From Spirochaetia bacterium (GTDB taxonomy: Bacteria; Spirochaetota; Spirochaetia; Sphaerochaetales; Sphaerochaetaceae): a DNA stretch of 64,000 bases. Below the pieces are notes generated by a model. The model ran no database searches, had not been told where the DNA came from, and saw nothing but the letters and a program-made list of their open reading frames with translations. The DNA lies in contig JAKVOU010000001.1 of assembly GCA_022482625.1 (NCBI GenBank), positions 310,001 to 374,000 on the forward strand. The letters are read 5' to 3'. This document shows positions 1 through 64,000 of this stretch, in pieces; positions within the stretch are counted from its first letter, which is position 1; every line of letters begins with the position of its first letter. Made by a program: the position numbers and the translations under genes.

Positions 1-2
1 TG

Positions 3-341
3 AACAGTGATGGCAACGGATATCTCAATCCCCAGCATCCCTTGCATAGCCTTGCTTCCAAACTGGTTTCCAATGTGTACAACAGGGGGTATGAGGCTAA
101 GGCCCAACTGTGTAGCGAACTTGCAAAAAAATGCAATTGTGACGGTGTCATCCATTTTGCCCATTGGGGCTGCAAGCAGACCAGCGGGGGAGTCAACATA
201 CTGAAGAAAAGGTTGCAGGAAGATGGGATTCCTCTTCTGTTGCTGGACGGCGATGCTGTGGACAGGCGTAACGACGGAGCTGGTCAGATACGGACAAGGG
301 TAGAGGCTTTCATGGAGATGTTGTCAGGAGAAAAGAAATGA
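3..341 (+). CDS. 2-hydroxyacyl-CoA dehydratase-family protein, C-terminal part (cut by window edge)
   Basis: The reading frame is open from the first bases of the window and ends at TGA 339-341, so only the last ~112 residues are present. The tail resembles the C-terminal domain of HgdB/FldB-type 2-hydroxyacyl-CoA dehydratase subunits: a Cys-rich segment with a His-Trp-Gly-Cys-Lys-Gln motif, which in this family lies close to an iron-sulfur ligand, then a Leu-Asp-Gly-Asp strand and a final Gln-Ile-Arg-Thr-Arg-Val-Glu-Ala-Phe helix typical of these subunits. The stop overlaps the start of the next gene (ATGA), so the two are translationally coupled. The family removes water from 2-hydroxyacyl-CoA through a ketyl radical, using [4Fe-4S] clusters. 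The substrate cannot be told from this fragment. Confidence 0.75.
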   Translation, partial: NSDGNGYLNPQHPLHSLASKLVSNVYNRGYEAKAQLCSELAKKCNCDGVIHFAHWGCKQTSGGVNILKKRLQEDGIPLLLLDGDAVDRRNDGAGQIRTRVEAFMEMLSGEKK

Positions 342-2083
342 TTGCCTATGTGTGCAAGTATACTCCGATTGAAGTCTTCCAGGCTATGGGAGAGGAAACG
401 ATACTGCTTGAAGGTGCTGCAGGACAGTGTACTGAGGCTGAAAGCTGCATGCATCCGAATCTCTGCAGCTACGCAAAGGCGGCTTATGAGACTTTGGTCA
501 GGCATCCTGAGTATGAGGGAATAATCCTCACCTCCTGCTGTGACAGCATCAACAGGCTTTACGACAACCTATGCCGACGTTTTCCTAAGCGTTTTATCTA
601 TTTGCTTGATTTGCCACGGAAAGTCAATGACAGTTCCGTCATGTTGTACCGTAGGCAGATAGCGTTGATGGCTGAAGCATGGGAAGCCTACAAGGGAGAA
701 ATATTTGATCCTGTGGCGCTACAGGAGTATATTGGCAACGGCATCAGTCCGATAGCAGAAGATGCCGTTGCTTCTGAATCAAAGGATAGACTTCGTATCG
801 GCATCATGGGTGCCAGATGTTCCAAGAACCTGTATAGGCTCCTGAAGGCTGATAGGATTGTCTTTGACTTGACCTGTGCAGGTATCGGGCGGTCAATCAG
901 AAAATTGGCTTGTGACGATATCCTTACAGATTATGCACGTTCGCTCCTGGAGCAGCTACCTTGCATGAGAATGTGTGATGTTACCCGGCGGCTGGATCTG
1001 GTTCGGAGTCTGGAAGGCAAGGTGGATGGCATTATCTACCATGTGATCAAATTCTGTGATCTCTATCCCTATGAGTATTCCTTCATAAAGAAAGAGATCA
1101 GCGTACCTGTCAACTATATCGAGACTGACGGTACGGAAAGCAGTTCCGGCCAATTGCAGACAAGGATTGAAGCTTTTGAAGAAGAACTGCAGGCAAGACG
1201 CAATGAGGGGGAGGTTCCTGTGAGATTGATTGCAAGGTACAAGCATCACCACGATGCTGATAGGGATGAAAAGATACGGAGCAAGGGATATTTCCTTGGT
1301 ATCGACAGTGGTTCGACTTCGACCAATGCCGTTGTCATAGACAATGGATGCAGGTTGCTGGCAAGCTGCGTTATTCCGACAGGAGCACAGGTTGCAGACA
1401 GTGCCGCACAGGCCAAGGCAATGGTCCTGGGAAAAGCCGGCATCGGGACCAAGGACGTGTGCAGGATAGTCTCGACCGGATATGGCCGCAATGGCATAGT
1501 CGGCAGTGACCAGGACATTACTGAAATCTCATGCCATGCAAAAGGTGTGCATTTCCTTTTTCCTGACGTCCGGACTATCCTGGACATTGGGGGCCAGGAC
1601 AGCAAGGCGATAAGGATCAATGAAGCCGGCAGTGTCGTTGACTTTGTCATGAACGATAAGTGTGCCGCCGGCACAGGCCGCTTCCTTGAGATGATCAGCA
1701 GCACGCTGGATATCGGGCTTGAAGAGATGGGCCCATTGTCCCTTACGTCAAAAAAGGATGTTGAAATCAGCAGTATGTGTTCAGTGTTTGCTGAAAGTGA
1801 AGTCATTTCCCTTGTTGCGGAGAACAAGGAATTGGCCGATATCATCCATGGTGTGCACAAGACGATTGCAAAAAAGGGCTTGGCACTGATGAAGCGTGTA
1901 GGACTTGAATCTGAGTACTGTATGAGCGGCGGAGTTGCCCGTAATGTAGGAGTAGTGGAAGTGCTTTCCCAACTTCTGGACGCACCTGTGAAAGTCTATG
2001 GGCAACCTGATATCGTAGGAGCTTTGGGCGCTGCATTGTTTGCCAGACAAAAGCATCTGTCTACGGGAAACAGCGTAAAATGA
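338..2083 (+). CDS. Fusion of a 2-hydroxyacyl-CoA dehydratase-like domain and an ATP-dependent activase domain
   Basis: 581 residues. Residues 1-300 resemble an HgdB-type dehydratase subunit, with Cys at 6, 31, 37, 43, 67, 68 and 79 as likely cluster ligands. Its end repeats the Gln-x-x-Thr-Arg-Ile-Glu-Ala-Phe helix also seen at the end of the upstream gene. Residues 317-570 are a BcrAD/BadFG activase of the ASKHA fold: the phosphate-1 loop GIDSGSTST (from 321), the IGGQDSK loop near 418, and the two Cys (442 in DKCAAGTG, 481 in SSMCSVF) that in HgdC/CompA dimers hold one [4Fe-4S] cluster. In the family the activase uses ATP to push a low-potential electron into the dehydratase. Here the electron injector is joined to a dehydratase-like subunit and coupled (ATGA) to a second one, so activation and catalysis are probably stoichiometric. 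Substrate unknown. Confidence 0.82.
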   Translation: MIAYVCKYTPIEVFQAMGEETILLEGAAGQCTEAESCMHPNLCSYAKAAYETLVRHPEYEGIILTSCCDSINRLYDNLCRRFPKRFIYLLDLPRKVNDSSVMLYRRQIALMAEAWEAYKGEIFDPVALQEYIGNGISPIAEDAVASESKDRLRIGIMGARCSKNLYRLLKADRIVFDLTCAGIGRSIRKLACDDILTDYARSLLEQLPCMRMCDVTRRLDLVRSLEGKVDGIIYHVIKFCDLYPYEYSFIKKEISVPVNYIETDGTESSSGQLQTRIEAFEEELQARRNEGEVPVRLIARYKHHHDADRDEKIRSKGYFLGIDSGSTSTNAVVIDNGCRLLASCVIPTGAQVADSAAQAKAMVLGKAGIGTKDVCRIVSTGYGRNGIVGSDQDITEISCHAKGVHFLFPDVRTILDIGGQDSKAIRINEAGSVVDFVMNDKCAAGTGRFLEMISSTLDIGLEEMGPLSLTSKKDVEISSMCSVFAESEVISLVAENKELADIIHGVHKTIAKKGLALMKRVGLESEYCMSGGVARNVGVVEVLSQLLDAPVKVYGQPDIVGALGAALFARQKHLSTGNSVK

Positions 2084-2135
2084 ACAGCAATCAGGTATGC
2101 CATCGGAAAATTATCCAAAAAATTAGAAAACCGTA

Positions 2136-2162
2136 TTGACGAAACATCCAATCCATTATATC
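2136..2162 (+). promoter_or_regulatory. Putative promoter of the tRNA-Met gene
   Basis: TTGACG at 2136-2141 could be a -35 box, with an A/T-rich TATATC at 2157-2162 as -10 (spacer 15; shifting one or two bases gives 16-17 with a poorer -10). It lies about 40 nt before the mature tRNA end, a usual distance. Confidence 0.4.
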
Positions 2163-2202
2163 GTAGCGAACGTGTCCGGCGCCTTCCAGTCACAATCCTT
2201 TT

Positions 2203-2275
2203 GGCGGCATAGCTCAGGTGGTAGAGCGAACGGCTCATATCCGTTATGTCAGGGGTCCGAATCCCTTTGCCGCTA
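2203..2275 (+). tRNA. tRNA-Met (anticodon CAU)
   Basis: A full cloverleaf can be drawn. The acceptor stem 2203-2209/2268-2274 has a closing G-T pair; the D-arm is GCTC/GAGC; the anticodon stem AACGG/CCGTT carries loop CTCATAT with anticodon CAT; the T-arm spans 2251-2267; the discriminator is A at 2275. No CCA is encoded. The acceptor starts with G-T and the anticodon stem lacks three consecutive G-C pairs, so this is an elongator Met or the precursor of lysidine-modified tRNA-Ile2, not the initiator. The T-loop reads TCCGAAT, with C where U55 (pseudouridine) normally sits. Confidence 0.93.
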
Positions 2276-2280
2276 CTTTG

Positions 2281-2311
2281 CTTCCTGCTTTATCAGCAGG
2301 AAGTTTTTTTT
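2281..2311 (+). terminator. Rho-independent terminator after tRNA-Met
   Basis: A perfect 8-bp stem (CTTCCTGC at 2281-2288, GCAGGAAG at 2296-2303) with a 7-nt loop, followed by eight T (2304-2311). It starts 5 nt after the tRNA. It also lies just beyond the stop of the convergent thioredoxin gene. Confidence 0.9.
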
Positions 2312-2316
2312 GCCGT

Positions 2317-2637
2317 TCAAGCGGATGTATCGATCCAACTGTCTATGACAGCTTCGTTCTGTATGGTCCCTTCCATTCGTCTTACCAATCTGCCCTGTCT
2401 GTAGAGAAGAAGGGCCGGAATGGAATATACGACAAGCGTATCAACAAGATTACGTGCTTCATCCGTATTCAAGGTAACAATCTTCAGGTCCTTGTATTTC
2501 TTTTCTCTTCCAAGTGCTTCAAGGATTTCTCCTTGTATTTTGCACATACCGCACCATGGTGCCCAGAATTCAGCCAGTACCAGCTCATTTTCTGCCAATG
2601 TTGTTTCAAACTCATCTTCATTGATCGGGAAAGTCAT
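2317..2637 (-). CDS. Thioredoxin-like protein with WCGMC active site
   Basis: 106 residues. ATG at 2637 is preferred over an upstream TTG (2643) because an AAGGAG box lies 8 nt before it. The single thioredoxin domain has the strand Leu-Ala-Glu-Phe-Trp-Ala-Pro before W28-C29-G30-M31-C32, and the cis-Pro motif Ser-Ile-Pro-Ala near residue 75. Family role: dithiol-disulfide exchange in the cytoplasm (no signal peptide). Met replaces the usual Pro in the CGPC loop, a change that generally alters redox potential, so this may be a dedicated thioredoxin for a particular partner. Monocistronic; the tRNA terminator lies beyond its stop. Confidence 0.85.
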   Translation of the reverse strand: MTFPINEDEFETTLAENELVLAEFWAPWCGMCKIQGEILEALGREKKYKDLKIVTLNTDEARNLVDTLVVYSIPALLLYRQGRLVRRMEGTIQNEAVIDSWIDTSA

Positions 2638-2763
2638 ATGCAATCTCCTTCCTACAGTATAACTGAATCTGTTTTTACAATCTGTGACTAGGTTACCTTC
2701 GCTTTTGTGTTGACGTTGGTTGGGATTCCTGCGATATTTATCTATGACAAGGAGTGACTACAG

Positions 2764-2973
2764 ATGGAAAAGATGCAATACGTGTGTCCAAAATGCGGAT
2801 GTACGCATTATACGACCGATACGCTTCAGGCTACCGGAGGTAATTTCGCAAAGTTGTTTGATGTGCAGAACAAGAAATTCATAACGGTCAGCTGTTCCCA
2901 GTGCGGGTATACGGAGTTTTATAAGAAACAGAATTCCACAGGAATGGACATCCTGGATTTTCTGATGGGCTGA
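2764..2973 (+). CDS. Small zinc-ribbon protein
   Basis: 69 residues; start supported by AAGGAG at 2749-2754. Two Cys-x-x-Cys knuckles (Cys-Pro-Lys-Cys-Gly near residue 9 and Cys-Ser-Gln-Cys-Gly near 44) form a zinc ribbon, with a conserved-looking Thr-Gly-Gly-Asn-Phe-Ala-Lys stretch between them and a hydrophobic Met-Asp-Ile-Leu-Asp-Phe tail. It resembles short proteins annotated as predicted nucleic-acid-binding Zn-ribbon proteins; the actual role is unknown. The next gene starts 10 nt downstream and is probably co-transcribed. Confidence 0.75.
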   Translation: MEKMQYVCPKCGCTHYTTDTLQATGGNFAKLFDVQNKKFITVSCSQCGYTEFYKKQNSTGMDILDFLMG

Positions 2974-2983
2974 GGCTGATATA

Positions 2984-3760
2984 ATGATAGGTTTTTTCAT
3001 CAAGAAAGCTTTCTTTGATGCATGGGACAATCTTATTGGACTTGTGCTTTCGAACTTGGGGTTCCTTGCTTGTCTGCTTGGTCTGCTTGGGTCTTTTACC
3101 CTTTTTGGACATTCTACCTTGCTTGGGCTCATCTGCATGGTACTGTGTGTCGGATTGCTGTCCTTCCATGCCATCGGTATCTCCTCCGTAGTGGAAGCCT
3201 ATGGCGATTACAAACGTGTGGGTTGGGCAGGTTACAAAAAAAGCTTCAGGCTGTATTGGCGCCATGCTTTTCTTCTGTGGGGCGTACTGCTGGCTATGTT
3301 GCTGATGCTTGTGGTCGTCATGCCTTTTTACCTGCATGTCGGGAATTGGATCGGCCTGATGCTCGCAGTAATCATCTTCTGGGTCTTCCTTACGCTGTTG
3401 CTGTCTTTGCCGTACTATCTGCCGTTGATGATTCGCTTCAGTGGAGACAGACCGCTGAAGACCTTGAAGAAATGCTTTTTGGTTGCAATCGGTAATACAG
3501 GTGTTTCCTTTTTCCTCCTTGTATTCAACCTGATTCAAGTCGTGCTTGGCGTTCTTACCGTGGGACTGCTGTTCAGCGGATGCGGTATCATGCTGGCAAG
3601 TCAGGATGCCTTCAAGCTGTTGATGTATAAGCTTGATTATTTGGAAGAAAATCCAGATACCAAGGCAAAGGCTATACCGTGGGACGATATCCTGTATGAG
3701 GAAAAAGAAAATGTCGGACATCGTTCGTTGAAGGGAATGATCTTCCCTTGGAAGGACTGA
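2984..3760 (+). CDS. Uncharacterised polytopic membrane protein
   Basis: 258 residues with about five or six hydrophobic segments (roughly 17-40, 45-70, 95-117, 120-145, 165-195, 200-215). The N-terminus begins with an amphipathic Phe-Phe-Ile-Lys-Lys-Ala-Phe-Phe-Asp-Ala-Trp stretch, and a polar C-terminal tail ends Ile-Phe-Pro-Trp-Lys-Asp. The overall pattern recalls the YesL/DUF624 type of small membrane proteins, but I cannot assign it. It sits between the zinc-ribbon gene and the CYTH gene with gaps of 10 and 2 nt, so the three form one transcription unit. Confidence 0.7.
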   Translation: MIGFFIKKAFFDAWDNLIGLVLSNLGFLACLLGLLGSFTLFGHSTLLGLICMVLCVGLLSFHAIGISSVVEAYGDYKRVGWAGYKKSFRLYWRHAFLLWGVLLAMLLMLVVVMPFYLHVGNWIGLMLAVIIFWVFLTLLLSLPYYLPLMIRFSGDRPLKTLKKCFLVAIGNTGVSFFLLVFNLIQVVLGVLTVGLLFSGCGIMLASQDAFKLLMYKLDYLEENPDTKAKAIPWDDILYEEKENVGHRSLKGMIFPWKD

Positions 3761-3762
3761 GC

Positions 3763-4353
3763 ATGGCTGCAGAAATCGAACTCAAAGCCCATGTAGATGA
3801 CTGGCAGGCTCTTTTGGCCCGGATCAGGGAAACGTCTGGTATCTCAGCTGAAAGCTATCAGGAAAAAAGAGATGTTTACTTTGCAAGGAAAGGCAGTCTT
3901 GACCGACCGATGCTCAGATCCCGTCTTGAGCTTTCAGGTCCCGACAAGGAGCATCTGACCGGTTCAGTCCTGCTTACCTGCAAGGACAAGATGGAAAAAG
4001 ATGGTATCGAGGTCAACCACGAAATTGAATTTTCAGCTCCGGGCAGTGATTTTGCCCAGACTATTGTCTTCTTCAAGGCGCTTGGCTATGAAGTATGGCT
4101 GGAAAAAGAGAAAATCGGTTATTCCTTTATGCTGGACAAGTATCATGATACACTCCATGTAGAATTGATTGAAGTGCCACCGCTCGGATGGTTCCTTGAA
4201 ATGGAATTCTGCCTGCCGGACGGGATTGACAAGTCACAGGCTGAAAGCTACCGTTCCTACCTCATGCAGGCACTTGCTCTTTTCGGCATTCCTGCCGACA
4301 GAATCGAAGATCGCTATTACATGCAGATGCTCAAGCCAGAACTATGGCATTGA
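3763..4353 (+). CDS. CYTH-domain protein (class IV adenylate cyclase / triphosphatase type)
   Basis: 196 residues. I chose ATG 3763, with an AAGGA box 8 nt upstream, over TTG 3748, which lies in the previous gene's tail. The start carries the Glu-Ile-Glu-Leu-Lys signature of CYTH metal-binding tunnels; further charged strands follow: Arg-Ser-Arg-Leu-Glu, Leu-Thr-Cys-Lys-Asp-Lys, Glu-Ile-Glu-Phe, Glu-Lys-Glu-Lys-Ile-Gly-Tyr, and Phe-Leu-Glu-Met-Glu near 145. The fold hydrolyses triphosphates or makes cAMP (CyaB). Which reaction applies cannot be read from sequence. Its 3' end overlaps the convergent membrane-protein gene by 23 nt. Confidence 0.8.
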   Translation: MAAEIELKAHVDDWQALLARIRETSGISAESYQEKRDVYFARKGSLDRPMLRSRLELSGPDKEHLTGSVLLTCKDKMEKDGIEVNHEIEFSAPGSDFAQTIVFFKALGYEVWLEKEKIGYSFMLDKYHDTLHVELIEVPPLGWFLEMEFCLPDGIDKSQAESYRSYLMQALALFGIPADRIEDRYYMQMLKPELWH

Positions 4354-5113
4354 GCAACAGTGAGAACGAGATGAATCCCAATGACATGAAAATAGGATTT
4401 GTCTTTGCCACCTTGTCTTCCTTTACTACAATAAACAGCAATGACGACAAGCAAAGGAAGATACTTGTCGAAACAGTAAGCAAGGTACCACTGCACATAA
4501 GCAATGTAAAAGGCAATATTGCACTCATGATCATGTGAAGATATACTGCAGTCTTTGTCCCCATACTAAGGAACAGCAGTGAGAGTGCCGATTCAATGAA
4601 GGCAATGAACAGCACGATGGTAAAGGCTGCCGGCTTTATCAAAGAGGCATAGGTAAGGCTGCAGACCAGCAGAGTCAGGACCTTGAGGGCTTGGCTTACA
4701 TTGAACATTGCTTTCCTGTTTGGGTTTGTCTTGTCCATGAGATGATAGATGGAATCCGTGACGAACAATGCGACGAAATCGAGAAAAGTTGATCCGAATA
4801 CGATTGCTTGGAAAAATGAAAGATCTCTCAGATGGTAGACGCTGGGATACTTGCCAAGAATGAACAAGGCAATGAAAGCCAGGGCAATTGCAGCTGAAAT
4901 GATATCCAATACAGCATTGAATACACCTGCAGGTCTATAACTTTGTTCACCATCTTTGTTGTGATAGTGTTCACTGTCATACTTGAAACTGAAGCCTGTG
5001 CCGTTCTTGAGGCTGCAGGTGAAGTTTACTTTGTTGACGTTCTCAGCATGATCAGCAATCTGACCAACCTGTGACTTGAATTCCTTGAACATTTCATTGA
5101 GATTTTCGTCCAT
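4331..5113 (-). CDS. Membrane protein, possibly a distant hemolysin-III relative
   Basis: 260 residues. An ~85-residue soluble N-terminal part contains Asn-Lys-Val-Asn-Phe-Thr and a Tyr/His-rich stretch; about seven transmembrane segments follow to the C-terminus. A Ser-Ile-Tyr-His motif at the end of one helix, then an Asn-Arg-containing linker and another helix, resembles the Ser-x-x-Tyr-His element of the HlyIII/adiponectin-receptor fold. The later His-x-x-x-His element of that family is not clear, so the resemblance is weak. It ends inside the tail of the CYTH gene and starts 3 nt after the stop of the acyltransferase gene, with which it probably forms an operon. Confidence 0.6.
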   Translation of the reverse strand: MDENLNEMFKEFKSQVGQIADHAENVNKVNFTCSLKNGTGFSFKYDSEHYHNKDGEQSYRPAGVFNAVLDIISAAIALAFIALFILGKYPSVYHLRDLSFFQAIVFGSTFLDFVALFVTDSIYHLMDKTNPNRKAMFNVSQALKVLTLLVCSLTYASLIKPAAFTIVLFIAFIESALSLLFLSMGTKTAVYLHMIMSAILPFTLLMCSGTLLTVSTSIFLCLSSLLFIVVKEDKVAKTNPIFMSLGFISFSLLLNAIVLA

Positions 5114-5116
5114 TTG

Positions 5117-5797
5117 TCAACTCCAGAATTTATTTGTCTTGAGATCATCGATGAGGCGGTAGATTTCTTCCTGGAGCTGGTCCAGAATCATCTGCTCCGC
5201 TTTCTTTTGATCAGTTTTCGCGGTTTCCAAGGCGTCTGGGAATTCCATGGGCCTTCCGATATTCGCATAGTAGTTACGTGAGACAATGGTAAGATTCCGA
5301 CCTGCTGCGGCGCTATGCCTGTGCCTGACCCTTCTGCGAGGAGCCAGCAGGCCTATCGGGATAATCGGAACATGTTTTTTCAGGTACATTCGGGCAATCC
5401 CGGGTTTGAAATTCTCCATCTTTTCCATTATATTCAGTTTTCCTTCAGGAAAGATATAAATATTCTCGCCCTTGTCCAGATAGGTAACTGCCCTGTCCAC
5501 GACTTTTGCTCTGTTTTCCTTTGTGTCAGCAGGAATCTGTTCCATCCATCGAAGCAGGTGCCGTACAAACTTTATGGTGAACCCAGGACCGATGACCATG
5601 TGCAGGGGGCCATCACTCAGAGTAGTGACGAAATGCACGTCAGAAGAAGAAAAATGATTGGAGCAGAATATCTTTGGCCCCTTCGGAAGTTCCTGGGCCT
5701 GCCATACCTGAAAGTCATAACTGATCTGAAGTGAGGCTTTTGTAAAAAGTCTGTACACACCATTTAAAAATCTGGATAGCAGTTTCACGATAAGCAT
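5117..5797 (-). CDS. Lysophospholipid acyltransferase (PlsC family)
   Basis: 226 residues. The Asn-His-x4-Asp catalytic motif is present as NHFSSSD near residues 47-53, and the substrate-phosphate motif FPEG near 118. A Pro-Ile-Ile-Pro-Ile-Gly strand follows (family block IV). The N-terminal ~20 residues are hydrophobic/amphipathic and may bind the membrane. Expected reaction: acyl transfer to the sn-2 position of 1-acyl-glycerol-3-phosphate in phospholipid synthesis. A short Arg-rich segment (Arg-Arg-Arg-Val-Arg-His-Arg-His) follows the block-IV strand. First gene of a two-gene unit with the membrane protein; divergent from the parvulin. Confidence 0.85.
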   Translation of the reverse strand: MLIVKLLSRFLNGVYRLFTKASLQISYDFQVWQAQELPKGPKIFCSNHFSSSDVHFVTTLSDGPLHMVIGPGFTIKFVRHLLRWMEQIPADTKENRAKVVDRAVTYLDKGENIYIFPEGKLNIMEKMENFKPGIARMYLKKHVPIIPIGLLAPRRRVRHRHSAAAGRNLTIVSRNYYANIGRPMEFPDALETAKTDQKKAEQMILDQLQEEIYRLIDDLKTNKFWS

Positions 5798-5886
5798 CGT
5801 AGTGGTTATATTCTTTCAGGTCAACAAGGAAGGCATTTACAAACAGTCATTCTGTGCGTATCTTTATGGGCAAGAGGTAGTTTGTC

Positions 5887-6165
5887 ATGCAGTATAGGGC
5901 ATCACATATTTTGGTCAAGGACAAGGCTCTTGCAGATATGATCTGCAAGAAGGCAAAGGGTGGGACAGACTTTGCAAGGCTTGCAAGGGAGTACTCGACT
6001 TGTCCATCAAAGAGTAAAGGTGGAGATCTGGGATGGTTCGGTCCTGGTCAGATGGTTCCTGAATTCGAAAGGGCAGTACAGAAAATGGGCTATGGAAGCA
6101 TCAGCACTCCTGTGCATACCAAGTTCGGATATCATATCATCAAGAAAACGGGCATGAAGGATTAG
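5887..6165 (+). CDS. Parvulin-type peptidyl-prolyl isomerase
   Basis: 92 residues forming one rotamase domain: Ala-Ser-His-Ile-Leu-Val-Lys at the start, Phe-Ala-Arg-Leu-Ala-Arg-Glu-Tyr-Ser, Gly-Gly-Asp-Leu-Gly-Trp-Phe, Met-Val-Pro-Glu-Phe-Glu and the terminal Phe-Gly-Tyr-His-Ile-Ile. This matches stand-alone PpiC-like parvulins in length and motif order. No signal peptide, so it is cytoplasmic. Role: cis-trans isomerisation of prolyl bonds during protein folding. Divergent from the acyltransferase. Confidence 0.92.
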   Translation: MQYRASHILVKDKALADMICKKAKGGTDFARLAREYSTCPSKSKGGDLGWFGPGQMVPEFERAVQKMGYGSISTPVHTKFGYHIIKKTGMKD

Positions 6166-6190
6166 CAGAGGTATACAAAGTCTGGAAAGT

Positions 6191-6910
6191 TTATTGTCCG
6201 GCAGCGGTATCCTTGACAGCGGCAGGGTCAGGTCCTGTTGTCTGGCTCTGCTCGTCATCTGTGATACCATTGAGTTCCTTCCATTTTTCCTTGTCGGCCT
6301 GATAGAGGAATATCTGATAGCTGATCTCATCCGGATGATATTTCGCAAGATAGTAATATGCTTCGCCGGCATAGTCGGCTGTCTTGCTGAGCTGCAATGC
6401 TTCCTTCTCCAGGAGGGCAAGATAGACCGTACGGTCGGCATCATCAGCAGGTAGCGTATCAATGTAGGTCGAGAGGGCTTTGAGATAAGCCAAATGGGTC
6501 TGTCCATCTGCCGGATTGAGGGCAAGGCTTCTTGCATAGCAATCCAGTGCTTCCCTGTAGTTCTTCTGATAGTACAGTATCCTTGCCTTTATCTGAAGGA
6601 ATTCAAGGTAATTGGGATGTTCCTTGAATCCGTTGTCAGCTCGTTGCAGGGCCAAGTCAAACTTTCCTGACTCACAGAGGGCAAGGATGCTGTCATATAA
6701 TGCCGCAGGGTTTTTTCTGTCCAGTGCCAAAGCTTTGTCAAATTCGGTAAGGCTTGCATCAAAGTCTTTTCTGTCCAGAAGAGCAGTTCCTGCCTGCAGA
6801 TGGGTTTCAACCCGACTGTCAGTCGAGGAACTGGTTGCACAGGAAGCACACAGCAGACTGCATATGAAAAGCAGGAGAGCCGGTAAGAAACTGCTTCTGG
6901 ACATGGACAT
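6191..6910 (-). CDS. TPR-repeat lipoprotein
   Basis: 239 residues. A signal peptide ends in a lipobox (Leu-Cys-Ala-Ser-Cys near residue 24), followed by a Ser/Thr linker and three to four tetratricopeptide repeats from about residue 38 to 150 (Ala-Leu-Ala-Leu-Asp-Arg-Lys-Asn-Pro and Ser-Leu-Ala-Leu-Asn-Pro-Ala-Asp are typical TPR junctions). It is probably a membrane-anchored scaffold facing the periplasm. It starts 8 nt after the stop of the UPRTase-like gene. Partner unknown. Confidence 0.85.
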   Translation of the reverse strand: MSMSRSSFLPALLLFICSLLCASCATSSSTDSRVETHLQAGTALLDRKDFDASLTEFDKALALDRKNPAALYDSILALCESGKFDLALQRADNGFKEHPNYLEFLQIKARILYYQKNYREALDCYARSLALNPADGQTHLAYLKALSTYIDTLPADDADRTVYLALLEKEALQLSKTADYAGEAYYYLAKYHPDEISYQIFLYQADKEKWKELNGITDDEQSQTTGPDPAAVKDTAAGQ

Positions 6911-6918
6911 GCTGCTAC

Positions 6919-7980
6919 CTATCGGCCTAAGACGGTCTGCTCTATTTCCCTGACCTGATCACGATAGAGGTTGGTGATGTTTGAGCCATAGTCTGCAATC
7001 AACTGGATCATATTCCTTGGGACCTTTCCGTCCATGCCGTTCAATCGGTCACCTGCATCGCCCAGTCCAGGAAGAATATATGCCTTTTCATTGAGCACTG
7101 GGTCCATCCAGAGCGTATGGACTTCTACATTGGGTATGGCACGGCAGATCCTCACTGCACCCTTGAGTGCTGAGATGACATTGATGAATTTGATTGAATG
7201 CGGTCTGACACCCTGTTGTTCCAGATAACGGACGATGGTAACGAAGGAACCGCCTGTCGCGTTCATCGGATCGGCAAATACCAAGTCCTTGCCATCAAGC
7301 TCTTCCAAGTCAAAATAGCTTTTATCAAGGTTGAGTATGTAATCCATATTTACTTCTTTCTTGCTTTCATCCCGTTTTATCTTGAACAAGGCAAAGGGAG
7401 TGACAAAGGCATCGCTGCTATAATCCTGTATTTCCTTGCTCATGATCATCGAAGGAAGCAGTGCACCCCTGAGCATGACACACATCACGCAGTTGTGGAT
7501 TTCCGCATCGACATTAGGAATACGGTGGGCTGCAAAATTGGTTACAGGGATATTCACGGGAGTCTGTGTAATGATTGACCGTTTGTGAGGCAATGCAGCA
7601 TCTGTATATACATGGGCGAACATCATTTCATAGGCACGCTGGATGTAGTAGAGGAATTCTTCATGGCTGGTAGACGGCTGTCTCAGTTTTGCAACCAGAC
7701 GGGATGCCTGTCCATGCTGTTCCTGTGGGGTTTCAAAGGAATAGACGTGGATGCGTGGTTCATTGGCACAGAAGCTGTCAAGGAAATCCCCGATCTGCCC
7801 TGCGGATTCCGTAAGGCCTTCTCCGGCTGTCTTCAGTTCCGTCTCATTCTCCGAGGATCCCAGGACCTTGCAGTGGTCAAGCGATACCTGGTACATCCGG
7901 CTTACGGTTTCAATTGCTTCTTTGTCATTCTCTGTCAGGTAGCCGTCCAAATCGGCAGCGTGCAATACAATTTCGTTCAT
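6919..7980 (-). CDS. Uracil phosphoribosyltransferase-like protein with N-terminal extension
   Basis: 353 residues, against about 210 for ordinary Upp. The C-terminal ~260 residues carry the UPRTase hallmarks: the PRPP loop Ala-Asp-Pro-Met-Asn-Ala-Thr-Gly-Gly-Ser (near 237-246) and the uracil loop Pro-Gly-Leu-Gly-Asp-Ala-Gly-Asp-Arg (near 306). Just after this the usual Phe-Gly-Thr is Asn-Gly-Met, and the Leu-Arg-Ala-Gly strand is Leu-Arg-Gly-Ala. About 90 extra N-terminal residues match nothing I recognise. ATG 7980 has AGGAG 6 nt upstream. Likely UMP formation from uracil and PRPP, or a closely related phosphoribosyl transfer. Confidence 0.78.
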   Translation of the reverse strand: MNEIVLHAADLDGYLTENDKEAIETVSRMYQVSLDHCKVLGSSENETELKTAGEGLTESAGQIGDFLDSFCANEPRIHVYSFETPQEQHGQASRLVAKLRQPSTSHEEFLYYIQRAYEMMFAHVYTDAALPHKRSIITQTPVNIPVTNFAAHRIPNVDAEIHNCVMCVMLRGALLPSMIMSKEIQDYSSDAFVTPFALFKIKRDESKKEVNMDYILNLDKSYFDLEELDGKDLVFADPMNATGGSFVTIVRYLEQQGVRPHSIKFINVISALKGAVRICRAIPNVEVHTLWMDPVLNEKAYILPGLGDAGDRLNGMDGKVPRNMIQLIADYGSNITNLYRDQVREIEQTVLGR

Positions 7981-8117
7981 GTGTTACTCCTGAAGGTGCA
8001 TGTTAGCATTCATAATGAGTAATTGCAATAAAACCACGGGGATTCAAACTCACCTTCTGCATTAATCCGTAGGGTTTCGTCGAGACTTTGAAATCGTCAT
8101 TTATGAAAGGATGGTAT

Positions 8118-8146
8118 TTGCCAAATGGCTTACCATCTGTTACAAT
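8118..8146 (+). promoter_or_regulatory. Putative sigma-70 promoter of adk
   Basis: TTGCCA (8118-8123), 17-nt spacer, TACAAT (8141-8146). Transcription would begin near 8153, leaving a ~42-nt leader that contains the GAGGT box before the adk ATG. Confidence 0.65.
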
Positions 8147-8194
8147 ATGTCCAACCAAAGCATGCCGTGATGACATGTAAGAATCGAGGTAGAT

Positions 8195-8824
8195 ATGAAT
8201 CTAGTATTCCTAGGCCCTCCGGGAGCAGGCAAGGGCACCATTGCGGCGATTGCCAAGGATTTTTTCGGAATTCCCCATATCTCTACGGGTGATCTTTTCC
8301 GAAGCAATATCAAGAATGAGACAGAACTGGGCAAACAGGTAAAAGCCATATTGGCCGGAGGCAACCTTGTTCCTGACAGTGTGACCATTGCCATGGTCAA
8401 GGACAGGCTTACAGAAGCTGATGCCAAGAAAGGTTTTATCCTTGATGGTTTTCCACGGACTGTCCCGCAGGCAGATGCATTGGGCGATATGACAAGCCTG
8501 GATGCTGTCGTCAACTTTGTCCTGGACAAGGATACCATCCTGAAGAGGCTTTCGGGAAGACGGGTATGCAAGAGCACTGGCAGGACCTACCACATACTCT
8601 ACAATCCTCCGAAAGTAGAAGGCATTGATGATGAAACTGGTGAACCCCTTATCCAGAGGGATGATGACAAGCCTGAAGCCATTCTCAACAGGTTGGAAGT
8701 CTATCGTTCCCAGACAGAACCTCTTATCGGCTATTATAGGGAAAAGGGGTTGCTGGTTGATATCGATTCCTCCAAGTCACCTGAAGTAGTGATGGAAGAG
8801 CTGAAGAAAGCCGTGGCCAGATGA
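8195..8824 (+). CDS. adk: Adenylate kinase
   Basis: 209 residues, normal long-form length. The P-loop Gly-Pro-Pro-Gly-Ala-Gly-Lys-Gly-Thr (7-15), Ile-Ser-Thr-Gly-Asp-Leu-Phe-Arg (AMP site), Leu-Asp-Gly-Phe-Pro-Arg-Thr near 85 and a complete LID domain (Gly-Arg-Arg-Val...Gly-Arg-Thr-Tyr-His near 122-134, Asp-Asp near 157) are all present. The LID has one Cys and no zinc tetrad, so it is the non-zinc type. It converts ATP + AMP to 2 ADP. It stands alone between its own promoter and a terminator; the usual secY neighbour is absent. Confidence 0.97.
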
Positions 8825-8842
8825 GTTTTGCCATATGATTTG

Positions 8843-8879
8843 AAATCCAGATGCATAAGGTATGTGTCTGGATTTTTTT
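8843..8879 (+). terminator. Rho-independent terminator of adk
   Basis: Stem AAATCCAGA (8843-8851) with TCTGGATTT (8867-8875), extended by an inner CATA/TATG helix (8854-8857/8861-8864). A T-run reaches 8879. Confidence 0.88.
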
Positions 8880-8894
8880 GCAAAAGGTTTTCAA

Positions 8895-8923
8895 TTGACT
8901 GCACTGCCGTTTCACCATAGAAT
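8895..8923 (+). promoter_or_regulatory. Putative promoter of rnhA, leaderless type
   Basis: TTGACT (8895-8900), 17-nt spacer, TAGAAT (8918-8923). The rnhA ATG is at 8930, just where transcription should begin, and no Shine-Dalgarno box precedes it. Confidence 0.65.
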
Positions 8924-8929
8924 GACCCC

Positions 8930-9385
8930 ATGGATGTTAAGAACTTGATCATGTATACGGACGGGGGATGCAGCGGAAACCCTGGTGTCGGGGGCTGGGC
9001 CTTTGTCCTTGCAGGCGAAGATGGCCATGCAGAGATGGAAAAAAGCGGTGGCAGTCGCTATACGACCAACAACAAGATGGAATTGACAGCAGTCATTGAA
9101 GGCTTGAAATATTGCTTGGAAGCACAAGCAGGAAAGGTAACGGTCCATACTGACAGCCAGTATGTCAAGAATGGTATTACTGCCTGGATAAGCAACTGGA
9201 AGAAGAATAACTGGAAAACTGCTGCACGCAAGCCTGTAAAGAACCAGGAACTCTGGAAGGAGTTGGATAGTCTCAATGCTTCTCTTGATGTTTCCTGGCA
9301 ATGGGTGAAAGGCCATGCTGGCATCGAGCTGAATGAACGGTGTGATACCCTTGTCGGTCTCGAAATGGACAAACTTGGTCGTTGA
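8930..9385 (+). CDS. rnhA: Ribonuclease HI
   Basis: 151 residues, the usual RNase HI size. The four catalytic acids are visible in order: Tyr-Thr-Asp-Gly-Gly-Cys (Asp near 10), Asn-Asn-Lys-Met-Glu-Leu (Glu near 48), His-Thr-Asp-Ser-Gln-Tyr (Asp near 70) and Asn-Glu-Arg-Cys-Asp (Asp near 134), with the Val-Lys-Gly-His-Ala-Gly loop before the last. It degrades the RNA strand of RNA:DNA hybrids (R-loops, primers). Its ATG appears to coincide with the transcription start. Confidence 0.96.
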   Translation: MDVKNLIMYTDGGCSGNPGVGGWAFVLAGEDGHAEMEKSGGSRYTTNNKMELTAVIEGLKYCLEAQAGKVTVHTDSQYVKNGITAWISNWKKNNWKTAARKPVKNQELWKELDSLNASLDVSWQWVKGHAGIELNERCDTLVGLEMDKLGR

Positions 9386-9388
9386 AAC

Positions 9389-9937
9389 CTACTTTTCATT
9401 CAAAGCCAGCAGATATGGCCTAAGACGGTTTGGTACGCTTGCTATCAGGAGTGATACGATTTGATCAATCGTTTCTTCCAAATACCCTGTAAGCCACCTG
9501 ACGGTCATGTAAATTGAACCTTCGCAATACATTTCCAAGAGAAAACGCAGATCTTCAGGCAAAGGCCTCTGAAGTTGTTTTTCTATGGCCTTTGTATAAA
9601 AACTATAGATCATCCTATAGTCGTATTGCTTCAGATTTTCGCTATCCTGTGACCGAAAGGCCTGGCTGAAAAAGGGCTTTTCATTTTCGAGGAAACTAAA
9701 CTTTTCATGCAAGGCTTCCCTGAGGGTCAGGGATACTCCCATAAGAAGGAAACTCTTGTCGCATAATTGTCGGAAATACCAGTTGACCAGTTCATACTTA
9801 TCCTTGAAATGCCGATAGAAAGTCTGTCGTGAAACTTGGCATTCATGACAAATATCACAGACTGTAATCCTATCCAATGACCTTTGTTTCATGAGTTTTT
9901 TTATTCCTAATGCCAATAATATCTTAGTATCTTCCAT
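9389..9937 (-). CDS. TetR/AcrR-family transcriptional regulator
   Basis: 182 residues. The N-terminal TetR HTH spans about 9-50: Ile-Thr-Val-Cys-Asp-Ile-Cys, then the recognition segment Val-Ser-Arg-Gln-Thr-Phe-Tyr-Arg-His-Phe-Lys-Asp-Lys-Tyr-Glu-Leu. The C-terminal part resembles the DhaS-like subgroup that lacks a classical drug-binding pocket. It is divergent from the fucO-like gene, 150 bp away, and a large inverted repeat lies between them, so it probably controls that gene and itself. Its end is 3 nt from the end of convergent rnhA. Confidence 0.88.
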   Translation of the reverse strand: MEDTKILLALGIKKLMKQRSLDRITVCDICHECQVSRQTFYRHFKDKYELVNWYFRQLCDKSFLLMGVSLTLREALHEKFSFLENEKPFFSQAFRSQDSENLKQYDYRMIYSFYTKAIEKQLQRPLPEDLRFLLEMYCEGSIYMTVRWLTGYLEETIDQIVSLLIASVPNRLRPYLLALNEK

Positions 9938-9960
9938 GGATTTATTATCTTTGAAAATGC

Positions 9961-10002
9961 GGGAAAAGTAAAACCCCTTTTGCCGTTTGGGTTATTTTTC
10001 CC
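9961..10002. promoter_or_regulatory. Inverted repeat in the TetR/fucO intergenic region, candidate operator
   Basis: GGGAAAAGTAAAACC at 9961-9975 faces GGGTTATTTTTCCC at 9989-10002, an imperfect inverted repeat with a ~13-nt centre. It lies 24 bp before the TetR start (minus) and 27 bp upstream of the fucO -35 box. TetR operators are inverted repeats in just such divergent regions. Confidence 0.55.
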
Positions 10003-10028
10003 AAGTGACAGATGAACCATATTGTAAC

Positions 10029-10058
10029 TTGCTCATTCCAGGAACCCCATTCTATCAT
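10029..10058 (+). promoter_or_regulatory. Putative promoter of fucO-like gene
   Basis: TTGCTC (10029-10034), 18-nt spacer, TATCAT (10053-10058). A GAGGAG box (10074-10079) precedes ATG 10088. Confidence 0.5.
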
Positions 10059-10087
10059 ATAGTGACAATAATCAGAGGAGCTATCAG

Positions 10088-11236
10088 ATGACAAGAAGAT
10101 TTACATTGAATGAGACATCCTATCATGGAAAAGGCTGCATTGCCGCCATTGTCGATGAAATCCAAGGGCGGGGGTTCAGGAAAGCTTTAATTTGTTCTGA
10201 TCCAGGACTTTTCAAGTTCAAGGTCGCTACCAAAGTCTGTGACCTGCTTGACCATGCCGGATTTCCCTATGAAATCTATTCAGGCATCAAGCCTAATCCT
10301 ACCATCAGCAATGTCCAGGAAGGAGTCGAAGCTTTCAAGAAAAGCGGTGCTGATCACATTATTGCAATTGGAGGAGGTTCTTCGATAGACACGGCAAAAG
10401 CAATCGGTATCATCGTGAACAACCCCGAATGTGCAGATGTCCGTTCGCTTGAAGGTGTTTCACCGACAAAGAACAGATGTGTTCCTATAATTGCTGTCCC
10501 GACTACGGCAGGGACAGCAGCTGAAGTGACTATCAACTACGTGATTACAGATCCGGAACGTCAACGAAAGTTCGTTTGTGTCGATCCTAAGGATATACCG
10601 ATCATTGCAGTAGTCGATCCGGATATGATGTCCGGTATGCCCAAGGGACTGACTGCATCAACAGGTATGGATGCATTGACCCATGCCATTGAAGGCTATA
10701 CCACCAAAGGAGCTTGGGAACTTTCGGATATGTTCCATATAAAGGCAATTGAAATCATTGCCAGATCATTGAAAGGTGCCGTAGATGGAACGGATGACGG
10801 GAGGGAAGGCATGGCTCTGGGACAATACATCGCAGGCATGGGTTTCTCCAATGTAGGCCTTGGTATTGACCATGCCATGGCACATCCTCTCAGTGCGTTC
10901 TATGATACGCCCCATGGTGTTGCCTGTGCGATACTGCTCCCGACCAGCATGAAATATAATGCTGAATATTCAGGGGAAAAGTATCGTGAGATTGCCCGTG
11001 TGTTTGGTATACCTGGAGTCGATGCCATGTCTCCGGCTGCATATCGTGAGGCCGCTATTGACGCTGTCCAACAACTTGGACTAAGTGTCGGCATCCCAGC
11101 GGATCTCAAGGGCATTGTCAAGGAAAAGGATATTGATTTCCTTGCAAAAAGTGCACATGCAGATGCTTGTTTCCCAGGAAATCCCAGAGATGCAAGTATT
11201 GAGGATATCAAGGAACTCTACCATTCGTTGATTTGA
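10088..11236 (+). CDS. fucO: Iron-containing alcohol dehydrogenase, lactaldehyde reductase type
   Basis: 382 residues, full group III ADH length. The NAD-binding motif is Gly-Gly-Gly-Ser-Ser-Ile-Asp-Thr-Ala-Lys near 97-106; Pro-Thr-Thr-Ala-Gly-Thr near 139; metal-binding residues sit in Gly-Met-Asp-Ala-Leu-Thr-His-Ala-Ile-Glu and in His-Ala-Met-Ala-His-Pro-Leu...Pro-His-Gly-Val-Ala near 263-278. The segment Gly-Met-Gly-Phe-Ser-Asn-Val-Gly-Leu-Gly-Ile matches FucO closely. FucO reduces L-lactaldehyde to 1,2-propanediol with NADH, and paralogues act on other short aldehydes. It is probably regulated by the divergent TetR. Confidence 0.85.
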   Translation: MTRRFTLNETSYHGKGCIAAIVDEIQGRGFRKALICSDPGLFKFKVATKVCDLLDHAGFPYEIYSGIKPNPTISNVQEGVEAFKKSGADHIIAIGGGSSIDTAKAIGIIVNNPECADVRSLEGVSPTKNRCVPIIAVPTTAGTAAEVTINYVITDPERQRKFVCVDPKDIPIIAVVDPDMMSGMPKGLTASTGMDALTHAIEGYTTKGAWELSDMFHIKAIEIIARSLKGAVDGTDDGREGMALGQYIAGMGFSNVGLGIDHAMAHPLSAFYDTPHGVACAILLPTSMKYNAEYSGEKYREIARVFGIPGVDAMSPAAYREAAIDAVQQLGLSVGIPADLKGIVKEKDIDFLAKSAHADACFPGNPRDASIEDIKELYHSLI

Positions 11237-11264
11237 AAATTTGCTTTTGTAAAAGACAAAATGA

Positions 11265-11295
11265 CCAGGACAGTACGGCCGCCCTGGCCTTTTTT
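11265..11295 (+). terminator. Probable terminator of fucO-like gene
   Basis: CCAGG (11265-11269) pairs with CCTGG (11283-11287), followed by a six-T run (11290-11295). The stem is short, so strength is uncertain. Confidence 0.55.
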
Positions 11296-11385
11296 GCCAT
11301 TGCTGGTTTCACACTCATCGGTATGAGCAATTTTCTTGTCAGAATATGTCCTGACAAGCCAAAACTTACTTTTCAGTATGGAATT

Positions 11386-12489
11386 CTAGTTTGTGGAGGT
11401 ATCCAGCAACCGTACCCTGTCCATTGAGAAATCAATTGATACGTCTGCTCCTTCATCGAAGATTCTCTTTTCATGCGGATCGTCGACCTGTACCAATATC
11501 TCGCCGAGGTTCGTATCTACATAGCATTCCATGCTGCTGCCTAAATAGACATCAAGCCGAACCTTACCTTCGATCTTTCCCTTTCCTGGTTCGACTACCC
11601 TCAATGATTCCGGCCTTGCCATGAGTACGGCATCGGAACCTGGCTGAAGATCGGGAGCAAAATTGGTAATCTGCAGATCCTTGTCATTGAACCTGCATCT
11701 GTAGGATTCCTGCTGTTTTTCCATGATCTTGACCGGAATGAAAGCTGCTTTGCCGACAAAACCTGCCACGAACCTGGAATTGGGATATTCATAGACTTCC
11801 GAAGGTGTCCCGATCTGACGTATGACTCCTGCTTTCATGACGATGATACGGTCTGAAAGGCTCATGGCTTCAATGCGGTCATGGGTGACATAGATGGCCG
11901 TGATGCCAAGGCGTTTCTGTATCTTTCGTATTTCAATCCTCATCTGTTCCCTGAGCAATGCATCAAGGTTTGAAAGCGGTTCATCAAGCAGAAGTACGCC
12001 CGGTGTCACGATCAATGACCTAGCTAGTGCAACCCTTTGCTGCTGTCCTCCTGAAAGTTTGCTGGGGGCCCTGTCCCCATAGCCGCCCAAGCCTACCATT
12101 TCAAGTGTTTGGTTCACTTGGTCAGCAATTGCCTCTGTCGGGACCTTCCTCAGTTTCAGTCCATAAGCTACATTGTTGAAGACACTCATATGGGGAAACA
12201 GACCATATGATTGGAACATTGTTGCAGTATTCCTCTTGTTCGGCGGCAACAGGGTCACTTCCTCGCCTCCGATGAAGACCTTGCCCTCGGTCGGTAATTC
12301 AAAGCCTGCAATCATTCGCAAGGTAGTAGTCTTGCCGCAACCGGAAGGACCTAGAAGCGTAACAAGTTCGCCCGGTTTGATGGTGAGATTGGAATCACTG
12401 ACAGCAATGACATCTGCCTTGCCTTTTGTATCTTTGAACCTCTTGGTAACATGTTCAAGTATTACGGATACGCTGTTGTTTTCTGACAT
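11386..12489 (-). CDS. ABC transporter ATPase, iron(III)-type importer
   Basis: 367 residues. Walker A Gly-Pro-Ser-Gly-Cys-Gly-Lys-Thr-Thr near 46-54, Q-loop Met-Phe-Gln-Ser-Tyr near 90, signature Leu-Ser-Gly-Gly-Gln-Gln-Gln-Arg near 144, Walker B Leu-Leu-Leu-Asp-Glu-Pro near 165, H-loop Val-Thr-His-Asp near 200, then a TOBE-like C-terminal domain (~245-360). The residue after the H-loop His-Asp is Arg where related ATPases have Gln. It is the energising subunit of the operon whose binding protein and permease precede it, similar to FbpC/PotA-like ATPases. The ligand is probably ferric iron but could be another small anion complex. Confidence 0.88.
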   Translation of the reverse strand: MSENNSVSVILEHVTKRFKDTKGKADVIAVSDSNLTIKPGELVTLLGPSGCGKTTTLRMIAGFELPTEGKVFIGGEEVTLLPPNKRNTATMFQSYGLFPHMSVFNNVAYGLKLRKVPTEAIADQVNQTLEMVGLGGYGDRAPSKLSGGQQQRVALARSLIVTPGVLLLDEPLSNLDALLREQMRIEIRKIQKRLGITAIYVTHDRIEAMSLSDRIIVMKAGVIRQIGTPSEVYEYPNSRFVAGFVGKAAFIPVKIMEKQQESYRCRFNDKDLQITNFAPDLQPGSDAVLMARPESLRVVEPGKGKIEGKVRLDVYLGSSMECYVDTNLGEILVQVDDPHEKRIFDEGADVSIDFSMDRVRLLDTSTN

Positions 12490-12516
12490 GGTAATAAGTT
12501 CCTTTCAATTTTTCCG

Positions 12517-14754
12517 TCACTGTGCGGAAATCTGTTTGTTGGTCAGCTCATCGCCCTTCGTGAAATGATTCATGAGGCTGAAGGCTGCAAGGACGATGAC
12601 TATCAATATCGTTGACAGGACCGAAGCAAGTCCGAAACGGAGATTTTCGGAGAAGTTGAAGATCAAGACCGTAAGATGATTCCATCTGGCGCTAATCAGG
12701 AAGATGATGGCTGAAACTGCTGTCATGGCCCTGACGAACGTATAGGACATCGAAGAAAGGAATGCTGGCCTGACCAAGGGGAGGACAATGGACCTGAAGA
12801 CTGTCTGTGTATCTGCTCCAAGGTCACTGGCGGCTTCCTCTATTGCAGGATCAATCTGGTGGAGTGCCGTTATGCCGTTTTCTACACCGACAGGAAGTTC
12901 CCTTATGATATAGTTGATTACGATGATTGCCGCGGTTCCGACGAGCAGTATCGGCGGCTTGTTGAAAGCAAGGATATAGGCGATACCAATCAAGGTGCCC
13001 GGTATTGCATAAGGAGTCATGATCAGCATTTCAAGGAGTCTCTTGCCAGGAAATTTCTTTCTGACGATGAGCATCGAGGCAAGCATGGCCAGCAGGCCCG
13101 CAATCGGTGCTGCAATTGCAGCAAGGAGGACAGTATCCCGTATGCTTGTCCAGCCTCTTTGCAGTGCTTCAGGCCAATTTGCGAGAGTCAGGCTGTAATC
13201 GATGCCCCAGTTCTTGACAAAGCAACCTGCGACGATCGTAAGATACAGACCGACGATGAATGCCATGAGTACATAGCAGATGCCTTCAAGCAGATGACGG
13301 ACCGGCGTATTTGTCAGATCAGTCAAGGTTCCCGATGGCTTGCCTGTAACGGTGACGAAGCTTCGTTTCGATACCCAATACCTTTGGGCAAGGAAAGCTG
13401 TCAATGTAGGCAGCAGGAGCAGGAAGGACAATGCTGCACCTGCGCCCAGTTCACTTCTGCCGGTGACCAGCATATAGGCTTCTGTGGAAAGTACCCGATA
13501 GTCTCCTGACAACAGCAGGGGATTTGCAAAATCCGCCAGGCTGTTGGTAAAGACAAGCAGCCATGCAGACAATATTCCTGGGGAAGCCAGAGGAAGCGTG
13601 ATGTCGCGGAAAGTCTGCCATCGTGTGGCAGAAAGATCAAGGGAAGCATCTTCAACGGTACTGTCGATCTGTCTGAGTACACCGCTGATGGTCATGAAGG
13701 CAATCGGGAACATACCTATGGTTTCTACCAAAGTAAGGCCTCCCAAGCCATATATCGACATATTGAGATGCAGCAACTGCTGTGTAATCAATCCATTGTT
13801 GCCGAACAGCAGGATGATTGAAAGCGAGAGGGAAAAAGGAGGACTGATGACCGGCATGGTGGCCAAGGTCGTCATAGTCTTCTTGTACTTGTAACTGGTA
13901 CGTTCGATGAGGAATGCAAACAGAAAACCGACGATGGTAGAGAATGTTGCAGTCAGTACTCCCAGTTTAAGCGAACCCCACAAAGCAACCAGATAGGTAG
14001 GGGAAAGGCACATCTTCCACGTAGCGAAGCTGAATCTGCCATCAGTCATGAACGAGAGGCGGAAAGCCTCGAATAGCGGGTAGGCGATGAAGAGCAGGAC
14101 AATGATGAACAGCCCCATTACCATGAAGTTTGCCATCGGGTCTCTTGTAAACATAAGGATGAAAGAGATTGCCAGGAAGATGAGTGCGGCTCCGACAAGC
14201 AGGTTCCTCAGTAGTGAGAGAAAATTTGAAGTACCGATTCTGGGAGCAACTACCATGACAGCTCCACGAGGTGCTGCCCCTGTGGCATCCGCAACAGGAT
14301 AAAAGTAGATATCACTTGGATACGCCGTCGAAATGACAGTATCAGGGTCAAGACTGAAATCCGCTTGGTATGTACTGGGCAATTGCATCGGTTCCAGGTA
14401 ATCAAGGCTTTCGAAAGCCTTCTTGAATACGGAATCCTCACTATGATGTTCAAAAAGCCACTTTGCAACTTGGCTGCCGCCTTTGGCTGTGTATTTCCAA
14501 CTGTCAGCATCAAAGTCAAAATAAAGGGCTCTTGCACCTGGAATAATCTGTTTTATGCCTTCTGCCCAGGTATCTATTGCTTCCGCTGAAGCATTTTCCG
14601 GAGCCGTCCGGGCAAAAAGGTTTATTTCCCTGTCATTGCGTTCCTGGGTGTCTGATCTGAATTCCTGAGACAGCGAATTGAATATGAAGATATCTGCAAA
14701 GATGAAAATGAGGGCAAAAGTGATGAACTGCCTGACTGTCTTGCGATGTACCAT
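12517..14754 (-). CDS. Fused double-domain ABC permease with extracytoplasmic insert
   Basis: 745 residues. ATG 14754 is chosen because AAGGAG lies 5 nt before it; the frame is open upstream to 14802 without a better site. One TM (9-28) is followed by ~150 extracytoplasmic residues (about 30-178), then two FbpB/ThiP-like permease units of about six TMs each. EAA-type loops appear as Ser-Thr-Val-Glu-Asp-Ala-Ser-Leu-Asp-Leu-Ser and Ala-Ile-Glu-Glu-Ala-Ala-Ser-Asp-Leu-Gly. The insert contains Ala-Leu-Tyr-Phe-Asp-Phe-Asp and a final Gly-Ala-Val-Met-Val-Val strand and looks like a Cache-type sensor domain; this is inference. It lies between the binding-protein gene and the ATPase gene. Confidence 0.87.
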   Translation of the reverse strand: MVHRKTVRQFITFALIFIFADIFIFNSLSQEFRSDTQERNDREINLFARTAPENASAEAIDTWAEGIKQIIPGARALYFDFDADSWKYTAKGGSQVAKWLFEHHSEDSVFKKAFESLDYLEPMQLPSTYQADFSLDPDTVISTAYPSDIYFYPVADATGAAPRGAVMVVAPRIGTSNFLSLLRNLLVGAALIFLAISFILMFTRDPMANFMVMGLFIIVLLFIAYPLFEAFRLSFMTDGRFSFATWKMCLSPTYLVALWGSLKLGVLTATFSTIVGFLFAFLIERTSYKYKKTMTTLATMPVISPPFSLSLSIILLFGNNGLITQQLLHLNMSIYGLGGLTLVETIGMFPIAFMTISGVLRQIDSTVEDASLDLSATRWQTFRDITLPLASPGILSAWLLVFTNSLADFANPLLLSGDYRVLSTEAYMLVTGRSELGAGAALSFLLLLPTLTAFLAQRYWVSKRSFVTVTGKPSGTLTDLTNTPVRHLLEGICYVLMAFIVGLYLTIVAGCFVKNWGIDYSLTLANWPEALQRGWTSIRDTVLLAAIAAPIAGLLAMLASMLIVRKKFPGKRLLEMLIMTPYAIPGTLIGIAYILAFNKPPILLVGTAAIIVINYIIRELPVGVENGITALHQIDPAIEEAASDLGADTQTVFRSIVLPLVRPAFLSSMSYTFVRAMTAVSAIIFLISARWNHLTVLIFNFSENLRFGLASVLSTILIVIVLAAFSLMNHFTKGDELTNKQISAQ

Positions 14755-14802
14755 CGTTACTCCTTTTCCGTCCGATCTGCCGGATGTGGATGGATAAGAC
14801 AA

Positions 14803-14831
14803 CCTAAGGAAGGTTATACACCTTCCTTAGG
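14803..14831 (-). other. Perfect 11-bp hairpin between binding-protein and permease genes
   Basis: CCTAAGGAAGG (14803-14813) and CCTTCCTTAGG (14821-14831) pair perfectly around a 7-nt loop. No T-run follows on the minus strand, so it is more likely a 3'-end stabiliser or partial attenuator, which would leave more binding-protein mRNA than permease mRNA, than a full terminator. Confidence 0.75.
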
Positions 14832-14855
14832 CTGCAACATGCTTGCATGGAACGA

Positions 14856-15932
14856 TCAGCGCTTGTTGCCGATTTCATTGTTCCACTTGTCAAGTAATCT
14901 TGTCTTGTTGACTTTGTCGCCATCCCAGAGGAAATCAGGTGTGATCGTCTTGATCTGATCCAGTGAAAGTGCCTGCGGATGCTTGACGGCACCGTCTGCA
15001 ACCAGAACGACATACCATTCCGTGAAGGTCTTCTGTGCTACCGGACTGGACAGGATCCAATCATAAAGCTTCTTTGCATTGACTGTATCTTTTCCACCCT
15101 TGACCAGCGACATGGAGGCCAGTTCATAACCGGTACCTTCGGCCGGTGCGTCTATTTCGATATTTGCTCCTGCAACCTTGAGCTTTACCTGGTCATGTGC
15201 AAAGCCGAGGGCAATTGGAATCTCTCCTGTTGCAACGCTCTTGCCAGGTGCAGATCCACTCTTGGTGTATTGGTCAATGTTCTTGTCCAGTTTTTTCATA
15301 TACTCAATCATGGCGTCTTCATCTTCATTGAAGATATAGCGAAGGGTAGTCAGCACCGTATAAGCCGTTCCTGAAGTATTCGGGTTTGCCATCCTGACAT
15401 AACCTTTATATTCCGGTTTGATCAAGTCTGCCCAGCTCTTGGGAGGGGTAAGCCCCAGTTCCTTTGCACGGTCAAGGTTCGTGACGATGGTAAGCGGTCC
15501 GACATACAGGCCGATCCAATAATGGTCGGGATCCTTGTATTTTGCAGGAGTCTTTGAAGCATAGCGGCTGACATACGGAGTGGTCAGACCCTTTGTCTTT
15601 GCCGTAATGTGATCCAATCCGACACCGCCTACCCAAATCGATGCCTGAGGGTTTTCCTTTTCAGCATCAAGCCTTGCAACACATTCGCCGCCTGACAATC
15701 TGACGAAGTTTACCTTTATACCTGTTTCCTGCTCAAACTGCTGGAACAGTTTTGCTGCAAGCGGTTCTTCCAGCGTTGTATAGGCATTGACGCTTTCTCC
15801 GCTTTCCTTTGCCGGTGCAGAAGCAGGTTGCCCTGCTGGCTGTGGTGCCTGTTGAGTCTCACTTGCTCCATTTGCAAAGGCAAAAACTGCTGCTAGGGCA
15901 AGTACAAGCAGCGTTGAAATACATTTTTTCAT
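14856..15932 (-). CDS. Periplasmic binding protein of an iron(III)-type ABC importer
   Basis: 358 residues. The signal peptide is Met-Lys-Lys-Cys...Ala-Val-Phe-Ala-Phe-Ala followed by Asn-Gly-Ala-Ser-Glu and a Pro/Gln/Ala-rich linker. The mature part is a family-1 bacterial binding protein of the FbpA/FutA/AfuA type: Gln-Phe-Glu-Gln-Glu-Thr-Gly-Ile-Lys-Val, Ala-Ser-Ile-Trp-Val-Gly-Gly, Pro-Lys-Ser-Trp-Ala-Asp-Leu, and Asn-Pro-Asn-Thr-Ser-Gly-Thr-Ala-Tyr-Thr, which matches the GT-rich ligand-contact loop. AGGGAGG precedes the ATG. First gene of the three-gene operon; ligand inferred, not proven. Confidence 0.88.
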   Translation of the reverse strand: MKKCISTLLVLALAAVFAFANGASETQQAPQPAGQPASAPAKESGESVNAYTTLEEPLAAKLFQQFEQETGIKVNFVRLSGGECVARLDAEKENPQASIWVGGVGLDHITAKTKGLTTPYVSRYASKTPAKYKDPDHYWIGLYVGPLTIVTNLDRAKELGLTPPKSWADLIKPEYKGYVRMANPNTSGTAYTVLTTLRYIFNEDEDAMIEYMKKLDKNIDQYTKSGSAPGKSVATGEIPIALGFAHDQVKLKVAGANIEIDAPAEGTGYELASMSLVKGGKDTVNAKKLYDWILSSPVAQKTFTEWYVVLVADGAVKHPQALSLDQIKTITPDFLWDGDKVNKTRLLDKWNNEIGNKR

Positions 15933-15957
15933 ATAATCCTCCCTTTTGTAGATAAGT

Positions 15958-15976
15958 CAATGATTTATGGTCATTG
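15958..15976. promoter_or_regulatory. Palindrome at the transcription start of the iron-type ABC operon
   Basis: CAATGA (15958-15963), TTTATGG, TCATTG (15971-15976): perfect 6-bp arms with a 7-nt centre. It covers the predicted +1 region of the minus-strand promoter, a repressor-like position. The arms recall a Fur box half (AATGA/TCATT), but the centre is 7 rather than 3 nt. Confidence 0.5.
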
Positions 15977-15982
15977 TTTTCC

Positions 15983-16011
15983 AGAATAAATCCACCAAAG
16001 TGATTTGTAAA
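15983..16011 (-). promoter_or_regulatory. Putative promoter of the iron-type ABC operon
   Basis: On the minus strand TTTACA (16011-16006), a 17-nt spacer, and TATTCT (15988-15983). The leader would be about 45 nt with AGGGAGG before the ATG. Confidence 0.6.
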
Positions 16012-16054
16012 GAGAAAAAAATACGAAAAATAGTCAAATAATACATATATCAAG

Positions 16055-16092
16055 AAAAAACGCAAGCAAGTAAGGTTTTCCGGTTTACTTGC
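16055..16092 (-). terminator. Terminator overlapping the stop codon of the dehydratase-family gene
   Basis: On the minus strand GCAAGTAA (16092-16085), whose TAA is the stop codon, pairs with TTACTTGC (16073-16066), and six T follow (16060-16055). The hairpin therefore includes the end of the coding sequence. Confidence 0.75.
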
Positions 16093-17344
16093 GCTTGTTT
16101 TCGCGTGCTATGGAAAGCATGAGTTTGATACGGTTCTCTTGGTTTACGACTGTTGCAGACGGGTCATAATCAATAGGAACGATATTTATATCCTTTGCTA
16201 CTGCACTGACACTTCTGATCATGCCTTTTGCAACGATATGGTTGGGAAGGCAACCGAATGGCTGTGCGCAGACGATGTTGTTGTATCCGAGTTCTGCAAG
16301 TTCAAGCATTTCACTTGAAAGCAGCCAGCCTTCGCCCATCTTGACTCCCTTGTCGATGATTGAGGAGGAAAGTCTTTTCATATGGGCAAAGCCCTTTGGC
16401 AGGACAAACTTGTCAGTCACGTCACCGACATTGGTATAGACCATCTTTTCCAGTTGCTCCGCTATGTAGAGGATAAGGCTGGAGAAAGGCTGCTTGAACC
16501 GGCGTTTGAGACCTCCATAATACTTGACATCCCATTTGCCGTTTTCAAGGCTATACATAAAGAAACCCAAGAGGGAAGGTATCATGACTTCACATCCCTG
16601 TTCTTCCAGAAGGTCCTGGAGATGGTTGTTACCCAACGGGGCAAACTTGATGAAGATTTCCCCGACGATTCCGACTTTGACCTTGTCTTCCTTTTTGCTG
16701 GGAATTGATGCAAAATCCTTTGCGATGGCAATGATATTGTGCTTCATTGCCCAGCCTATATAACCATGGTTTTCACTGAAGCGCTGGCTGAGATATTTGA
16801 CCCACTGTTCGATATGCCGGTTTGTTTCCCCTGCATCGGTTTCATAGGGGCGGACTTGATTGGCAAGCAGGGTAATCAGATCCCCATAGACAATGCCTGC
16901 AAAAGCCTGCAAGAGCATTTTGGACGTCATCCGGAATCCAGGGTTCTTTTCCAAGCCGAAGGAAAGGGAGATGACAGGGATATAAGCCATGTCGGCCCGT
17001 TCAAGTGCCTTTCTCAGCAGGAAAATATAGTTGCTTGCCCTGCATCCTCCTCCTGTCTGCGTGATGACCAATGCAATCTTATGCTTGTCATATTTGCCGC
17101 TCTGCACGGCGTCAATCATCTGTCCGATGACCAGCTGTGCCGGATAGCACATATCATTATGAACATATTTCAGCCCCTGCCTGATCACGTTCGGACCTTC
17201 ATTGAGTAGCAGTTCAGCCTTGTAGCCGTTGTTCTGGAATACTTCCCGTATGATCTTGAAATGTATCGGCAGCATGTTCGGCAACAGGAGCGTATAGCTT
17301 TTCCTCATCTCCTTTGTAAATGGCACACGTGGTATTTCAGCCAT
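16085..17344 (-). CDS. 2-hydroxyacyl-CoA dehydratase-superfamily protein (partner of the double activase)
   Basis: 419 residues. Cys-containing motifs sit where this superfamily binds iron-sulfur clusters: His-Asn-Asp-Met-Cys-Tyr-Pro-Ala near 63, Gln-Thr-Gly-Gly-Gly-Cys-Arg-Ala near 96, and Cys-Ala-Gln-Pro-Phe-Gly-Cys-Leu-Pro-Asn-His near 363-373. This is the part that forms the C-terminal domain of the giant (~1,400-residue) activase-related proteins of anaerobes. The 17337-20264 gene supplies the rest, and the two overlap by 8 nt, so coupled translation should give a 1:1 complex. The family includes double-cubane-cluster enzymes that reduce small molecules, besides true dehydratases; the substrate is unknown. 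Confidence 0.78.
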   Translation of the reverse strand: MAEIPRVPFTKEMRKSYTLLLPNMLPIHFKIIREVFQNNGYKAELLLNEGPNVIRQGLKYVHNDMCYPAQLVIGQMIDAVQSGKYDKHKIALVITQTGGGCRASNYIFLLRKALERADMAYIPVISLSFGLEKNPGFRMTSKMLLQAFAGIVYGDLITLLANQVRPYETDAGETNRHIEQWVKYLSQRFSENHGYIGWAMKHNIIAIAKDFASIPSKKEDKVKVGIVGEIFIKFAPLGNNHLQDLLEEQGCEVMIPSLLGFFMYSLENGKWDVKYYGGLKRRFKQPFSSLILYIAEQLEKMVYTNVGDVTDKFVLPKGFAHMKRLSSSIIDKGVKMGEGWLLSSEMLELAELGYNNIVCAQPFGCLPNHIVAKGMIRSVSAVAKDINIVPIDYDPSATVVNQENRIKLMLSIARENKRK

Positions 17345-20264
17345 TGTTGTCCTCCTTCAATGCTGCCAGAAGACTTCTGATCCTGATCCTGACAGAACCA
17401 AGGTTTGCAATCTCATCAATCTTGAGCTGAGTGTAAATCTTGTCTTTTTCCCTGAGGATGGATTTTACTTCATCGGTAGTAACGGCATCAAGTCCACATC
17501 CGAAGGATACGAGCTGGATGACCTGCATGTCGTCCTGTGTATTTACGAACCTTGCTGCATCATACATCCTTGCATGATAGGTCCACTGGTTGAGAACCAG
17601 CCTTTTTTCCTTGTCCATGAGGTAAGAAAGGGAATCTTCACTGACGATGGAGCATCCCAGCTGAAGGATCAGATCATCAATGCCATGGTTGATTTCCGGG
17701 TCAATGTGGTATGGCCTTCCGCACAGTACGATGATCGGGCGATGCTTTGCCCTGGCAAGCTCTACGATTTCCTTTCCTTTTTTCGAAACGGCTTTCCTAT
17801 AGTCTTCCAGAGCCTGATAAGCAGCCTTTGTAGCCTTTGAAATCTGGGCAGGGGTAAAATGCCCAAGTGGGGCAAGCACTATATGGATCCGTTTCTTGAA
17901 TATCCTCTTGTCGGCTATGCTGACAAAACCATGGAGGTAGGTGACGTCTCCTTCCATGATTGCCTTTGTATTGTTATGGATGACCTCAGGATAATAGCCC
18001 ACAACAGGGCAGTTGAAGTTGTTGTCACCTTTGTTTTCATTGATATTGTAGGAAGAGGAAGGGTAGAAGATGGCATCTACTTTCTCATCGATAAGTTCCT
18101 GGATGTGTCCATGGACCAATTTTGCAGGATAACAGACAGTATCACTTGGAATCTGGTTCTGTCCCTTGAGATAGGTTTTCCTCGTGGAAAAAGGAGTCAG
18201 TTTGACCGTATATCCCAGACTGGTGAAGAATGCATGGTAAAAAGGTGCAAGTTCTACCATGGAAAGGGCAAGAGGCAGTCCGATTGTCTTTCCTCTGGAA
18301 CCTTCGACAGGGACAAGCTGAGAAATATATTGTCTCTTGTAGGCATACATGTTGTAGTTTTCCTTGTCGGTGATATATGCCTTTGGATTGACGATCTTTT
18401 CACAACGGTTGCCGCTGATCAGCTTCCTTCCGCCTGGAAAAGTATTGACAGTCAGCTGGCAATGGTTCGTACAGCCGTTGCAGGTCATGGTCCGGGAGGT
18501 ATGCTTGAAATGTGCAAGTTCCTCCAAAGTTGGCAGCGTCGTCGGTACATCGTCCAGGTGGTCCATCTGCTTGGCATAGAGCGCACAGCCGAAGGCTCCC
18601 ATCAGACCTGCCTGCTTGGGACGGGTGACTTTCACACCAAGTTCCTGTTCGAATGAGCGTAGTACCGCATCGTTGAGGAATGTACCGCCCTGTACGACGA
18701 TATGCTTGCCTAGGCTTGTTGCATCCGTGCAACGGATTACCTTATAGAGAGCATTCTTGACGACGCTGATGGCCAGGCCAGCGAAGATATCGCTGATCTT
18801 TGCACCGTCTTTCTGTGCCTGCTTGACGCTCGAATTCATGAAGACCGTGCATCTGGAGCCAAGGTCGACCGGAGCCTTGGACTGCAGGGCAAGCCGGGAG
18901 GCTTCTTCCGTCGAGTAACCCAAAGCCTGGAAAAATGTCTGAAGGAATGAACCGCAACCGGAAGAACATGCTTCATTGAGGAAGATGTCATCGATGACAC
19001 CGTCTACGATCTTGAAACATTTGATATCCTGCCCGCCGATATCAATGATGAAATCAGTATCCTTGTCAAAATGCTTTGCAGCCTTATAGTGGGCCACTGT
19101 CTCGACAAGGGAATATTCCAGGTTGAATGCCTGTTTGATGAGGGCTTCGCCATAGCCGGTAGAACAGCCTTTCCTAAGGTTGATATCGGGATATGTGCTC
19201 ATGAACGTGGTAAGGAATTCCCTGACAGCTTCTATGGGATTTCCCTTGTTGCCTTGGTATCGTGTATAAAGCAAGCGGTCCTCTGTATCGGTAATACAAA
19301 GCTTTATGGTAGTCGATCCGCTGTCGATACCAAGGTAGGCATCACCTTTATAAGAAACTGGGGAAGCCGTCTGAAGGGATGCACCTGCATGGTCCTGCCG
19401 GAATTTTTCGAGTTCTGCCTCATCCCTGAACAATGGGGGAATTGATTTGTACTGGCAGATCTTTTCGTCATTCGTCAGCTTGACCTTCAGTTTTTCAAGG
19501 TCAAAGGCCTGGTCGGCTACCATGGCAGAACCAAGTGCCACATAGTAAAGGGAATGGGCAGGGCAGGTCCCTTCCGTACCGATTGTCTGGTCAAAGCATG
19601 AACGCAGCTCACTCATGAAGGTAAGAGGGCCCCCGAGATAGACGACATTCCCCTCAATCGGCCTTCCTTGGGCAAGGCCCGCTATTGACTGATTGACGAC
19701 GGCCTGGAAGATTGACCGTACGATGTCGCTTTTCTCAGCTCCCTGGTTGATCAGAGGCTGGACATCACCTTTTGCAAAGACACCACATCGGCTTGCAATC
19801 GTATAGGTCTGTGTGGCATGCTTTGCATATTCGTTCAGTTCTTCCGTCTTCAGATCCAGCAGGGTCGCCATCTGGTCAATGAAGCTTCCCGTGCCACCGG
19901 CACAGGTCCCGTTCATACGTACCTCAAGATTTCCCTTCAAAAACAATATCTTTGCATCTTCTCCGCCCAGTTCTATGACAACGTCGGTATCCGGCAGGTT
20001 CTTAAGCACGGCAATCCTCGTCGCATAGACTTCCTGGACAAATGGGATACCAAGCCTGCCTGCCATTCCCATGCCGGCAGAGCCTGACATTGACAGCAGA
20101 ACTTCCTTTCCACCGAGATAAGGTTTTGCCATGTCAAAAAGTTCAATCGTAGTTTCCTGGATTTGGGAAAGATGACGTCTATATGTTTCAAATATAATTT
20201 TGTTGTCTGCATCAAGTAAAACGCATTTAATCGTGGTTGAGCCGATGTCAAGGCCAAGCTTCAC
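17337..20264 (-). CDS. Double-activase protein: two BcrAD/BadFG ATPase domains plus DUF2229-type domain
   Basis: 975 residues. GTG 20264 has AGGAGG 7 nt upstream and puts the phosphate-1 loop at residue 6; a longer frame starting at 20342 has no such support. Activase 1 carries Gly-Leu-Asp-Ile-Gly-Ser-Thr-Thr and the Cys pair in Gly-Thr-Cys-Ala-Gly-Gly-Thr-Gly and Ala-Ser-Arg-Cys-Gly-Val. Activase 2 begins near residue 310 (Gly-Ile-Asp-Ser-Gly-Ser-Thr-Thr) with Glu-Ala-Cys-Ser-Ser-Gly-Cys and Gly-Ser-Arg-Cys-Thr-Val. Near 595-622 a Cys-x2-Cys-x3-Cys...Cys set suggests another cluster, followed by the DUF2229-like region. Two activase units in one chain could hold the bridging [4Fe-4S] cluster intramolecularly. 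Likely job: ATP-driven delivery of low-potential electrons to the coupled partner. Confidence 0.8.
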   Translation of the reverse strand: MKLGLDIGSTTIKCVLLDADNKIIFETYRRHLSQIQETTIELFDMAKPYLGGKEVLLSMSGSAGMGMAGRLGIPFVQEVYATRIAVLKNLPDTDVVIELGGEDAKILFLKGNLEVRMNGTCAGGTGSFIDQMATLLDLKTEELNEYAKHATQTYTIASRCGVFAKGDVQPLINQGAEKSDIVRSIFQAVVNQSIAGLAQGRPIEGNVVYLGGPLTFMSELRSCFDQTIGTEGTCPAHSLYYVALGSAMVADQAFDLEKLKVKLTNDEKICQYKSIPPLFRDEAELEKFRQDHAGASLQTASPVSYKGDAYLGIDSGSTTIKLCITDTEDRLLYTRYQGNKGNPIEAVREFLTTFMSTYPDINLRKGCSTGYGEALIKQAFNLEYSLVETVAHYKAAKHFDKDTDFIIDIGGQDIKCFKIVDGVIDDIFLNEACSSGCGSFLQTFFQALGYSTEEASRLALQSKAPVDLGSRCTVFMNSSVKQAQKDGAKISDIFAGLAISVVKNALYKVIRCTDATSLGKHIVVQGGTFLNDAVLRSFEQELGVKVTRPKQAGLMGAFGCALYAKQMDHLDDVPTTLPTLEELAHFKHTSRTMTCNGCTNHCQLTVNTFPGGRKLISGNRCEKIVNPKAYITDKENYNMYAYKRQYISQLVPVEGSRGKTIGLPLALSMVELAPFYHAFFTSLGYTVKLTPFSTRKTYLKGQNQIPSDTVCYPAKLVHGHIQELIDEKVDAIFYPSSSYNINENKGDNNFNCPVVGYYPEVIHNNTKAIMEGDVTYLHGFVSIADKRIFKKRIHIVLAPLGHFTPAQISKATKAAYQALEDYRKAVSKKGKEIVELARAKHRPIIVLCGRPYHIDPEINHGIDDLILQLGCSIVSEDSLSYLMDKEKRLVLNQWTYHARMYDAARFVNTQDDMQVIQLVSFGCGLDAVTTDEVKSILREKDKIYTQLKIDEIANLGSVRIRIRSLLAALKEDNNG

Positions 20265-20443
20265 TACCGTTCCTCCTGAGTGTACTATCCGAAGTACAGT
20301 GTTGTTATTCTGCAGTTTTTGCTCATTTTTCTCAATAGGCAAAAGATACTATTTACGCAACACTTCAAAAGTGTGGTAAGAAGATTGTAAAATATCCTTG
20401 CCCGAAGCTTCCTTTTTCCAAAGGGTTATTCTATAGTTGCCAC

Positions 20444-23116
20444 ATGAAAATCAAATCACTTACACTTTTGTTGCTTTGCCTGTGTCTTGGAACCACAGCG
20501 TTGCAGGCAAGCATCTATGAAAAACCAAAACAATTGTATACGGTGCACACTGACCATTTCGATATTATTTTCCCTTCTGAATGTGCGCCATCGGCCCTTT
20601 TGCTGGCAAAGGACGGTGACAGGATCTATGAGAAAATCGAACAGGAAACGGGATTGTATAGGAATTTGCATTTTCCACTTGTGCTGACAGCCGATACCCA
20701 GCAGCTGAATGCCTATTTTACATCTGCCTATACACCTCGGATCGTACTGTATGATACGCCTGCAACAGGCAGTGACCTCGATGTCTTTTCACAACCGTTG
20801 CTTTCTACATTCAAACATGAATTGACCCATGCCATTTCGCTTACTTCGGATGACTTGATTTCACTCCTGACCAACCATACCTTCAGCATCTATGATATAA
20901 ATGCCACTCCGGCTCTGATGGAAGGTATAAGTGTCAGCGAGGAAAGTTGGGAGGGGGAAGGAAGGGTCAATGATCCTTTCTTCAACCAGCTTCTGCTTCA
21001 GTCCAAGCTGGAAGGCAAGCTTCCTGGTTGGCATGACATACAAGGAGCAGCAGATCGTCCCTATACCATTTCTACCGATTACTATACCTGGGGCGGTGCC
21101 TTTACCTATTACCTGCGAACAACCTATGGACAACAGGCTTATGCAACCTATTGGAACAGCCTAGGCAGATTCTACCTGTGGGTTCCTTTTCTGCCCGGCC
21201 CGTTTGAAAAAGCATACGGTATGAGCATCGGGAAAGCCTGGGACAATTTCCTTGCTACCATTCCGACAGTCGCTGTCGATGATACCATTCCTGCCACGGA
21301 TATTGCCAAAGGCAGGTACTATTCCCTTGCAATGTATGATGGCAGTCCTTGTACGATCGATGCCTCAAAAGAAGCCTTGGTCAGCATTTCGGACAAAAGA
21401 AAGACAAAAAAACTGTTGGGTGACATAGAAAGATATGAGCAGCTGACCTATGCGGACGGAAAGGTCGTTTCCAATGGTTACGTGCCTGACCAGATGGCAA
21501 AGACGCGTTTTGTCACTCTTTCTGCAGAAGGTTCTTCTTTCCATAGGACAGACGGTTTCCGGTTGGCAGTTCCTTTCCATAAAGGCTATGCAGGACTGGG
21601 GAACAAAGGCAGTACGACCTGGCTTTCTTTCCGGGATTCAGATGGAAAGGAATACAGGCAGGCAAGATTGTGCAAGGGCGAGCAGGTCAGGTGTATCGGG
21701 GTCTGGGATGACAAGCTTGTACTGCTATCGCATCTTGCTGACGGAAGGAGACTTGTCTCTTATCTTGATGCAGAAGGAAATCGGAAAGGATGGTACCTCC
21801 CGGCTGACCTTGTAATTTCCCAGTTCAGCATTGATTCCGGAAAGCTTTACATGAGCTATGGTGTCAACGGTAACCTGCCTAGGTTGTGTTGGTTCGACCT
21901 CTCGGACGGGACGCTTACCCTTATGCTGCACAATATAAGCGGCGGTGTCTGCAACCCTGTCGGGACAGGGGACAAGGTATATTTTCTCAGGAAAATGACA
22001 GACGGGTCAATCCTTTCTTCCATGGATCTTTCCGCAGTCGGCCCGACTGAGCAGCGTCACTTGCAGTTGCAGGATATCGCAGTCGAACCTGCAGGTACAT
22101 CTGCCATGGATGAACTTAAGGAAGACTATGAAGTGTGCAACTATAATCCTCTGCCGTATCTTGCAAAGGGATTGCTGTTGCCTTCCATGCAATCGAGCGA
22201 CGGGATCCTGCAGATAGGCTTGGATTTCACGTCACTGGAACCGACGGAAACCGTCTCCATGGAATTGTCCGGAATGGCTGCCTTGGATGCTGATGATGCT
22301 TCGCTGAGAGGATTTACACAAAAAATTGCATTCGGCGGACAGACAGGCAACCGGTCCTGGAATACCAGTTACACCTACAAGCAGCTTGACGAGAAGAAAA
22401 CACACACATTGGATTTCTCTTTCTGTTTGCCTCGATATTTCAATACCAATTCCGTCTTGGCACTTTTCCCATCGGTAACATCAAAAATAACAGAAACGGA
22501 AGGGGTAACCTCCGGGACTGTGACGTTTGACTCACAACTGGAATATATCCATCGCCATCATGATGGACTGGGAGCTTTTGCCTACCGTGGCTATACGGTC
22601 TTCGGGGAAATCAGCACCCGGCAGGATGCCTTTGACCTGTCCGACAATCAGAACTATGGAATAGCCGGAGGATTGTCTCTGAGATTTCCACGACTGCTGC
22701 CGTTTGACAGTACGGAGTTTACCTATAACCTTCCTGTTTCACTAGGAGCGAGGGAATACTATACGGTTGAAAAAGGCTGGTGGAATTCGCTTTCTGTTTC
22801 TACCGTATTGTTCTCAAAGGAGATCCAGAAGCCGTTTTGTACACCTGTCTTTGTCAGGAGATTCCATATTGATGCCATGGCCAGGTTCTATTCGAAGCAA
22901 GTAGATCTGAGTGACTATTACGCAGAGGCGTTTCCTGATAGTACTTTTGCAGACCGTTTGCTTGATATTGAAGCCATGTTCGATATTGCTCCGAATGTAA
23001 CGGCACTGACGGGCAGCGGCCTGTCTGTAGGACTTGGAATCTGCTGGTATTGGAACGATGGAGTTCCTGCCGATGAGCCTGCAGTCTATCTGTCATCAGG
23101 TTTGATTTCTCTGTAG
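20444..23116 (+). CDS. Exported HELTH metallopeptidase-like protein, probable outer-membrane protein
   Basis: 890 residues. A signal peptide (1-22) is followed by a peptidase-MA-like domain with zinc motif H125-E126-L-T-H129 and a downstream Ala-Leu-Met-Glu-Gly (E160) as candidate third ligand. The middle (about 280-560) is rich in short beta strands and Asp-Gly turns and may be a propeller. The last ~280 residues consist of alternating amphipathic strands ending in Ser-Ser-Gly-Leu-Ile-Ser-Leu, as expected of an outer-membrane barrel. Surface protease or envelope-assembly factor are both possible. TATAGT at 20432-20437 lies 6 nt before the ATG and no Shine-Dalgarno box is visible. Confidence 0.68.
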   Translation: MKIKSLTLLLLCLCLGTTALQASIYEKPKQLYTVHTDHFDIIFPSECAPSALLLAKDGDRIYEKIEQETGLYRNLHFPLVLTADTQQLNAYFTSAYTPRIVLYDTPATGSDLDVFSQPLLSTFKHELTHAISLTSDDLISLLTNHTFSIYDINATPALMEGISVSEESWEGEGRVNDPFFNQLLLQSKLEGKLPGWHDIQGAADRPYTISTDYYTWGGAFTYYLRTTYGQQAYATYWNSLGRFYLWVPFLPGPFEKAYGMSIGKAWDNFLATIPTVAVDDTIPATDIAKGRYYSLAMYDGSPCTIDASKEALVSISDKRKTKKLLGDIERYEQLTYADGKVVSNGYVPDQMAKTRFVTLSAEGSSFHRTDGFRLAVPFHKGYAGLGNKGSTTWLSFRDSDGKEYRQARLCKGEQVRCIGVWDDKLVLLSHLADGRRLVSYLDAEGNRKGWYLPADLVISQFSIDSGKLYMSYGVNGNLPRLCWFDLSDGTLTLMLHNISGGVCNPVGTGDKVYFLRKMTDGSILSSMDLSAVGPTEQRHLQLQDIAVEPAGTSAMDELKEDYEVCNYNPLPYLAKGLLLPSMQSSDGILQIGLDFTSLEPTETVSMELSGMAALDADDASLRGFTQKIAFGGQTGNRSWNTSYTYKQLDEKKTHTLDFSFCLPRYFNTNSVLALFPSVTSKITETEGVTSGTVTFDSQLEYIHRHHDGLGAFAYRGYTVFGEISTRQDAFDLSDNQNYGIAGGLSLRFPRLLPFDSTEFTYNLPVSLGAREYYTVEKGWWNSLSVSTVLFSKEIQKPFCTPVFVRRFHIDAMARFYSKQVDLSDYYAEAFPDSTFADRLLDIEAMFDIAPNVTALTGSGLSVGLGICWYWNDGVPADEPAVYLSSGLISL

Positions 23117-23171
23117 TTTTCCACAACAAGTTTCACTGTTTCTTCAGTTATCTGTATGTAATCTCAGATAA

Positions 23172-23966
23172 ATGAAGGAAACAGTTGTGACGACGGATAC
23201 AATAAGACAGATAGAAAAGGCAGTGGTTGTTTCGAAGCAACAAAGGATAGCAGACAAAGCCTTTTATCTTGGTGCCAGATTCAGGGAACTGGACTGGACG
23301 GGTATGCAAAATTATAGGGTATGGGCATACTGTACCCAGATCAAGGCAATGCTTGGCGGCGATGACCGTCTGTACTCGTATCCGGCTCTACGACAGGCTG
23401 TAGAAACTTCAATTTGCATGGATAAGCTGGCAGAAAACGGGACCGTGTACGTGCTGATGGATTTTTTCCAGCAACTGTCTTTGGGAAAACTTTCCGCCTG
23501 CCATGGCAGGGAACCGATACTCTATGGCATATATGCCGATCTGGTACATGCACATCAGCGTCCGTATTCACCGGTCATTGCAAAGGAGCTGGAAGCATTG
23601 CTTTGTGGGACAGCTATCGACAGCAGTTATATCTGTTCAGGCGGTTTCCAGCGGATGCTCAAGGACAGGATGCTGTTTTGGCCGATAGAAACGACTGTTT
23701 CATTGCTTGCTTATCAGCTGGTGCTGCCTGCCGTATTCCATGGCTTCTGCCCGCTGGTTCCGCTTGATGACGGTATGGGCCTTGAGCTTGCCTTGGACAG
23801 GGCCCGTAAACATCTGTCGCGGCTGCGGACAGTTTCCTCGGCTGTTGCAAAGACAGATATCCATTGCCTTTCGGACTGCTTTTGCATTGATCCCTTTTGT
23901 CAGGAAACTCGGCAGGAAAGCAAAACAGCTTTCATACGGCAGCAGGTTGCTGTCAATGAAGCTTGA
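23172..23966 (+). CDS. Hypothetical protein
   Basis: 264 residues, no signal peptide, mostly helical by eye, with several Cys (Tyr-Cys-Thr near 55; Cys-Leu-Ser-Asp-Cys-Phe-Cys-Ile-Asp-Pro-Phe-Cys near 237-248). I do not recognise it. The terminal Cys cluster could bind a metal. It starts 55 nt after the HELTH gene and overlaps the convergent thiI gene by 14 nt. The continuous frame with ordinary codon use argues that it is real. Confidence 0.6.
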   Translation: MKETVVTTDTIRQIEKAVVVSKQQRIADKAFYLGARFRELDWTGMQNYRVWAYCTQIKAMLGGDDRLYSYPALRQAVETSICMDKLAENGTVYVLMDFFQQLSLGKLSACHGREPILYGIYADLVHAHQRPYSPVIAKELEALLCGTAIDSSYICSGGFQRMLKDRMLFWPIETTVSLLAYQLVLPAVFHGFCPLVPLDDGMGLELALDRARKHLSRLRTVSSAVAKTDIHCLSDCFCIDPFCQETRQESKTAFIRQQVAVNEA

Positions 23967-25164
23967 TGGCACTGTTGTATTCGGCTTCTTCACCGGTTGC
24001 AAGGAAATCAAAAGTCTTGGTTTCCTCAACTGCCTTGTCGAGCAAGGCAGATATATCCATCTCAGTGAAATGCTCCATTTCGACTTCTGCAATCGGATGG
24101 GTAAGGGGATGCTTCGGCGAAAAGATGACACAGCAATCCTCATATGGAAGAATGGAAGTTTCATATGTACCTATGTTTCTGGCTACATCCATTATTTCTT
24201 CCTTTCCCATGCCTACCAACGGCCTCAGGACGAGCAGATCGGTGGTCTTGTCAGTAAAAGCCATTGAGTCGAGCGTCTGGCTTGCTACCTGTGAAAGTGC
24301 CTCTCCGGTCACAATGCAGGTAGCATTGTGCCTGACGGCAATTTTCTGTGCCACCTGCATCATACAAGCACGGAACATAAGCGTCGTTTCTTCTTCATGG
24401 CAATGGGTCTTTATCCACAGCTGCTGTTCAGTGAAAGGCACGACATGTAGCCTGGTTCCCTGGAGATAAGGGGCAATCTTTGCCGCAAGCATCCTGACCT
24501 TCTGCAAAGCCTCATCACTGGTATAGGGATAGGCATGGAAGTAGATGCATTCCATCTTGAGACCTCGGGCTGCCATACGGTAGCCGGCGACAGGGCTGTC
24601 AATGCCACCAGAGAGCAACAGCATTCCCTTTCCTGCCGTCGTGACGGGTAAGCCGCTCGGTCCTTTCTTCATCGTCGTGAACATATAGGCCTTGTCTCTG
24701 ATCTCAATGAAGAAGTCAAAGTCAGGGTTTTTCAGCTTGACCTTCAGATCCGGATAACGTGCAGAGATGAGTTCAGCCATCTGGCAGCAAAGCTGATGCG
24801 AATCAAGCGGAAAATTCTTGTCAGAACGTTTTGCCGTGCATCTGAATGTGTTTCCATTGGAAAACCTGCCGTCATCGATCAACCGGCGGGCCTCTTGGGT
24901 AATTACATCCATATCCTTCTTGCATCTGATGCATTTCGTATAGCCGACTACGCCGAACGTCGTGCTGAAAGCAAGGTCGCACACCTCGTCGCTGCAGGCA
25001 GCATCAATTTCAAAATAGAGGCGCCCCTTCTGCTTCGTAACGACACTGTGATAAGGCCGAAGCTTTGTCTTTATGTTGTTCTTCAATGTTTTTTCGAAAT
25101 ATGAGCGGTTCAGGCCCTTGAGGGAAATTTCTCCCAGCCTGACCAGGTAAAGTTTTGTTTCCAT
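23953..25164 (-). CDS. thiI: tRNA 4-thiouridine synthase ThiI
   Basis: 403 residues. I chose ATG 25164 (Met-Glu-Thr-Lys-Leu-Tyr) because AAGGA lies upstream and ThiI proteins begin there. An N-terminal ferredoxin-like/THUMP region (to ~165) is followed by the PP-loop Leu-Ser-Gly-Gly-Ile-Asp-Ser-Pro-Val near 186-194, and Glu-Ala-Leu-Ser-Gln-Val-Ala-Ser-Gln-Thr near 290. No C-terminal rhodanese domain is present, as in the short form, which takes sulfur directly from a partner cysteine desulfurase. The desulfurase gene lies 5 nt upstream, which fits. Substrate: U8 of tRNA. Confidence 0.95.
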   Translation of the reverse strand: METKLYLVRLGEISLKGLNRSYFEKTLKNNIKTKLRPYHSVVTKQKGRLYFEIDAACSDEVCDLAFSTTFGVVGYTKCIRCKKDMDVITQEARRLIDDGRFSNGNTFRCTAKRSDKNFPLDSHQLCCQMAELISARYPDLKVKLKNPDFDFFIEIRDKAYMFTTMKKGPSGLPVTTAGKGMLLLSGGIDSPVAGYRMAARGLKMECIYFHAYPYTSDEALQKVRMLAAKIAPYLQGTRLHVVPFTEQQLWIKTHCHEEETTLMFRACMMQVAQKIAVRHNATCIVTGEALSQVASQTLDSMAFTDKTTDLLVLRPLVGMGKEEIMDVARNIGTYETSILPYEDCCVIFSPKHPLTHPIAEVEMEHFTEMDISALLDKAVEETKTFDFLATGEEAEYNSAIKLH

Positions 25165-25169
25165 GTCTG

Positions 25170-26324
25170 TCAATTCCTTATGCTTATAGTGTACAGTTCG
25201 TTGATTGTGTTGCACAGAAGCTCAGTTTCATCCAAAGTCGTCTCATCACTGAAACTCAACCTGATGCTTGATCTTGCAACCTGGGGCTTGATGCCCATGG
25301 ACAGCAGTATGCCTTCGCCTTTCTGCCGTGCATTGTTGCTGCATGCTGAACCGCTTGAGACGCAGAATCCCCTGTCCGAAAGCATTCTCATGAAGACTTC
25401 AGAGGGAAAGGGTTCTACGGCAATTTCCAAGATGAACGGTGAATAATCGTGCCAAGGAGACAGGATGGGACAGGCAAGATGTTCACGTAGGAAATCATTG
25501 GCACTCCAGACTGTCGGAAAGAGCTCACGGGGACATTTTATGTCCTTCCTGAATTCAGGCAGGCAACGCAGGAATGCTGCTTCCATTGCTGCAATCGCAC
25601 TGAGATTTTCCGTTCCGGGCCGTAGGCCAAATTCCTGTCCGCCGCCTCTCGAAAGAGCCTGCAGGCCTGTCTTTTTGCAATATAGCAGGCCACAGCCCCT
25701 GGGACCATGCAGCTTGTGTGCGGAAAAAGATGCAGAGTCAACATCCAGGCCTTTCAGGTCAAGCTTGATCTTCCCAAGAGCCTGGACAGCATCAGTATGG
25801 AAATGGATAGGACGTCCGAAATTCTTTCCTGCGGTCCTGGTGACCTGTACCAATGACTTGATATCCTGGATGGAACCGACGACATTGTTGACTGTCTGGA
25901 TGCAGACCATCCTGGTACGGGAAGTAAGGGCTTCTGCAAGTGCTTGGGGTTGTACGAATCCTCCTGGGGCAAGCAGGGTAGTGATTTCCCAACCATGTTG
26001 CTTGAGTATCCTGGCAAAACCGCCGGCTGAGGCGTGTTCAATCGAGGAAATGATGATTTCGCCTGGACTCTGTGACCAGAGCAGGGAAGAGAGGACGATT
26101 GAGTTGGATTCTGTCCCTCCTGAAGTGAAATATAAGTCGGAAGATGCAACTTGCAGGAGGTCCGCAAGATTCTTGCGTATGGTCTCAAGCCTTACGTTTG
26201 CTTCTCTTCCAAGGGGATGTAGTGCGGAAGGGTTGCCTGGATAGTTCCTGGCTGTTTCCCCATAAGCAGCAAGTGCCTGCTCGCACATGAAAGTAGTAGC
26301 TGCATTGTCAAAATAGTGTTGCAT
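25170..26324 (-). CDS. Cysteine desulfurase (NifS/IscS type)
   Basis: 384 residues. ATG 26324 gives the usual start Met-Gln-His-Tyr-Phe-Asp-Asn-Ala-Ala-Thr-Thr with AGGA just upstream. Markers: Thr-Ser-Gly-Gly-Thr-Glu-Ser-Asn near 70, Ile-Glu-His-Ala-Ser, the PLP lysine in Phe-Ser-Ala-His-Lys-Leu-His-Gly-Pro near 203, and the catalytic Cys in Ser-Ser-Gly-Ser-Ala-Cys-Ser-Asn near 329. It releases sulfur from L-cysteine as a persulfide. Pairing with thiI suggests a desulfurase dedicated to tRNA thiolation. Confidence 0.94.
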   Translation of the reverse strand: MQHYFDNAATTFMCEQALAAYGETARNYPGNPSALHPLGREANVRLETIRKNLADLLQVASSDLYFTSGGTESNSIVLSSLLWSQSPGEIIISSIEHASAGGFARILKQHGWEITTLLAPGGFVQPQALAEALTSRTRMVCIQTVNNVVGSIQDIKSLVQVTRTAGKNFGRPIHFHTDAVQALGKIKLDLKGLDVDSASFSAHKLHGPRGCGLLYCKKTGLQALSRGGGQEFGLRPGTENLSAIAAMEAAFLRCLPEFRKDIKCPRELFPTVWSANDFLREHLACPILSPWHDYSPFILEIAVEPFPSEVFMRMLSDRGFCVSSGSACSNNARQKGEGILLSMGIKPQVARSSIRLSFSDETTLDETELLCNTINELYTISIRN

Positions 26325-26519
26325 GTTTCCTATGACTTCCTGGACTGGCTTGCCGAAGCAACGTCTCTGATTTTGATGGGATAGCTTGAAGGTATATCCG
26401 ACAACCTTTTCCCCGGCCCAAAGCATCAGCTTCCGGTACACAGCAGTCTATCATGCAAGCTTGGTTACTGCAAGAAAGGCAAGTATGTATATGTTGCTGA
26501 ATTTTTCCAATGCAAATGA

Positions 26520-26548
26520 TGGAAAAATCATATTCTTTGCTGTACAAT
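26520..26548 (+). promoter_or_regulatory. Putative leaderless promoter of aroB
   Basis: TGGAAA (26520-26525), 17-nt spacer, TACAAT (26543-26548). ATG 26555 sits at the expected +1, with no Shine-Dalgarno box before it. Confidence 0.5.
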
Positions 26549-26554
26549 CACCGT

Positions 26555-27634
26555 ATGAGTGGAAATATGAAAGTTACCCTTGCCAATGGCAAGGAAACCA
26601 ATGTGCAGATGGTGGAAAGCCTGCAGGAGCTTTCAGAGAAGCTGGGAGGCTATGGCAACAATGTACTGTGGGTAGCCGATTCAAACACAGCTACCTTGTT
26701 CAAGCGTTTTCCCAGTGGAAATGTCATCATTGAAGCCGGAGAACTTTCAAAGACTTTTTCAAGTGTCGAGAGAATTCTGCGGGAAGCTGTTGACCAAGGC
26801 TTGGGACGGGACAGCTATATCATAGGCTTCGGCGGAGGCGTGGTATGCGACCTTGCAGGATTTGCTGCATCAATCTACATGAGAGGCTGCAGGCTTGTGC
26901 TGGTGCCGACTTCCCTGCTATGCATGGTAGATGCCACTTTGGGAGGAAAGACCGGATGCGATTTCCAAGGAGGCAAGAACCTCGTCGGCACATTCTATCC
27001 AGCCCACGATGTGCTTATTTGCCCTGATCTCCTCAAGTCTTTACGGGAACGTGAATTCCATAATGGCCTTGCTGAAGTGCTCAAGCATGCCCTGCTCAGT
27101 GAGGATGAACAGCTTTATAAATTTCTTATTTCTCGCAAAAGCCAGATCCTTGAACGGGATCCGACGGCCCTCCATATCCTGCTTGAACTGAGCCTGAAAG
27201 TAAAGAAAAGCTATATCGAACGAGATCCGGAGGAAACAAAAGGGGTCAGACAGGCCCTTAATCTGGGACATACGTTCGGACATGCCCTTGAGTCCTGTGG
27301 CAGGTTCTCGAAGTTTTCCCATGGGGAGGCTGTTGCATGGGGGACTGTATGCAGTCTGGAAGCAGGCGTGCTGATGGGGGTTACCGATCCTGCCTTTGCA
27401 CATTCGGCAAAACGGCTCTTTGCTTCGTATGACTATGACCCGGATTACAGAATCGGACGTGGCGAATGGCTTGAATTCATCGGAAATATAGCAAAGGACA
27501 AAAAGAAAAAAGATGGCATCGTGCAGTTTGTCATCATGGAAAAACAAGGCAAGTACCGCCTGATGGAAGTGCCGACACAGATAGTCAAGAGAGTCGTGCT
27601 GGAATCTCCTATTTCTTCGGGAGCGATGGTCTAG
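26555..27634 (+). CDS. aroB: 3-dehydroquinate synthase
   Basis: 359 residues from ATG 26555 (alternative ATG 26567; the frame is open upstream to 26510). The NAD-binding Gly-Gly-Gly-Val-Val-Cys-Asp-Leu-Ala-Gly-Phe is near 94-104, Pro-Thr-Ser-Leu-Leu-Cys-Met-Val-Asp-Ala near 120, Gly-Gly-Lys-Thr-Gly near 132, and the metal-binding Glu and His in Asn-Gly-Leu-Ala-Glu-Val-Leu-Lys-His, Leu-Gly-His-Thr-Phe-Gly-His and His-Gly-Glu-Ala-Val. It converts DAHP to 3-dehydroquinate in the shikimate pathway. Divergent from the cysteine desulfurase; two further genes follow closely. Confidence 0.94.
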   Translation: MSGNMKVTLANGKETNVQMVESLQELSEKLGGYGNNVLWVADSNTATLFKRFPSGNVIIEAGELSKTFSSVERILREAVDQGLGRDSYIIGFGGGVVCDLAGFAASIYMRGCRLVLVPTSLLCMVDATLGGKTGCDFQGGKNLVGTFYPAHDVLICPDLLKSLREREFHNGLAEVLKHALLSEDEQLYKFLISRKSQILERDPTALHILLELSLKVKKSYIERDPEETKGVRQALNLGHTFGHALESCGRFSKFSHGEAVAWGTVCSLEAGVLMGVTDPAFAHSAKRLFASYDYDPDYRIGRGEWLEFIGNIAKDKKKKDGIVQFVIMEKQGKYRLMEVPTQIVKRVVLESPISSGAMV

Positions 27635-27638
27635 GCAA

Positions 27639-28181
27639 GTGGAGCGCAAGTCAATCCTCTTCATAGACTCTTCTGATTTCTGCAGATGCCAGTTGGCTGA
27701 ATCAGTCCTTTCCTTCCTGCTTCAGCTGCGGGGACATCTGCGCAATTATTTTATTTCAAGTTGTGTCACCGATATGGACAAGGAAGAAAACAGGACGTCG
27801 TTGCCGGCACAGCTCTTGCTGCTTCATCATGGAATCCCAAGCGTAGCCCATGAAACGTTCCGACTGGCCTGCAGTGATGCATACGACTATGATTTCATCA
27901 TCTGTCCTGCTGAGGAAGACATGATAGCGGCTGGCAAGGTCCTTGATTCCTTCGGACGGCGAAAACTTTCGCTGTTGCTTTCCTATTGCGGCAGATGTGA
28001 AGATATAGCTGATCTTTCCTTGGCAAGGAATTTTCAAATTGCCTATACACAGACCCTTGGAAGGCTGCAAAGCGTTGGTGAAAAAGCTGGAAGACCAATG
28101 GATTGCAGGATAACAGCAAGGAGGCGTGGTCATGAAAACAAGGCTTGGAGCTGGCAGGTGGTGGGGAGGCGTTGCTACTGA
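27639..28181 (+). CDS. Low-molecular-weight phosphatase-like protein lacking the catalytic cysteine
   Basis: 180 residues from a GTG 4 nt after aroB. The start Ile-Leu-Phe-Ile-Asp-Ser-Ser-Asp-Phe-Cys-Arg-Cys-Gln-Leu-Ala-Glu aligns with the LMW-PTP/arsenate-reductase loop V-C-x-G-N-x-C-R-S-P-x-A-E. The second Cys, the Arg and the Ala-Glu are kept, but the nucleophilic first Cys is Asp, and the later Asp-Pro is Asp-Leu (near 124). It is therefore unlikely to be an active phosphatase and may be a phospho-binding or structural paralogue. The last ~17 codons overlap the next gene, whose own start has a strong AAGGAGG box. Confidence 0.6.
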   Translation: MERKSILFIDSSDFCRCQLAESVLSFLLQLRGHLRNYFISSCVTDMDKEENRTSLPAQLLLLHHGIPSVAHETFRLACSDAYDYDFIICPAEEDMIAAGKVLDSFGRRKLSLLLSYCGRCEDIADLSLARNFQIAYTQTLGRLQSVGEKAGRPMDCRITARRRGHENKAWSWQVVGRRCY

Positions 28182-29647
28182 CGGCATGAGAATGCCCTAT
28201 GGCAATGGAACAGGCCTGACGCTGGATCTTGCTTCGCACGGAAGCCATGGACAGGCATCGCCGTTCTATGTCAGTGATGACGGGCGATATCTCTGTTCCC
28301 CAAAAAGTCCTTTTTCCCTATCCATCGGCACTGACGGAAATCTGGAAGCCGAAGGAATGAACCTGCTGGCAGGAAAAGGCGAGGGAACTTTGAAATCTGG
28401 TTACCAGAAAGCCTGTTGGCGTTATTTTCCTCCCACAGGAAAATGTCCTCCAGCGATTTTCTTTTCAAAGCCACAGTTCTCCACTTGGATGGAATATTTC
28501 TATGATCTTGACCAGGAAAAAGTGCTTGCCTTTGCAACCAGGATACTGGAAGAAGGGTACCAGCCAGGTATCTTCATCATAGATGACGGATGGATGTCCT
28601 TCTATGGCAGTTTTGAATTCGACCTGTCCAGGTTTCCTGATCCTGGGAAACTGATCAGGAATCTACACGAAATGGGATTTGTAGTCCTCGTGTGGGCAAG
28701 CCCTTTTGTCAGTACGGATTCTGTGGCTTTCCGCAACCTGGAAGATGGTGCAGTCCTGCTGAAAGACAAGGATGGGGAGATTGCCATCAGACGATGGTGG
28801 AACGGATGCAGTGCCTTGGTGGACCTGACAGGTACAGAAGGACAGGACTGGATGTCAGCAAGACTTACTCATCTTCACGATGACTTTGGCATTGACGGCT
28901 TCAAATTCGATGGCGGAGACCAATGCTACTATCATGATGATGATCAGCCTGGGATACCTGCGGTATTGCAGAGCAAGGCATATGGGGAATTCTGTACCCG
29001 TTATCCATATAATGAAGTCCATTCCTGCTATGATACAGGAGGCAGGGAACTTGTCCAAAGCATGTGCGATGTCAGGCACAGCTGGAGCGAAAGGGGAGGA
29101 ATTGCTTCCTTGGTGCCGTATGCTTTGGCTGCTGGCCTGATGGGATACTGGTATTTTTGCCCGGGAATGGTTGCGGGGGGCCAGTATCTGGATTTTACCC
29201 CGGAAGGCGACTGCGTCGACGAGGAACTCTTCATCCGGTTTGCCCAATGTGCGGCTCTTATGCCGATGATTCAGTTTTCAGCCGCTCCATGGAGATTGCT
29301 TTCGGCTGAAGGCCGAAAACTGTGTCTGGATGCTGCAATGCTTCATCAAAGATTTGCCCCATACATCTGTGAGGAAGCGAAGAAAACCAGCTTGGAACTG
29401 CAGTCCGCTGGTCCGTTCCCTGTACTATGAATTCGGAGATGAAGAATACCTTGAAGCCAATGACCAGTTCCTCGTCGGCAGTGAACTGATGGTTGCACCG
29501 ATCCTCAGGAAAGGGCAGATAGCAAGGGAAGTCATCTTTCCACCCGGAGTCTGGGAAGGCGATGATGGTTCCATCATAAGCGGAAAACGCCGACGTACGG
29601 TCATGGCGCCACTGGAACGCCTGCCGTACTATCGCCGTCTGCTATAG
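28132..29647 (+). pseudogene. Glycoside hydrolase family 31-like enzyme, interrupted by a frameshift
   Basis: ATG 28132 (AAGGAGG upstream) opens a 432-residue frame ending at 29430. The missing C-terminal part continues in the +1 frame (to 29647) with Pro-Leu-Val-Arg-Ser-Leu-Tyr-Tyr-Glu-Phe and Asp-Gln-Phe-Leu-Val-Gly-Ser-Glu-Leu-Met-Val-Ala-Pro, the standard GH31 end of barrel and following beta domain. The switch falls at about 29390-29412, consistent with a single-base indel. The nucleophile is probably D260 in Phe-Lys-Phe-Asp-Gly-Gly-Asp, and D313 is a possible acid/base. The N-terminal beta domain is short (~110 residues). Substrate would be an alpha-glycoside; not further assignable. 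It could be a true mutation or a sequencing error. Confidence 0.75.
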
Positions 29648-29648
29648 A

Positions 29649-32154
29649 TCAGTCAAATTTCCTGAGAAGCTTGTCATAGACTGCCTGGACCTTTGCCGCT
29701 TCCTTCTTCTTGCCTGCGACTTCAAGCTCATCTACGAGAAGCAGCAGGTTATAGAGGGAATCATCCAAAGCCTGGAAGTAATCAGTCTTGTCCGTCAGGT
29801 AGTAAGAGCCTTCACCTCTGGCCTCCAGGGTAACGAAGCTGAATGTTTTCTTCCTGTTGACCAAACCGAGAAGCAACGGTACCTGCTCAAGCAATTCATC
29901 AAGGTTGTCTTGGCTGAAATTGTCCTTTGAATAGGTAAGGATCTGTTTTGATTCTTCCAATTTTCCCGCCAGTTCCAAGGCTTGCCGGAAACTTACTGCC
30001 TTCTTCAAGGTATTTGCCCATGAACAATACCTTGCAAGGCATGTTCTTGAACTGTTTTCCGGCATTTTTGTCCTTGTCCTTCAGATAGGCAAGATCCTCG
30101 TATGGAATAAGGACGGTATCCCTTCCTTTCTTCTTCTTTTCTGTCCTGTAGGTCCTGCCATAGATGGTAACGGAATCGAACCGTTCCGCCTTGCCGCTCC
30201 GCCGCTGTTCCTTTCGGTCATCCTGATAATCTTCTTCCTTTTCAGGCTCTTCCTTTGCTTTCTGCATACCGAGATGGACAAGCCTGTCCTTGAGCCCTGG
30301 CATGATGTCATCAAGCCAAGCTTCCTTCAGCGGACTGACACTCCTGGCATACAATCGGCTTGTTTCGACCAGTTCTCCTGCAACAAGGTACTGGGGAAGC
30401 CGTTTCAGATATGCTGACCCAGGATGGATGAAGATGGTACTTGCCGTAAGGCTGTCATAGATATAGCCATGTTCCTTGATACAGATATATTGTCTCAGGC
30501 CACTTGCAATGCAGCAGAGGTAGTCATGTACGGAACCTCCCTTGGTAACGGGAATATCCATTTCACCTACGATGTCTTCCAATTGCTCCGCAATATGGAC
30601 AACTTCCTGCATCGACTGTATATCCATGAAGTATTCCTTGCAGAAAGTCATTTTATCCACCTTGCTTTCCTGGGATTCGTATTCCCTGTATATGGTAAGG
30701 TAGCTGATGAAATCGCCATATTTATCATTGTTGAAATGCTTCTGGGCTGCCCGTGCTTCATTTTCTCTTCCGGGAGGAAGAATGAACGGTGATTTGGTAG
30801 ACAGGAAGGCTATTGCGATGATTACTTCTTCTAGGACCGATGGGAAACGCACGATGGCTTCTACTACAACCCTTGCATGCCTGGGCAGCAGGGGAAACTT
30901 TACCATCATTTCACCGACGGTCGTCAGATGCCTGTCTTCGTCAATGGCTCCGATGAACCGCAGTGTCTTTTCCGCACTGTTGATTGCTTCCTGCTTGGGT
31001 TTTGTCAGGAACGGAAAATGTTCATAGTCATATAAGCCAAGGTCACTCATCCGCAGTACTACTTCCGACAGGTCCGTCCTCAGGATTTCTTCGGTACCGT
31101 AGGTGGAGCGGGCTTCATAGCTTTGTTTTGTATAGAGCCTGTAACAGACACCGGGACGAGTCCTGCCAGCTCTTCCTGTCCTCTGTTCACAGCTGGACTT
31201 GCAAGTCGGCAAGGGAACAAGGGAACTTGTGAAGTCCTTCTGGTTGTAGAAATTTACCTTTGCAATTCCTAGGTCGATGACCGTCGTAATACCGTCGATG
31301 GTAATGGAAGTCTCTGCTATGTTCGTAGCAACGACAATCTTTGTATGACCCTCAGGAGTAGGAGTAAAGACAGATTCCTGCTCTTCCTTGCTCAACCTGC
31401 CATAGAGAGGGTAAATGACAAGTTTCATTTCCTTGTCCCAACTGCAGAGGGCATCGACACAATTCTTGATGTCAAATTCACCCGGAAGGAAAATGAGGAT
31501 ATCTCCGGGGCCTTGCTTGACGGTTTCTGCTACTATGCTGACAATCTGGAAATTCCGATATTCCATGCCTTGCTTTGCAAGTGGACGGTAGATGACCTTT
31601 ACAGGGAACATCTTTGAATTTATGGAAATGATCGGCGCATGGTCAAAGAAATCAGAGAATTTCTTTGTGTTGATGGTAGCACTTGAAACGATGACTCTGA
31701 AATCCGGCCTGTACTGCAGCACCTGTTTGAGCATGCCGAGAATGAAATCGATGTTGAGGCTCCGCTCATGTGCCTCATCGATCAACATCACGGAATACTG
31801 GTTGAGCAAGGGGTCAGCTTTCAGTTCCATAAGAAGGATGCCGTCCGTCATTACCTTGATCCGGGTATTGGATGTCGTCGTGTCGTTAAAACGCATCTTA
31901 TAGCCGACATAGCTGCCTTCATCTCCGATTTGGTCCTTGATGAAATCACAGACAGAGAGCGTAGCAATCCTTCTAGGTTGGGTAATGCCTATGGAAAGCT
32001 GGCTGTCATAACCTGCCTGATGCAGGATAATGGGGAGCTGTGTGGTCTTCCCTGATCCTGTAGGACTTTCCACGACAATGATCTGATGGTCCTTCAAGGC
32101 ATCGAGGACATCCTGACGGTGCTGGTATACCGGTAGGTAGGTCATGTCTTTCAC
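29649..32154 (-). pseudogene. DEAH-box RNA helicase (HrpA type), apparent frameshift near the C-terminus
   Basis: ATG 32154 opens 751 codons with Gly-Ser-Gly-Lys-Thr-Thr (motif I, near 40), Asp-Glu-Ala-His at 126-129, Ser-Ala-Thr (III), and Gln-Arg-Thr-Gly-Arg-Ala-Gly-Arg (VI), plus the HA2/OB region. After Leu-Phe-Met-Gly-Lys-Tyr (near 30010) the frame runs ~35 atypical residues (Gly/Pro/Lys-rich) to a stop at 29899. The +1 frame instead continues with a helical, acidic sequence to 29649 (Ala-Leu-Glu-Leu-Ala-Gly-Lys-Leu-Glu-Glu...). I read this as one gene with a one-base shift around 30003-30018, which truncates ~120 C-terminal residues; the helicase core is intact. It overlaps hisS by 4 nt. 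Confidence 0.72.
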
Positions 32155-33491
32155 TGGCGGACCTTCCCTATCACCTCACAGGCCTTGCTGACGGTAATGC
32201 TGTCAAATTGGCTTCTGTCCCGCAAATCCCTCAGGCACAACGTATGCTGTTGCTTGTCTGCCTCACTGAGGAATATGCCGAAAGGGATATGATTTGCTTC
32301 AGCATATTTGAACTGCTGGGGCATCTTCTTGCCGAGCAGGTATGTATCAACCCGAATACCCTTTTCCCGCAATGCAGAAGCAATGCTGGTGCCGTATCCG
32401 AACAGGGCACTGTCCTTGTTGAAGATAATTGCATCTGCAGAGACAGTATCATTGAGCTGTGGCAGCTTGAGTTCTTCCAATGCGCTGAGCAGACGGTCAA
32501 GCCCTATGGAGGACCCTACGCCGGGCAGCTTCGTCTTTGTATAGAGTGAAGCAAGGTTATTGTAGCGTCCGCCGCTGCAGACTGAACCGAAAGAGGGCAG
32601 GTCGTCAAGGAAAGTCTCATAGACAATGCCGGTATAATAATCAAGCCCTCTGGTAATCGAAGGATCAAAGATAAAATGTGAGGCGATGCCGCTTTCTTCC
32701 AGATAACCATAGATCCTGTGCAGTCTTTCTGTATGTTCGGTTTCTCCTCCGGCCAATGCAGAAAGACGGTCGACTGTCTGCAGGAAGGATTCGTCTTCCT
32801 TGCGCGTTATGTAGTCGAGCACTGCATCCGTCTTTTCTTCGTTTCCCGTCAAGGTAACCAAGGCAAGCTTGACATTTTCTTTTCCTATTTTTCTCAGTTT
32901 GTCGACTTCACGCAGTATCTCTACACTTGATCCTGATAATCCAAGGTGGTTGAGGAACGCATTGAACAGGCCCCTGTGGGCAACGCAGAACGTATAATGT
33001 GCTATGCCCAGCTTCCTGAAACTGGTATCCATCATCGAAAGGATTTCAAAGTCAGCTTCAGCATTGTCGCTTCCTACGATGTCAAAGTCACACTGGTAGA
33101 ATTCCCTGAACCGTCCTTTCTGAGGTTTTTCACCTCTCCAGACCTTGCTGATATGGTAACGCTTGAACGGAAGTTCGAGACTATCCTCATGAGCTGCAAG
33201 AAAACGGGCAAAGGGTACGGTCAGATCGAACCTAAGGGCAACATCACGGCCGCCGTTATCCAGAAAATGAAATATCTGCTTGTCAGTTTCTCCACCGCCT
33301 TTTCCAAGAAGGACCTCAGTATACTCCAAGGCCGGGGTATCGATCGGAACGAAACCATATGAGCGGAACAGATGCTCAAGCCGGGCAATGATAGCCCTTT
33401 TCCGCAGTTCGTTTTCCGGTAGTGAATCCCTGAATCCTTTGAGTATCTTAGGGTCTATGATCTTCTGATTTGCGTCTGCATTCGCTGACAT
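32151..33491 (-). CDS. hisS: Histidyl-tRNA synthetase
   Basis: 446 residues. Class II motif 1 region (Phe-Val-Pro-Ile-Asp-Thr-Pro), motif 2 (Arg-Phe-Arg-Glu-Phe-Tyr-Gln-Cys-Asp near 126-134), the histidine-binding Arg-Gly-Leu-Asp-Tyr-Tyr-Thr-Gly near 287-294, motif 3 (Gly-Ser-Ser-Ile-Gly-Leu-Asp-Arg-Leu near 346) and an anticodon-binding domain at the end are all present. AGGAG precedes the ATG. It charges tRNA-His and is co-transcribed with the helicase through an ATGA-type overlap. Confidence 0.96.
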   Translation of the reverse strand: MSANADANQKIIDPKILKGFRDSLPENELRKRAIIARLEHLFRSYGFVPIDTPALEYTEVLLGKGGGETDKQIFHFLDNGGRDVALRFDLTVPFARFLAAHEDSLELPFKRYHISKVWRGEKPQKGRFREFYQCDFDIVGSDNAEADFEILSMMDTSFRKLGIAHYTFCVAHRGLFNAFLNHLGLSGSSVEILREVDKLRKIGKENVKLALVTLTGNEEKTDAVLDYITRKEDESFLQTVDRLSALAGGETEHTERLHRIYGYLEESGIASHFIFDPSITRGLDYYTGIVYETFLDDLPSFGSVCSGGRYNNLASLYTKTKLPGVGSSIGLDRLLSALEELKLPQLNDTVSADAIIFNKDSALFGYGTSIASALREKGIRVDTYLLGKKMPQQFKYAEANHIPFGIFLSEADKQQHTLCLRDLRDRSQFDSITVSKACEVIGKVRQ

Positions 33492-33531
33492 GTGAACACT
33501 CCTGTTGAAATTGTTTATATATTGATGTACA

Positions 33532-33550
33532 AATCGTAGTATATACGATT
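33532..33550. promoter_or_regulatory. Palindrome in the hisS/pcnB divergent region
   Basis: AATCGTA (33532-33538), GTATA, TACGATT (33544-33550): perfect 7-bp arms around a 5-nt centre. It lies 41 bp before the hisS ATG and just upstream of the putative pcnB -35 box, so it could bind a dimeric regulator of either gene. Confidence 0.45.
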
Positions 33551-33560
33551 CATCGACACC

Positions 33561-33589
33561 TTAACAATAAGGATCAGATAAACTATATC
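33561..33589 (+). promoter_or_regulatory. Putative promoter of pcnB
   Basis: TTAACA (33561-33566), 17-nt spacer, TATATC (33584-33589). The transcript would start near 33596, very close to the possible TTG start at 33598 and 14 nt before ATG 33610. Confidence 0.5.
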
Positions 33590-33609
33590 CAATACTATTG
33601 AGACCGAAG

Positions 33610-34893
33610 ATGCTAAAGAGATACAAACAGAATGGAAACGGCAAACAGATTCTTTTTGCCAAGATCTACACGAAGGACGAACATCACATTGATCCTACTT
33701 TGATAGACAGGGATGCCATACGGGCAATCAGGGTGCTGCAGGACAACGGAGAGGAAGCCTACCTTGTGGGAGGAGCCGTACGGGACCTGCTGCTTGGTAA
33801 CATACCGAAAGATTTTGACATTACGACCAGTGCTTCCCCCAGGCAGATACATAAGATGTTCTGGAATTCACGGATAATCGGCAAAAGATTCAAGCTGGTC
33901 CATCTGGAATATGGGAAGAAGATCATCGAATGTTCGACGTTCCGCAGCGGTGAAGAAGCAAAGGATGGAAACAACAATATATTCGGCACGGTAGACCAGG
34001 ATGCCAGGCGGCGTGATTTTTCCATCAATGCGCTGTACTATGATCCTATAAGGGAAGAAGTGCTTGATTTCAATGATTCAATGGTCGATTTCAAGAAAAA
34101 ACGGATTTCTTCAATCATCGATCTCAATTATTCCTTCAAGGAAGATCCCGTACGCATGATACGTGCGATAAAATATGGCGTGACTACAGGCTTTGACCTC
34201 CAATGGAATGTCAAGCGTGCAATCAGGAGGGACTATCAGGGCCTTTCTACCTGTTCTACCAGCCGTCTGACAGAAGAAGTGAACAAGATACTGGCTTCGG
34301 GACATAGCTATGAGATCTTCCGCCAGTTGGACCATTACCGTCTCCTGGCTTTCCTGCTTCCGAGCTACAGCAATTTCTTTCGTATTGGAAATGTCAGTGA
34401 AAGCTTGAAGGAACTTGACAGCAAGGTCACGAAAGCAAAGCAGGGCAAGGGACCTGACGTACCTGTCTGCGAGATGATCCAGTACATGGTAAAGGACCTT
34501 GTGATTTATTCCGATGAGGAAATGACTGCCAGGGATCGATTCAAGGAAACATTCAGGCAAGTCAAAGTAATTATTTCCCCAATGACACCAAGCAATTACG
34601 AAGTTGAACTATGCTGTTCCCATCTGCTTGATGCAAAGGGCTACAAAGTCCCCAGGGGATGCGTGAGAACCCCAAGGACTGATTACAGGACCAAGGGACG
34701 GCCTCCATATGGAGGAAAGGGCAGGCACCAGAAAAAAAGATCGGAAGAAAAGGCAAGGGAAGCTATGTCCGTACCTCGTTCCAGGAAAAAAAAGAAAAAG
34801 AAATCTGCTCCGGCTGCTGCTGCAGTTCCTGTAGAACAGGTGAAGCAGTCCCCTCAGCAGAGAGGCCCCGAGAGTTTTGCCTTGGAGGAATAA
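33610..34893 (+). CDS. pcnB: Poly(A) polymerase / tRNA nucleotidyltransferase family protein (PcnB type)
   Basis: 427 residues from ATG 33610 (TTG 33598 is an alternative). The class II nucleotidyltransferase signature Leu-Val-Gly-Gly-Ala-Val-Arg-Asp-Leu-Leu-Leu-Gly...Asp-Phe-Asp-Ile is near 52-72, with Arg-Arg-Arg-Asp-Phe-Ser-Ile-Asn-Ala-Leu near 134, and the Asp-Pro-Val-Arg-Met-Ile-Arg-Ala-Ile-Lys helix after the head. The C-terminus is strongly basic with a Lys run near 396-402, as in PcnB-type polymerases. Either CCA addition or 3'-polyadenylation is possible; the basic tail favours poly(A) polymerase. Convergent with the P-loop/Asp23-like gene. Confidence 0.85.
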   Translation: MLKRYKQNGNGKQILFAKIYTKDEHHIDPTLIDRDAIRAIRVLQDNGEEAYLVGGAVRDLLLGNIPKDFDITTSASPRQIHKMFWNSRIIGKRFKLVHLEYGKKIIECSTFRSGEEAKDGNNNIFGTVDQDARRRDFSINALYYDPIREEVLDFNDSMVDFKKKRISSIIDLNYSFKEDPVRMIRAIKYGVTTGFDLQWNVKRAIRRDYQGLSTCSTSRLTEEVNKILASGHSYEIFRQLDHYRLLAFLLPSYSNFFRIGNVSESLKELDSKVTKAKQGKGPDVPVCEMIQYMVKDLVIYSDEEMTARDRFKETFRQVKVIISPMTPSNYEVELCCSHLLDAKGYKVPRGCVRTPRTDYRTKGRPPYGGKGRHQKKRSEEKAREAMSVPRSRKKKKKKSAPAAAAVPVEQVKQSPQQRGPESFALEE

Positions 34894-34896
34894 GGC

Positions 34897-35757
34897 TCAG
34901 CCCCATTCTTCCATTTCTACACTGACATTGCATACGAAGATCGATCCGTATTTTTCCAGGGATTCGCTGATATATTCCTGAAGTTCTCCGATTGTCGTCC
35001 CCATCATATGTCTTGTCGGGATACGAAGCTTTACAAAGATTGAATACCCCTCGTCCTTGATCTCCGAAGAAACCTGTACGACCTTGATGGCCGTATCGAA
35101 TTCATCAAGGCAATGGATTACCATCTGCGTAAGGGCAGCATCGCTTATGATGGTTTTCTTTGTCTGCGTAAATTCAGGACGTACCACTGTTTTTTCAAAG
35201 ACCATCTTCTTTTTCCACGGCAGGCGGTTGCCGCCTTTGAAGAGGACTTTCATCGAGTCGAGGACAATCTGCGGAGCTGTCCGTGTTATTTCGATGGAAG
35301 GTACAGGTATGACGTGTTTCCCCTCGGTAAAGCGAATGCGCATTGCAGTATCAATTTCATCTTTTGTTGCAATGTCCTCGATATGGAAGATTTTCTCAGG
35401 CTGGGGAAGCGAAAGCCTGTCGGCTATTCTCCTGGCCATTTTCTCACTGGTTCCTATGATCAGTATCCTATGGTAGCGTTCTTTCTGCAATGCCGCCATC
35501 ACTTCCTTCTGATGTTCCGGTTCGTCGAATACTGCCGTACGCACTGCAGCAAGGAAACTGTTGTCCTGTTTGGCACTTCTGCCTGCCAGGACTTTGTTTC
35601 CTTTGATCAGCAATCCGTCGTCGATGATCAGGTCGATGTTATGTTCTTCTGCTACCATTTTGGACCGGAAGCTCTTACCTGTGCCGCTTTTGCCGACAAG
35701 GGCATAGACCTTCGTGCCTCCGATCTTCCAAAATGCATACTTGAATATGCGGTTCAT
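34897..35757 (-). CDS. P-loop ATPase fused to an Asp23/Gls24-like domain
   Basis: 286 residues. The Walker A loop Gly-Lys-Ser-Gly-Thr-Gly-Lys-Ser is near 22-29, followed by Leu-Ile-Ile-Asp-Asp-Gly. A nucleotide-binding core runs to about 150 (Ile-Leu-Ile-Ile-Gly-Thr-Ser near 96). The last ~85 residues have the alternating strand/helix pattern of Asp23 envelope-stress domains: Ile-Ser-Asp-Ala-Ala-Leu, Phe-Val-Lys-Leu-Arg-Ile-Pro, then Leu-Gln-Glu-Tyr-Ile-Ser-Glu-Ser-Leu-Glu-Lys-Tyr-Gly and a final Val-Ser-Val-Glu strand. Function unknown. No strong ribosome site at ATG 35757. Single gene. Confidence 0.65.
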   Translation of the reverse strand: MNRIFKYAFWKIGGTKVYALVGKSGTGKSFRSKMVAEEHNIDLIIDDGLLIKGNKVLAGRSAKQDNSFLAAVRTAVFDEPEHQKEVMAALQKERYHRILIIGTSEKMARRIADRLSLPQPEKIFHIEDIATKDEIDTAMRIRFTEGKHVIPVPSIEITRTAPQIVLDSMKVLFKGGNRLPWKKKMVFEKTVVRPEFTQTKKTIISDAALTQMVIHCLDEFDTAIKVVQVSSEIKDEGYSIFVKLRIPTRHMMGTTIGELQEYISESLEKYGSIFVCNVSVEMEEWG

Positions 35758-36195
35758 ACCATGAAATATAGCATAGCCTGTGGAAAAAGCAAATATAACG
35801 GCTACCTGTGTACCCTTGTTTCAGATGTAGGTTAGTTGCCATGTATTTATATTGTCAAGAATACATTTGCTGGGTCCGGACAATAGAAAATGAAAAAATC
35901 AAAGCTTGTTTCCTTATGTTCCCTATGATTGATTGGAACGCTGAATGATTAAATTAAAAATAACATCAAATTATGCTATATAATATGAATATTATAATTA
36001 TTAATAGTCATTTAAGCATATAAAATTTAACAATATGCCGTTCGTGAGAATTTAATCCCTTTAAAGCACACATGTGCACATTCCTGTGAAATACTATTGA
36101 GAATAATTGTGACATTGTTTACTATTCAAAGTCGAGGTGTCAGCGGATGCGCTCTGACTGACCCTGTGTAAACATATTTTTAGAAGGAGTGTACA
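35758..36195. other. Long A+T-rich intergenic region upstream of the rnf operon
   Basis: 438 bp without a credible gene. From ~35940 to 36060 it is very A+T-rich, a possible UP-element or nucleoid-protein region. A short palindrome CACATGTG lies at 36069-36076, and AGAAGGAG precedes the rnfC ATG. Apart from the promoter below I see nothing definite. Confidence 0.6.
36097..36125 (+). promoter_or_regulatory. Putative promoter of the rnf operon
   Basis: TTGAGA (36097-36102), 17-nt spacer, TACTAT (36120-36125). A TTGTGA sequence in the spacer (36107-36112) is a half-site of the redox regulator Rex, but the other half is missing. Confidence 0.55.
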
Positions 36196-37512
36196 ATGCC
36201 TAACAACGTTTCTACGTTCACCAGAGGCGGGGTACATCCGGATGACAAGAAACAACTCAGCAATAGGAAACCTATTGAGAAGTTGCCTTTGCCATCCGAA
36301 GTTGTCGTCAGCCTGTCCCAGCATCTAGGGGCACCTGCAAAAGCCTTGAAGGCCAAGGGTGATACTGTCGTCAAAGGTGAGAAAATCGGGACTGCTGCAG
36401 GGTTCATCAGTGCAGAAGTCCATTCTCCTGTGACCGGAACCATCAAGGACATCAGAAAGGTTACCCTGGCAAACAGTGTCTGCTGCGATGCCTATGTCAT
36501 TGAAGTTGACAAGGATGCGCCTGAACCCCAATGGGAACAGCATGACTGGAAAAGTGAAAGCAGGGAAGATCTTCTCGCAACGATCAAGGACCTTGGTATC
36601 GTCGGCATGGGCGGGGCAACTTTCCCGGCTCACGTCAAGTTTTCCATTCCGAAGGGCAAAAAAGCTGAATATTTGGTGGCCAACGGCGTGGAATGCGAAC
36701 CATACCTTACCAGTGATCACCGGACCATGCTGGAAAGGGCAGAAGGTGCGCTTGAAGGCCTTATGGTCATTGCCAAGGTCATTGAAGCCGAACATGTCAT
36801 CGTCGGTGTCGAAGTCAACAAGATGGATGCCATTGAGCATCTTGAAGCAGTGATCAAGGAAAAAGGCTATCCGATTAAAGTGCAGCCACTTAAGCTCAAG
36901 TACCCCCAAGGTGATGAGAAACAGTTGCTCAAAGCTACCATAGGTCGTGAGATTCCCAGCGGAAAGCTGCCCTTGGACATCGGAGCCGTCGTGGCAAACA
37001 TAGGTACCTGCTATGCAGTATATGAAGCCTGTGTCTTCCATAAGCCGCTCATCGAGAGAGTTGTCTGCGTCAGCGGAGAATGCATTGCCGAACCGAAGAA
37101 TGTCCTGGCACCGGTCGGAACCAAGATCAGTGATCTTGTCCAGTTCTGCGGCGGTTTCATTGAGGATCCCTACAAGACCATAAGCGGGGGCCCCATGATG
37201 GGTTTTGCTTTCAGTGATCCTGATACGCCTATCCAGAAAGGCACAAGCGGCATATTGGCAATTCCGCTTTTCGATGACAGTGAGACCACTGCCTGCATTT
37301 CCTGTGGCAGATGTGTCAGGGCCTGTCCGATCGGTTTGATGCCGACTATGCTGTACAGGAACATCATGCATGGCAACTATGAGGCAGCCATGAACAAATA
37401 TTCCCTCATGGACTGCAAGGAATGTGGCAGCTGTGCCTTTGTCTGCCCGGCTCATATTCCTCTTGTCCATGCAATGAAGCTGGGCAAGAAACTGGGGAGG
37501 AAGAAAAAATGA
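36196..37512 (+). CDS. rnfC: Rnf complex subunit C
   Basis: 438 residues. An N-terminal barrel-sandwich region (His-Ser-Pro-Val-Thr-Gly-Thr) is followed by the NADH/FMN-binding Gly-Met-Gly-Gly-Ala-Thr-Phe-Pro near 136-143 with Asn-Gly-Val-Glu-Cys-Glu-Pro-Tyr near 161. Two ferredoxin-type [4Fe-4S] motifs are near 370 (Cys-Ile-Ser-Cys-Gly-Arg-Cys...Cys-Pro) and 409 (Cys-Lys-Glu-Cys-Gly-Ser-Cys...Cys-Pro). RnfC is the cytoplasmic NAD-side subunit of the ion-pumping ferredoxin:NAD+ oxidoreductase. First gene of rnfCDGEAB; stop and rnfD start overlap (ATGA). Confidence 0.96.
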   Translation: MPNNVSTFTRGGVHPDDKKQLSNRKPIEKLPLPSEVVVSLSQHLGAPAKALKAKGDTVVKGEKIGTAAGFISAEVHSPVTGTIKDIRKVTLANSVCCDAYVIEVDKDAPEPQWEQHDWKSESREDLLATIKDLGIVGMGGATFPAHVKFSIPKGKKAEYLVANGVECEPYLTSDHRTMLERAEGALEGLMVIAKVIEAEHVIVGVEVNKMDAIEHLEAVIKEKGYPIKVQPLKLKYPQGDEKQLLKATIGREIPSGKLPLDIGAVVANIGTCYAVYEACVFHKPLIERVVCVSGECIAEPKNVLAPVGTKISDLVQFCGGFIEDPYKTISGGPMMGFAFSDPDTPIQKGTSGILAIPLFDDSETTACISCGRCVRACPIGLMPTMLYRNIMHGNYEAAMNKYSLMDCKECGSCAFVCPAHIPLVHAMKLGKKLGRKKK

Positions 37513-38603
37513 ACAGGACAATCAGTTCGTCACCGCATATACATCAGCCGGGAAGCTCCACAAAGAACATCATGTGGAGCGTTTCTGTTGCCTTGACTCC
37601 TGCTGCACTGTGGGGTGTCTATGTATTCGGAGCAAGGGCCCTCTTGGTCCTCATCGTTTCGATTGCCTCTTCGGTTATCGTAGAATATCTGCTTGGTAGG
37701 ATCGACGGAATCAAGGAACTGAAAGAAAGTACCGTTACCGATGGTTCGGCTTTCCTGACCGGACTTCTGATAGGCATGAACATGAGCCCGTCGGTTCCAT
37801 TGTTCATTCCTGTGCTCGCAAGTGCCTTTGCCATGTTCGTGGTAAAGTGGATATTCGGTGGTCTCGGTTCCAATTGGATGAACCCAGCTCTTGCAGGACG
37901 TGTATTCGTATTCTTCAGTTTTTCCTCTGCAATGAGCCGTTTTGCCGTTCCTCGTACGCTTGCCGGCCTGATGCCTGATACAATCGGAAGTGCGACGCCG
38001 CTTTCGTATGTGAAGACAAGCATTGTCGGTGGTGTCAGCGGTCTGGGAGCTACCGGCGTGATGCAGCAGGGAGGTTATCCGTTTACCAGCTTTGCAGGTT
38101 CTGTTGCACATACATTGGGTATCAGCCCGTATGCCGTTGATGCATTCTTCGGAAATATCGGAGGGTGTATCGGAGAAGTAAGTGCTTTTCTGCTTATTCT
38201 TGGTGCAATCTATCTGCTGTATAGAAAGATCATCACCTGGCAGATACCTGTTACTTATCTGGTAAGTTTTGCAATTCTGACGTTTATATTTTCAGGAATC
38301 CGGTCCGGTCTGGGTCTTTTCCACGGAGAAGTACTTACCCAGTTATTCAGCGGCGGTCTGATTCTCGGTGCCTTCTTCATGGCAACTGACATGGTGACTT
38401 CGCCGATTACTTCCAAGGGCCAGATAATCTTTGGAATAGGGTGTGGGTTCTTTACCTTCCTGTTCAGATATTTCGGGTCCCTTTCAGAATCTGTATCGCT
38501 GGCAATCATCCTGATGAACATTACGGTACCGACCATTGACAGATATATCATGCCGGTCAAGTTCGGTCAGACAAAGGTCAAGACCGTAAAGGAGCGTGCA
38601 TGA
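37509..38603 (+). CDS. rnfD: Rnf complex subunit D
   Basis: 364 residues from the overlapping ATG 37509; an upstream in-frame start would lie inside rnfC. About nine transmembrane helices. The flavinylation region Gly-Ser-Ala-Thr-Pro-Leu-Ser near 160 holds the Thr that binds FMN covalently in this family. Asn-Trp-Met-Asn-Pro-Ala-Leu-Ala-Gly-Arg and Asp-Met-Val-Thr-Ser-Pro are conserved NqrB/RnfD elements. Inner-membrane, ion-translocating subunit. Confidence 0.95.
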   Translation: MNRTISSSPHIHQPGSSTKNIMWSVSVALTPAALWGVYVFGARALLVLIVSIASSVIVEYLLGRIDGIKELKESTVTDGSAFLTGLLIGMNMSPSVPLFIPVLASAFAMFVVKWIFGGLGSNWMNPALAGRVFVFFSFSSAMSRFAVPRTLAGLMPDTIGSATPLSYVKTSIVGGVSGLGATGVMQQGGYPFTSFAGSVAHTLGISPYAVDAFFGNIGGCIGEVSAFLLILGAIYLLYRKIITWQIPVTYLVSFAILTFIFSGIRSGLGLFHGEVLTQLFSGGLILGAFFMATDMVTSPITSKGQIIFGIGCGFFTFLFRYFGSLSESVSLAIILMNITVPTIDRYIMPVKFGQTKVKTVKERA

Positions 38604-39154
38604 TGACAAAGACTTATCTAAAGACTTCACTTATCCTTGCTGCAATCTGTGCTGTTGCTACGTTGATCCTTGCAGAACTCAACAGTGTCACCGCTCCGCT
38701 CATTGCTTCCTATGAAACAAGCAAGACGCTTTCTGCACTTGAGGCTGTCAGCGGAAGCCAGAAACTAGGCAAGGAAATTGCTGTGTCCGACAACACTACC
38801 ATTTCCGCCTACTATAAACTGACGACTGACGGTAAGCCGAGCGGTTACTTGCTGAAGCTTGCCAACAATGGCTATGGCGGTGCCGTCAACCTTGTTGCTG
38901 CCTATGATCTCAAGGGTCTGGTCACAGATGCCAAGGTAGTATCGGACAGTGAAACCCCTGGATTGGGCAAGAAAAGCGAAGAGTCTTGGTACATGAAGAA
39001 ATTCATCGGCAAAGATCCGATTCCAACGAAAAAGAACATGCTTTCCAGTGAAGATGCTGCTGCAGTTTCAGGTGCTTCGATTACCTTCGGAGCAGTCAGC
39101 TCAGCTTTGGAGACCGGAAGCAAATTCGTAAAAGGTTTGGGAGGCAATAAATGA
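38600..39154 (+). CDS. rnfG: Rnf complex subunit G (flavoprotein)
   Basis: 184 residues: one N-terminal membrane anchor (about 8-28), then an FMN-binding domain outside the membrane. Glu-Thr-Pro-Gly-Leu-Gly near 122 and Ser-Gly-Ala-Ser-Ile-Thr near 158-163 fit the flavinylation motif; the last Thr takes FMN through a phosphoester, which needs an ApbE flavin transferase (not in this window). ATG overlaps the end of rnfD. Confidence 0.93.
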   Translation: MMTKTYLKTSLILAAICAVATLILAELNSVTAPLIASYETSKTLSALEAVSGSQKLGKEIAVSDNTTISAYYKLTTDGKPSGYLLKLANNGYGGAVNLVAAYDLKGLVTDAKVVSDSETPGLGKKSEESWYMKKFIGKDPIPTKKNMLSSEDAAAVSGASITFGAVSSALETGSKFVKGLGGNK

Positions 39155-39795
39155 AAGGTTCACATATTGACCAATTGAAGAAAGGCCTGTTCAAAGAGAA
39201 CCCTACGTTCATCCTGATGCTCGGCCTGTGCCCGACCTTGGGTGTTACGACGATGGTATCGAATGCCATCGGTATGGGGCTGAGCGTGCTGTTCGTGCTT
39301 ACGTGTTCCAACATAATGATCAGCTTGCTTAGGAAGCTTATTCCTGATTCGGTAAGGATTCCTTCCTATATTGTCATCATTGCGTCCTTTGTTACAATCA
39401 TCGAGATGCTGCTCCATGCTTTTATGCCCAGCCTCTATGAAGCATTGGGTGTATATCTACCGTTGATCGTTGTCAACTGTATTATTCTTGGTAGGGCAGA
39501 GGCCTTTGCCAATAAGAATACCGTACTTGACTCGATGTTGGATGGAATCGGCATGGGTATCGGCTTTACCATGTCTCTGACGCTTATTGCAACAATCAGG
39601 GAAGTATTCGGAGCCGGTAGTATCACTTTGTTCCCGATAGGTAGCTGGAATGGATCTATTATTATCCCAGGACTGCATACCTGGCCGGTACGTGTAATGA
39701 CCCTGGCTCCCGGAGCCCTTCTGCTGATGGGCTTCCTTAAGTCGTACTTCAATTGGCTTGGATCCAGGAAAGCCAAGAAGGAGGTTGCAGCATGA
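39151..39795 (+). CDS. rnfE: Rnf complex subunit E
   Basis: 214 residues with six transmembrane helices. The paired Cys-containing motifs of the RnfA/E fold are present: Leu-Gly-Leu-Cys-Pro-Thr-Leu-Gly-Val-Thr near 27 and Ile-Val-Val-Asn-Cys-Ile-Ile-Leu-Gly-Arg-Ala near 106. Together with RnfA it forms the membrane [2Fe-2S]-binding core. Start overlaps the rnfG stop. Confidence 0.95.
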   Translation: MKGSHIDQLKKGLFKENPTFILMLGLCPTLGVTTMVSNAIGMGLSVLFVLTCSNIMISLLRKLIPDSVRIPSYIVIIASFVTIIEMLLHAFMPSLYEALGVYLPLIVVNCIILGRAEAFANKNTVLDSMLDGIGMGIGFTMSLTLIATIREVFGAGSITLFPIGSWNGSIIIPGLHTWPVRVMTLAPGALLLMGFLKSYFNWLGSRKAKKEVAA

Positions 39796-40385
39796 GCATC
39801 ATTGCTATACTGATCACCTATATTTTCATAAGTAACTTCATCTTGGTGCAGTTCCTCGGACTGTGTCCTTTTATCGGAGTTTCAAAGAACAGCGAGAGTG
39901 CCTTGGGCATGGGTATGGCCGTAACGTTCGTCACGAGCTTGGCATCCGTGGTCTGCTGGAGTGTCTATCAGTTCCTGCTGGTACCCTTTGCATTGGAATA
40001 CCTGCGGACAGTATCTTTCATTCTTGTCATCGCAGCCTTGGTCCAGTTGGTTGAACTGGTCGTGCGTAAGATCAGCCCTCCGCTGTATAAGGCATTGGGT
40101 ATTTTCCTGCCGCTGATTACCACCAACTGTGCAGTTCTTGGTATTGCAATCATCAATATCGATGAACACTATACGCTGTTGCAGAGTTTCTTTGCCGGCC
40201 TTGCTGCCGGGCTTGGTTTCACGCTTGCCATCGTGCTGATGAGCAACATAAGGGAAAAGCTCGATCTGGCACCGGTAAGAAAGGCTTTCAAATCTGTACC
40301 GATTGCCTTTGTTTCAGCTGGTCTGATGGCATTGGCCTTCATGGCCTTTGACAAGAGCCTGCTTGTCAACTTGCATTTGGTATAG
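39792..40385 (+). CDS. rnfA: Rnf complex subunit A
   Basis: 197 residues from ATG 39792, which overlaps the rnfE stop; the frame extends upstream into rnfE but has no support there. Six helices; Leu-Gly-Leu-Cys-Pro-Phe-Ile-Gly-Val-Ser near 22 and Thr-Thr-Asn-Cys-Ala-Val-Leu-Gly near 105 are the RnfA counterparts of the motifs in RnfE, inverted in the membrane. Confidence 0.95.
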   Translation: MSIIAILITYIFISNFILVQFLGLCPFIGVSKNSESALGMGMAVTFVTSLASVVCWSVYQFLLVPFALEYLRTVSFILVIAALVQLVELVVRKISPPLYKALGIFLPLITTNCAVLGIAIINIDEHYTLLQSFFAGLAAGLGFTLAIVLMSNIREKLDLAPVRKAFKSVPIAFVSAGLMALAFMAFDKSLLVNLHLV

Positions 40386-40397
40386 GGGGAAAGACAT

Positions 40398-41201
40398 ATG
40401 AATATATTCATAGCATTCTTGATATTGACGGTCATGGGTCTCCTCCTGGGATTCGGACTTGCCGTGGCTGCAAAGAAGCTTGAGGTAAAGAAAGACAAGA
40501 ACCTCATTGCGCTTGAAGCCATTATGCCCGGTGCAAACTGTGGCGGATGCGGTTATGCAGGCTGTTCAGCCTATGCAGAAGCCGTATCCAAGGGAGAAGC
40601 AGAAATAGGTCTCTGCGCTCCTGGCGGCGGAGAACTTGCAAAGCAAATGGGCAAGATCATGGGAAAGGAAGTCGAAGCTGACGCTTCTGCAAAGAAGAAA
40701 GTTGCGCAGGTATTCTGCAGAGGCAACTGCGAACATACCAACAGTGATTACGACTACAAAGGCCTGGACGACTGCAATGCGGCTGCATTGCTGTTCGGAG
40801 GTGACCTATCCTGCAAGGAAGGCTGCCTGCATCTGGGATCCTGCATTGCCGTCTGTCCCGTCGGTGCCATCAGCAAAGATGAGAAAGGGGATATCGTCGT
40901 TGATAGAAAACTGTGCATAGCCTGTGGCAAGTGTACTGAGGTTTGTCCACACCATGTCATCAAGCTTGTTGATGACGACAGCCAATGGATTGTAGCCTGC
41001 AACAACCACGAAAGTGGTGCAAAGGTTCGCAAGGAATGTCAAGTCGGCTGTATCGGATGTAAAATTTGTGAAAGGAAGTTCCCTCAATCCGGTTGTACTG
41101 TTGACAACTTCCTGTCTTCATTCGACAATGGTAAACCTCATGATCAGATTGCGGAGGCTGCAGAAGCCTGTCCAAACGGCTGTATCGTGAAAAGATTCTG
41201 A
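40398..41201 (+). CDS. rnfB: Rnf complex subunit B (ferredoxin-side)
   Basis: 267 residues. An N-terminal membrane anchor (1-24) is followed by the Asn-Cys-Gly-Gly-Cys-Gly-Tyr-Ala-Gly-Cys cluster near 47-56 and several ferredoxin-type motifs (Cys-Leu-His-Leu-Gly-Ser-Cys-Ile-Ala-Val-Cys-Pro near 141; Cys-Ile-Ala-Cys-Gly-Lys-Cys near 174; Cys-Ile-Gly-Cys-Lys-Ile-Cys near 219). It receives electrons from reduced ferredoxin. Twelve nt separate it from rnfA, with GGGG-AAAG as ribosome site. Last gene of the operon. Confidence 0.95.
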   Translation: MNIFIAFLILTVMGLLLGFGLAVAAKKLEVKKDKNLIALEAIMPGANCGGCGYAGCSAYAEAVSKGEAEIGLCAPGGGELAKQMGKIMGKEVEADASAKKKVAQVFCRGNCEHTNSDYDYKGLDDCNAAALLFGGDLSCKEGCLHLGSCIAVCPVGAISKDEKGDIVVDRKLCIACGKCTEVCPHHVIKLVDDDSQWIVACNNHESGAKVRKECQVGCIGCKICERKFPQSGCTVDNFLSSFDNGKPHDQIAEAAEACPNGCIVKRF

Positions 41202-41224
41202 TCAACTGTGGGAGCTGTATCGTT

Positions 41225-43072
41225 ATGGCAATTCTTTTTGGTGCTTATAGCCAATTGGCATATGGAACGCCGAATCATGTGTATGAAGATACACTTACAA
41301 GGGTTTTGGAACCTCTGCTGACTGGTATCTATAAGCACGCGAATGCCTCGGTACAGCTTTTTTTGACAGGAAGTCTGATGGAATGGGTGGAATCTACCCA
41401 TGGAGCTGTCAACATGCTCATTGCCGATTTGTCCAAGATGGAACGTCTTGGAGAACTTACGGGAAGCTTCCATCAGGCAGTCCTGCCGTCATTATGTCAG
41501 AAGGACCGACTTTCCCAAGTCGAGAAAACAACGACATGGATAAGCAGGAATTACCATTACAAAAGTACTTCTTTCTGGAGCAACTGGCAGTTCTGGTCTC
41601 CGTCTTTGATCCGTATGCTGAACCTTGCCCGCCTGGGAACCGTCATCATAAGTCCCTATGAAACGAAACATGGTGTTTCCTGCAGCAAACATCCGTTCAG
41701 GATGAAGGAACTGGGAAAGAGTGCTGTCATTGTGCCGACAGATATTGATGCAAGCAAGGCAGTCCATGACTTTGCCCTTGGGCTGATTGCCTTCAAGGAT
41801 CTCAATGATCTGCTCCTGCAAGGGACTGAAGACCGTTGTATCATGCTCAATCTTGACCAACTGTGCCAGGGAGGTATTGCCTCCGAGGAAATGGGAACAC
41901 TTGTGGACAGCCTTGCCAATCTCGGTACGTTCTCTACGGTTGACGAGTATGTAGCCCAGCGTCCACTTGGACATGACTTCCTTGAAGAGGGTGTCTATGG
42001 CTTTGACTGCAACCGCAAGGGGATTACTTCACTTCAAAAATTGCTCTGCAAGGACGAAGGCCTGGATTATCTCTACCATCGTTGCATGGTGCTCAGTGAA
42101 ACCGCCAGACAGTACAAGAAAGACAAGGATGTCCGTCGCAGGATCGAGCATCTGCTTACCAAGCTGTTCTGTGGCGCTCCGTATGTAATGGATGCAAATG
42201 CCTCGATGCTCCGTGGTACTATCAGACGGGCAATGTGGAAGATCATCATTGAATTGGAACGGGTATTGGTAGGCCTGGATGATTTTACATATCCTTTCAT
42301 ACAGGATGTGGATAGGGACGGCTGTGAGGAAATCCTTACAACCGGAAAGACGCTCAACGCCGTCGTTGATTCAAAATGCGGTGCCTTGGATGAACTGAAA
42401 TATACTCCCGCACTATGCAATCTTGGAGATGTCGAGTCACCGCCTGAAGGGGTATCTGCCGAGCCTTCCATGCTTGTACCAGGTAAAAAGCAACGTCTGT
42501 TTGCTGATGTCTTGCTTCCTGTCGACTATGACATTGCTTCCTATTGCCAGGCTGACAACCAGGCTTCATGCATCGTCTACTCTTTGGAACAACTGGACCG
42601 GAAACATACGGAATTCGGCTTGCTTGGTCAGGAGGGAAGCTGTGGCCTGCAGTTTTCCAAATATTACAAGTTCATGTCCAATGTCATCAGATTGACCTGT
42701 GGTATCACCAATTCGTCCAAGGAATTCCAGGAATATCTCTATGGCCTTGAGCTGCCATTGTCCCTGTTTCCGGGAAAGGTCGACTGCCAGATTTTCATAG
42801 ATGATGAAAATGAACAGCGTCAAGGAAAAGAGCTCTTTTTGCAAGAAGTCCATCGAATTCGTCTTGTTGACAAGACAAACAATATCAAAATTACGCTTTC
42901 CAGTGATGAACCGTTCGAATTTCTGAAAAGTGACCTCAGAAGCAGCTGCAGGACAACAGTGGGGAACGAAACACTCTATCAGGCAACATTCTTGCTTCCT
43001 CTGTTCCATCTCTGCCTTGATCCCGGTGCAACAAAAGAACTCAAGGTCAGCCTCAGGGTTGAACGCAATTAA
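41225..43072 (+). CDS. GH57-like protein with degenerate active site
   Basis: 615 residues. The N-terminal part resembles the (beta/alpha)7 barrel of family 57 amylases/4-alpha-glucanotransferases: Phe-Leu-Thr-Gly-Ser-Leu-Met-Glu-Trp, then Gly-Glu-Leu-Thr-Gly-Ser-Phe-His-Gln-Ala-Val-Leu-Pro and Asp-Arg-Leu-Ser-Gln-Val. Where active enzymes have Trp-Leu-Thr-Glu-Arg-Val-Trp-Glu-Pro, this has W118-S-N-W121-Q-F-W-S-P126, so the nucleophilic Glu is Trp. The second half resembles the beta-sandwich domains (DUF1925/DUF1926-like) of Thermotoga-type glucanotransferases. Probably a non-catalytic glucan-binding or regulatory protein. It follows rnfB by 23 nt; whether that is functional is unknown. Confidence 0.6.
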   Translation: MAILFGAYSQLAYGTPNHVYEDTLTRVLEPLLTGIYKHANASVQLFLTGSLMEWVESTHGAVNMLIADLSKMERLGELTGSFHQAVLPSLCQKDRLSQVEKTTTWISRNYHYKSTSFWSNWQFWSPSLIRMLNLARLGTVIISPYETKHGVSCSKHPFRMKELGKSAVIVPTDIDASKAVHDFALGLIAFKDLNDLLLQGTEDRCIMLNLDQLCQGGIASEEMGTLVDSLANLGTFSTVDEYVAQRPLGHDFLEEGVYGFDCNRKGITSLQKLLCKDEGLDYLYHRCMVLSETARQYKKDKDVRRRIEHLLTKLFCGAPYVMDANASMLRGTIRRAMWKIIIELERVLVGLDDFTYPFIQDVDRDGCEEILTTGKTLNAVVDSKCGALDELKYTPALCNLGDVESPPEGVSAEPSMLVPGKKQRLFADVLLPVDYDIASYCQADNQASCIVYSLEQLDRKHTEFGLLGQEGSCGLQFSKYYKFMSNVIRLTCGITNSSKEFQEYLYGLELPLSLFPGKVDCQIFIDDENEQRQGKELFLQEVHRIRLVDKTNNIKITLSSDEPFEFLKSDLRSSCRTTVGNETLYQATFLLPLFHLCLDPGATKELKVSLRVERN

Positions 43073-43098
43073 GTAATTTCTCTGTTCCTTTGTTGCTT

Positions 43099-43128
43099 TT
43101 GACGGCACAAGTGTGGTATTTTTCTACT
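43099..43128 (+). promoter_or_regulatory. Putative promoter of prfB
   Basis: TTGACG (43099-43104), 18-nt spacer, TCTACT (43123-43128). A GGAGGA box (43153-43158) precedes ATG 43164. Confidence 0.45.
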
Positions 43129-43163
43129 ATTGCCAGAGGCAAAAATTTCATCGGAGGAATTAT

Positions 43164-44262
43164 ATGTTCATACAGAATAAAGCAGTATTTGATACGATAA
43201 AAGAAGAAGCCTATACAGTATGGAGGCGTCTTTGACCAGAATGGAACCAAATCCCAGATAGAAAAACTGGAACAGCAGACCATGCAGCCTGGTTTTTGGA
43301 ATGATAAGACCACTGCGGAACAGGTCTTTGCAAACCTCAACAAACTTAAGGACAGCTATGAGCCTTGGAAGGATCTGCTAGCCCAAATAGAAGAGATTGA
43401 TGATCTTTTGGAACTGTATGCAGGAGAAGACGATCCTGAGATTTCCAGACAGATAGAAGAGCAGATAGAAAAAATATCTGCATGTTATGAACCGCTTAAG
43501 ATCAAGACACTCCTGCACGGCAAGTTCGATGCGAATGATTGTTTTCTTTCCATTCATTCAGGTGCAGGTGGAACAGAAGCCTGTGACTGGGCGAACATGC
43601 TGATGCGATTGTATCTCAGATGGTGTGAACGCCATGGATTCAAGGCCGATGTAGTCGATTTGCTTGAGGACGAAGGTGGCATCAAAAGTTGTACCATAGA
43701 GGTAAAAGGACAGTATGCATTCGGCTATCTGAAAGGAGAAGCCGGTGTACACAGACTGGTCAGGATCAGTCCGTTTGATTCACAGAAACGGCGACATACG
43801 TCCTTCACCAGTGTCTATGCTTCACCTGTCATGGATGATGATATCCAGATCAATATCAAACCTGAAGATTATAGGCTTGATACTTACAGGGCAGGTGGTG
43901 CCGGTGGACAGCATGTAAACAAGACAGACAGTGCCGTAAGAATTACGCACTATGCCAGTGGAATCGTCGTGCAATGCCAAAATGAAAGATCACAGCACAT
44001 GAACAAGGAAGTCGCTTTCAAGATGTTGCGGTCCAAGCTCTATGAGTATTATGAAAAAGAGCGGGAAAAGGAACATCAGTCCAATGCAATTGCAAAGAAG
44101 GAAATTGCATGGGGCAGCCAGATCCGAAGTTATGTATTCCAGCCATATACGATGGTAAAGGACCATAGGACAGGCTATCAGGTAGGGAATATCCAGGCTG
44201 TCATGGACGGTGACATCGATGGTTTCATCGAAAGCTACCTGCAATGGTTGGAGGAAGCATAG
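43164..44262 (+). CDS. prfB: Peptide chain release factor 2, expressed through a programmed +1 frameshift
   Basis: The first 23 codons (ATG 43164) end at in-frame TGA 43233-43235; a +1 shift on CTT joins them to the frame ending at 44262, giving 365 residues. RF2 marks: Ser-Pro-Phe (stop recognition of UGA/UAA) near 206, Gly-Gly-Gln in Gly-Ala-Gly-Gly-Gln-His-Val-Asn near 253, and the N-terminal helical domain with Met-Gln-Pro-Gly-Phe-Trp. Translation of full RF2 depends on slow termination at UGA, so RF2 level regulates itself. The following exported-protein gene starts 3 nt after the stop. Confidence 0.96.
43222..43236 (+). promoter_or_regulatory. prfB programmed frameshift site
   Basis: GGAGG (43222-43226), three nt, then CTT TGA C (43230-43236). 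This matches the classic element: an internal Shine-Dalgarno sequence three bases before CUU, with UGA in the A site followed by C, a weak termination context. Confidence 0.93.
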
Positions 44263-44265
44263 ACA

Positions 44266-45657
44266 ATGGGCAGGAGGTTTTTCCCGCTGATCCTACTGCT
44301 TTTGGTCTTTTTCCCGTCGGTAGTGTATGCTGCCGACGAAGAGACCTATGTAGTCGGGATATGCCAGGCGGAAGAACCTTCCCTGTCGTCTTTATCAACA
44401 GTGCAAATGGATGGGAATGCACGTCTGAAGACCTTTGAAGCCCTTGAAAAAAACAAAACGGCGCAAGACCATGCACTGGCAGCCGAAAAGCTCCTGAATG
44501 ATTTTCCTTTGCAATTCACCCGATTAGGCAAGGAAGGACTTGCAGCTTTTTCAAAGATGCTGCAGCGAAAACAAACTGCTGAGGCATATGACAAGCTTGC
44601 AGAACTCTATGGTAGCCATGCGACGGTTGATAAGATCCAGCAACAGAAGAAGGCGGCAATTGAAGCTGCTCCAAAACTGCAGGCTTCTTATCCCTCTGTT
44701 ACACCGAAATTACTTGATGACCAGGTTTTTCTCGGTATGCTTCTTAAAGGAACTGCAGACCGCCAGGTCCTGCTGAAGCAGCTCTGTGCAAGGGAATCAG
44801 TCAACGGGATACTCGTTTTCCTTGTCAGTGATGTCGACGGATATACCAGATTGCGCCTGTACTTCTATGATTCACTGCAGGATACTTTCGATGTGTTGCT
44901 TGATGGATTGGAAACAGACTTGGATGATCTTACTGTAGACACTGCCATTGTCAGACAGTTTGATGGAAAAGCAGCTTTTGCCAAGATACTGCAACCGTCA
45001 AGCGGTCTGGAAATTCGTCTTGTTCCTCCATCTTTTGATGAAAATGCCAAGAAACTGGAAGATATGAAAGAAAATCTGGCTGTGCTCACGGCAGCCGATG
45101 GCCTTGTGCTACTTCCGTATGTTCCTTGCAAGCTGTTGCTTACAGCTTTTGACTACGAACCTAAGCTTGTAAAGATCAGCGGAAAACTGCAGTCACTTGA
45201 CGGTAAGCTGGAGCAGACGGTACATCCGCCGTTGCATCTGGTAAGCCTGACAGGTCCTGTGCATTGGACTTGCCAAGGAAAAGATTTCGGTTTTTCTTCC
45301 ACGGTGCTTCTGGCACACCCACAAATTCCCTTTGTGGCCTTGGCAACAAAAGATGGATTCGCTATCCTTTCTTATCAGACGAATGTAGAGCAGACAAGGG
45401 TTACCGTTGATCTGAGGCCAAAATGGATGGCTGATACAAAGGTCTCTTCACTTTCTCAGGACAGGTTCTACTATAGTCTTGAAACGATATTTGCAATCTT
45501 TGCCATACAATTGACGGCAAATACCATTGCAGAAACGGTTGGAGAGGATACGACCGCAACACAGGTAGTATCGACGATGTCTACGGGACTGACACTGGCA
45601 GCGCTGTTGTCTATGGGACAGCAGCTGGCCCAGTACATCAGGCTGTCAGGAATATGA
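44266..45657 (+). CDS. Exported protein of unknown function
   Basis: 463 residues. A signal peptide (1-22, ending Val-Tyr-Ala-Ala) is followed by a helical segment rich in Lys/Ala/Gln (about 55-145), a mixed alpha/beta part (about 150-390), and a C-terminal pair of hydrophobic segments (about 405-460) that may insert into a membrane. No lipobox. I do not recognise a family. It sits between prfB and ftsY with short gaps (3 and 11 nt), and a ribosome box lies inside the prfB end (GGAGG), so co-transcription is likely. Confidence 0.65.
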   Translation: MGRRFFPLILLLLVFFPSVVYAADEETYVVGICQAEEPSLSSLSTVQMDGNARLKTFEALEKNKTAQDHALAAEKLLNDFPLQFTRLGKEGLAAFSKMLQRKQTAEAYDKLAELYGSHATVDKIQQQKKAAIEAAPKLQASYPSVTPKLLDDQVFLGMLLKGTADRQVLLKQLCARESVNGILVFLVSDVDGYTRLRLYFYDSLQDTFDVLLDGLETDLDDLTVDTAIVRQFDGKAAFAKILQPSSGLEIRLVPPSFDENAKKLEDMKENLAVLTAADGLVLLPYVPCKLLLTAFDYEPKLVKISGKLQSLDGKLEQTVHPPLHLVSLTGPVHWTCQGKDFGFSSTVLLAHPQIPFVALATKDGFAILSYQTNVEQTRVTVDLRPKWMADTKVSSLSQDRFYYSLETIFAIFAIQLTANTIAETVGEDTTATQVVSTMSTGLTLAALLSMGQQLAQYIRLSGI

Positions 45658-45668
45658 TGAGGTAATAT

Positions 45669-46538
45669 ATGTTTGGAAAATTCGGAGCTAAACTGAGGTC
45701 GTTGTTCGGCTCAGGTAGGTTGGATGAGTCCTTTTTCGAAGAACTGGAAGATACATTGGTCGAGGGAGACCTCGGAGCTTCTATGGCAATGGAGATATCG
45801 GATGAGGTGAGGGCTACGGCCAAATCTGACAAACCCAAGAGCCAACAGGAGCTGCAGGAACTGGTCAAGAAACTGCTTGCTCCGAAAATAAAAGAATGGC
45901 AGCCTGTATTTGACGGACAGCTGACAGTATTCCTTGTCCTTGGAGTCAATGGTGTCGGTAAGACTACGACAATCGCAAAACTTGCCGACATGTGGAAAAA
46001 AGAGGGCCACGGCGTACTTCTTGCAGCAGCCGATACGTTCAGGGCTGCAGCCATTGACCAACTGGAGACCCATGCTGAAAGAATCGGAGTAAGGATTGTA
46101 AAGCAGAATATGGGCAGCGACCCGGGTGCTGTCATTTTCGATGCCCTTTCAAGTGCTATGAATCATGGAGAAGAAATAGTCCTGGCAGATACGGCAGGAA
46201 GAATGCATAACAAGGACAATTTGCTCCGTGAGCTTCAGAAGATTGACAGGATAATACGATCCCGTGGAATTGATGACCGACATTACAAGAAGCTGCTGGT
46301 CATAGATGGTACAACGGGGCAGAATGGTTTTTCCCAAGCAAAGCTGTTCAATGATGCAATCGGTCTGGATGCCTTGATACTGTCAAAATATGACAGTGCT
46401 GCAAAAGGCGGTACGCTGATACAGATAGGCGACAAGTTGTCCATCCCTGTTGCATATGTGGGAACAGGGGAGCACTATGGGGACATCAGACCTTTTGACA
46501 AGGATGCCTTCCTTGATTCCCTTGTCGGACTGAACTGA
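45669..46538 (+). CDS. ftsY: Signal recognition particle receptor FtsY
   Basis: 289 residues: NG domain only, no acidic A domain. G1 Gly-Val-Asn-Gly-Val-Gly-Lys-Thr-Thr-Thr near 92-101; Ala-Ala-Ala-Asp-Thr-Phe-Arg-Ala-Ala-Ala near 119; G3 Asp-Thr-Ala-Gly-Arg near 174; closing Asp-Ser-Ala-Ala-Lys-Gly-Gly near 243. The G4 motif, normally Thr-Lys-x-Asp, reads Ser-Lys-Tyr-Asp. It docks ribosome-SRP complexes at the membrane. Neighbouring exported proteins and the LolCDE-like genes make this a secretion/envelope cluster. Confidence 0.95.
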   Translation: MFGKFGAKLRSLFGSGRLDESFFEELEDTLVEGDLGASMAMEISDEVRATAKSDKPKSQQELQELVKKLLAPKIKEWQPVFDGQLTVFLVLGVNGVGKTTTIAKLADMWKKEGHGVLLAAADTFRAAAIDQLETHAERIGVRIVKQNMGSDPGAVIFDALSSAMNHGEEIVLADTAGRMHNKDNLLRELQKIDRIIRSRGIDDRHYKKLLVIDGTTGQNGFSQAKLFNDAIGLDALILSKYDSAAKGGTLIQIGDKLSIPVAYVGTGEHYGDIRPFDKDAFLDSLVGLN

Positions 46539-46540
46539 CA

Positions 46541-47560
46541 ATGTCCCGTATTCCTGTCTTCATCGCTTGTTTCTTTGCCATAATTCTGCCTCCATCTGTC
46601 TATGCCCTGCAAAAGTCAAATGCAATCGGGCAGGATCTTGGACCTGCGGATGGAGACAGTGGCTATACAATGTCTGTCGATGCAGGCAATACGACATTGT
46701 ACAAGGATGGGGTTCCTATAATGAAGCTGTTACAGGAAAAGACCTCAGGAGGGGATACGGTATCCATACGACAGGATCTTGATGCCGGTACACAGGAACG
46801 CCTTGTCATTGCTGCAGGAAATCTCATGCAGGAAGAGACTGATGGCAACAAGACGGTCTTCGTCCATGCCTCCGACGGAAAGGTAATTTCATCCCGTACT
46901 TTGAAAGGTGAGGTCCTGCTCTCGTTTACCCGATATTACTATGACAAGGACGGGAACCTGTCACTGACAATAACAAAAGACAATACAGACAAGGTTACTT
47001 ACGCGTCTTTCAGTACTGAGGGCCAATCCCATGTCCTGCTGGTAGCTTCTGGCTCAGACTCCTGCCGCAGGACTGTGGCGAGGGGAACGACCATAGCCAG
47101 TACGCAATGGAAGGGTGAAGATGAAGTTTCCGGCATATCGTTCGGCACAGACAAAGACGGAAGTTTCAGTTTGACTGACAAGATTTCCGGCAAGAAAGAA
47201 TACTATTCTTCGGAAGGTTTGCTGGAACGTTCGGTTCAGACAGACACAGACGGGTTGACAACGACTTCATATGAAAGGAATGCCGAGGGAACTGTTGTCA
47301 GCAAAACAGAAGAAGAAGTTTCCGAACTTCCGGACGGAGGAACAACCATCAGGCAGCAGATTTACTCCTATGAAGCCGGTCAGCTTGTACAGCAGAAAAA
47401 TTCCCTGGACGGAAACTTGATTTCTCTCACAGCTTATAAGGATGGTGTGCCGCAGTCAAAGATACTGTATGCTGAAGGTAAAGCCTACTGTACACTGCAG
47501 TATGAAGAGGATGGAAAGACACTCAAATCTATAGACTATGCGTCGGAGGGAGCAAAGTGA
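46541..47560 (+). CDS. Exported repeat protein of unknown function
   Basis: 339 residues with a signal peptide (1-22, ending Val-Tyr-Ala). The mature part consists of many short beta units with Asp-Gly or Asn-Gly turns (Lys-Asp-Gly-Val-Pro, Asp-Lys-Asp-Gly-Asn-Leu, Ser-Ser-Glu-Gly-Leu-Leu), recalling YD/MORN-like repeat proteins. It starts 2 nt after ftsY and its stop overlaps the ABC permease start (TGATG). Position suggests a periplasmic or outer-membrane component linked to the ABC module. Confidence 0.62.
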   Translation: MSRIPVFIACFFAIILPPSVYALQKSNAIGQDLGPADGDSGYTMSVDAGNTTLYKDGVPIMKLLQEKTSGGDTVSIRQDLDAGTQERLVIAAGNLMQEETDGNKTVFVHASDGKVISSRTLKGEVLLSFTRYYYDKDGNLSLTITKDNTDKVTYASFSTEGQSHVLLVASGSDSCRRTVARGTTIASTQWKGEDEVSGISFGTDKDGSFSLTDKISGKKEYYSSEGLLERSVQTDTDGLTTTSYERNAEGTVVSKTEEEVSELPDGGTTIRQQIYSYEAGQLVQQKNSLDGNLISLTAYKDGVPQSKILYAEGKAYCTLQYEEDGKTLKSIDYASEGAK

Positions 47561-48711
47561 TGGTTGCAAGACTGGCTTGGCGCTATGCATTTTCACGAAA
47601 AAACCGTCACCGTTCGACAAGTATACGGATTGCTGTCGGACTTGCATTGAGTACCTTTGCCCTCAATGTCGTAATTGCCTTCATGGTCGGCCTGCAGACC
47701 CAACGTTTTGCTTCCATCCGTACCTATCTCAGCTATGATGCGATCGTGAGCAATATCACAGGAAGTGCCGATGATGTGAAAAAACTTCTGCTCACGGACG
47801 GAGGCATCGACCATGCCTATGTCTTTGAAGAGCTTCCCGCGGTCCTTGGCAAAGGTACTGTGGCGAAGGCCGGTAAGGTGAGGGCTTTCAATACTGAAGA
47901 TTTTTCAACCTTGCCATATATGATCATTGCGGGGAATCCTGAAAAAGGAATTTGTCTCAGTTCTTCCCTTATGCGGGATCTTGGCTTACAGTTAGGTGAC
48001 AGCGTAGAAGCAATCTTGCTTGCAAAGGGTCATACGGCCACATTGGTGCCAGTCAAGTGCAACTGTACGGTAAGTGCCGTCTATTATACCCCTCTTGCGG
48101 ATTTCAACGGAAGTTACTTCCTGCTGAGCAGTACGTTGCTGGAACAGCTTGCAGGCAAGCAGACCCAGCAGATTGCCATACGGGGAACAACCGATGGTAT
48201 ACAGGAACTTTTGGGAAAACAAGGAACTGTCGAAGATTGGAAACAGCAGAACCTCAGTCTCTATGCTGCAATGAAACTGGAAGAATGGATGATGTATCTG
48301 ATGCTTTCGATCATGAGCCTGATCATCCTGATCAATCTCCATTCAAGCAACAGGAACCTTCTTGATGACAAGTTAGGCGAAATGTTGATGCTCCGGGCCA
48401 TGGGATGCACGAAGGGAAATGTGATGCGCATATTCGTACTCCAGTCTTTTTTTGTTTCGCTTGTCGGTGTAGTATGCGGAAGTGTAACATCATTTTTTGT
48501 ATTGCATTGGTCTGACAAGCTGCTTTTCTTTGCTGACAGGCTTACAGGCGGTACCGTCCCCTTGCTTTCCTTGCCGTTGGAAATTCATTTTTCCCTTTCC
48601 ATGCTTTTTGCGGTGGCTTTGCCGATTCTGGGATTGGCTACGTTGGGTGCCGTCAGACCGACCGTAAAGGAGCTGAAGAAAGCTCCGATGGAGATACTTG
48701 CCGATGAATGA
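47560..48711 (+). CDS. LolC/LolE-like ABC permease
   Basis: 383 residues from ATG 47560, overlapping the previous stop. MacB/FtsX architecture: TM1 (about 22-45), a ~210-residue extracytoplasmic domain, then three TMs at about 245-265, 290-320 and 345-365, with Met-Leu-Arg-Ala-Met-Gly-Cys-Thr-Lys preceding TM3. The N-terminal Ala-Trp-Arg-Tyr-Ala is typical of LolC/E. In that family two permeases and LolD extract lipoproteins from the inner membrane for delivery to the outer membrane. Confidence 0.85.
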   Translation: MVARLAWRYAFSRKNRHRSTSIRIAVGLALSTFALNVVIAFMVGLQTQRFASIRTYLSYDAIVSNITGSADDVKKLLLTDGGIDHAYVFEELPAVLGKGTVAKAGKVRAFNTEDFSTLPYMIIAGNPEKGICLSSSLMRDLGLQLGDSVEAILLAKGHTATLVPVKCNCTVSAVYYTPLADFNGSYFLLSSTLLEQLAGKQTQQIAIRGTTDGIQELLGKQGTVEDWKQQNLSLYAAMKLEEWMMYLMLSIMSLIILINLHSSNRNLLDDKLGEMLMLRAMGCTKGNVMRIFVLQSFFVSLVGVVCGSVTSFFVLHWSDKLLFFADRLTGGTVPLLSLPLEIHFSLSMLFAVALPILGLATLGAVRPTVKELKKAPMEILADE

Positions 48712-49414
48712 CTGCATTTTGGAAACCAGACATTTGACAAAATCATATCCTATTCCAGGAAACAGCGAAGCTCTTGTAGTGCTCAATGATATCGGACTGC
48801 AGATAGAACGGAGCAAATCGACTTCCATCATTGGAAAGAGCGGGTGCGGAAAAAGTACGTTGCTTCAGGTCTGTGCTTCCTTGCAATGTCCTACGGGTGG
48901 CAAGGTGTTGCTTGATGGGGTAGACCTTTTTGCCCTCTCTGACCGCCGTCTTTGCGAGCTGAGGAACAGACGTATGGGATTCATATTCCAGAACAGCTTG
49001 CTGCTGGACGATTTTTCTGCCAAGGAGAATGTCATGCTTCCGCTGCTCATCGCAGGTTGGTCAAACCGTAAGGCTTCCGAACGTGCAGAGTCCCTCCTTG
49101 AATTGGTCCATCTTTCTGACCGAATGCTTCACAGGGGTGATGAGTTGTCTGGCGGGGAACGCCAGAGAGTGGCCATTGCCCGCGCACTCTGCCTTGATGC
49201 TCCCATGATCTTTGCAGACGAACCGACCGGTTCCCTTGATGAGGAAAACGGACATGAAGTAGAAGAACTGTTGCTGGGTCTGGTCAACCGACAGCAAGCT
49301 ACGCTTCTGTTGGTTACCCATGACAAGGATTTTGCCCTTCGCTGTGATACGACTCTTGAATTGACTTACCATACCCTCAGACCTTATGAAGGGGAAGAGG
49401 AAAACCATGAGTGA
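48704..49414 (+). CDS. LolD-like ABC ATPase
   Basis: 236 residues from ATG 48704, overlapping the permease stop; GGAG is upstream. Walker A Gly-Lys-Ser-Gly-Cys-Gly-Lys-Ser near 44-51, Q-loop Phe-Gln-Asn, signature Leu-Ser-Gly-Gly-Glu-Arg-Gln-Arg near 147, Walker B Met-Ile-Phe-Ala-Asp-Glu-Pro-Thr-Gly-Ser near 167, H-loop Val-Thr-His-Asp near 205. This is the MacB/LolD group. Energises the two flanking permeases. Confidence 0.9.
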   Translation: MNDCILETRHLTKSYPIPGNSEALVVLNDIGLQIERSKSTSIIGKSGCGKSTLLQVCASLQCPTGGKVLLDGVDLFALSDRRLCELRNRRMGFIFQNSLLLDDFSAKENVMLPLLIAGWSNRKASERAESLLELVHLSDRMLHRGDELSGGERQRVAIARALCLDAPMIFADEPTGSLDEENGHEVEELLLGLVNRQQATLLLVTHDKDFALRCDTTLELTYHTLRPYEGEEENHE

Positions 49415-50573
49415 TCTTTTTCTCCTTCTGCAGGGGAAGATCTTGGCCGGTAACAGAAGGAAAAGACGACATACAGTCCGTTCCATGCTGCTGATTGTAC
49501 TCATCGTTGCATTGCTTTTTCTGTGCCAGGTCTTTGTTACTTCAATGGTCGATGGCATTGAGAGTACCTATGTATCCCTGGGAGGTGGCAATGCAACTAC
49601 AGGTGCTGAGGTAGAAGTGCCTGATCTGCCGTTTGTCAGAAGCTGTGACAAAGTAACGACAGGAACAGTCCTTGCCTATGGGAAAAAGGGAACGAATGTC
49701 TGTATGATGAAAGGGGTGGATGAGTCTACTTACTTTACCAAAAGTCGTATGCAGGCTATTTCATATCATAAGGAGACTTTAAGTACTTCTCTGCCGACAG
49801 TGACGATTTCTCGATCTCTGGGGGAAAAACTTGGAGCCGGGATAGGAGATAGCATTGCCTTGGTGGCCGTCGGCGGTGAGCAGATGGACAAGATCCGCCC
49901 TTGGCTGTGCAAAGTTGACGGCTTGTATGATTCAGGATACAAGGAGCTTGATATGGCACTTGTGTTCTCAGATAGAAATTTCGTAGAAAAGATTTTTCCC
50001 TCCGAGAACAATGCCAGCCAAGAAATCCTGTTCACGGAAGGCTATCCTACTGACAAGGGCGTAGCACAGCTGCAGGCTTCCGGGATCTCCTGCACACCTT
50101 GGTATACCCAGGTACCTTCTCTTTACCAGAATCTACTTACCAGTGAACAGACCTTGCTTGCTGTATTCATTGCGATTGCAATCCTCTGTGGTTTCTTTGT
50201 TTCCTCCCTTGCCCTTGAATTGGTCCAGAAAGATTACAGGACCATTGCCGTAGAAAAGTTGCTGGGCCTCCGGAACGGAAAGATCAGAAGTGTTTATTTT
50301 GCCGTAGTTTCCTGGGTGACTGTATTGGCAATGGCTACCGGTGTCCTCCTAGGTTTTTGCCTGAGCCGGCTCATGCCATATTTTCTTTCCTATCTTGCTT
50401 CACTTCACCTTACATTCCTTGACTGGTATTTGCTCAAGTTCGAAATACAGTATCCATGGAAATCCCTAGGCATTATCTTCTGCATACTGTTTGCCATATC
50501 TGTCATTTCCGTTTGGTTCAGTCTCGGCAGGATACGTAAGGTTGACCCGATTGAGTTGGTAGAAAGATCATAA
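49407..50573 (+). CDS. LolC/LolE-like ABC permease (second)
   Basis: 388 residues. ATG 49407 with AGAGGA upstream, overlapping the ATPase stop by 8 nt. Arg/Lys-rich N-terminus, TM1 about 26-48, a large extracytoplasmic domain (about 50-250), then three TMs at about 252-275, 300-330 and 350-375; ends Val-Asp-Pro-Ile-Glu-Leu-Val-Glu. With the first permease it would make a heterodimer as in LolCDE. Only weakly similar to the first permease by eye, so they are not recent duplicates. Confidence 0.85.
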   Translation: MSDLFLLLQGKILAGNRRKRRHTVRSMLLIVLIVALLFLCQVFVTSMVDGIESTYVSLGGGNATTGAEVEVPDLPFVRSCDKVTTGTVLAYGKKGTNVCMMKGVDESTYFTKSRMQAISYHKETLSTSLPTVTISRSLGEKLGAGIGDSIALVAVGGEQMDKIRPWLCKVDGLYDSGYKELDMALVFSDRNFVEKIFPSENNASQEILFTEGYPTDKGVAQLQASGISCTPWYTQVPSLYQNLLTSEQTLLAVFIAIAILCGFFVSSLALELVQKDYRTIAVEKLLGLRNGKIRSVYFAVVSWVTVLAMATGVLLGFCLSRLMPYFLSYLASLHLTFLDWYLLKFEIQYPWKSLGIIFCILFAISVISVWFSLGRIRKVDPIELVERS

Positions 50574-50589
50574 GATATCACATATTTTG

Positions 50590-50618
50590 TTGATGAACCT
50601 TCTGTTTTTCCCTATACT
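50590..50618 (+). promoter_or_regulatory. Putative promoter of rnz, nearly leaderless
   Basis: TTGATG (50590-50595), 17-nt spacer, TATACT (50613-50618). Expected start near 50625, only about 3 nt before ATG 50628. Confidence 0.6.
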
Positions 50619-50627
50619 GGATGAACT

Positions 50628-51551
50628 ATGAATTTTGAAGTATTTGTACTAGGTACCGGAGGAATGATGCCTCTTCCCGGTCGTTTTCTTACCAGTGCCA
50701 TGCTCAGGAGAGAAGGTGAACTGTTTCTCTTTGATTGTGGTGAAGGCACCCAGGTTTCCCTGAAAATGCTCAATCTGAAGTGGAAGAAGATCAACAGGAT
50801 TTTCATTTCACACATGCATGCCGATCATGTGACGGGTCTTCCTGGGATATTGATGCTTTCTTCTCAAGTCGACAGGGAAGAACCACTGTATATCTATGGA
50901 CCGGTAAAGCTAGGTGAATATATTGATTCTTCCCGTAAAATTCTCGATATGTATATAAATTATGAGATTATTTTCTCCGAAGTCAAAGATGGCATTATCC
51001 TCGACGAACCGGAATACTATGTCGAGGCAGTCAAGCTTGATCATACGAAGCTGTGTTTCGGTTATGTATTTCATGAAAAGAACAGGCCTGGTATATTTCA
51101 TCCGGAAACGGCAACTGGCCTAGGGATTCCCAAGGGGCCTCTATGGGGACAACTGCAGAGAGGAAATGAGGTCGTTTTGCCGGACGGTCGAAGGATTGAA
51201 CCTTCACAGGTGATGGGAAACGAACGGAAGGGCAGGACTTTCAGTTACATTACCGATACAGCGTACATGCCGGAGATTGCTCCAAGGGTAAAAGGAAGTG
51301 ACCTGTTGCTTTGTGAAGGTATGTTTGAGGAAGGCCTCGAAGATACTGCAAAGGAAAAGAAGCATATGACTGTTACGCAGGCTGCAACCATTGCAAAAGA
51401 TGCAGCAGTCAAGAAATTTGGCCTGCTTCATTACAGCCCGCGTTACAGCGACTGGGAACTGAAGGATCTGAAGCTTCAGGCAAGGAAGATTTTTCCGGAA
51501 ACGATACTTACCAGGGATCGCATGATTTTTGAAATCCCGAATGAGGACTGA
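50628..51551 (+). CDS. rnz: Ribonuclease Z
   Basis: 307 residues, normal for the short form. Metallo-beta-lactamase motifs: Leu-Gly-Thr-Gly-Gly, Phe-Asp-Cys-Gly-Glu-Gly-Thr-Gln near 36-43, His-Met-His-Ala-Asp-His near 61-66, Thr-Asp-Thr-Ala near 207, and the C-terminal His of Leu-His-Tyr-Ser-Pro-Arg near 268. It cleaves the 3' trailer of tRNA precursors, which fits the CCA-less tRNA-Met in this window. No clear ribosome site. Confidence 0.93.
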   Translation: MNFEVFVLGTGGMMPLPGRFLTSAMLRREGELFLFDCGEGTQVSLKMLNLKWKKINRIFISHMHADHVTGLPGILMLSSQVDREEPLYIYGPVKLGEYIDSSRKILDMYINYEIIFSEVKDGIILDEPEYYVEAVKLDHTKLCFGYVFHEKNRPGIFHPETATGLGIPKGPLWGQLQRGNEVVLPDGRRIEPSQVMGNERKGRTFSYITDTAYMPEIAPRVKGSDLLLCEGMFEEGLEDTAKEKKHMTVTQAATIAKDAAVKKFGLLHYSPRYSDWELKDLKLQARKIFPETILTRDRMIFEIPNED

Positions 51552-51576
51552 AAACCAATTGTTCGCCGATACCTTG

Positions 51577-51600
51577 ATGGACCTGTAAAAACAGGTCCAT
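51577..51600. terminator. Hairpin after rnz, probable terminator
   Basis: ATGGACCTG (51577-51585) pairs perfectly with CAGGTCCAT (51592-51600) over a TAAAAA loop. The T-run is weak (AATTTTG). Confidence 0.7.
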
Positions 51601-51720
51601 AATTTTGTCCCTTTGAAAATATGGATATGGATCTAAAGGTTACGGAAATCATTTCCTGAAGGTACATGCTTGTTCTTACTCTGCATGACATTAACTGATT
51701 AGATGGTTAGAAAAAGGCGA

Positions 51721-51860
51721 TAACCAAAAAATTTGTTCCAATTTTTGGATTATAATCTTGATATGCAATTTGTGTATTTTTTAATAAAATGATAATTATT
51801 TTATTTATAAGCAGTTAAATTAATCCAAAAATATCTTGATTAATCCAAAAAATTGGTTTA
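51721..51860. promoter_or_regulatory. Cluster of TAAtCCAA operator-like repeats upstream of the LacI-headed operon
   Basis: A 12-bp element occurs four times: TAACCAAAAAAT at 51721, TAATCCAAAAAT inverted at 51741-51752, the same direct at 51821-51832, and TAATCCAAAAAA at 51841-51852. The last is followed by TTGGTTTA (51853-51860), making an 8-4-8 palindrome. Within each pair the starts are 20 bp apart and the pairs are 100 bp apart, as in looping operators. The palindrome lies in the promoter spacer. The stretch 51601-51720 holds nothing else I can name. Confidence 0.6.
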
Positions 51861-51864
51861 TTCT
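51836..51864 (+). promoter_or_regulatory. Putative promoter of the LacI-pfk-fba-tim operon
   Basis: TTGATT (51836-51841), 17-nt spacer, TATTCT (51859-51864). The spacer is almost entirely the operator-like palindrome, so a bound repressor would block RNA polymerase. Confidence 0.6.
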
Positions 51865-51928
51865 AAGTATGTTACGGTGCAAAGATAACTGTGTATCTAC
51901 CATAATATCGGCAAAAGAGGAAAAGAAC

Positions 51929-52960
51929 ATGGCAGCAGTAAAACTCAAGGACATTGCAAAAGAGGCAAAACTTTCCATTTCTACGGTTTCACGTATACTT
52001 TCCGGAGATACCTCCCGTAAGGCAAATGTACAGACTGTCGAAAGGGTTATGCAGATTGCAAAGGACCTAGGATACTTCGATGCCCAAGTGAAAAAAATTT
52101 CCGCCAATACTGCAAAGACACCCATCAATGTCGGCTGTGTATTTACCTCAGATCATGAATCATTCGTTTCACCGTTCTTTTCCCAGATACTTCTTGGTAT
52201 TCAGGAAGAACTTCAGAAAGCTGAAACACAGTTTGACTGCCGTTTCTATACTTTCAATCTGACTGAATCCGGTTTTGCAGGAGCTCTTGAAGATATACAT
52301 CTGGATGGTGCCATTATCCTGGGAAGGACCAGCTTGGATACTGTTTCCAAATTGAAGCGTACGATTCCAGATATCGTCTATTGCGGTATCAATTCCATGA
52401 ACCAAGGTATTGACGAGGTAACCTGCAGTGCCTACCAGGGAGTCAGGGATGAAATTACCTATCTCTATGGACTTGGGCACCATGAAATAGGATACATAGG
52501 ACCTACGGACAAACAGCAACAAGTATTCAATGAGCATAGATATCGGGGATATATAGATGGACTGTCTGCCTGCGGACTGGTTTTTGATGGCCGTTTTGTC
52601 GAAGACTGTTACCTGTCTGCCGCCGACGGCTACAACGGACTGAAACACATGTACGGATCCACAGGGCTTCCATCAGCATTGATCTGTGCCAACGATGCCG
52701 TAGCGATGGGTGTACTCAGGGCAGCCGGAGAACTTGGGATATCTGTTCCTGATCGCCTTTCATTGGTAGGTTTTGACAATGTCGAAGCTGCTGCCTTTAC
52801 ACGTCCGTCTCTTACTACCGTTGATGTTCCAAAGCTGGAATTGGGACACGTTGCAGTCAAGATACTGCTTGACCGGATACATGGCGGACATGTCTCCCAA
52901 CTGAACGTACAAATTCCTTTTTCCCTCGTGGAACGTGAATCTTGTCTAAGGAGAATATAA
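51929..52960 (+). CDS. LacI-family transcriptional regulator
   Basis: 343 residues from ATG 51929 (AGAGGA upstream); the frame extends to 51836 without a start of quality. The LacI HTH is near 4-25 (Leu-Lys-Asp-Ile-Ala-Lys-Glu-Ala...Ser-Ile-Ser-Thr-Val-Ser-Arg-Ile-Leu), followed by a periplasmic-binding-protein-like sensor: Val-Gly-Cys-Val-Phe, Asp-Gly-Ala-Ile-Ile-Leu-Gly-Arg near 122, and Cys-Ala-Asn-Asp-Ala-Val-Ala-Met-Gly near 256. It probably binds the sugar or sugar phosphate handled downstream. Its stop overlaps the kinase start, so the regulator is autoregulated with its operon. Confidence 0.92.
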   Translation: MAAVKLKDIAKEAKLSISTVSRILSGDTSRKANVQTVERVMQIAKDLGYFDAQVKKISANTAKTPINVGCVFTSDHESFVSPFFSQILLGIQEELQKAETQFDCRFYTFNLTESGFAGALEDIHLDGAIILGRTSLDTVSKLKRTIPDIVYCGINSMNQGIDEVTCSAYQGVRDEITYLYGLGHHEIGYIGPTDKQQQVFNEHRYRGYIDGLSACGLVFDGRFVEDCYLSAADGYNGLKHMYGSTGLPSALICANDAVAMGVLRAAGELGISVPDRLSLVGFDNVEAAAFTRPSLTTVDVPKLELGHVAVKILLDRIHGGHVSQLNVQIPFSLVERESCLRRI

Positions 52961-54135
52961 TGGGTGATTTGTTGCTTATACACGGAGGTGCACCGACTGC
53001 GGTCATAAACTCTTCCTTGTACGGGGCTATCTGCGAAGCAAGGCATTCGAAGGAAATTTCGCACATACTTGCCTCTCGGGCCGGTATAGCAGGACTTTGG
53101 TCCAATCGTTTCATTGACCTTACTGATATACCCCAGTCCAGGCTGGAGTTGCTGAAATCGACCCCAGGATCTGCCATTGGTACAGGACGAGACCATCTTG
53201 AACCGGAAGATTATGAAAAATTGGCAGAGTTGCTGGAAAAACGCAAGATTTCCTATGTGCTGATGACAGGTGGCAATGGCACGATGGATACCTGCAGGAA
53301 ACTTTCGCAGGCCTGTGCTCCCCGGGGAATTGTAGTCGACGGCATTCCTAAGACCATGGACAATGACCTTGAAGGGACCGACCATAGCCCCGGTTATCCA
53401 TCTGCTGCCCGCTTTATTGCCGGTTCCGTCAAGGAAGTTGCCCAGGATGTGAAAGGTCTTGCAATCCATGTCGTCGTCATTGAGACATTCGGACGTGATG
53501 CCGGTTGGATTACCGCATCAAGTGCCTTGGCCCGGGAAAACCCTGGTGATGCCCCCCATATGATCCTTTATCCTGAAATACCCTTTGATGAAGCAAAATT
53601 TCTCAAACGGGTCAAGGAATTGTTTGAAAAGAATGGGGAAGTAGTCGTCGTTGCCAGCGAAGGTCTGCGTTATGCTGACGGTACACCTATAGTGGAACCT
53701 GTCTTTAGCGTAGGCAGGAGCGTCTACTTCGGAGATGTCGCTGCCTATCTGTCACAATTGATCATGAAGAAGCTTGGTATCAAGGCACGGAACGAAAAAC
53801 CCGGTATCCTCGGTCGGGCTTCAGGCATGTGGGCAAGTGAAATTGACAAAGAAGAAGCCATTGCATGCGGAAGAAAAGCTGTCCAGCTTGTCCTTCAAGG
53901 CAAGCAGGCATATATGCCGGTAATCCACCGCATCAGTACTGATCCCTATCAGAGTGTCGTTGATGCCGTACCGATTGATGACAGTGTACTGCAAGCCAAG
54001 GCAATGCCTGCAGCTTATCTGGATCCCGATACCTATGATGTCAATGATGCATTCGTTGACTGGCTGAGACCTTTGATAAAACCGGAATTGCCGTCCTATG
54101 TTTCATTCTTGGACGATAAGGAGATAAAAAGATGA
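52960..54135 (+). CDS. Divergent phosphofructokinase-family kinase
   Basis: 391 residues; ATG 52960 with AAGGAG upstream. PFK fold: Gly-Gly-Ala-Pro-Thr-Ala-Val-Ile-Asn near 9, Gly-Gly-Asn-Gly-Thr at 104-108, Pro-Lys-Thr-Met-Asp-Asn-Asp at 130-136, Glu-Thr-Phe-Gly-Arg-Asp-Ala-Gly-Trp at 175-183. Against the E. coli enzyme: Gly at 107 (ATP-type position 104) is kept; Lys at 131 is the PPi-type residue; the Mg-binding Asp103 is Asn (106); and the Met of Met-Gly-Arg, which contacts fructose 6-phosphate, is Phe (177). The catalytic Asp (D134) is present. The phosphate donor and sugar are therefore uncertain; a ketose phosphate other than F6P is quite possible. Coupled to the aldolase gene. Confidence 0.85.
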   Translation: MGDLLLIHGGAPTAVINSSLYGAICEARHSKEISHILASRAGIAGLWSNRFIDLTDIPQSRLELLKSTPGSAIGTGRDHLEPEDYEKLAELLEKRKISYVLMTGGNGTMDTCRKLSQACAPRGIVVDGIPKTMDNDLEGTDHSPGYPSAARFIAGSVKEVAQDVKGLAIHVVVIETFGRDAGWITASSALARENPGDAPHMILYPEIPFDEAKFLKRVKELFEKNGEVVVVASEGLRYADGTPIVEPVFSVGRSVYFGDVAAYLSQLIMKKLGIKARNEKPGILGRASGMWASEIDKEEAIACGRKAVQLVLQGKQAYMPVIHRISTDPYQSVVDAVPIDDSVLQAKAMPAAYLDPDTYDVNDAFVDWLRPLIKPELPSYVSFLDDKEIKR

Positions 54136-55289
54136 GCTTGATACCGATGCGTCCTATTTTGGAAGCGGCTGACAGGCATATGTATGGGAACGGAGCATTC
54201 AACATGAATGCATTCTGTCAGATTGAAGCTGCCTTGGAAGTACACAGGATGTTGGGTTCACCAGCCATCCTGCAAGGTGCAGACCTTGCAAATGGATTTA
54301 TGGGTGGCAGGATGGATTTTCAGAATTCTACCTTGGAAGACAAGAAGAAGGGAGCAACCAACATTGCACAGGCAGTAAAAGCAGCTGTTGCAAAATATGA
54401 TGTGCCCGTCTGTCTTCATCTTGACCATGGCAAGAATATCGATAGCGTAAAGGCAGCGATAGCCGGCGGCTATACTTCAGTCATGATTGACGGTTCATCC
54501 TTGCCTTTTGCACAAAACGTTGAACTGACAAGGGAAGTCGTCAAATTGGCACATCCGCTGGGAATAACCGTAGAAGGGGAGCTAGGGGTACTGGCTGGGA
54601 TTGAGGATGATGTATTCTCCCAGACGAGTACCTATACCAATCCCTTGGATGCCATCAGGTTCTTCAAGGAAACGAAGGTTGACGCCCTTGCAATAAGCTA
54701 TGGAACAAAACACGGTGCAAACAAGGGAAAAGATACGGTAATACGGAAGGAAATCGCAATCGCAGTAAAGGAGTGCATGCTCCATGAGCATATCGACGGC
54801 TTCTTGGTTTCCCATGGTTCTTCCCTTGTTCCGCAGTATATAGTCAATGAAATAAACGGTCTTGGCGGAACCATCGGAAATGCCCATGGAATTGCCATCG
54901 GACAGCTACAGCAGGTAATTTCCTGCGGTATCAACAAAATCAATGTAGATACCGATATCAGATTGGTCGTGACACGGAACCTGAGGGAACTGTTTGCCTG
55001 CAAACCAGATCTCATGCAGATGCCTACGACCTCATCCATATGGAAACTTATGGAAAAGGATCCAAGCAACTTTGACCCGAGATACTATCTTGTTCCCATC
55101 ATGGACACGCTTATGTATGGTATGGTTTCTGATGCACAGACCAAGACTGTAGTTGAGGCAGTGAAGGCTGGAGTCAAGGAAATCCTTGCAATATTGATCG
55201 TACAGTTCGGAAGTTACGGAAAGATGCCGCTTGTTGAACAGACCAGTCTTGAAGAAATGGCAGAAAAGTATAAAAAGGAAGGAATCTGA
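54132..55289 (+). CDS. Class II (zinc) fructose-bisphosphate-type aldolase
   Basis: 385 residues, longer than the usual 280-310. Zinc and substrate residues: His-Leu-Asp-His-Gly-Lys near 96-101, Glu-Gly-Glu-Leu-Gly near 148, Ser-Tyr-Gly-Thr-Lys-His-Gly near 190-196, Val-Ser-His-Gly-Ser near 233, Lys-Ile-Asn-Val-Asp-Thr-Asp near 275. The excess lies mainly near the C-terminus (about 315-365), before Phe-Gly-Ser-Tyr-Gly-Lys-Met. This family cleaves ketose 1,6-bisphosphates (fructose or tagatose) to DHAP and an aldehyde. Start overlaps the kinase stop (ATGA) and its stop overlaps the TIM start, so kinase, aldolase and isomerase are made together. Confidence 0.9.
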   Translation: MSLIPMRPILEAADRHMYGNGAFNMNAFCQIEAALEVHRMLGSPAILQGADLANGFMGGRMDFQNSTLEDKKKGATNIAQAVKAAVAKYDVPVCLHLDHGKNIDSVKAAIAGGYTSVMIDGSSLPFAQNVELTREVVKLAHPLGITVEGELGVLAGIEDDVFSQTSTYTNPLDAIRFFKETKVDALAISYGTKHGANKGKDTVIRKEIAIAVKECMLHEHIDGFLVSHGSSLVPQYIVNEINGLGGTIGNAHGIAIGQLQQVISCGINKINVDTDIRLVVTRNLRELFACKPDLMQMPTTSSIWKLMEKDPSNFDPRYYLVPIMDTLMYGMVSDAQTKTVVEAVKAGVKEILAILIVQFGSYGKMPLVEQTSLEEMAEKYKKEGI

Positions 55290-56149
55290 TGCAACATATT
55301 GCAGTGAATTTCAAAAGATTTGACGTACCTGCAGTACAGGGAGGCGTCAATAGGCTTGGAAAAATTGAGGATTTTTCAAAAATCATCATTGAACGTACAC
55401 TAGCTGAACTTGAGCAATACGACTGCACTGCAGTCGGCTTTTCCCAATATTATCCCGAGGCTCAGCTACCGACTGCAGTCAAGGCTGTAGGTAGCTCAAA
55501 GGCTCTTGCTATCGGTTGTCAGGGGGTATACCGGGCAGACATTGCACCAGGTGGCAATTTCGGAGCTTTTACAACCAACCGTCCAGCAGCAGCGGCCGTT
55601 GCCTTAGGTTGCAGCACAACTATCATCGGACACTGTGAAGAGCGCAATGACAAGAATGAATTGTTGGCCTTGGGAGGAAACAAGGACCGTAAGCTTGTAA
55701 ACACCATTTTCAACAAGGAAATCATCTGTGCACAAAAGCAGGGAATGGACGTATTGTACTGCATCGGTGAGAAGGCAGAAGAAACAGATGATTGGCAGGC
55801 CGTTTTGACTGAACAGATCCAAGTAGGGTTGGATGGTTGTAATCTTTCCAAGATTATCATCGCATATGAACCTGTATGGTCTATAGGTCCTGGTAAAGTA
55901 CCTGCTGACAAGCCATATATCACGAAGGTCGCCAAGCTTATCAAGAAAGTGGCTGGCAAGGATATGCCTGTCATCTACGGCGGAGGCCTGAAGAAGGACA
56001 ATGCTGCCATGCTTGCCTCAATCGACGAAATTGACGGTGGGTTGATAGCATTGACTCGCTTCTCAGGCGATTTCGGCTTCTATCCTGATGAATACCTGGA
56101 AATAGTACGGCTTTACCTTGAAGGAAAGGGTATCAAAGCAAGAACCTGA
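55289..56149 (+). CDS. Triosephosphate isomerase family protein
   Basis: 286 residues (ordinary TpiA ~250). The catalytic set is complete: Lys in Asn-Phe-Lys-Arg near 9 (usually Asn-Trp-Lys), His in Ile-Gly-His-Cys-Glu-Glu-Arg near 115, Glu in Tyr-Glu-Pro-Val-Trp near 193, loop-6 Ser-Ile-Gly-Pro-Gly-Lys, and Tyr-Gly-Gly-Gly near 230 in place of Tyr-Gly-Gly-Ser. The substitutions place it in a specialised subgroup; relatives include erythrulose-phosphate isomerases. It may interconvert triose phosphates released by the upstream aldolase, or isomerise a tetrulose phosphate. Confidence 0.88.
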   Translation: MQHIAVNFKRFDVPAVQGGVNRLGKIEDFSKIIIERTLAELEQYDCTAVGFSQYYPEAQLPTAVKAVGSSKALAIGCQGVYRADIAPGGNFGAFTTNRPAAAAVALGCSTTIIGHCEERNDKNELLALGGNKDRKLVNTIFNKEIICAQKQGMDVLYCIGEKAEETDDWQAVLTEQIQVGLDGCNLSKIIIAYEPVWSIGPGKVPADKPYITKVAKLIKKVAGKDMPVIYGGGLKKDNAAMLASIDEIDGGLIALTRFSGDFGFYPDEYLEIVRLYLEGKGIKART

Positions 56150-56226
56150 CCGATTAGGCAACATCCTTTTGAAGAAATTCTCGAAGATTAAACAGGCGTA
56201 TCATAGGAAACGCCAAGGAGTGTAAG

Positions 56227-57687
56227 ATGAAATTAAGTTTTGAGTATGGCAAAGGCATGATGGATGCACAGCTTCCTGATTACATGGATGTGTTCGTACC
56301 GGGAGAGACCGTTGCTGATCCTCCGTATATTCCTGAGGACAAACTTGAGGAAGAGACGTTGAAAAGCCTACGCAATCCAATAGGAATGCCACCTCTTACC
56401 GAACTTGCGCACAAAGGGAGCAAATGTGTCATTGTATTTCCAGACAGGGTCAAAGGTGGTGAACAGCCGACCAGCCATAGAAAGATTGCAATCAAACTTA
56501 TTCTTAAGGAACTATATAGTGTCGGAGTAGAAAAGAAGGACATTCTCCTGATTTGTTCAAACGGCCTGCATAGAAAAAATACCGAAACAGAAATTCATAA
56601 TGTGCTGGGAGATGAAATTTTCAACGAATTCTGGCCATCAGGGCAGATCATCAACCACGACAGTGAAGATTATGACCATATCGTCAACCTTGGAACTACG
56701 AAACGAGGAGATCCGGTCTGGTTGAACAAGTATGTCTATGATGCTGATGTTGCTATCCTTATCGGACATACCATGGGTAATCCCTACGGTGGCTATTCCG
56801 GTGGCTACAAGCACTGTGCAACAGGACTTAACCACTGGACCAGCATTGCTTCCCATCACGTACCGTCGGTCATGCATCGTCCTGATTTTACTCCTGTAAA
56901 CGGAAAAAGCCTCATGAGACATAAATTCGATGAAATTGGCATGAAGCAGGAAGAAGGTATGGGAAAAAAGTTTTTCTGCTGTGATGCAGTCCTTGATACG
57001 AAATCCAGGCAAATTGAAATCAACAGCGGCTATGCCAAGCTTATGCAGCCGAAGAGCTGGATTACTGCTGACAAGAGGACCTATGTCCATTGGGCAGAAA
57101 AAAAGTACGATGTAATTGTGTTCGGAATGCCGCAGTTCTTCCATTACGGTGATGGTATGGGAACAAATCCCATCATGCTGATGCAGGCACTGTCTGCCCA
57201 GGTCATCAGGCATAAACGGATCATGAGTGACCATTGTGTCATCATCTGTTCATCAATATGTGATGGCAACTTCCATGAGGAACTATGGCCTTATACCCCC
57301 GAGATGTACGAAGTATTCCAGAACCAAGGCAATATCCTTCCTGATATAAACGAAATCGGCAAATCTTTTGCCGAACGTCCTGATTATATCGAGAAGTATC
57401 GCTTCGAACATGCATTCCATCCGTTCCATGGTTTCTCAATGATCAGCTGTGGGCATATAGCGGAGATGGACACCAGTGCAATCTACCTTGTCGGTGCCCA
57501 GAAACCTGGATATGCAAGAGGTATGGGGCTGAAGACCCGTGCGACATTTGAAGAAGCTCTTGAGGATGCTAAGAAGAAGTATGTCGGACCTCATCCGAAC
57601 ATCCTTGCGCTTCCGAGGACTTTCACGACCGGTGCGGTACATCTTTGTATGAAGGATAATCCCGATATCGGACCTGTGTTAGAGTAA
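56227..57687 (+). CDS. LarA-family (nickel-pincer) 2-hydroxyacid racemase/epimerase homologue
   Basis: 486 residues; AAGGAG before ATG 56227. The LarA pattern is clear: Gly-Leu-His-Arg (H115, equivalent to LarA His108), Ser-Gly-Gly-Tyr-Lys (K195, the lysine that carries the pincer cofactor, LarA Lys184), and His210/211 (LarA His200). LarA His174, ten residues before the Lys, is Asn185 here, as can happen in homologues acting on other substrates. The family epimerises C2 of hydroxyacids including lactate, malate and gluconate. Cofactor genes larB, larC, larE are not in this window. It follows the TIM gene by 77 bp and likely acts on an acid of the same pathway. Confidence 0.82.
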   Translation: MKLSFEYGKGMMDAQLPDYMDVFVPGETVADPPYIPEDKLEEETLKSLRNPIGMPPLTELAHKGSKCVIVFPDRVKGGEQPTSHRKIAIKLILKELYSVGVEKKDILLICSNGLHRKNTETEIHNVLGDEIFNEFWPSGQIINHDSEDYDHIVNLGTTKRGDPVWLNKYVYDADVAILIGHTMGNPYGGYSGGYKHCATGLNHWTSIASHHVPSVMHRPDFTPVNGKSLMRHKFDEIGMKQEEGMGKKFFCCDAVLDTKSRQIEINSGYAKLMQPKSWITADKRTYVHWAEKKYDVIVFGMPQFFHYGDGMGTNPIMLMQALSAQVIRHKRIMSDHCVIICSSICDGNFHEELWPYTPEMYEVFQNQGNILPDINEIGKSFAERPDYIEKYRFEHAFHPFHGFSMISCGHIAEMDTSAIYLVGAQKPGYARGMGLKTRATFEEALEDAKKKYVGPHPNILALPRTFTTGAVHLCMKDNPDIGPVLE

Positions 57688-57704
57688 ATGGGTCGATCCA
57701 TGCA

Positions 57705-57734
57705 CTGTCTGCAGAAAATTTTTCCCGCAGACAG
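57705..57734 (+). terminator. Hairpin between the larA-like and tauE-like genes
   Basis: CTGTCTGC (57705-57712) pairs with GCAGACAG (57727-57734) around a 14-nt loop, followed by CAATTTTA. It may be a partial terminator; an AAGGAGG box for the next gene follows. Confidence 0.55.
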
Positions 57735-57773
57735 CAATTTTATCAGTGCAGGGACCAAGGAGGTTTGAGCTGC

Positions 57774-58499
57774 ATGTTGTATTTCTACATTGCCTTGGTC
57801 TCTGTTGCTGCTGGTTTTGTGCAGAGCAGCGGTGGGTTCGGACTTGCCATCATTACTATGGCAATCTGGACACAGTTCTTGCCTTTTATGACAGCTTCGA
57901 TCATGGAAGCCTTGATAGCAATGTTGCTGACGACTGTCATTATGATACGGAAACGTGAATATATTGACTGGAAACTGGTCCTTCCTTGTGCGGCAGCAGC
58001 AATGCTTGCTTCTTTTCCCGGTGTCAGCACATTGACGAACTTGGATGAAAAGACGTTACAGTGTATCTTAGGAAGTGTATTGATCGGCCTAGGTGTCTAT
58101 TTCCTTGTATTCAGCAAGGGAATCCGTCTTAAGCCTACGGTTACAAGCGGCATCATTGCAGGTACAGTCAGTGGATTTGCCGCAGGACTATTCAATATAG
58201 GCGGTCCTCCGATGGTAGCTTATTTCCTTTCAGTCTCAGATGACAAGGAAAAATATCATGCAACACTCCAGACCTATTTTACATTGCTTGGAATCGCTGT
58301 AATCGGGAATCATCTCCTTCAGGGGCATATAACCACCACTATCATGGGATACAGCGGAGTAGGCATGATAGGCGCGCTGTGCGGTGGTTGGTTCGGCCTG
58401 AAACTTTTTGCAAGGCTCTCTTTCCGTCGGATCAAGATTTTCATGTATGTTTTTATGATTGTCTCCGGTATTTATACCATCATAGCGGCAAATCTGTAG
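57774..58499 (+). CDS. TauE/SafE-family membrane exporter
   Basis: 241 residues. ATG 57774 has AAGGAGG upstream; a TTG at 57765 is rejected because it overlaps that box. Eight or so hydrophobic helices with two internal repeats: Ser-Ser-Gly-Gly-Phe-Gly near 18-23 and Phe-Asn-Ile-Gly-Gly-Pro-Pro near 145-151 are the paired glycine-rich motifs of TauE/SafE (DUF81). Family members export sulfite, sulfonates or other anions. Next to a sulfatase and sugar genes, export of sulfur-containing waste is plausible but unproven. Confidence 0.87.
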   Translation: MLYFYIALVSVAAGFVQSSGGFGLAIITMAIWTQFLPFMTASIMEALIAMLLTTVIMIRKREYIDWKLVLPCAAAAMLASFPGVSTLTNLDEKTLQCILGSVLIGLGVYFLVFSKGIRLKPTVTSGIIAGTVSGFAAGLFNIGGPPMVAYFLSVSDDKEKYHATLQTYFTLLGIAVIGNHLLQGHITTTIMGYSGVGMIGALCGGWFGLKLFARLSFRRIKIFMYVFMIVSGIYTIIAANL

Positions 58500-58566
58500 C
58501 AATCTGATACTTTTCCTTCTATTTTCCTATATTCTCAAGATTATGTTGCTAAACGGAGTAGAAAAT

Positions 58567-59301
58567 ATGCTTACTGTACTAGAAAACGAAAAACTAAAAG
58601 TACAGATCAATTCAATAGGTGCCGAGCTTTGGTCGGTTATAGACAAAAAGACTGGATATGAATATATCTGGCAAGGAAATGAATCTGTCTGGGAATGGCG
58701 AGCTCCAATTTTGTTTCCCCAATGTGGCGCATATCCTGATGGTTATATACAGGATAACAGACGATATCACTTGCAGATGCATGGTTTTGCCAGAGAAAAA
58801 GCCTTTTCTTTCATACATCCAGGAACCTTTTGCCTTGAATCAGATAAATCCACATATCTATGTTATCCCTATGATTTTTCCCTGGTCGTTTCGTTTGTGC
58901 TCAACGACCGGACATTGACACAGACAGCTTTGCTTACAAATACAGGAAAGTCCTTTATGCCGTTTTCATTGGGCTTTCATACAGGATATAACAAATTTCC
59001 AGATACCAGATTACGACTGGGAGACAGAGAAACCTTGCTGGATGATGAACAGCTTTCCGTAACACGGTTTTTCCATGGGCTGCAAACAGGCGACTTCGGA
59101 TTATCTGACCTAGTCCACGTCAAAACTGAAGGATGTGTGTCTCTTGTACTTTGGTCCGCAAAAAACGGACATGATTGCATGGCCTGCCTCGAACCAAGGA
59201 CAGACCAAGCCTGCACCAGGACAGGCTTTCCGTTTTCAAAGACATTGCAGGCAGGGGCAACATATATACTGAGACAAGGCATTGAGTTTTTTCCTGGATA
59301 G
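58567..59301 (+). CDS. Aldose 1-epimerase-like protein
   Basis: 244 residues from ATG 58567 (GGAG upstream). GalM/YeaD/LacX-type beta-sandwich: Met-His-Gly-Phe-Ala-Arg near 72 and Leu-Gly-Phe-His-Thr-Gly-Tyr near 140 carry the histidines of the family; Phe-Pro-Gln-Cys-Gly near 52. LacX/YeaD-like members are shorter than GalM, as here. It probably interconverts the anomers of a sugar or sugar phosphate used by this island. Confidence 0.83.
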   Translation: MLTVLENEKLKVQINSIGAELWSVIDKKTGYEYIWQGNESVWEWRAPILFPQCGAYPDGYIQDNRRYHLQMHGFAREKAFSFIHPGTFCLESDKSTYLCYPYDFSLVVSFVLNDRTLTQTALLTNTGKSFMPFSLGFHTGYNKFPDTRLRLGDRETLLDDEQLSVTRFFHGLQTGDFGLSDLVHVKTEGCVSLVLWSAKNGHDCMACLEPRTDQACTRTGFPFSKTLQAGATYILRQGIEFFPG

Positions 59302-59432
59302 CATGAAATAAATGAAACCGGTCGCAAAATGATTTTTCCATGGATTTATCAATGGATGTAACTTCTTTCCAGAAAAGATACTGATCTTTTGCTTGTAAAC
59401 CTAGTTCAATGGCGTTACAATCTATCTATTGG

Positions 59433-59463
59433 GATTTTAAATTATAAATTAAATTAAATTATA
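59433..59463. promoter_or_regulatory. A+T-rich repeat before the ROK gene, candidate ROK operator
   Basis: Repeated AAATT/AATTAAAT units (three tandem copies of AAATT with one or two spacer bases) end 16 bp before the ROK ATG. A similar AATTAAAT-containing stretch lies after the tctC promoter (62773-62800). NagC/Mlc-type ROK repressors bind A+T-rich palindromes, so these may be their sites. Confidence 0.35.
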
Positions 59464-59478
59464 TATCGGGAGAGCTCT

Positions 59479-60690
59479 ATGAAGACTGGAAACAACCTGA
59501 CGAAGGCAAAGATGCTGAACGATGAGCTGATCAAATCGATACTATTTAAGTTCGGTCCTATTTCCAGAGGAGAGATTGCAAGTCTCCTTTCATTGACGCT
59601 TCCTACCATTACAACGAAAATCAAATCGATGCTCAAGGAAAAGCTAGTAGTTGAAGTACCGGTGCAATTCAAGGGGCAACAAAACCCCGGTCGACCTTCG
59701 CTTGCAATTGAGTATAATCCAAAGGCCCGTTATTTTTTCGGAGTGGAGAAAGCTCCATATTGCACACCAATCGTGCTATGTGATCTGAAAGGAACCTTGG
59801 TCGATTCCTGTGTCCTTGATCCCTGTGAAGATGATTATGGACGCTTTCTCAACTCTGTTGCAGATGGAATAAAAAAACTTATCAAGATGCATAATCTTTC
59901 TCAGAAAAAGATTGTCGGCATCGGCGTAGGGTTACCAGGTCTTGTAGATACCAAGGCAGGTATACTTAAGACAGGAGCTTTCAGCCATTGGCATGACAAG
60001 CCAATTGCTGAAGACCTGAACAAACTGCTGGGTTTCCCTGTGGTCATTGAAAACAATGTCAAGGCTCGGGCCATAGCAAAGGAACTGATGATTCCTTCGA
60101 TAGGCAGTGAAAGCTTTGCATACTTTTTTGTTGCCAGAGGTGTTTCCTGTCCTTTTGTACGGAGAAGTCAGATCAATGGCCTGATTTCAGTTACAAGCGG
60201 AGAAGCCGGCCACATGATCATTGAGCCTGAAGGGCCTGTCTGTCCTGTCTGCGGCAACAAAGGCTGCATTGATGCCGTTGCGTGTGACAGGATATTGCTT
60301 GATGCTTGTCGAGCTGCCATAGAAGAAAGAAAAGCTCCCTTGCTGGCGCAGATTTGTCCAGAATCGGAACAACTTACCATTGATGATATTCTCAAAGCGG
60401 AAGAGCAGGGTGATACGTTTGTCCTTACGCAGATACATCATCTACTTAGTCTGCTGAGCATCGGACTTGCAAATATCACGAATCTTATAAGTCCGCAGAC
60501 AATTTTCATTGATGCGCAGATTCTGACCCCAGTCCAGAATCAAGTGGAATTTGAGGAAATGACAAGAAAGATGATCTTTGATACCAATATCGATGCAGTA
60601 AAATTTCAGTTTCTTCCTTATGATCTGCATAGAGGTGCACACTGTGCCGCTCTGTTGGCACTTAAGGAACTGTTCATCAATGTAAATTGA
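59479..60690 (+). CDS. ROK-family transcriptional repressor
   Basis: 403 residues; GGGAG before ATG 59479. A winged HTH occupies the first ~75 residues (Ile-Ser-Arg-Gly-Glu-Ile-Ala...Thr-Leu-Pro-Thr-Ile-Thr), then a ROK sugar-binding domain: Gly-Ile-Gly-Val-Gly-Leu-Pro-Gly near 152, Gly-Glu-Ala-Gly-His-Met near 241, and the zinc motif Cys-Pro-Val-Cys-Gly-Asn-Lys-Gly-Cys-Ile-Asp near 255-265. The kinase Glu-Asn-Asp is Glu-Asn-Asn (near 195), so it is probably not a kinase. XylR/NagC-like repressor sensing a sugar; likely targets are itself and the divergent tctC/sulfatase region. Confidence 0.9.
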   Translation: MKTGNNLTKAKMLNDELIKSILFKFGPISRGEIASLLSLTLPTITTKIKSMLKEKLVVEVPVQFKGQQNPGRPSLAIEYNPKARYFFGVEKAPYCTPIVLCDLKGTLVDSCVLDPCEDDYGRFLNSVADGIKKLIKMHNLSQKKIVGIGVGLPGLVDTKAGILKTGAFSHWHDKPIAEDLNKLLGFPVVIENNVKARAIAKELMIPSIGSESFAYFFVARGVSCPFVRRSQINGLISVTSGEAGHMIIEPEGPVCPVCGNKGCIDAVACDRILLDACRAAIEERKAPLLAQICPESEQLTIDDILKAEEQGDTFVLTQIHHLLSLLSIGLANITNLISPQTIFIDAQILTPVQNQVEFEEMTRKMIFDTNIDAVKFQFLPYDLHRGAHCAALLALKELFINVN

Positions 60691-60719
60691 ACTTTGCCGT
60701 CCCTGCATTAAAATCGAGA

Positions 60720-60757
60720 AGATCGGGTTCCCTAGGCAAACCTAGGGAATCCGATCT
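60720..60757. terminator. Long hairpin between convergent ROK and sulfatase genes
   Basis: Arms 60720-60736 and 60741-60757 pair over 17 bp with one G-T wobble and a 4-nt loop. There is no long T-run, so it may act as a bidirectional stop or RNA 3' protector. Confidence 0.75.
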
Positions 60758-60779
60758 GTTCAATTACCCTGATATTCTT

Positions 60780-62543
60780 CTATTTGTATCTGCTGTTGAG
60801 AATAACAGCACGTTTTACGTTTTTCAGATGTCCTGGATCGACTGATAATTCAGTCAACTGCAGTAAATCCTCATAAGTGAGGTGAGTGCTCACAGGAAAA
60901 GTCTTTTTCAGAAGTGCGGGTAGCTGTTTGCCCCCATCCTTAAGCAGACGCTTGAGACAACAGTACATGTTGATGGCTTCCTGTGTCCAAGAATAGGCAT
61001 GGACAAGTTCCTGCTCGATACCGGAAAACTTGATCTCTTCTTTCAGAGCCCTGAGCTTCCCTACAGTCATTTGACCGTCTTTCTGCAATCCATATCGGCC
61101 ATAGAGTTCCTCAGGGGCATCAGCTTCGTAAAGCTTCTTGCTCATTTCATTGAGTAATCTGGTTTCCAATTCAGGATCGTCAATAGGAGAAAGTTGTCCT
61201 GGATCAGTTTCTGTATCAAAAAGCAAATCGCCATAATTTGTACTGTCAACAGGGCCGTCGATTCCCTTGACCTTCATTGTCTTGCATCCTTTTGTAAAGG
61301 TGAAAGGCTTTGCAAGTTCAATTTCCTGCAATTCGTCAGTACTGAAGAAATTTCTCATATGAGTCGGCATAAGCGTATACTCATAGAAATTACAATCTCT
61401 TTCCGGCGCATGCATATAGGTATACCTACCGTCGGTAATATTGATCTGCTTTCCATGATAGCCATAAAGGATATAGTCATGGACAGAACTGTCTTCTTTG
61501 ATGACAGGGACCAACGATTTGCCGTCCATTTCCTTGGGCAATGCAATGCCGAAGAAATCAAGGATGGTAGCCGGCAAATCAATTGTCTGGGTAAGGGCAC
61601 TTCTGTGTTGACCTTTCAATTTGAACCGCGGGTCATAGATAAAGAGCGGTGTCCTTGCAAGCTCATCATAAACCGGCATGCGTCCCTTGGCCCACCAACC
61701 ATGTTCACCTAGGAGATACCCATGGTCGGTATTTACGATCAGCAGGGTATCCTTCCACATGTCATGGGCATCCATGAAATCGAGGACCTTTCCAAGATAG
61801 GTATCACACATGGTAATCAAAGCCGCATAATAATTGCGTACCTGTGTGACCGTATCAGCATCTTCTGTAACAAAGTAGTAGGGAGGCCAATCAGAAACAG
61901 CAGCATCAGGTTTTATCTCAAAGGCCTTGCGATAAGCTTCCTGGGTAAAGAATGGCTCATGTGGGTCAAACGTTTCAATCTGAAGGAACCAGTTGTCCTC
62001 TGCAACATTGCGGGAAAGGAATTCAAGGCCATGCCTGAACGTAGTTGCCTGAGGCATCCTTTCTTCACTAGTGATATATTTTCTGTTGGACTGGTCCTGG
62101 AATTCTTTTTTTTCATGGTAGACAATGTCCTGCTTGCCTCGCAATTGTTCAATAAGTTCTGGATAGACTTTCCAAGGGTCGCCTTCCTGTCCTCGTGAGC
62201 ATTCCCATGAACTATATCGTGTATGATAGGTACAGCCTCCGTCTTCCCAATAGTGGTAGTGATCAGATATGAGATGGGAATAGATACCGTTTTGTTTGAG
62301 CATCTCAGGCATAGAGTTGTCATACGGTTCCATAGGGCCCCAGCTACGGTGAAGGAAATTATACCTTCCGGTATGGAGTTCTCTTCTTGCAGGCATACAG
62401 GGCATGCTGCCTACATATTGACAATCAAAGGTAAGGGAGTTGTCAGCCAATCGCTTGAAATTTGGCGTTGGAATCCAATTGCATCCGTAGGGTTCCAGCA
62501 TCCTTCTGTTAAGGGAATCAAACATTACCATTATTGCTTTCAT
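60780..62543 (-). CDS. Cytoplasmic Cys-type sulfatase
   Basis: 587 residues. ATG 62543 has GAGGAG upstream; the frame runs to 62588 without support. The formylglycine motif C49-M-P-A-R53 is followed by Glu-Leu-His-Thr-Gly-Arg; metal residues are near the start (Met-Phe-Asp-Ser-Leu-Asn) and in Asn-Thr-Asp-His-Gly-Tyr near 269-274 with Gly-Trp-Trp-Ala-Lys-Gly-Arg. No signal peptide, so the substrate must enter the cell. Maturation requires a formylglycine-generating enzyme or anaerobic maturase (not in this window). It removes sulfate, or possibly acts as a phosphonate-monoester hydrolase, a sister group. Convergent to ROK and divergent from the transporter. Confidence 0.88.
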   Translation of the reverse strand: MKAIMVMFDSLNRRMLEPYGCNWIPTPNFKRLADNSLTFDCQYVGSMPCMPARRELHTGRYNFLHRSWGPMEPYDNSMPEMLKQNGIYSHLISDHYHYWEDGGCTYHTRYSSWECSRGQEGDPWKVYPELIEQLRGKQDIVYHEKKEFQDQSNRKYITSEERMPQATTFRHGLEFLSRNVAEDNWFLQIETFDPHEPFFTQEAYRKAFEIKPDAAVSDWPPYYFVTEDADTVTQVRNYYAALITMCDTYLGKVLDFMDAHDMWKDTLLIVNTDHGYLLGEHGWWAKGRMPVYDELARTPLFIYDPRFKLKGQHRSALTQTIDLPATILDFFGIALPKEMDGKSLVPVIKEDSSVHDYILYGYHGKQINITDGRYTYMHAPERDCNFYEYTLMPTHMRNFFSTDELQEIELAKPFTFTKGCKTMKVKGIDGPVDSTNYGDLLFDTETDPGQLSPIDDPELETRLLNEMSKKLYEADAPEELYGRYGLQKDGQMTVGKLRALKEEIKFSGIEQELVHAYSWTQEAINMYCCLKRLLKDGGKQLPALLKKTFPVSTHLTYEDLLQLTELSVDPGHLKNVKRAVILNSRYK

Positions 62544-62945
62544 CAGTCGTTCTCCTCGTAGATGGTTACAATCTGATAGCTGCATCAATAAAAAAAAGAA
62601 TATCCATGTCGCTTCGGAAAGGGAAATCCGAAGTCATGCTTCACACTAACAGAAATCATTCAGCAAGTCAATCTAGAATTTATTTCCAGCTATTGAAAGG
62701 AATAGATATGCAGTTAAAAAATTTATTTTTTCTTTTGACAAAACAGTAACCTGGGGTTATCATACTTATGTAAATTTAATTAAATAAATTAAAAAAATAA
62801 AAATCTGATTGAATCCTGCATCAATCAAAAGAAGTATCTGGCCTTTACAGGGAAAAGGGAATGAGCATATGTTGCAACTCATGGAAATATAATGATAAAG
62901 CCACATATGAAGTTTTTAGCGCATCAACCAATGGAGGTTTGCAAA
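62544..62945. other. Divergent regulatory region between sulfatase and tctC
   Basis: 402 bp with no credible gene. It contains the tctC promoter (62735-62763), an A+T-rich AATTAAAT stretch (62773-62800) similar to the one before the ROK gene, and GGAGG (62935-62939) before the tctC start. The sulfatase promoter on the other strand is not obvious. Confidence 0.6.
62735..62763 (+). promoter_or_regulatory. Promoter of the tctC operon
   Basis: A consensus TTGACA (62735-62740), 17-nt spacer, TATCAT (62758-62763). The strongest-looking promoter in the window; it implies a ~175-nt leader. Confidence 0.7.
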
Positions 62946-63938
62946 ATGAAAAAGAGAGATATCTTGGCAATGATCTGCATGCTGTCAATGGCATCAGCAG
63001 TTTTCGCCAATGGCAAATCAGAGCAGCAGTCTGCTTCTGAAAGTGGAGCAGAGTGGAAACCGGATCATAATATTACCATCCGTGTACCTAATTCTGCCGG
63101 TGGCACAATGGATACCCTGAGCCGAATCTTCGCACAGGGCGTACAGAAAGAAATGGATGTACCTACCGTAGTGAAAAATGTTACAGGTGCAGCCGGTGCC
63201 CTTTGTCTCAATGACCTGAACAAATCAGATCCAAGTATCAGTGAAATGATGGCAAGTGGCATAGCCTTCTTCACATTGACTCCTCTTGTCAACAAGGATG
63301 TAAAGGTTTCATTAGATGACTATGACCCCATTGCCAGCCTTGTAAGTGAGGATTTTGTACTCTATGTTGCTCCCAAGGATACCGGTATTGAAAATTGGGA
63401 TGATTTCCTTGCCTATGCCAAGAAAAACGGCATAACAGCAGGCTGCAATGCACCTGGTGGTGCAACCCACATGCTATTCTCTGCCTTGCTGGGTGATGCA
63501 GGGATCAAATGGAATGCTGTTTCAACTGCAGGTTCAAACAAAGATTTGCTGAATCTTGTGTCAGGCAATGTCGATTGTGTCATAGCGACTGTTTCTGTAG
63601 GAAGCCAATTCGTCGAAGGTGGTATGGTCAAGCCGATTGCCTGTTTCTCGGACGCACCATTTACAGGGTTTGATAATTATACGGTTCCGACGGTATCCAG
63701 CAAAGGATATAACATCGTCTTCAAGTCCAATAATTTCATAATGGTACGTAAGGGAGTACCTCAGGATCATATTGATGCCGTGTACAACGCTTATATGGAT
63801 TACCAGAAAACTGATGAATTCAAGGCTTTGGCCCAAAAAGCAAATTTTACTCCGAATACGATGAACGGAGCGGAAATTCGTAAGAGCGTCAATGATGAAA
63901 AAGACTTTTGCCAAACTTACTATAAGAAATACTATTGA
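62946..63938 (+). CDS. TctC-family solute-binding protein of a tripartite tricarboxylate transporter
   Basis: 330 residues from ATG 62946 (GGAGG 6 nt before). Signal peptide ending Ala-Val-Phe-Ala-Asn-Gly, like the iron-type binding protein at 14.9 kb. The mature part is a Bug/TctC fold: Ile-Arg-Val-Pro-Asn-Ser-Ala-Gly-Gly-Thr-Met-Asp near 49-60 (ligand loop), Asn-Val-Thr-Gly-Ala-Ala-Gly near 79, and Gly-Gly-Ala-Thr-His-Met near 178. These proteins bind carboxylates, but also other anions and sugar acids. Next to a cytoplasmic sulfatase, the cargo may be an acidic or sulfated compound. Confidence 0.9.
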   Translation: MKKRDILAMICMLSMASAVFANGKSEQQSASESGAEWKPDHNITIRVPNSAGGTMDTLSRIFAQGVQKEMDVPTVVKNVTGAAGALCLNDLNKSDPSISEMMASGIAFFTLTPLVNKDVKVSLDDYDPIASLVSEDFVLYVAPKDTGIENWDDFLAYAKKNGITAGCNAPGGATHMLFSALLGDAGIKWNAVSTAGSNKDLLNLVSGNVDCVIATVSVGSQFVEGGMVKPIACFSDAPFTGFDNYTVPTVSSKGYNIVFKSNNFIMVRKGVPQDHIDAVYNAYMDYQKTDEFKALAQKANFTPNTMNGAEIRKSVNDEKDFCQTYYKKYY

Positions 63939-63958
63939 TCGGGTTTAGGAGTTTTGTG

Positions 63959-64000
63959 TTGAAAATCAAATACAAATCCAATTTTATCGCAGGTGTCTGC
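63959..64000 (+). CDS. Start of tctB-like small membrane subunit (cut by window edge)
   Basis: TTG 63959 lies 7 nt after AGGAG (63947-63951); an in-frame GTG at 63956 is too close to the box. Fourteen codons are visible: Leu-Lys-Ile-Lys-Tyr-Lys-Ser-Asn-Phe-Ile-Ala-Gly-Val-Cys, with the Phe-Ile-Ala-Gly start of TctB (DUF1468) subunits. It should be followed by tctA. Too short for certainty, but position after tctC supports it. Confidence 0.6.
   Translation, partial: MKIKYKSNFIAGVC

Follow-up and report, generated by a model that had tools for sequence, protein, structure and literature searches.

The window, by which is meant the whole 64-kb stretch of DNA that was analysed, harbors a gene for a LacI-family regulator that is followed by genes running as far as a TauE/SafE exporter gene, all on the same strand and tightly spaced (Table 1). 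The regulator gene and the five genes downstream would form one operon. The genes at 52960-58499 constitute an unusual sugar-phosphate cluster, in which a PPi-dependent phosphofructokinase (PPi-PFK) and a class II aldolase are accompanied by TIM-like, LarA-like and TauE genes. In relatives the cluster (L051:11011-17556; L125:4654-16868) holds NagA-, NagB-, PMI- or PGI-like genes, and also an ABC transporter with an NMT1-like binding protein. Near the TauE gene of the window are found a sulfatase whose C-terminal domain is SGSH-like (60780-62546, minus strand) and a TctC-type receptor (62892-63938, plus strand), a pair that may point to a sugar carrying a sulfate or sulfonate group. A ROK-family protein is also encoded nearby (59479-60690). 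On the other side, the neighbor of the repeats described below is an RNase Z gene, after which a terminator-like hairpin (51577-51600) separates RNase Z from the lacI promoter.

Table 1. Features of the lacI locus in the window and operon-head sites found in relatives
Feature	Position	Strand	Evidence or remark
Degenerate copy TAACCAAAAAAT	51721..51732	+	-0.6 bits
O2, auxiliary operator (predicted) TTGTTCCAATTTTTGGATTA	51733..51752	.	12.7 bits, rank 4
Half-site TAATCCAAAAAT	51821..51832	+	direct repeat; O1 follows 20 bp downstream
Putative -35, TTGATT	51836..51841	+	hexamer weight scan
O1, main operator (predicted) TAATCCAAAAAATTGGTTTA	51841..51860	.	matrix rank 1 in window; conservation upstream of orthologues
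Putative -10, TATTCT	51859..51864	+	hexamer weight scan
LacI-family regulator, 343 aa	51929..52960	+	Pfam LacI HTH and periplasmic-binding-like domains; fold model
PPi-dependent phosphofructokinase-like gene, probable target	52960..54135	+	NF010675 above cut-off; PF00365
Class II fructose-bisphosphate aldolase-like gene, probable target	54132..55289	+	PF01116
TIM-like gene, probable target	55289..56149	+	PF00121; below NCBIfam cut-offs
LarA-like gene, probable target	56227..57687	+	PF09861; below NCBIfam cut-offs
TauE/SafE exporter gene, possible target	57765..58499	+	PF01925, queried from ATG 57774
L002 operon-head site	L125:5687		25.2 bits; between divergent TIM-like gene and operon
L133 operon-head site	L045:5662		17.0 bits; flanked by divergent ORFs, of which the left one adjoins LarA
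L043 operon-head site	4252		21.0 bits; 35 bp past TIM match
L132 operon-head site	L169		between ABC permease and TIM-LarA genes
L131 operon-head site	L172		between ABC permease and TIM-LarA genes

Repeats upstream of the regulator gene

The intergenic region that carries the repeats is 377 bp long with 30% G+C. A sequence-only reading had described four 12-bp copies here, one of them inverted, arranged as two 20-bp pairs lying 100 bp apart, and the letters bear this out when read directly: copy 1 (TAACCAAAAAAT) is the unit minus one T, copy 2 (ATTTTTGGATTA, 51741-51752) is inverted, and copies 3 (TAATCCAAAAAT) and 4 (TAATCCAAAAAA, 51841-51852) follow. The repeat unit is TAA(T)CCAAAAAW, and the start-to-start distances are 20, 80 and 20 bp. 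Copy 2 is the exact inverse of copy 3, the 13-mer ATTAATCCAAAAA stands unchanged at both 51819 and 51839, and the 11-mer TAATCCAAAAA is present three times in the intergenic region.

The same reading held that the last copy grows into an 8-4-8 palindrome placed between the -35 and -10 elements. This is also found, since copy 4 extends to TAATCCAA-AAAA-TTGGTTTA (51841-51860) with 7 of 8 pairs matching, and the palindrome, termed O1, occupies the spacer (17 bp) of a plausible promoter. That promoter, TTGATT-17-TATTCT, ranks top in a hexamer weight scan of the leader's final 170 bp. A stricter consensus promoter tool did not list it on the leader, because by our own count 8 of its 12 bases match and 9 are required; the putative promoter at O1 is a weak one.

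O1 lies 88 bp upstream of the regulator gene and reads as an operator with an A/T center. With a matrix built from 22 relatives, the window being left out, it scores 21.7 bits, the highest value in the 64 kb. Between O1 and O2 in this ranking are found positions 11064 (16.5 bits, inside an ORF) and 2111 (13.0 bits). O2 pairs better as an 8-3-8 arrangement (51734-51752, 2 mismatches), and as a second site it reaches p=0.010 at a distance of 108 bp from O1. Scored as full dimer sites with the same matrix, 51721 and 51821 give -0.6 and -3.7 bits respectively and therefore fail, which makes them half-sites or remnants; copy 1 was rejected as a full operator on this score. The 20- and 100-bp periodicity claimed for the array is literally true but does not represent its unit: the array consists of a strong palindrome (O1), a weaker one (O2) located 108 bp before it and, 20 bp before O1, a half-site.

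Statistics gathered within the window are modest. Any 11-mer was present three times in only 13 of 2000 dinucleotide shuffles of the intergenic region, and the window contains 4 near-copies of the repeat against 1.12 expected (at least 4 in 3 of 100 shuffles), one of which lies away from the array at 2111. An 8-4-8 palindrome with at least 7 of 8 pairs is common by chance in such A+T-rich DNA (664 of 2000 dinucleotide shuffles of the intergenic region), and at up to 3 mismatches the palindrome has a single match in the window against 0.51 expected. The array by itself is suggestive, short of proof, and the strong evidence for the sites comes from conservation across genomes.

Some of this leader is shared with a sister species, whose regulator is 66% identical to the protein of the window over residues 3-185, the part compared. 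The half-site upstream of O1 is also present there, at 21 bp, and is absent from the other 21 loci. Of the two leaders compared, the stretch with half-site and O1 is the best conserved part, with a maximum identity of 0.78 over 36 columns compared with a maximum of 0.72 in 60 shuffled alignments. The proximal site of the sister is also found in a 17-bp spacer, of a promoter that ranks only third in the hexamer scan. A MAFFT alignment, possibly steered by the motif itself, places copy 1 against the distal operator of the sister. Copy 1 is perhaps a remnant of that operator, and because of this alignment, possibly motif-steered as it is, it is suggested that one site decayed while another rose beside it.

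Conservation of the site with the regulator

A search of 139 genomes from this family gave orthologues of the regulator (E <= 1e-45) in 32, the genome of the window itself being counted. The loci of relatives were taken from the best 80 of at least 530 relatives, a ranking headed by spirochaete MAGs, some titled Sphaerochaeta, with Clostridium and Enterocloster further down. The 45 loci and the window gave 46 upstream regions, of which 36 remained after removal of 10 duplicates, judged by identity over the final 150 bases; similar but non-identical regions were kept. The palindrome TAATCCAANNNNTTGGATTA occurs with up to 2 mismatches in 15 of these 36 regions and with up to 3 in 19, the window being included each time, against shuffle means of 0.01 and 0.15 (100 shuffled sets). 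Since the loci are related, these counts are not independent.

A site was assigned in 23 of the 36 upstream regions, and these 23 entered the matrix analysis and the test for a second site. Matrix sites were picked by their likeness to the symmetrised motif of the window, with shuffles as the control; for L124 the primary site is the distal one in the matrix and the proximal one in the second-site test. Across the 22 relatives CCAA is near-invariant in each arm, and the middle four positions are almost only A or T. The operator is an even 20-bp palindrome, and at the center, where operators of this family usually carry CG, all 23 assigned sites have A/T.

No site was assigned in the remaining 13 upstream regions. 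Of these, 8 have a lacI that appears to be internal to an operon, and 5 such loci show a site at the head of the operon or of its divergent partner (Table 1). The L002 operon consists of ABC transporter, PGI-like, lacI, amidohydrolase, PFK, PMI and aldolase genes. In scans that did not all extend past 1.5 kb, no operon-head site was found for L046, L087, L135, L137, L139, L005, L006 and L152; L046 and L087 gave no strong site, L135 was scanned within its 3.6-kb locus, and L152 has a 14.8-bit site just upstream of lacI that falls short of assignment. Two loci show palindromes of other kinds. L058 (G026 orthologue L006) is without the TCCAA motif and has a perfect 20-bp palindrome, GGATTTATTG followed by CAATAAATCC, which lies about 108 bp ahead of the start of lacI and is perhaps a switched operator. 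L062, whose regulator has a non-canonical hinge, carries ACGCAAA-AG-TTTGCGT-like palindromes with a non-CG center at about 29 and 156 bp before lacI begins.

The core ATCCAAWWWWTTGGAT was also sought genome-wide, as the sequence-only reading had proposed for its motif. With zero mismatches it occurs at 14 places in 24 genomes, 13 of them at the lacI operon or a divergent partner, so that it is near-unique to these positions; the fourteenth is intragenic and lies in the genome of the window. Five genomes without an orthologue (G001, G003, G005, G020 and G024) contain no zero-mismatch core, and four of the five contain one-mismatch cores (5, 5, 1 and 1), for which a reversed-pattern control gave 5 matches in G001 and 1 in G003. 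In the genome of the window three 20-mers are found with up to 1 mismatch, namely O1 and two intragenic ones, and three with 2 mismatches (L122:7061, L128 and L129). Candidate regulon sites at L121:7600, inside an SDR gene, and L123:7088, inside the end of a glycyl-radical-enzyme gene, were rejected, and L122:7061, 53 bp upstream of a helicase ORF, was judged to be a chance match. In this genome the regulon probably consists of the lacI operon alone.

The regulator and the spacing of its sites

The N-terminal LacI-type HTH domain of the regulator matches PF00356 at 42.9 bits (cut-off 27), and the effector domain resembles periplasmic binding proteins (PF13377, 126 bits; PF00532, 65 bits). The fold model is that of a standard LacI-family chain, with a pLDDT of 88.6. 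No LacI-type tetramerisation helix was found at the C-terminus, either in the alignment to LacI or in the fold model; the alignment ends at residue 340 of the query and 330 of 360 of LacI, so that LacI runs 30 residues further and the window protein 3. The canonical hinge helix of the LacI family bears an inserting leucine. Among 36 orthologues the canonical hinge Pro or Leu is found in none and the hinge A-R/Q in one, and the fold model nonetheless predicts, at low confidence, a linker helix at residues 49-60. Membership of the LacI/GalR family is not excluded by this, because the canonical hinge is typical rather than defining. In the best 80 of at least 530 relatives, the best palindrome is CG-centered in 6 of 16 loci with a canonical hinge compared with 7 of 64 others. 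That hinge and operator center changed together is only hinted at by this comparison, because at least L056, L059 and L109 are misfiled through a wrong start and the operator need not be the best palindrome.

Once the primary site is masked, 19 of the 23 loci show a second one at p<=0.05, the exceptions being L004, L149, L053 and L054; the window, with O1 and O2, shares a GalR-like two-operator arrangement with the other loci among these 19. This count includes 25 bases into the gene, whereas DNA upstream of the start codon alone gives 11 of 23, and the combined p (4e-20) overstates the evidence because many of the loci are congeneric. The distance between the paired sites differs by lineage, being either 75-78 bp or 101-130 bp: it is 108 bp in the window, 130 bp in the sister species, 112 bp in L130 and 101 bp in L003, whereas in 15 loci the second site lies 75-78 bp downstream of the primary one, at the start codon or immediately ahead of it. 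The main site starts 27-30 bp before the predicted -35 in 17 loci, and 15 of the 17 have a second site at p<=0.05. Since the primary site precedes the -35 and the second is found at the start codon, the predicted promoter is bracketed in 15 loci.

Autorepression and alternative readings

The repeats are most likely docking sites of a LacI-type repressor on its own sugar-metabolism operon. That the copies are binding sites of the adjacent LacI-family protein, as the sequence-only reading proposed, is well supported by their conservation with the regulator and by the operon-head sites. We consider it probable, with good confidence, that the protein binds O1 between the -35 and -10 elements and autorepresses lacI and the genes behind it, with O2 and the half-site strengthening the effect and an effector releasing it. 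A dimer at O1 would fill the spacer and exclude RNA polymerase, and this exclusion would repress lacI and the downstream genes. A second dimer at O2 would raise occupancy, possibly through a GalR-like loop, and contact with the half-site at 51821 may do the same. The effector that frees the protein would probably be a sugar phosphate, since the neighboring enzymes suggest it. Simple occlusion does not apply in the 17 loci whose main site comes before the predicted -35, and for these repression by the bracket, or even activation, is possible.

Cooperative or looping repression, which had also been proposed, is supported in part: 19 of 23 loci have a second site, but the distance between the sites varies by lineage and the regulator has no tetramerisation tail. 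LacI-style tetramer looping is not supported, because this tail is missing. A loop of about 108 bp held by dimers at O1 and O2 and needed for repression, in the manner of GalR at gal, is a serious but somewhat doubtful proposition. Four loci have spacings of 101-130 bp, and the gal operators, OE at -60.5 and OI at +53.5, are 113 bp apart and are looped by dimers with HU (PMC4693257). The spacings of 75-78, 101, 108, 112 and 130 bp, however, share no common helical phase, and two independent dimers would give the same pattern. The position of the main site 27-30 bp before the predicted -35 in 17 loci is one that activators can also occupy, and the regulator could act as an activator or dual regulator at some promoters. 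This is unlikely, given that the second site is usually found at the start codon in those loci, that O1 of the window lies inside the promoter and that LacI-family regulators are mostly repressors.

The sites might instead belong to another regulator, such as the ROK-family protein encoded nearby. We regard this as very improbable: the site accompanies lacI in L053 and L054, where no other gene of the window matched, and among the 24 loci listed a ROK match is found only in L055, which is without the motif. Least credible of all is that the copies repeat by chance, or are phased A-tracts whose only effect is to bend A+T-rich DNA. The frequency of the palindrome in shuffles is what can be said for it, but the conserved letters are CC/GG and so go beyond an A-tract, conservation is far above that of shuffles and the motif is near-unique to the lacI operon; the conservation upstream of orthologues and the matrix already contradict it.

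Several known systems come close to the arrangement of the window. The E. coli lac operon has a main operator and auxiliary operators (O1-O3), and the window resembles it in having main and auxiliary operators for a protein of the same family, whereas the window protein lacks the C-terminal tail helix of LacI in the alignment and fold model. E. coli GalR at gal OE-OI is similar in that a single promoter region holds two operators separated by about 100 bp and the LacI-family protein is of the dimeric type, but the operator sequence differs, the spacing varies by lineage in relatives, and the window has O1 in the promoter spacer and O2 upstream of it with no bracketing. CcpA and PurR are the closest solved relatives by sequence and share the fold and even-palindrome operators; in contrast, the operator of the window has no central CG and its regulator lacks CcpA/PurR-type hinge residues. 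The Ravcheev survey of 1303 LacI-family regulators gives 1251 with even palindromes, among them a minority of 49 TFs whose center is a pair other than CG and 29 that are degenerate, and lists GalR motifs among the odd palindromes, whereas the palindrome of the window is even (PMC4052901). By class, the operator of the window resembles the non-CG even palindromes of the survey (PMC4052901).

The switch is fairly ordinary, and its unusual traits are the A/T-centered operator and the lineage-dependent geometry of the pair. A search of the open literature returned no paper on the LacI-family clade of this regulator. We tentatively propose, at a little short of an even chance, that a LacI-family subgroup found in spirochaetes related to Sphaerochaeta and in a few Clostridia gave up the readout of a central CpG by the hinge leucine and reads TCCAA-(A/T)4-TTGGA in paired operators of two geometries, one genus using spacer occlusion with an upstream site and the others 75-78-bp bracketing. 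Relatives keep a second operator while its spacing and position shift and, if the proposal is true, they offer a natural series on the evolution of repression geometry while the operator itself stays the same. A/T-centered operators with non-canonical hinges likewise provide a natural test of the extent to which the hinge-CpG contact can be dispensed with, and a defined operator with a small regulon makes the effector and function of the PPi-PFK/aldolase/TIM-like/LarA-like cluster testable. An array richer than that of the window is found in a Sphaerochaeta MAG (L041:9850-9981, the same upstream as L130), where sites at 9850, 9906 and 9962 lie exactly 56 bp apart and a fourth is found at 9880.
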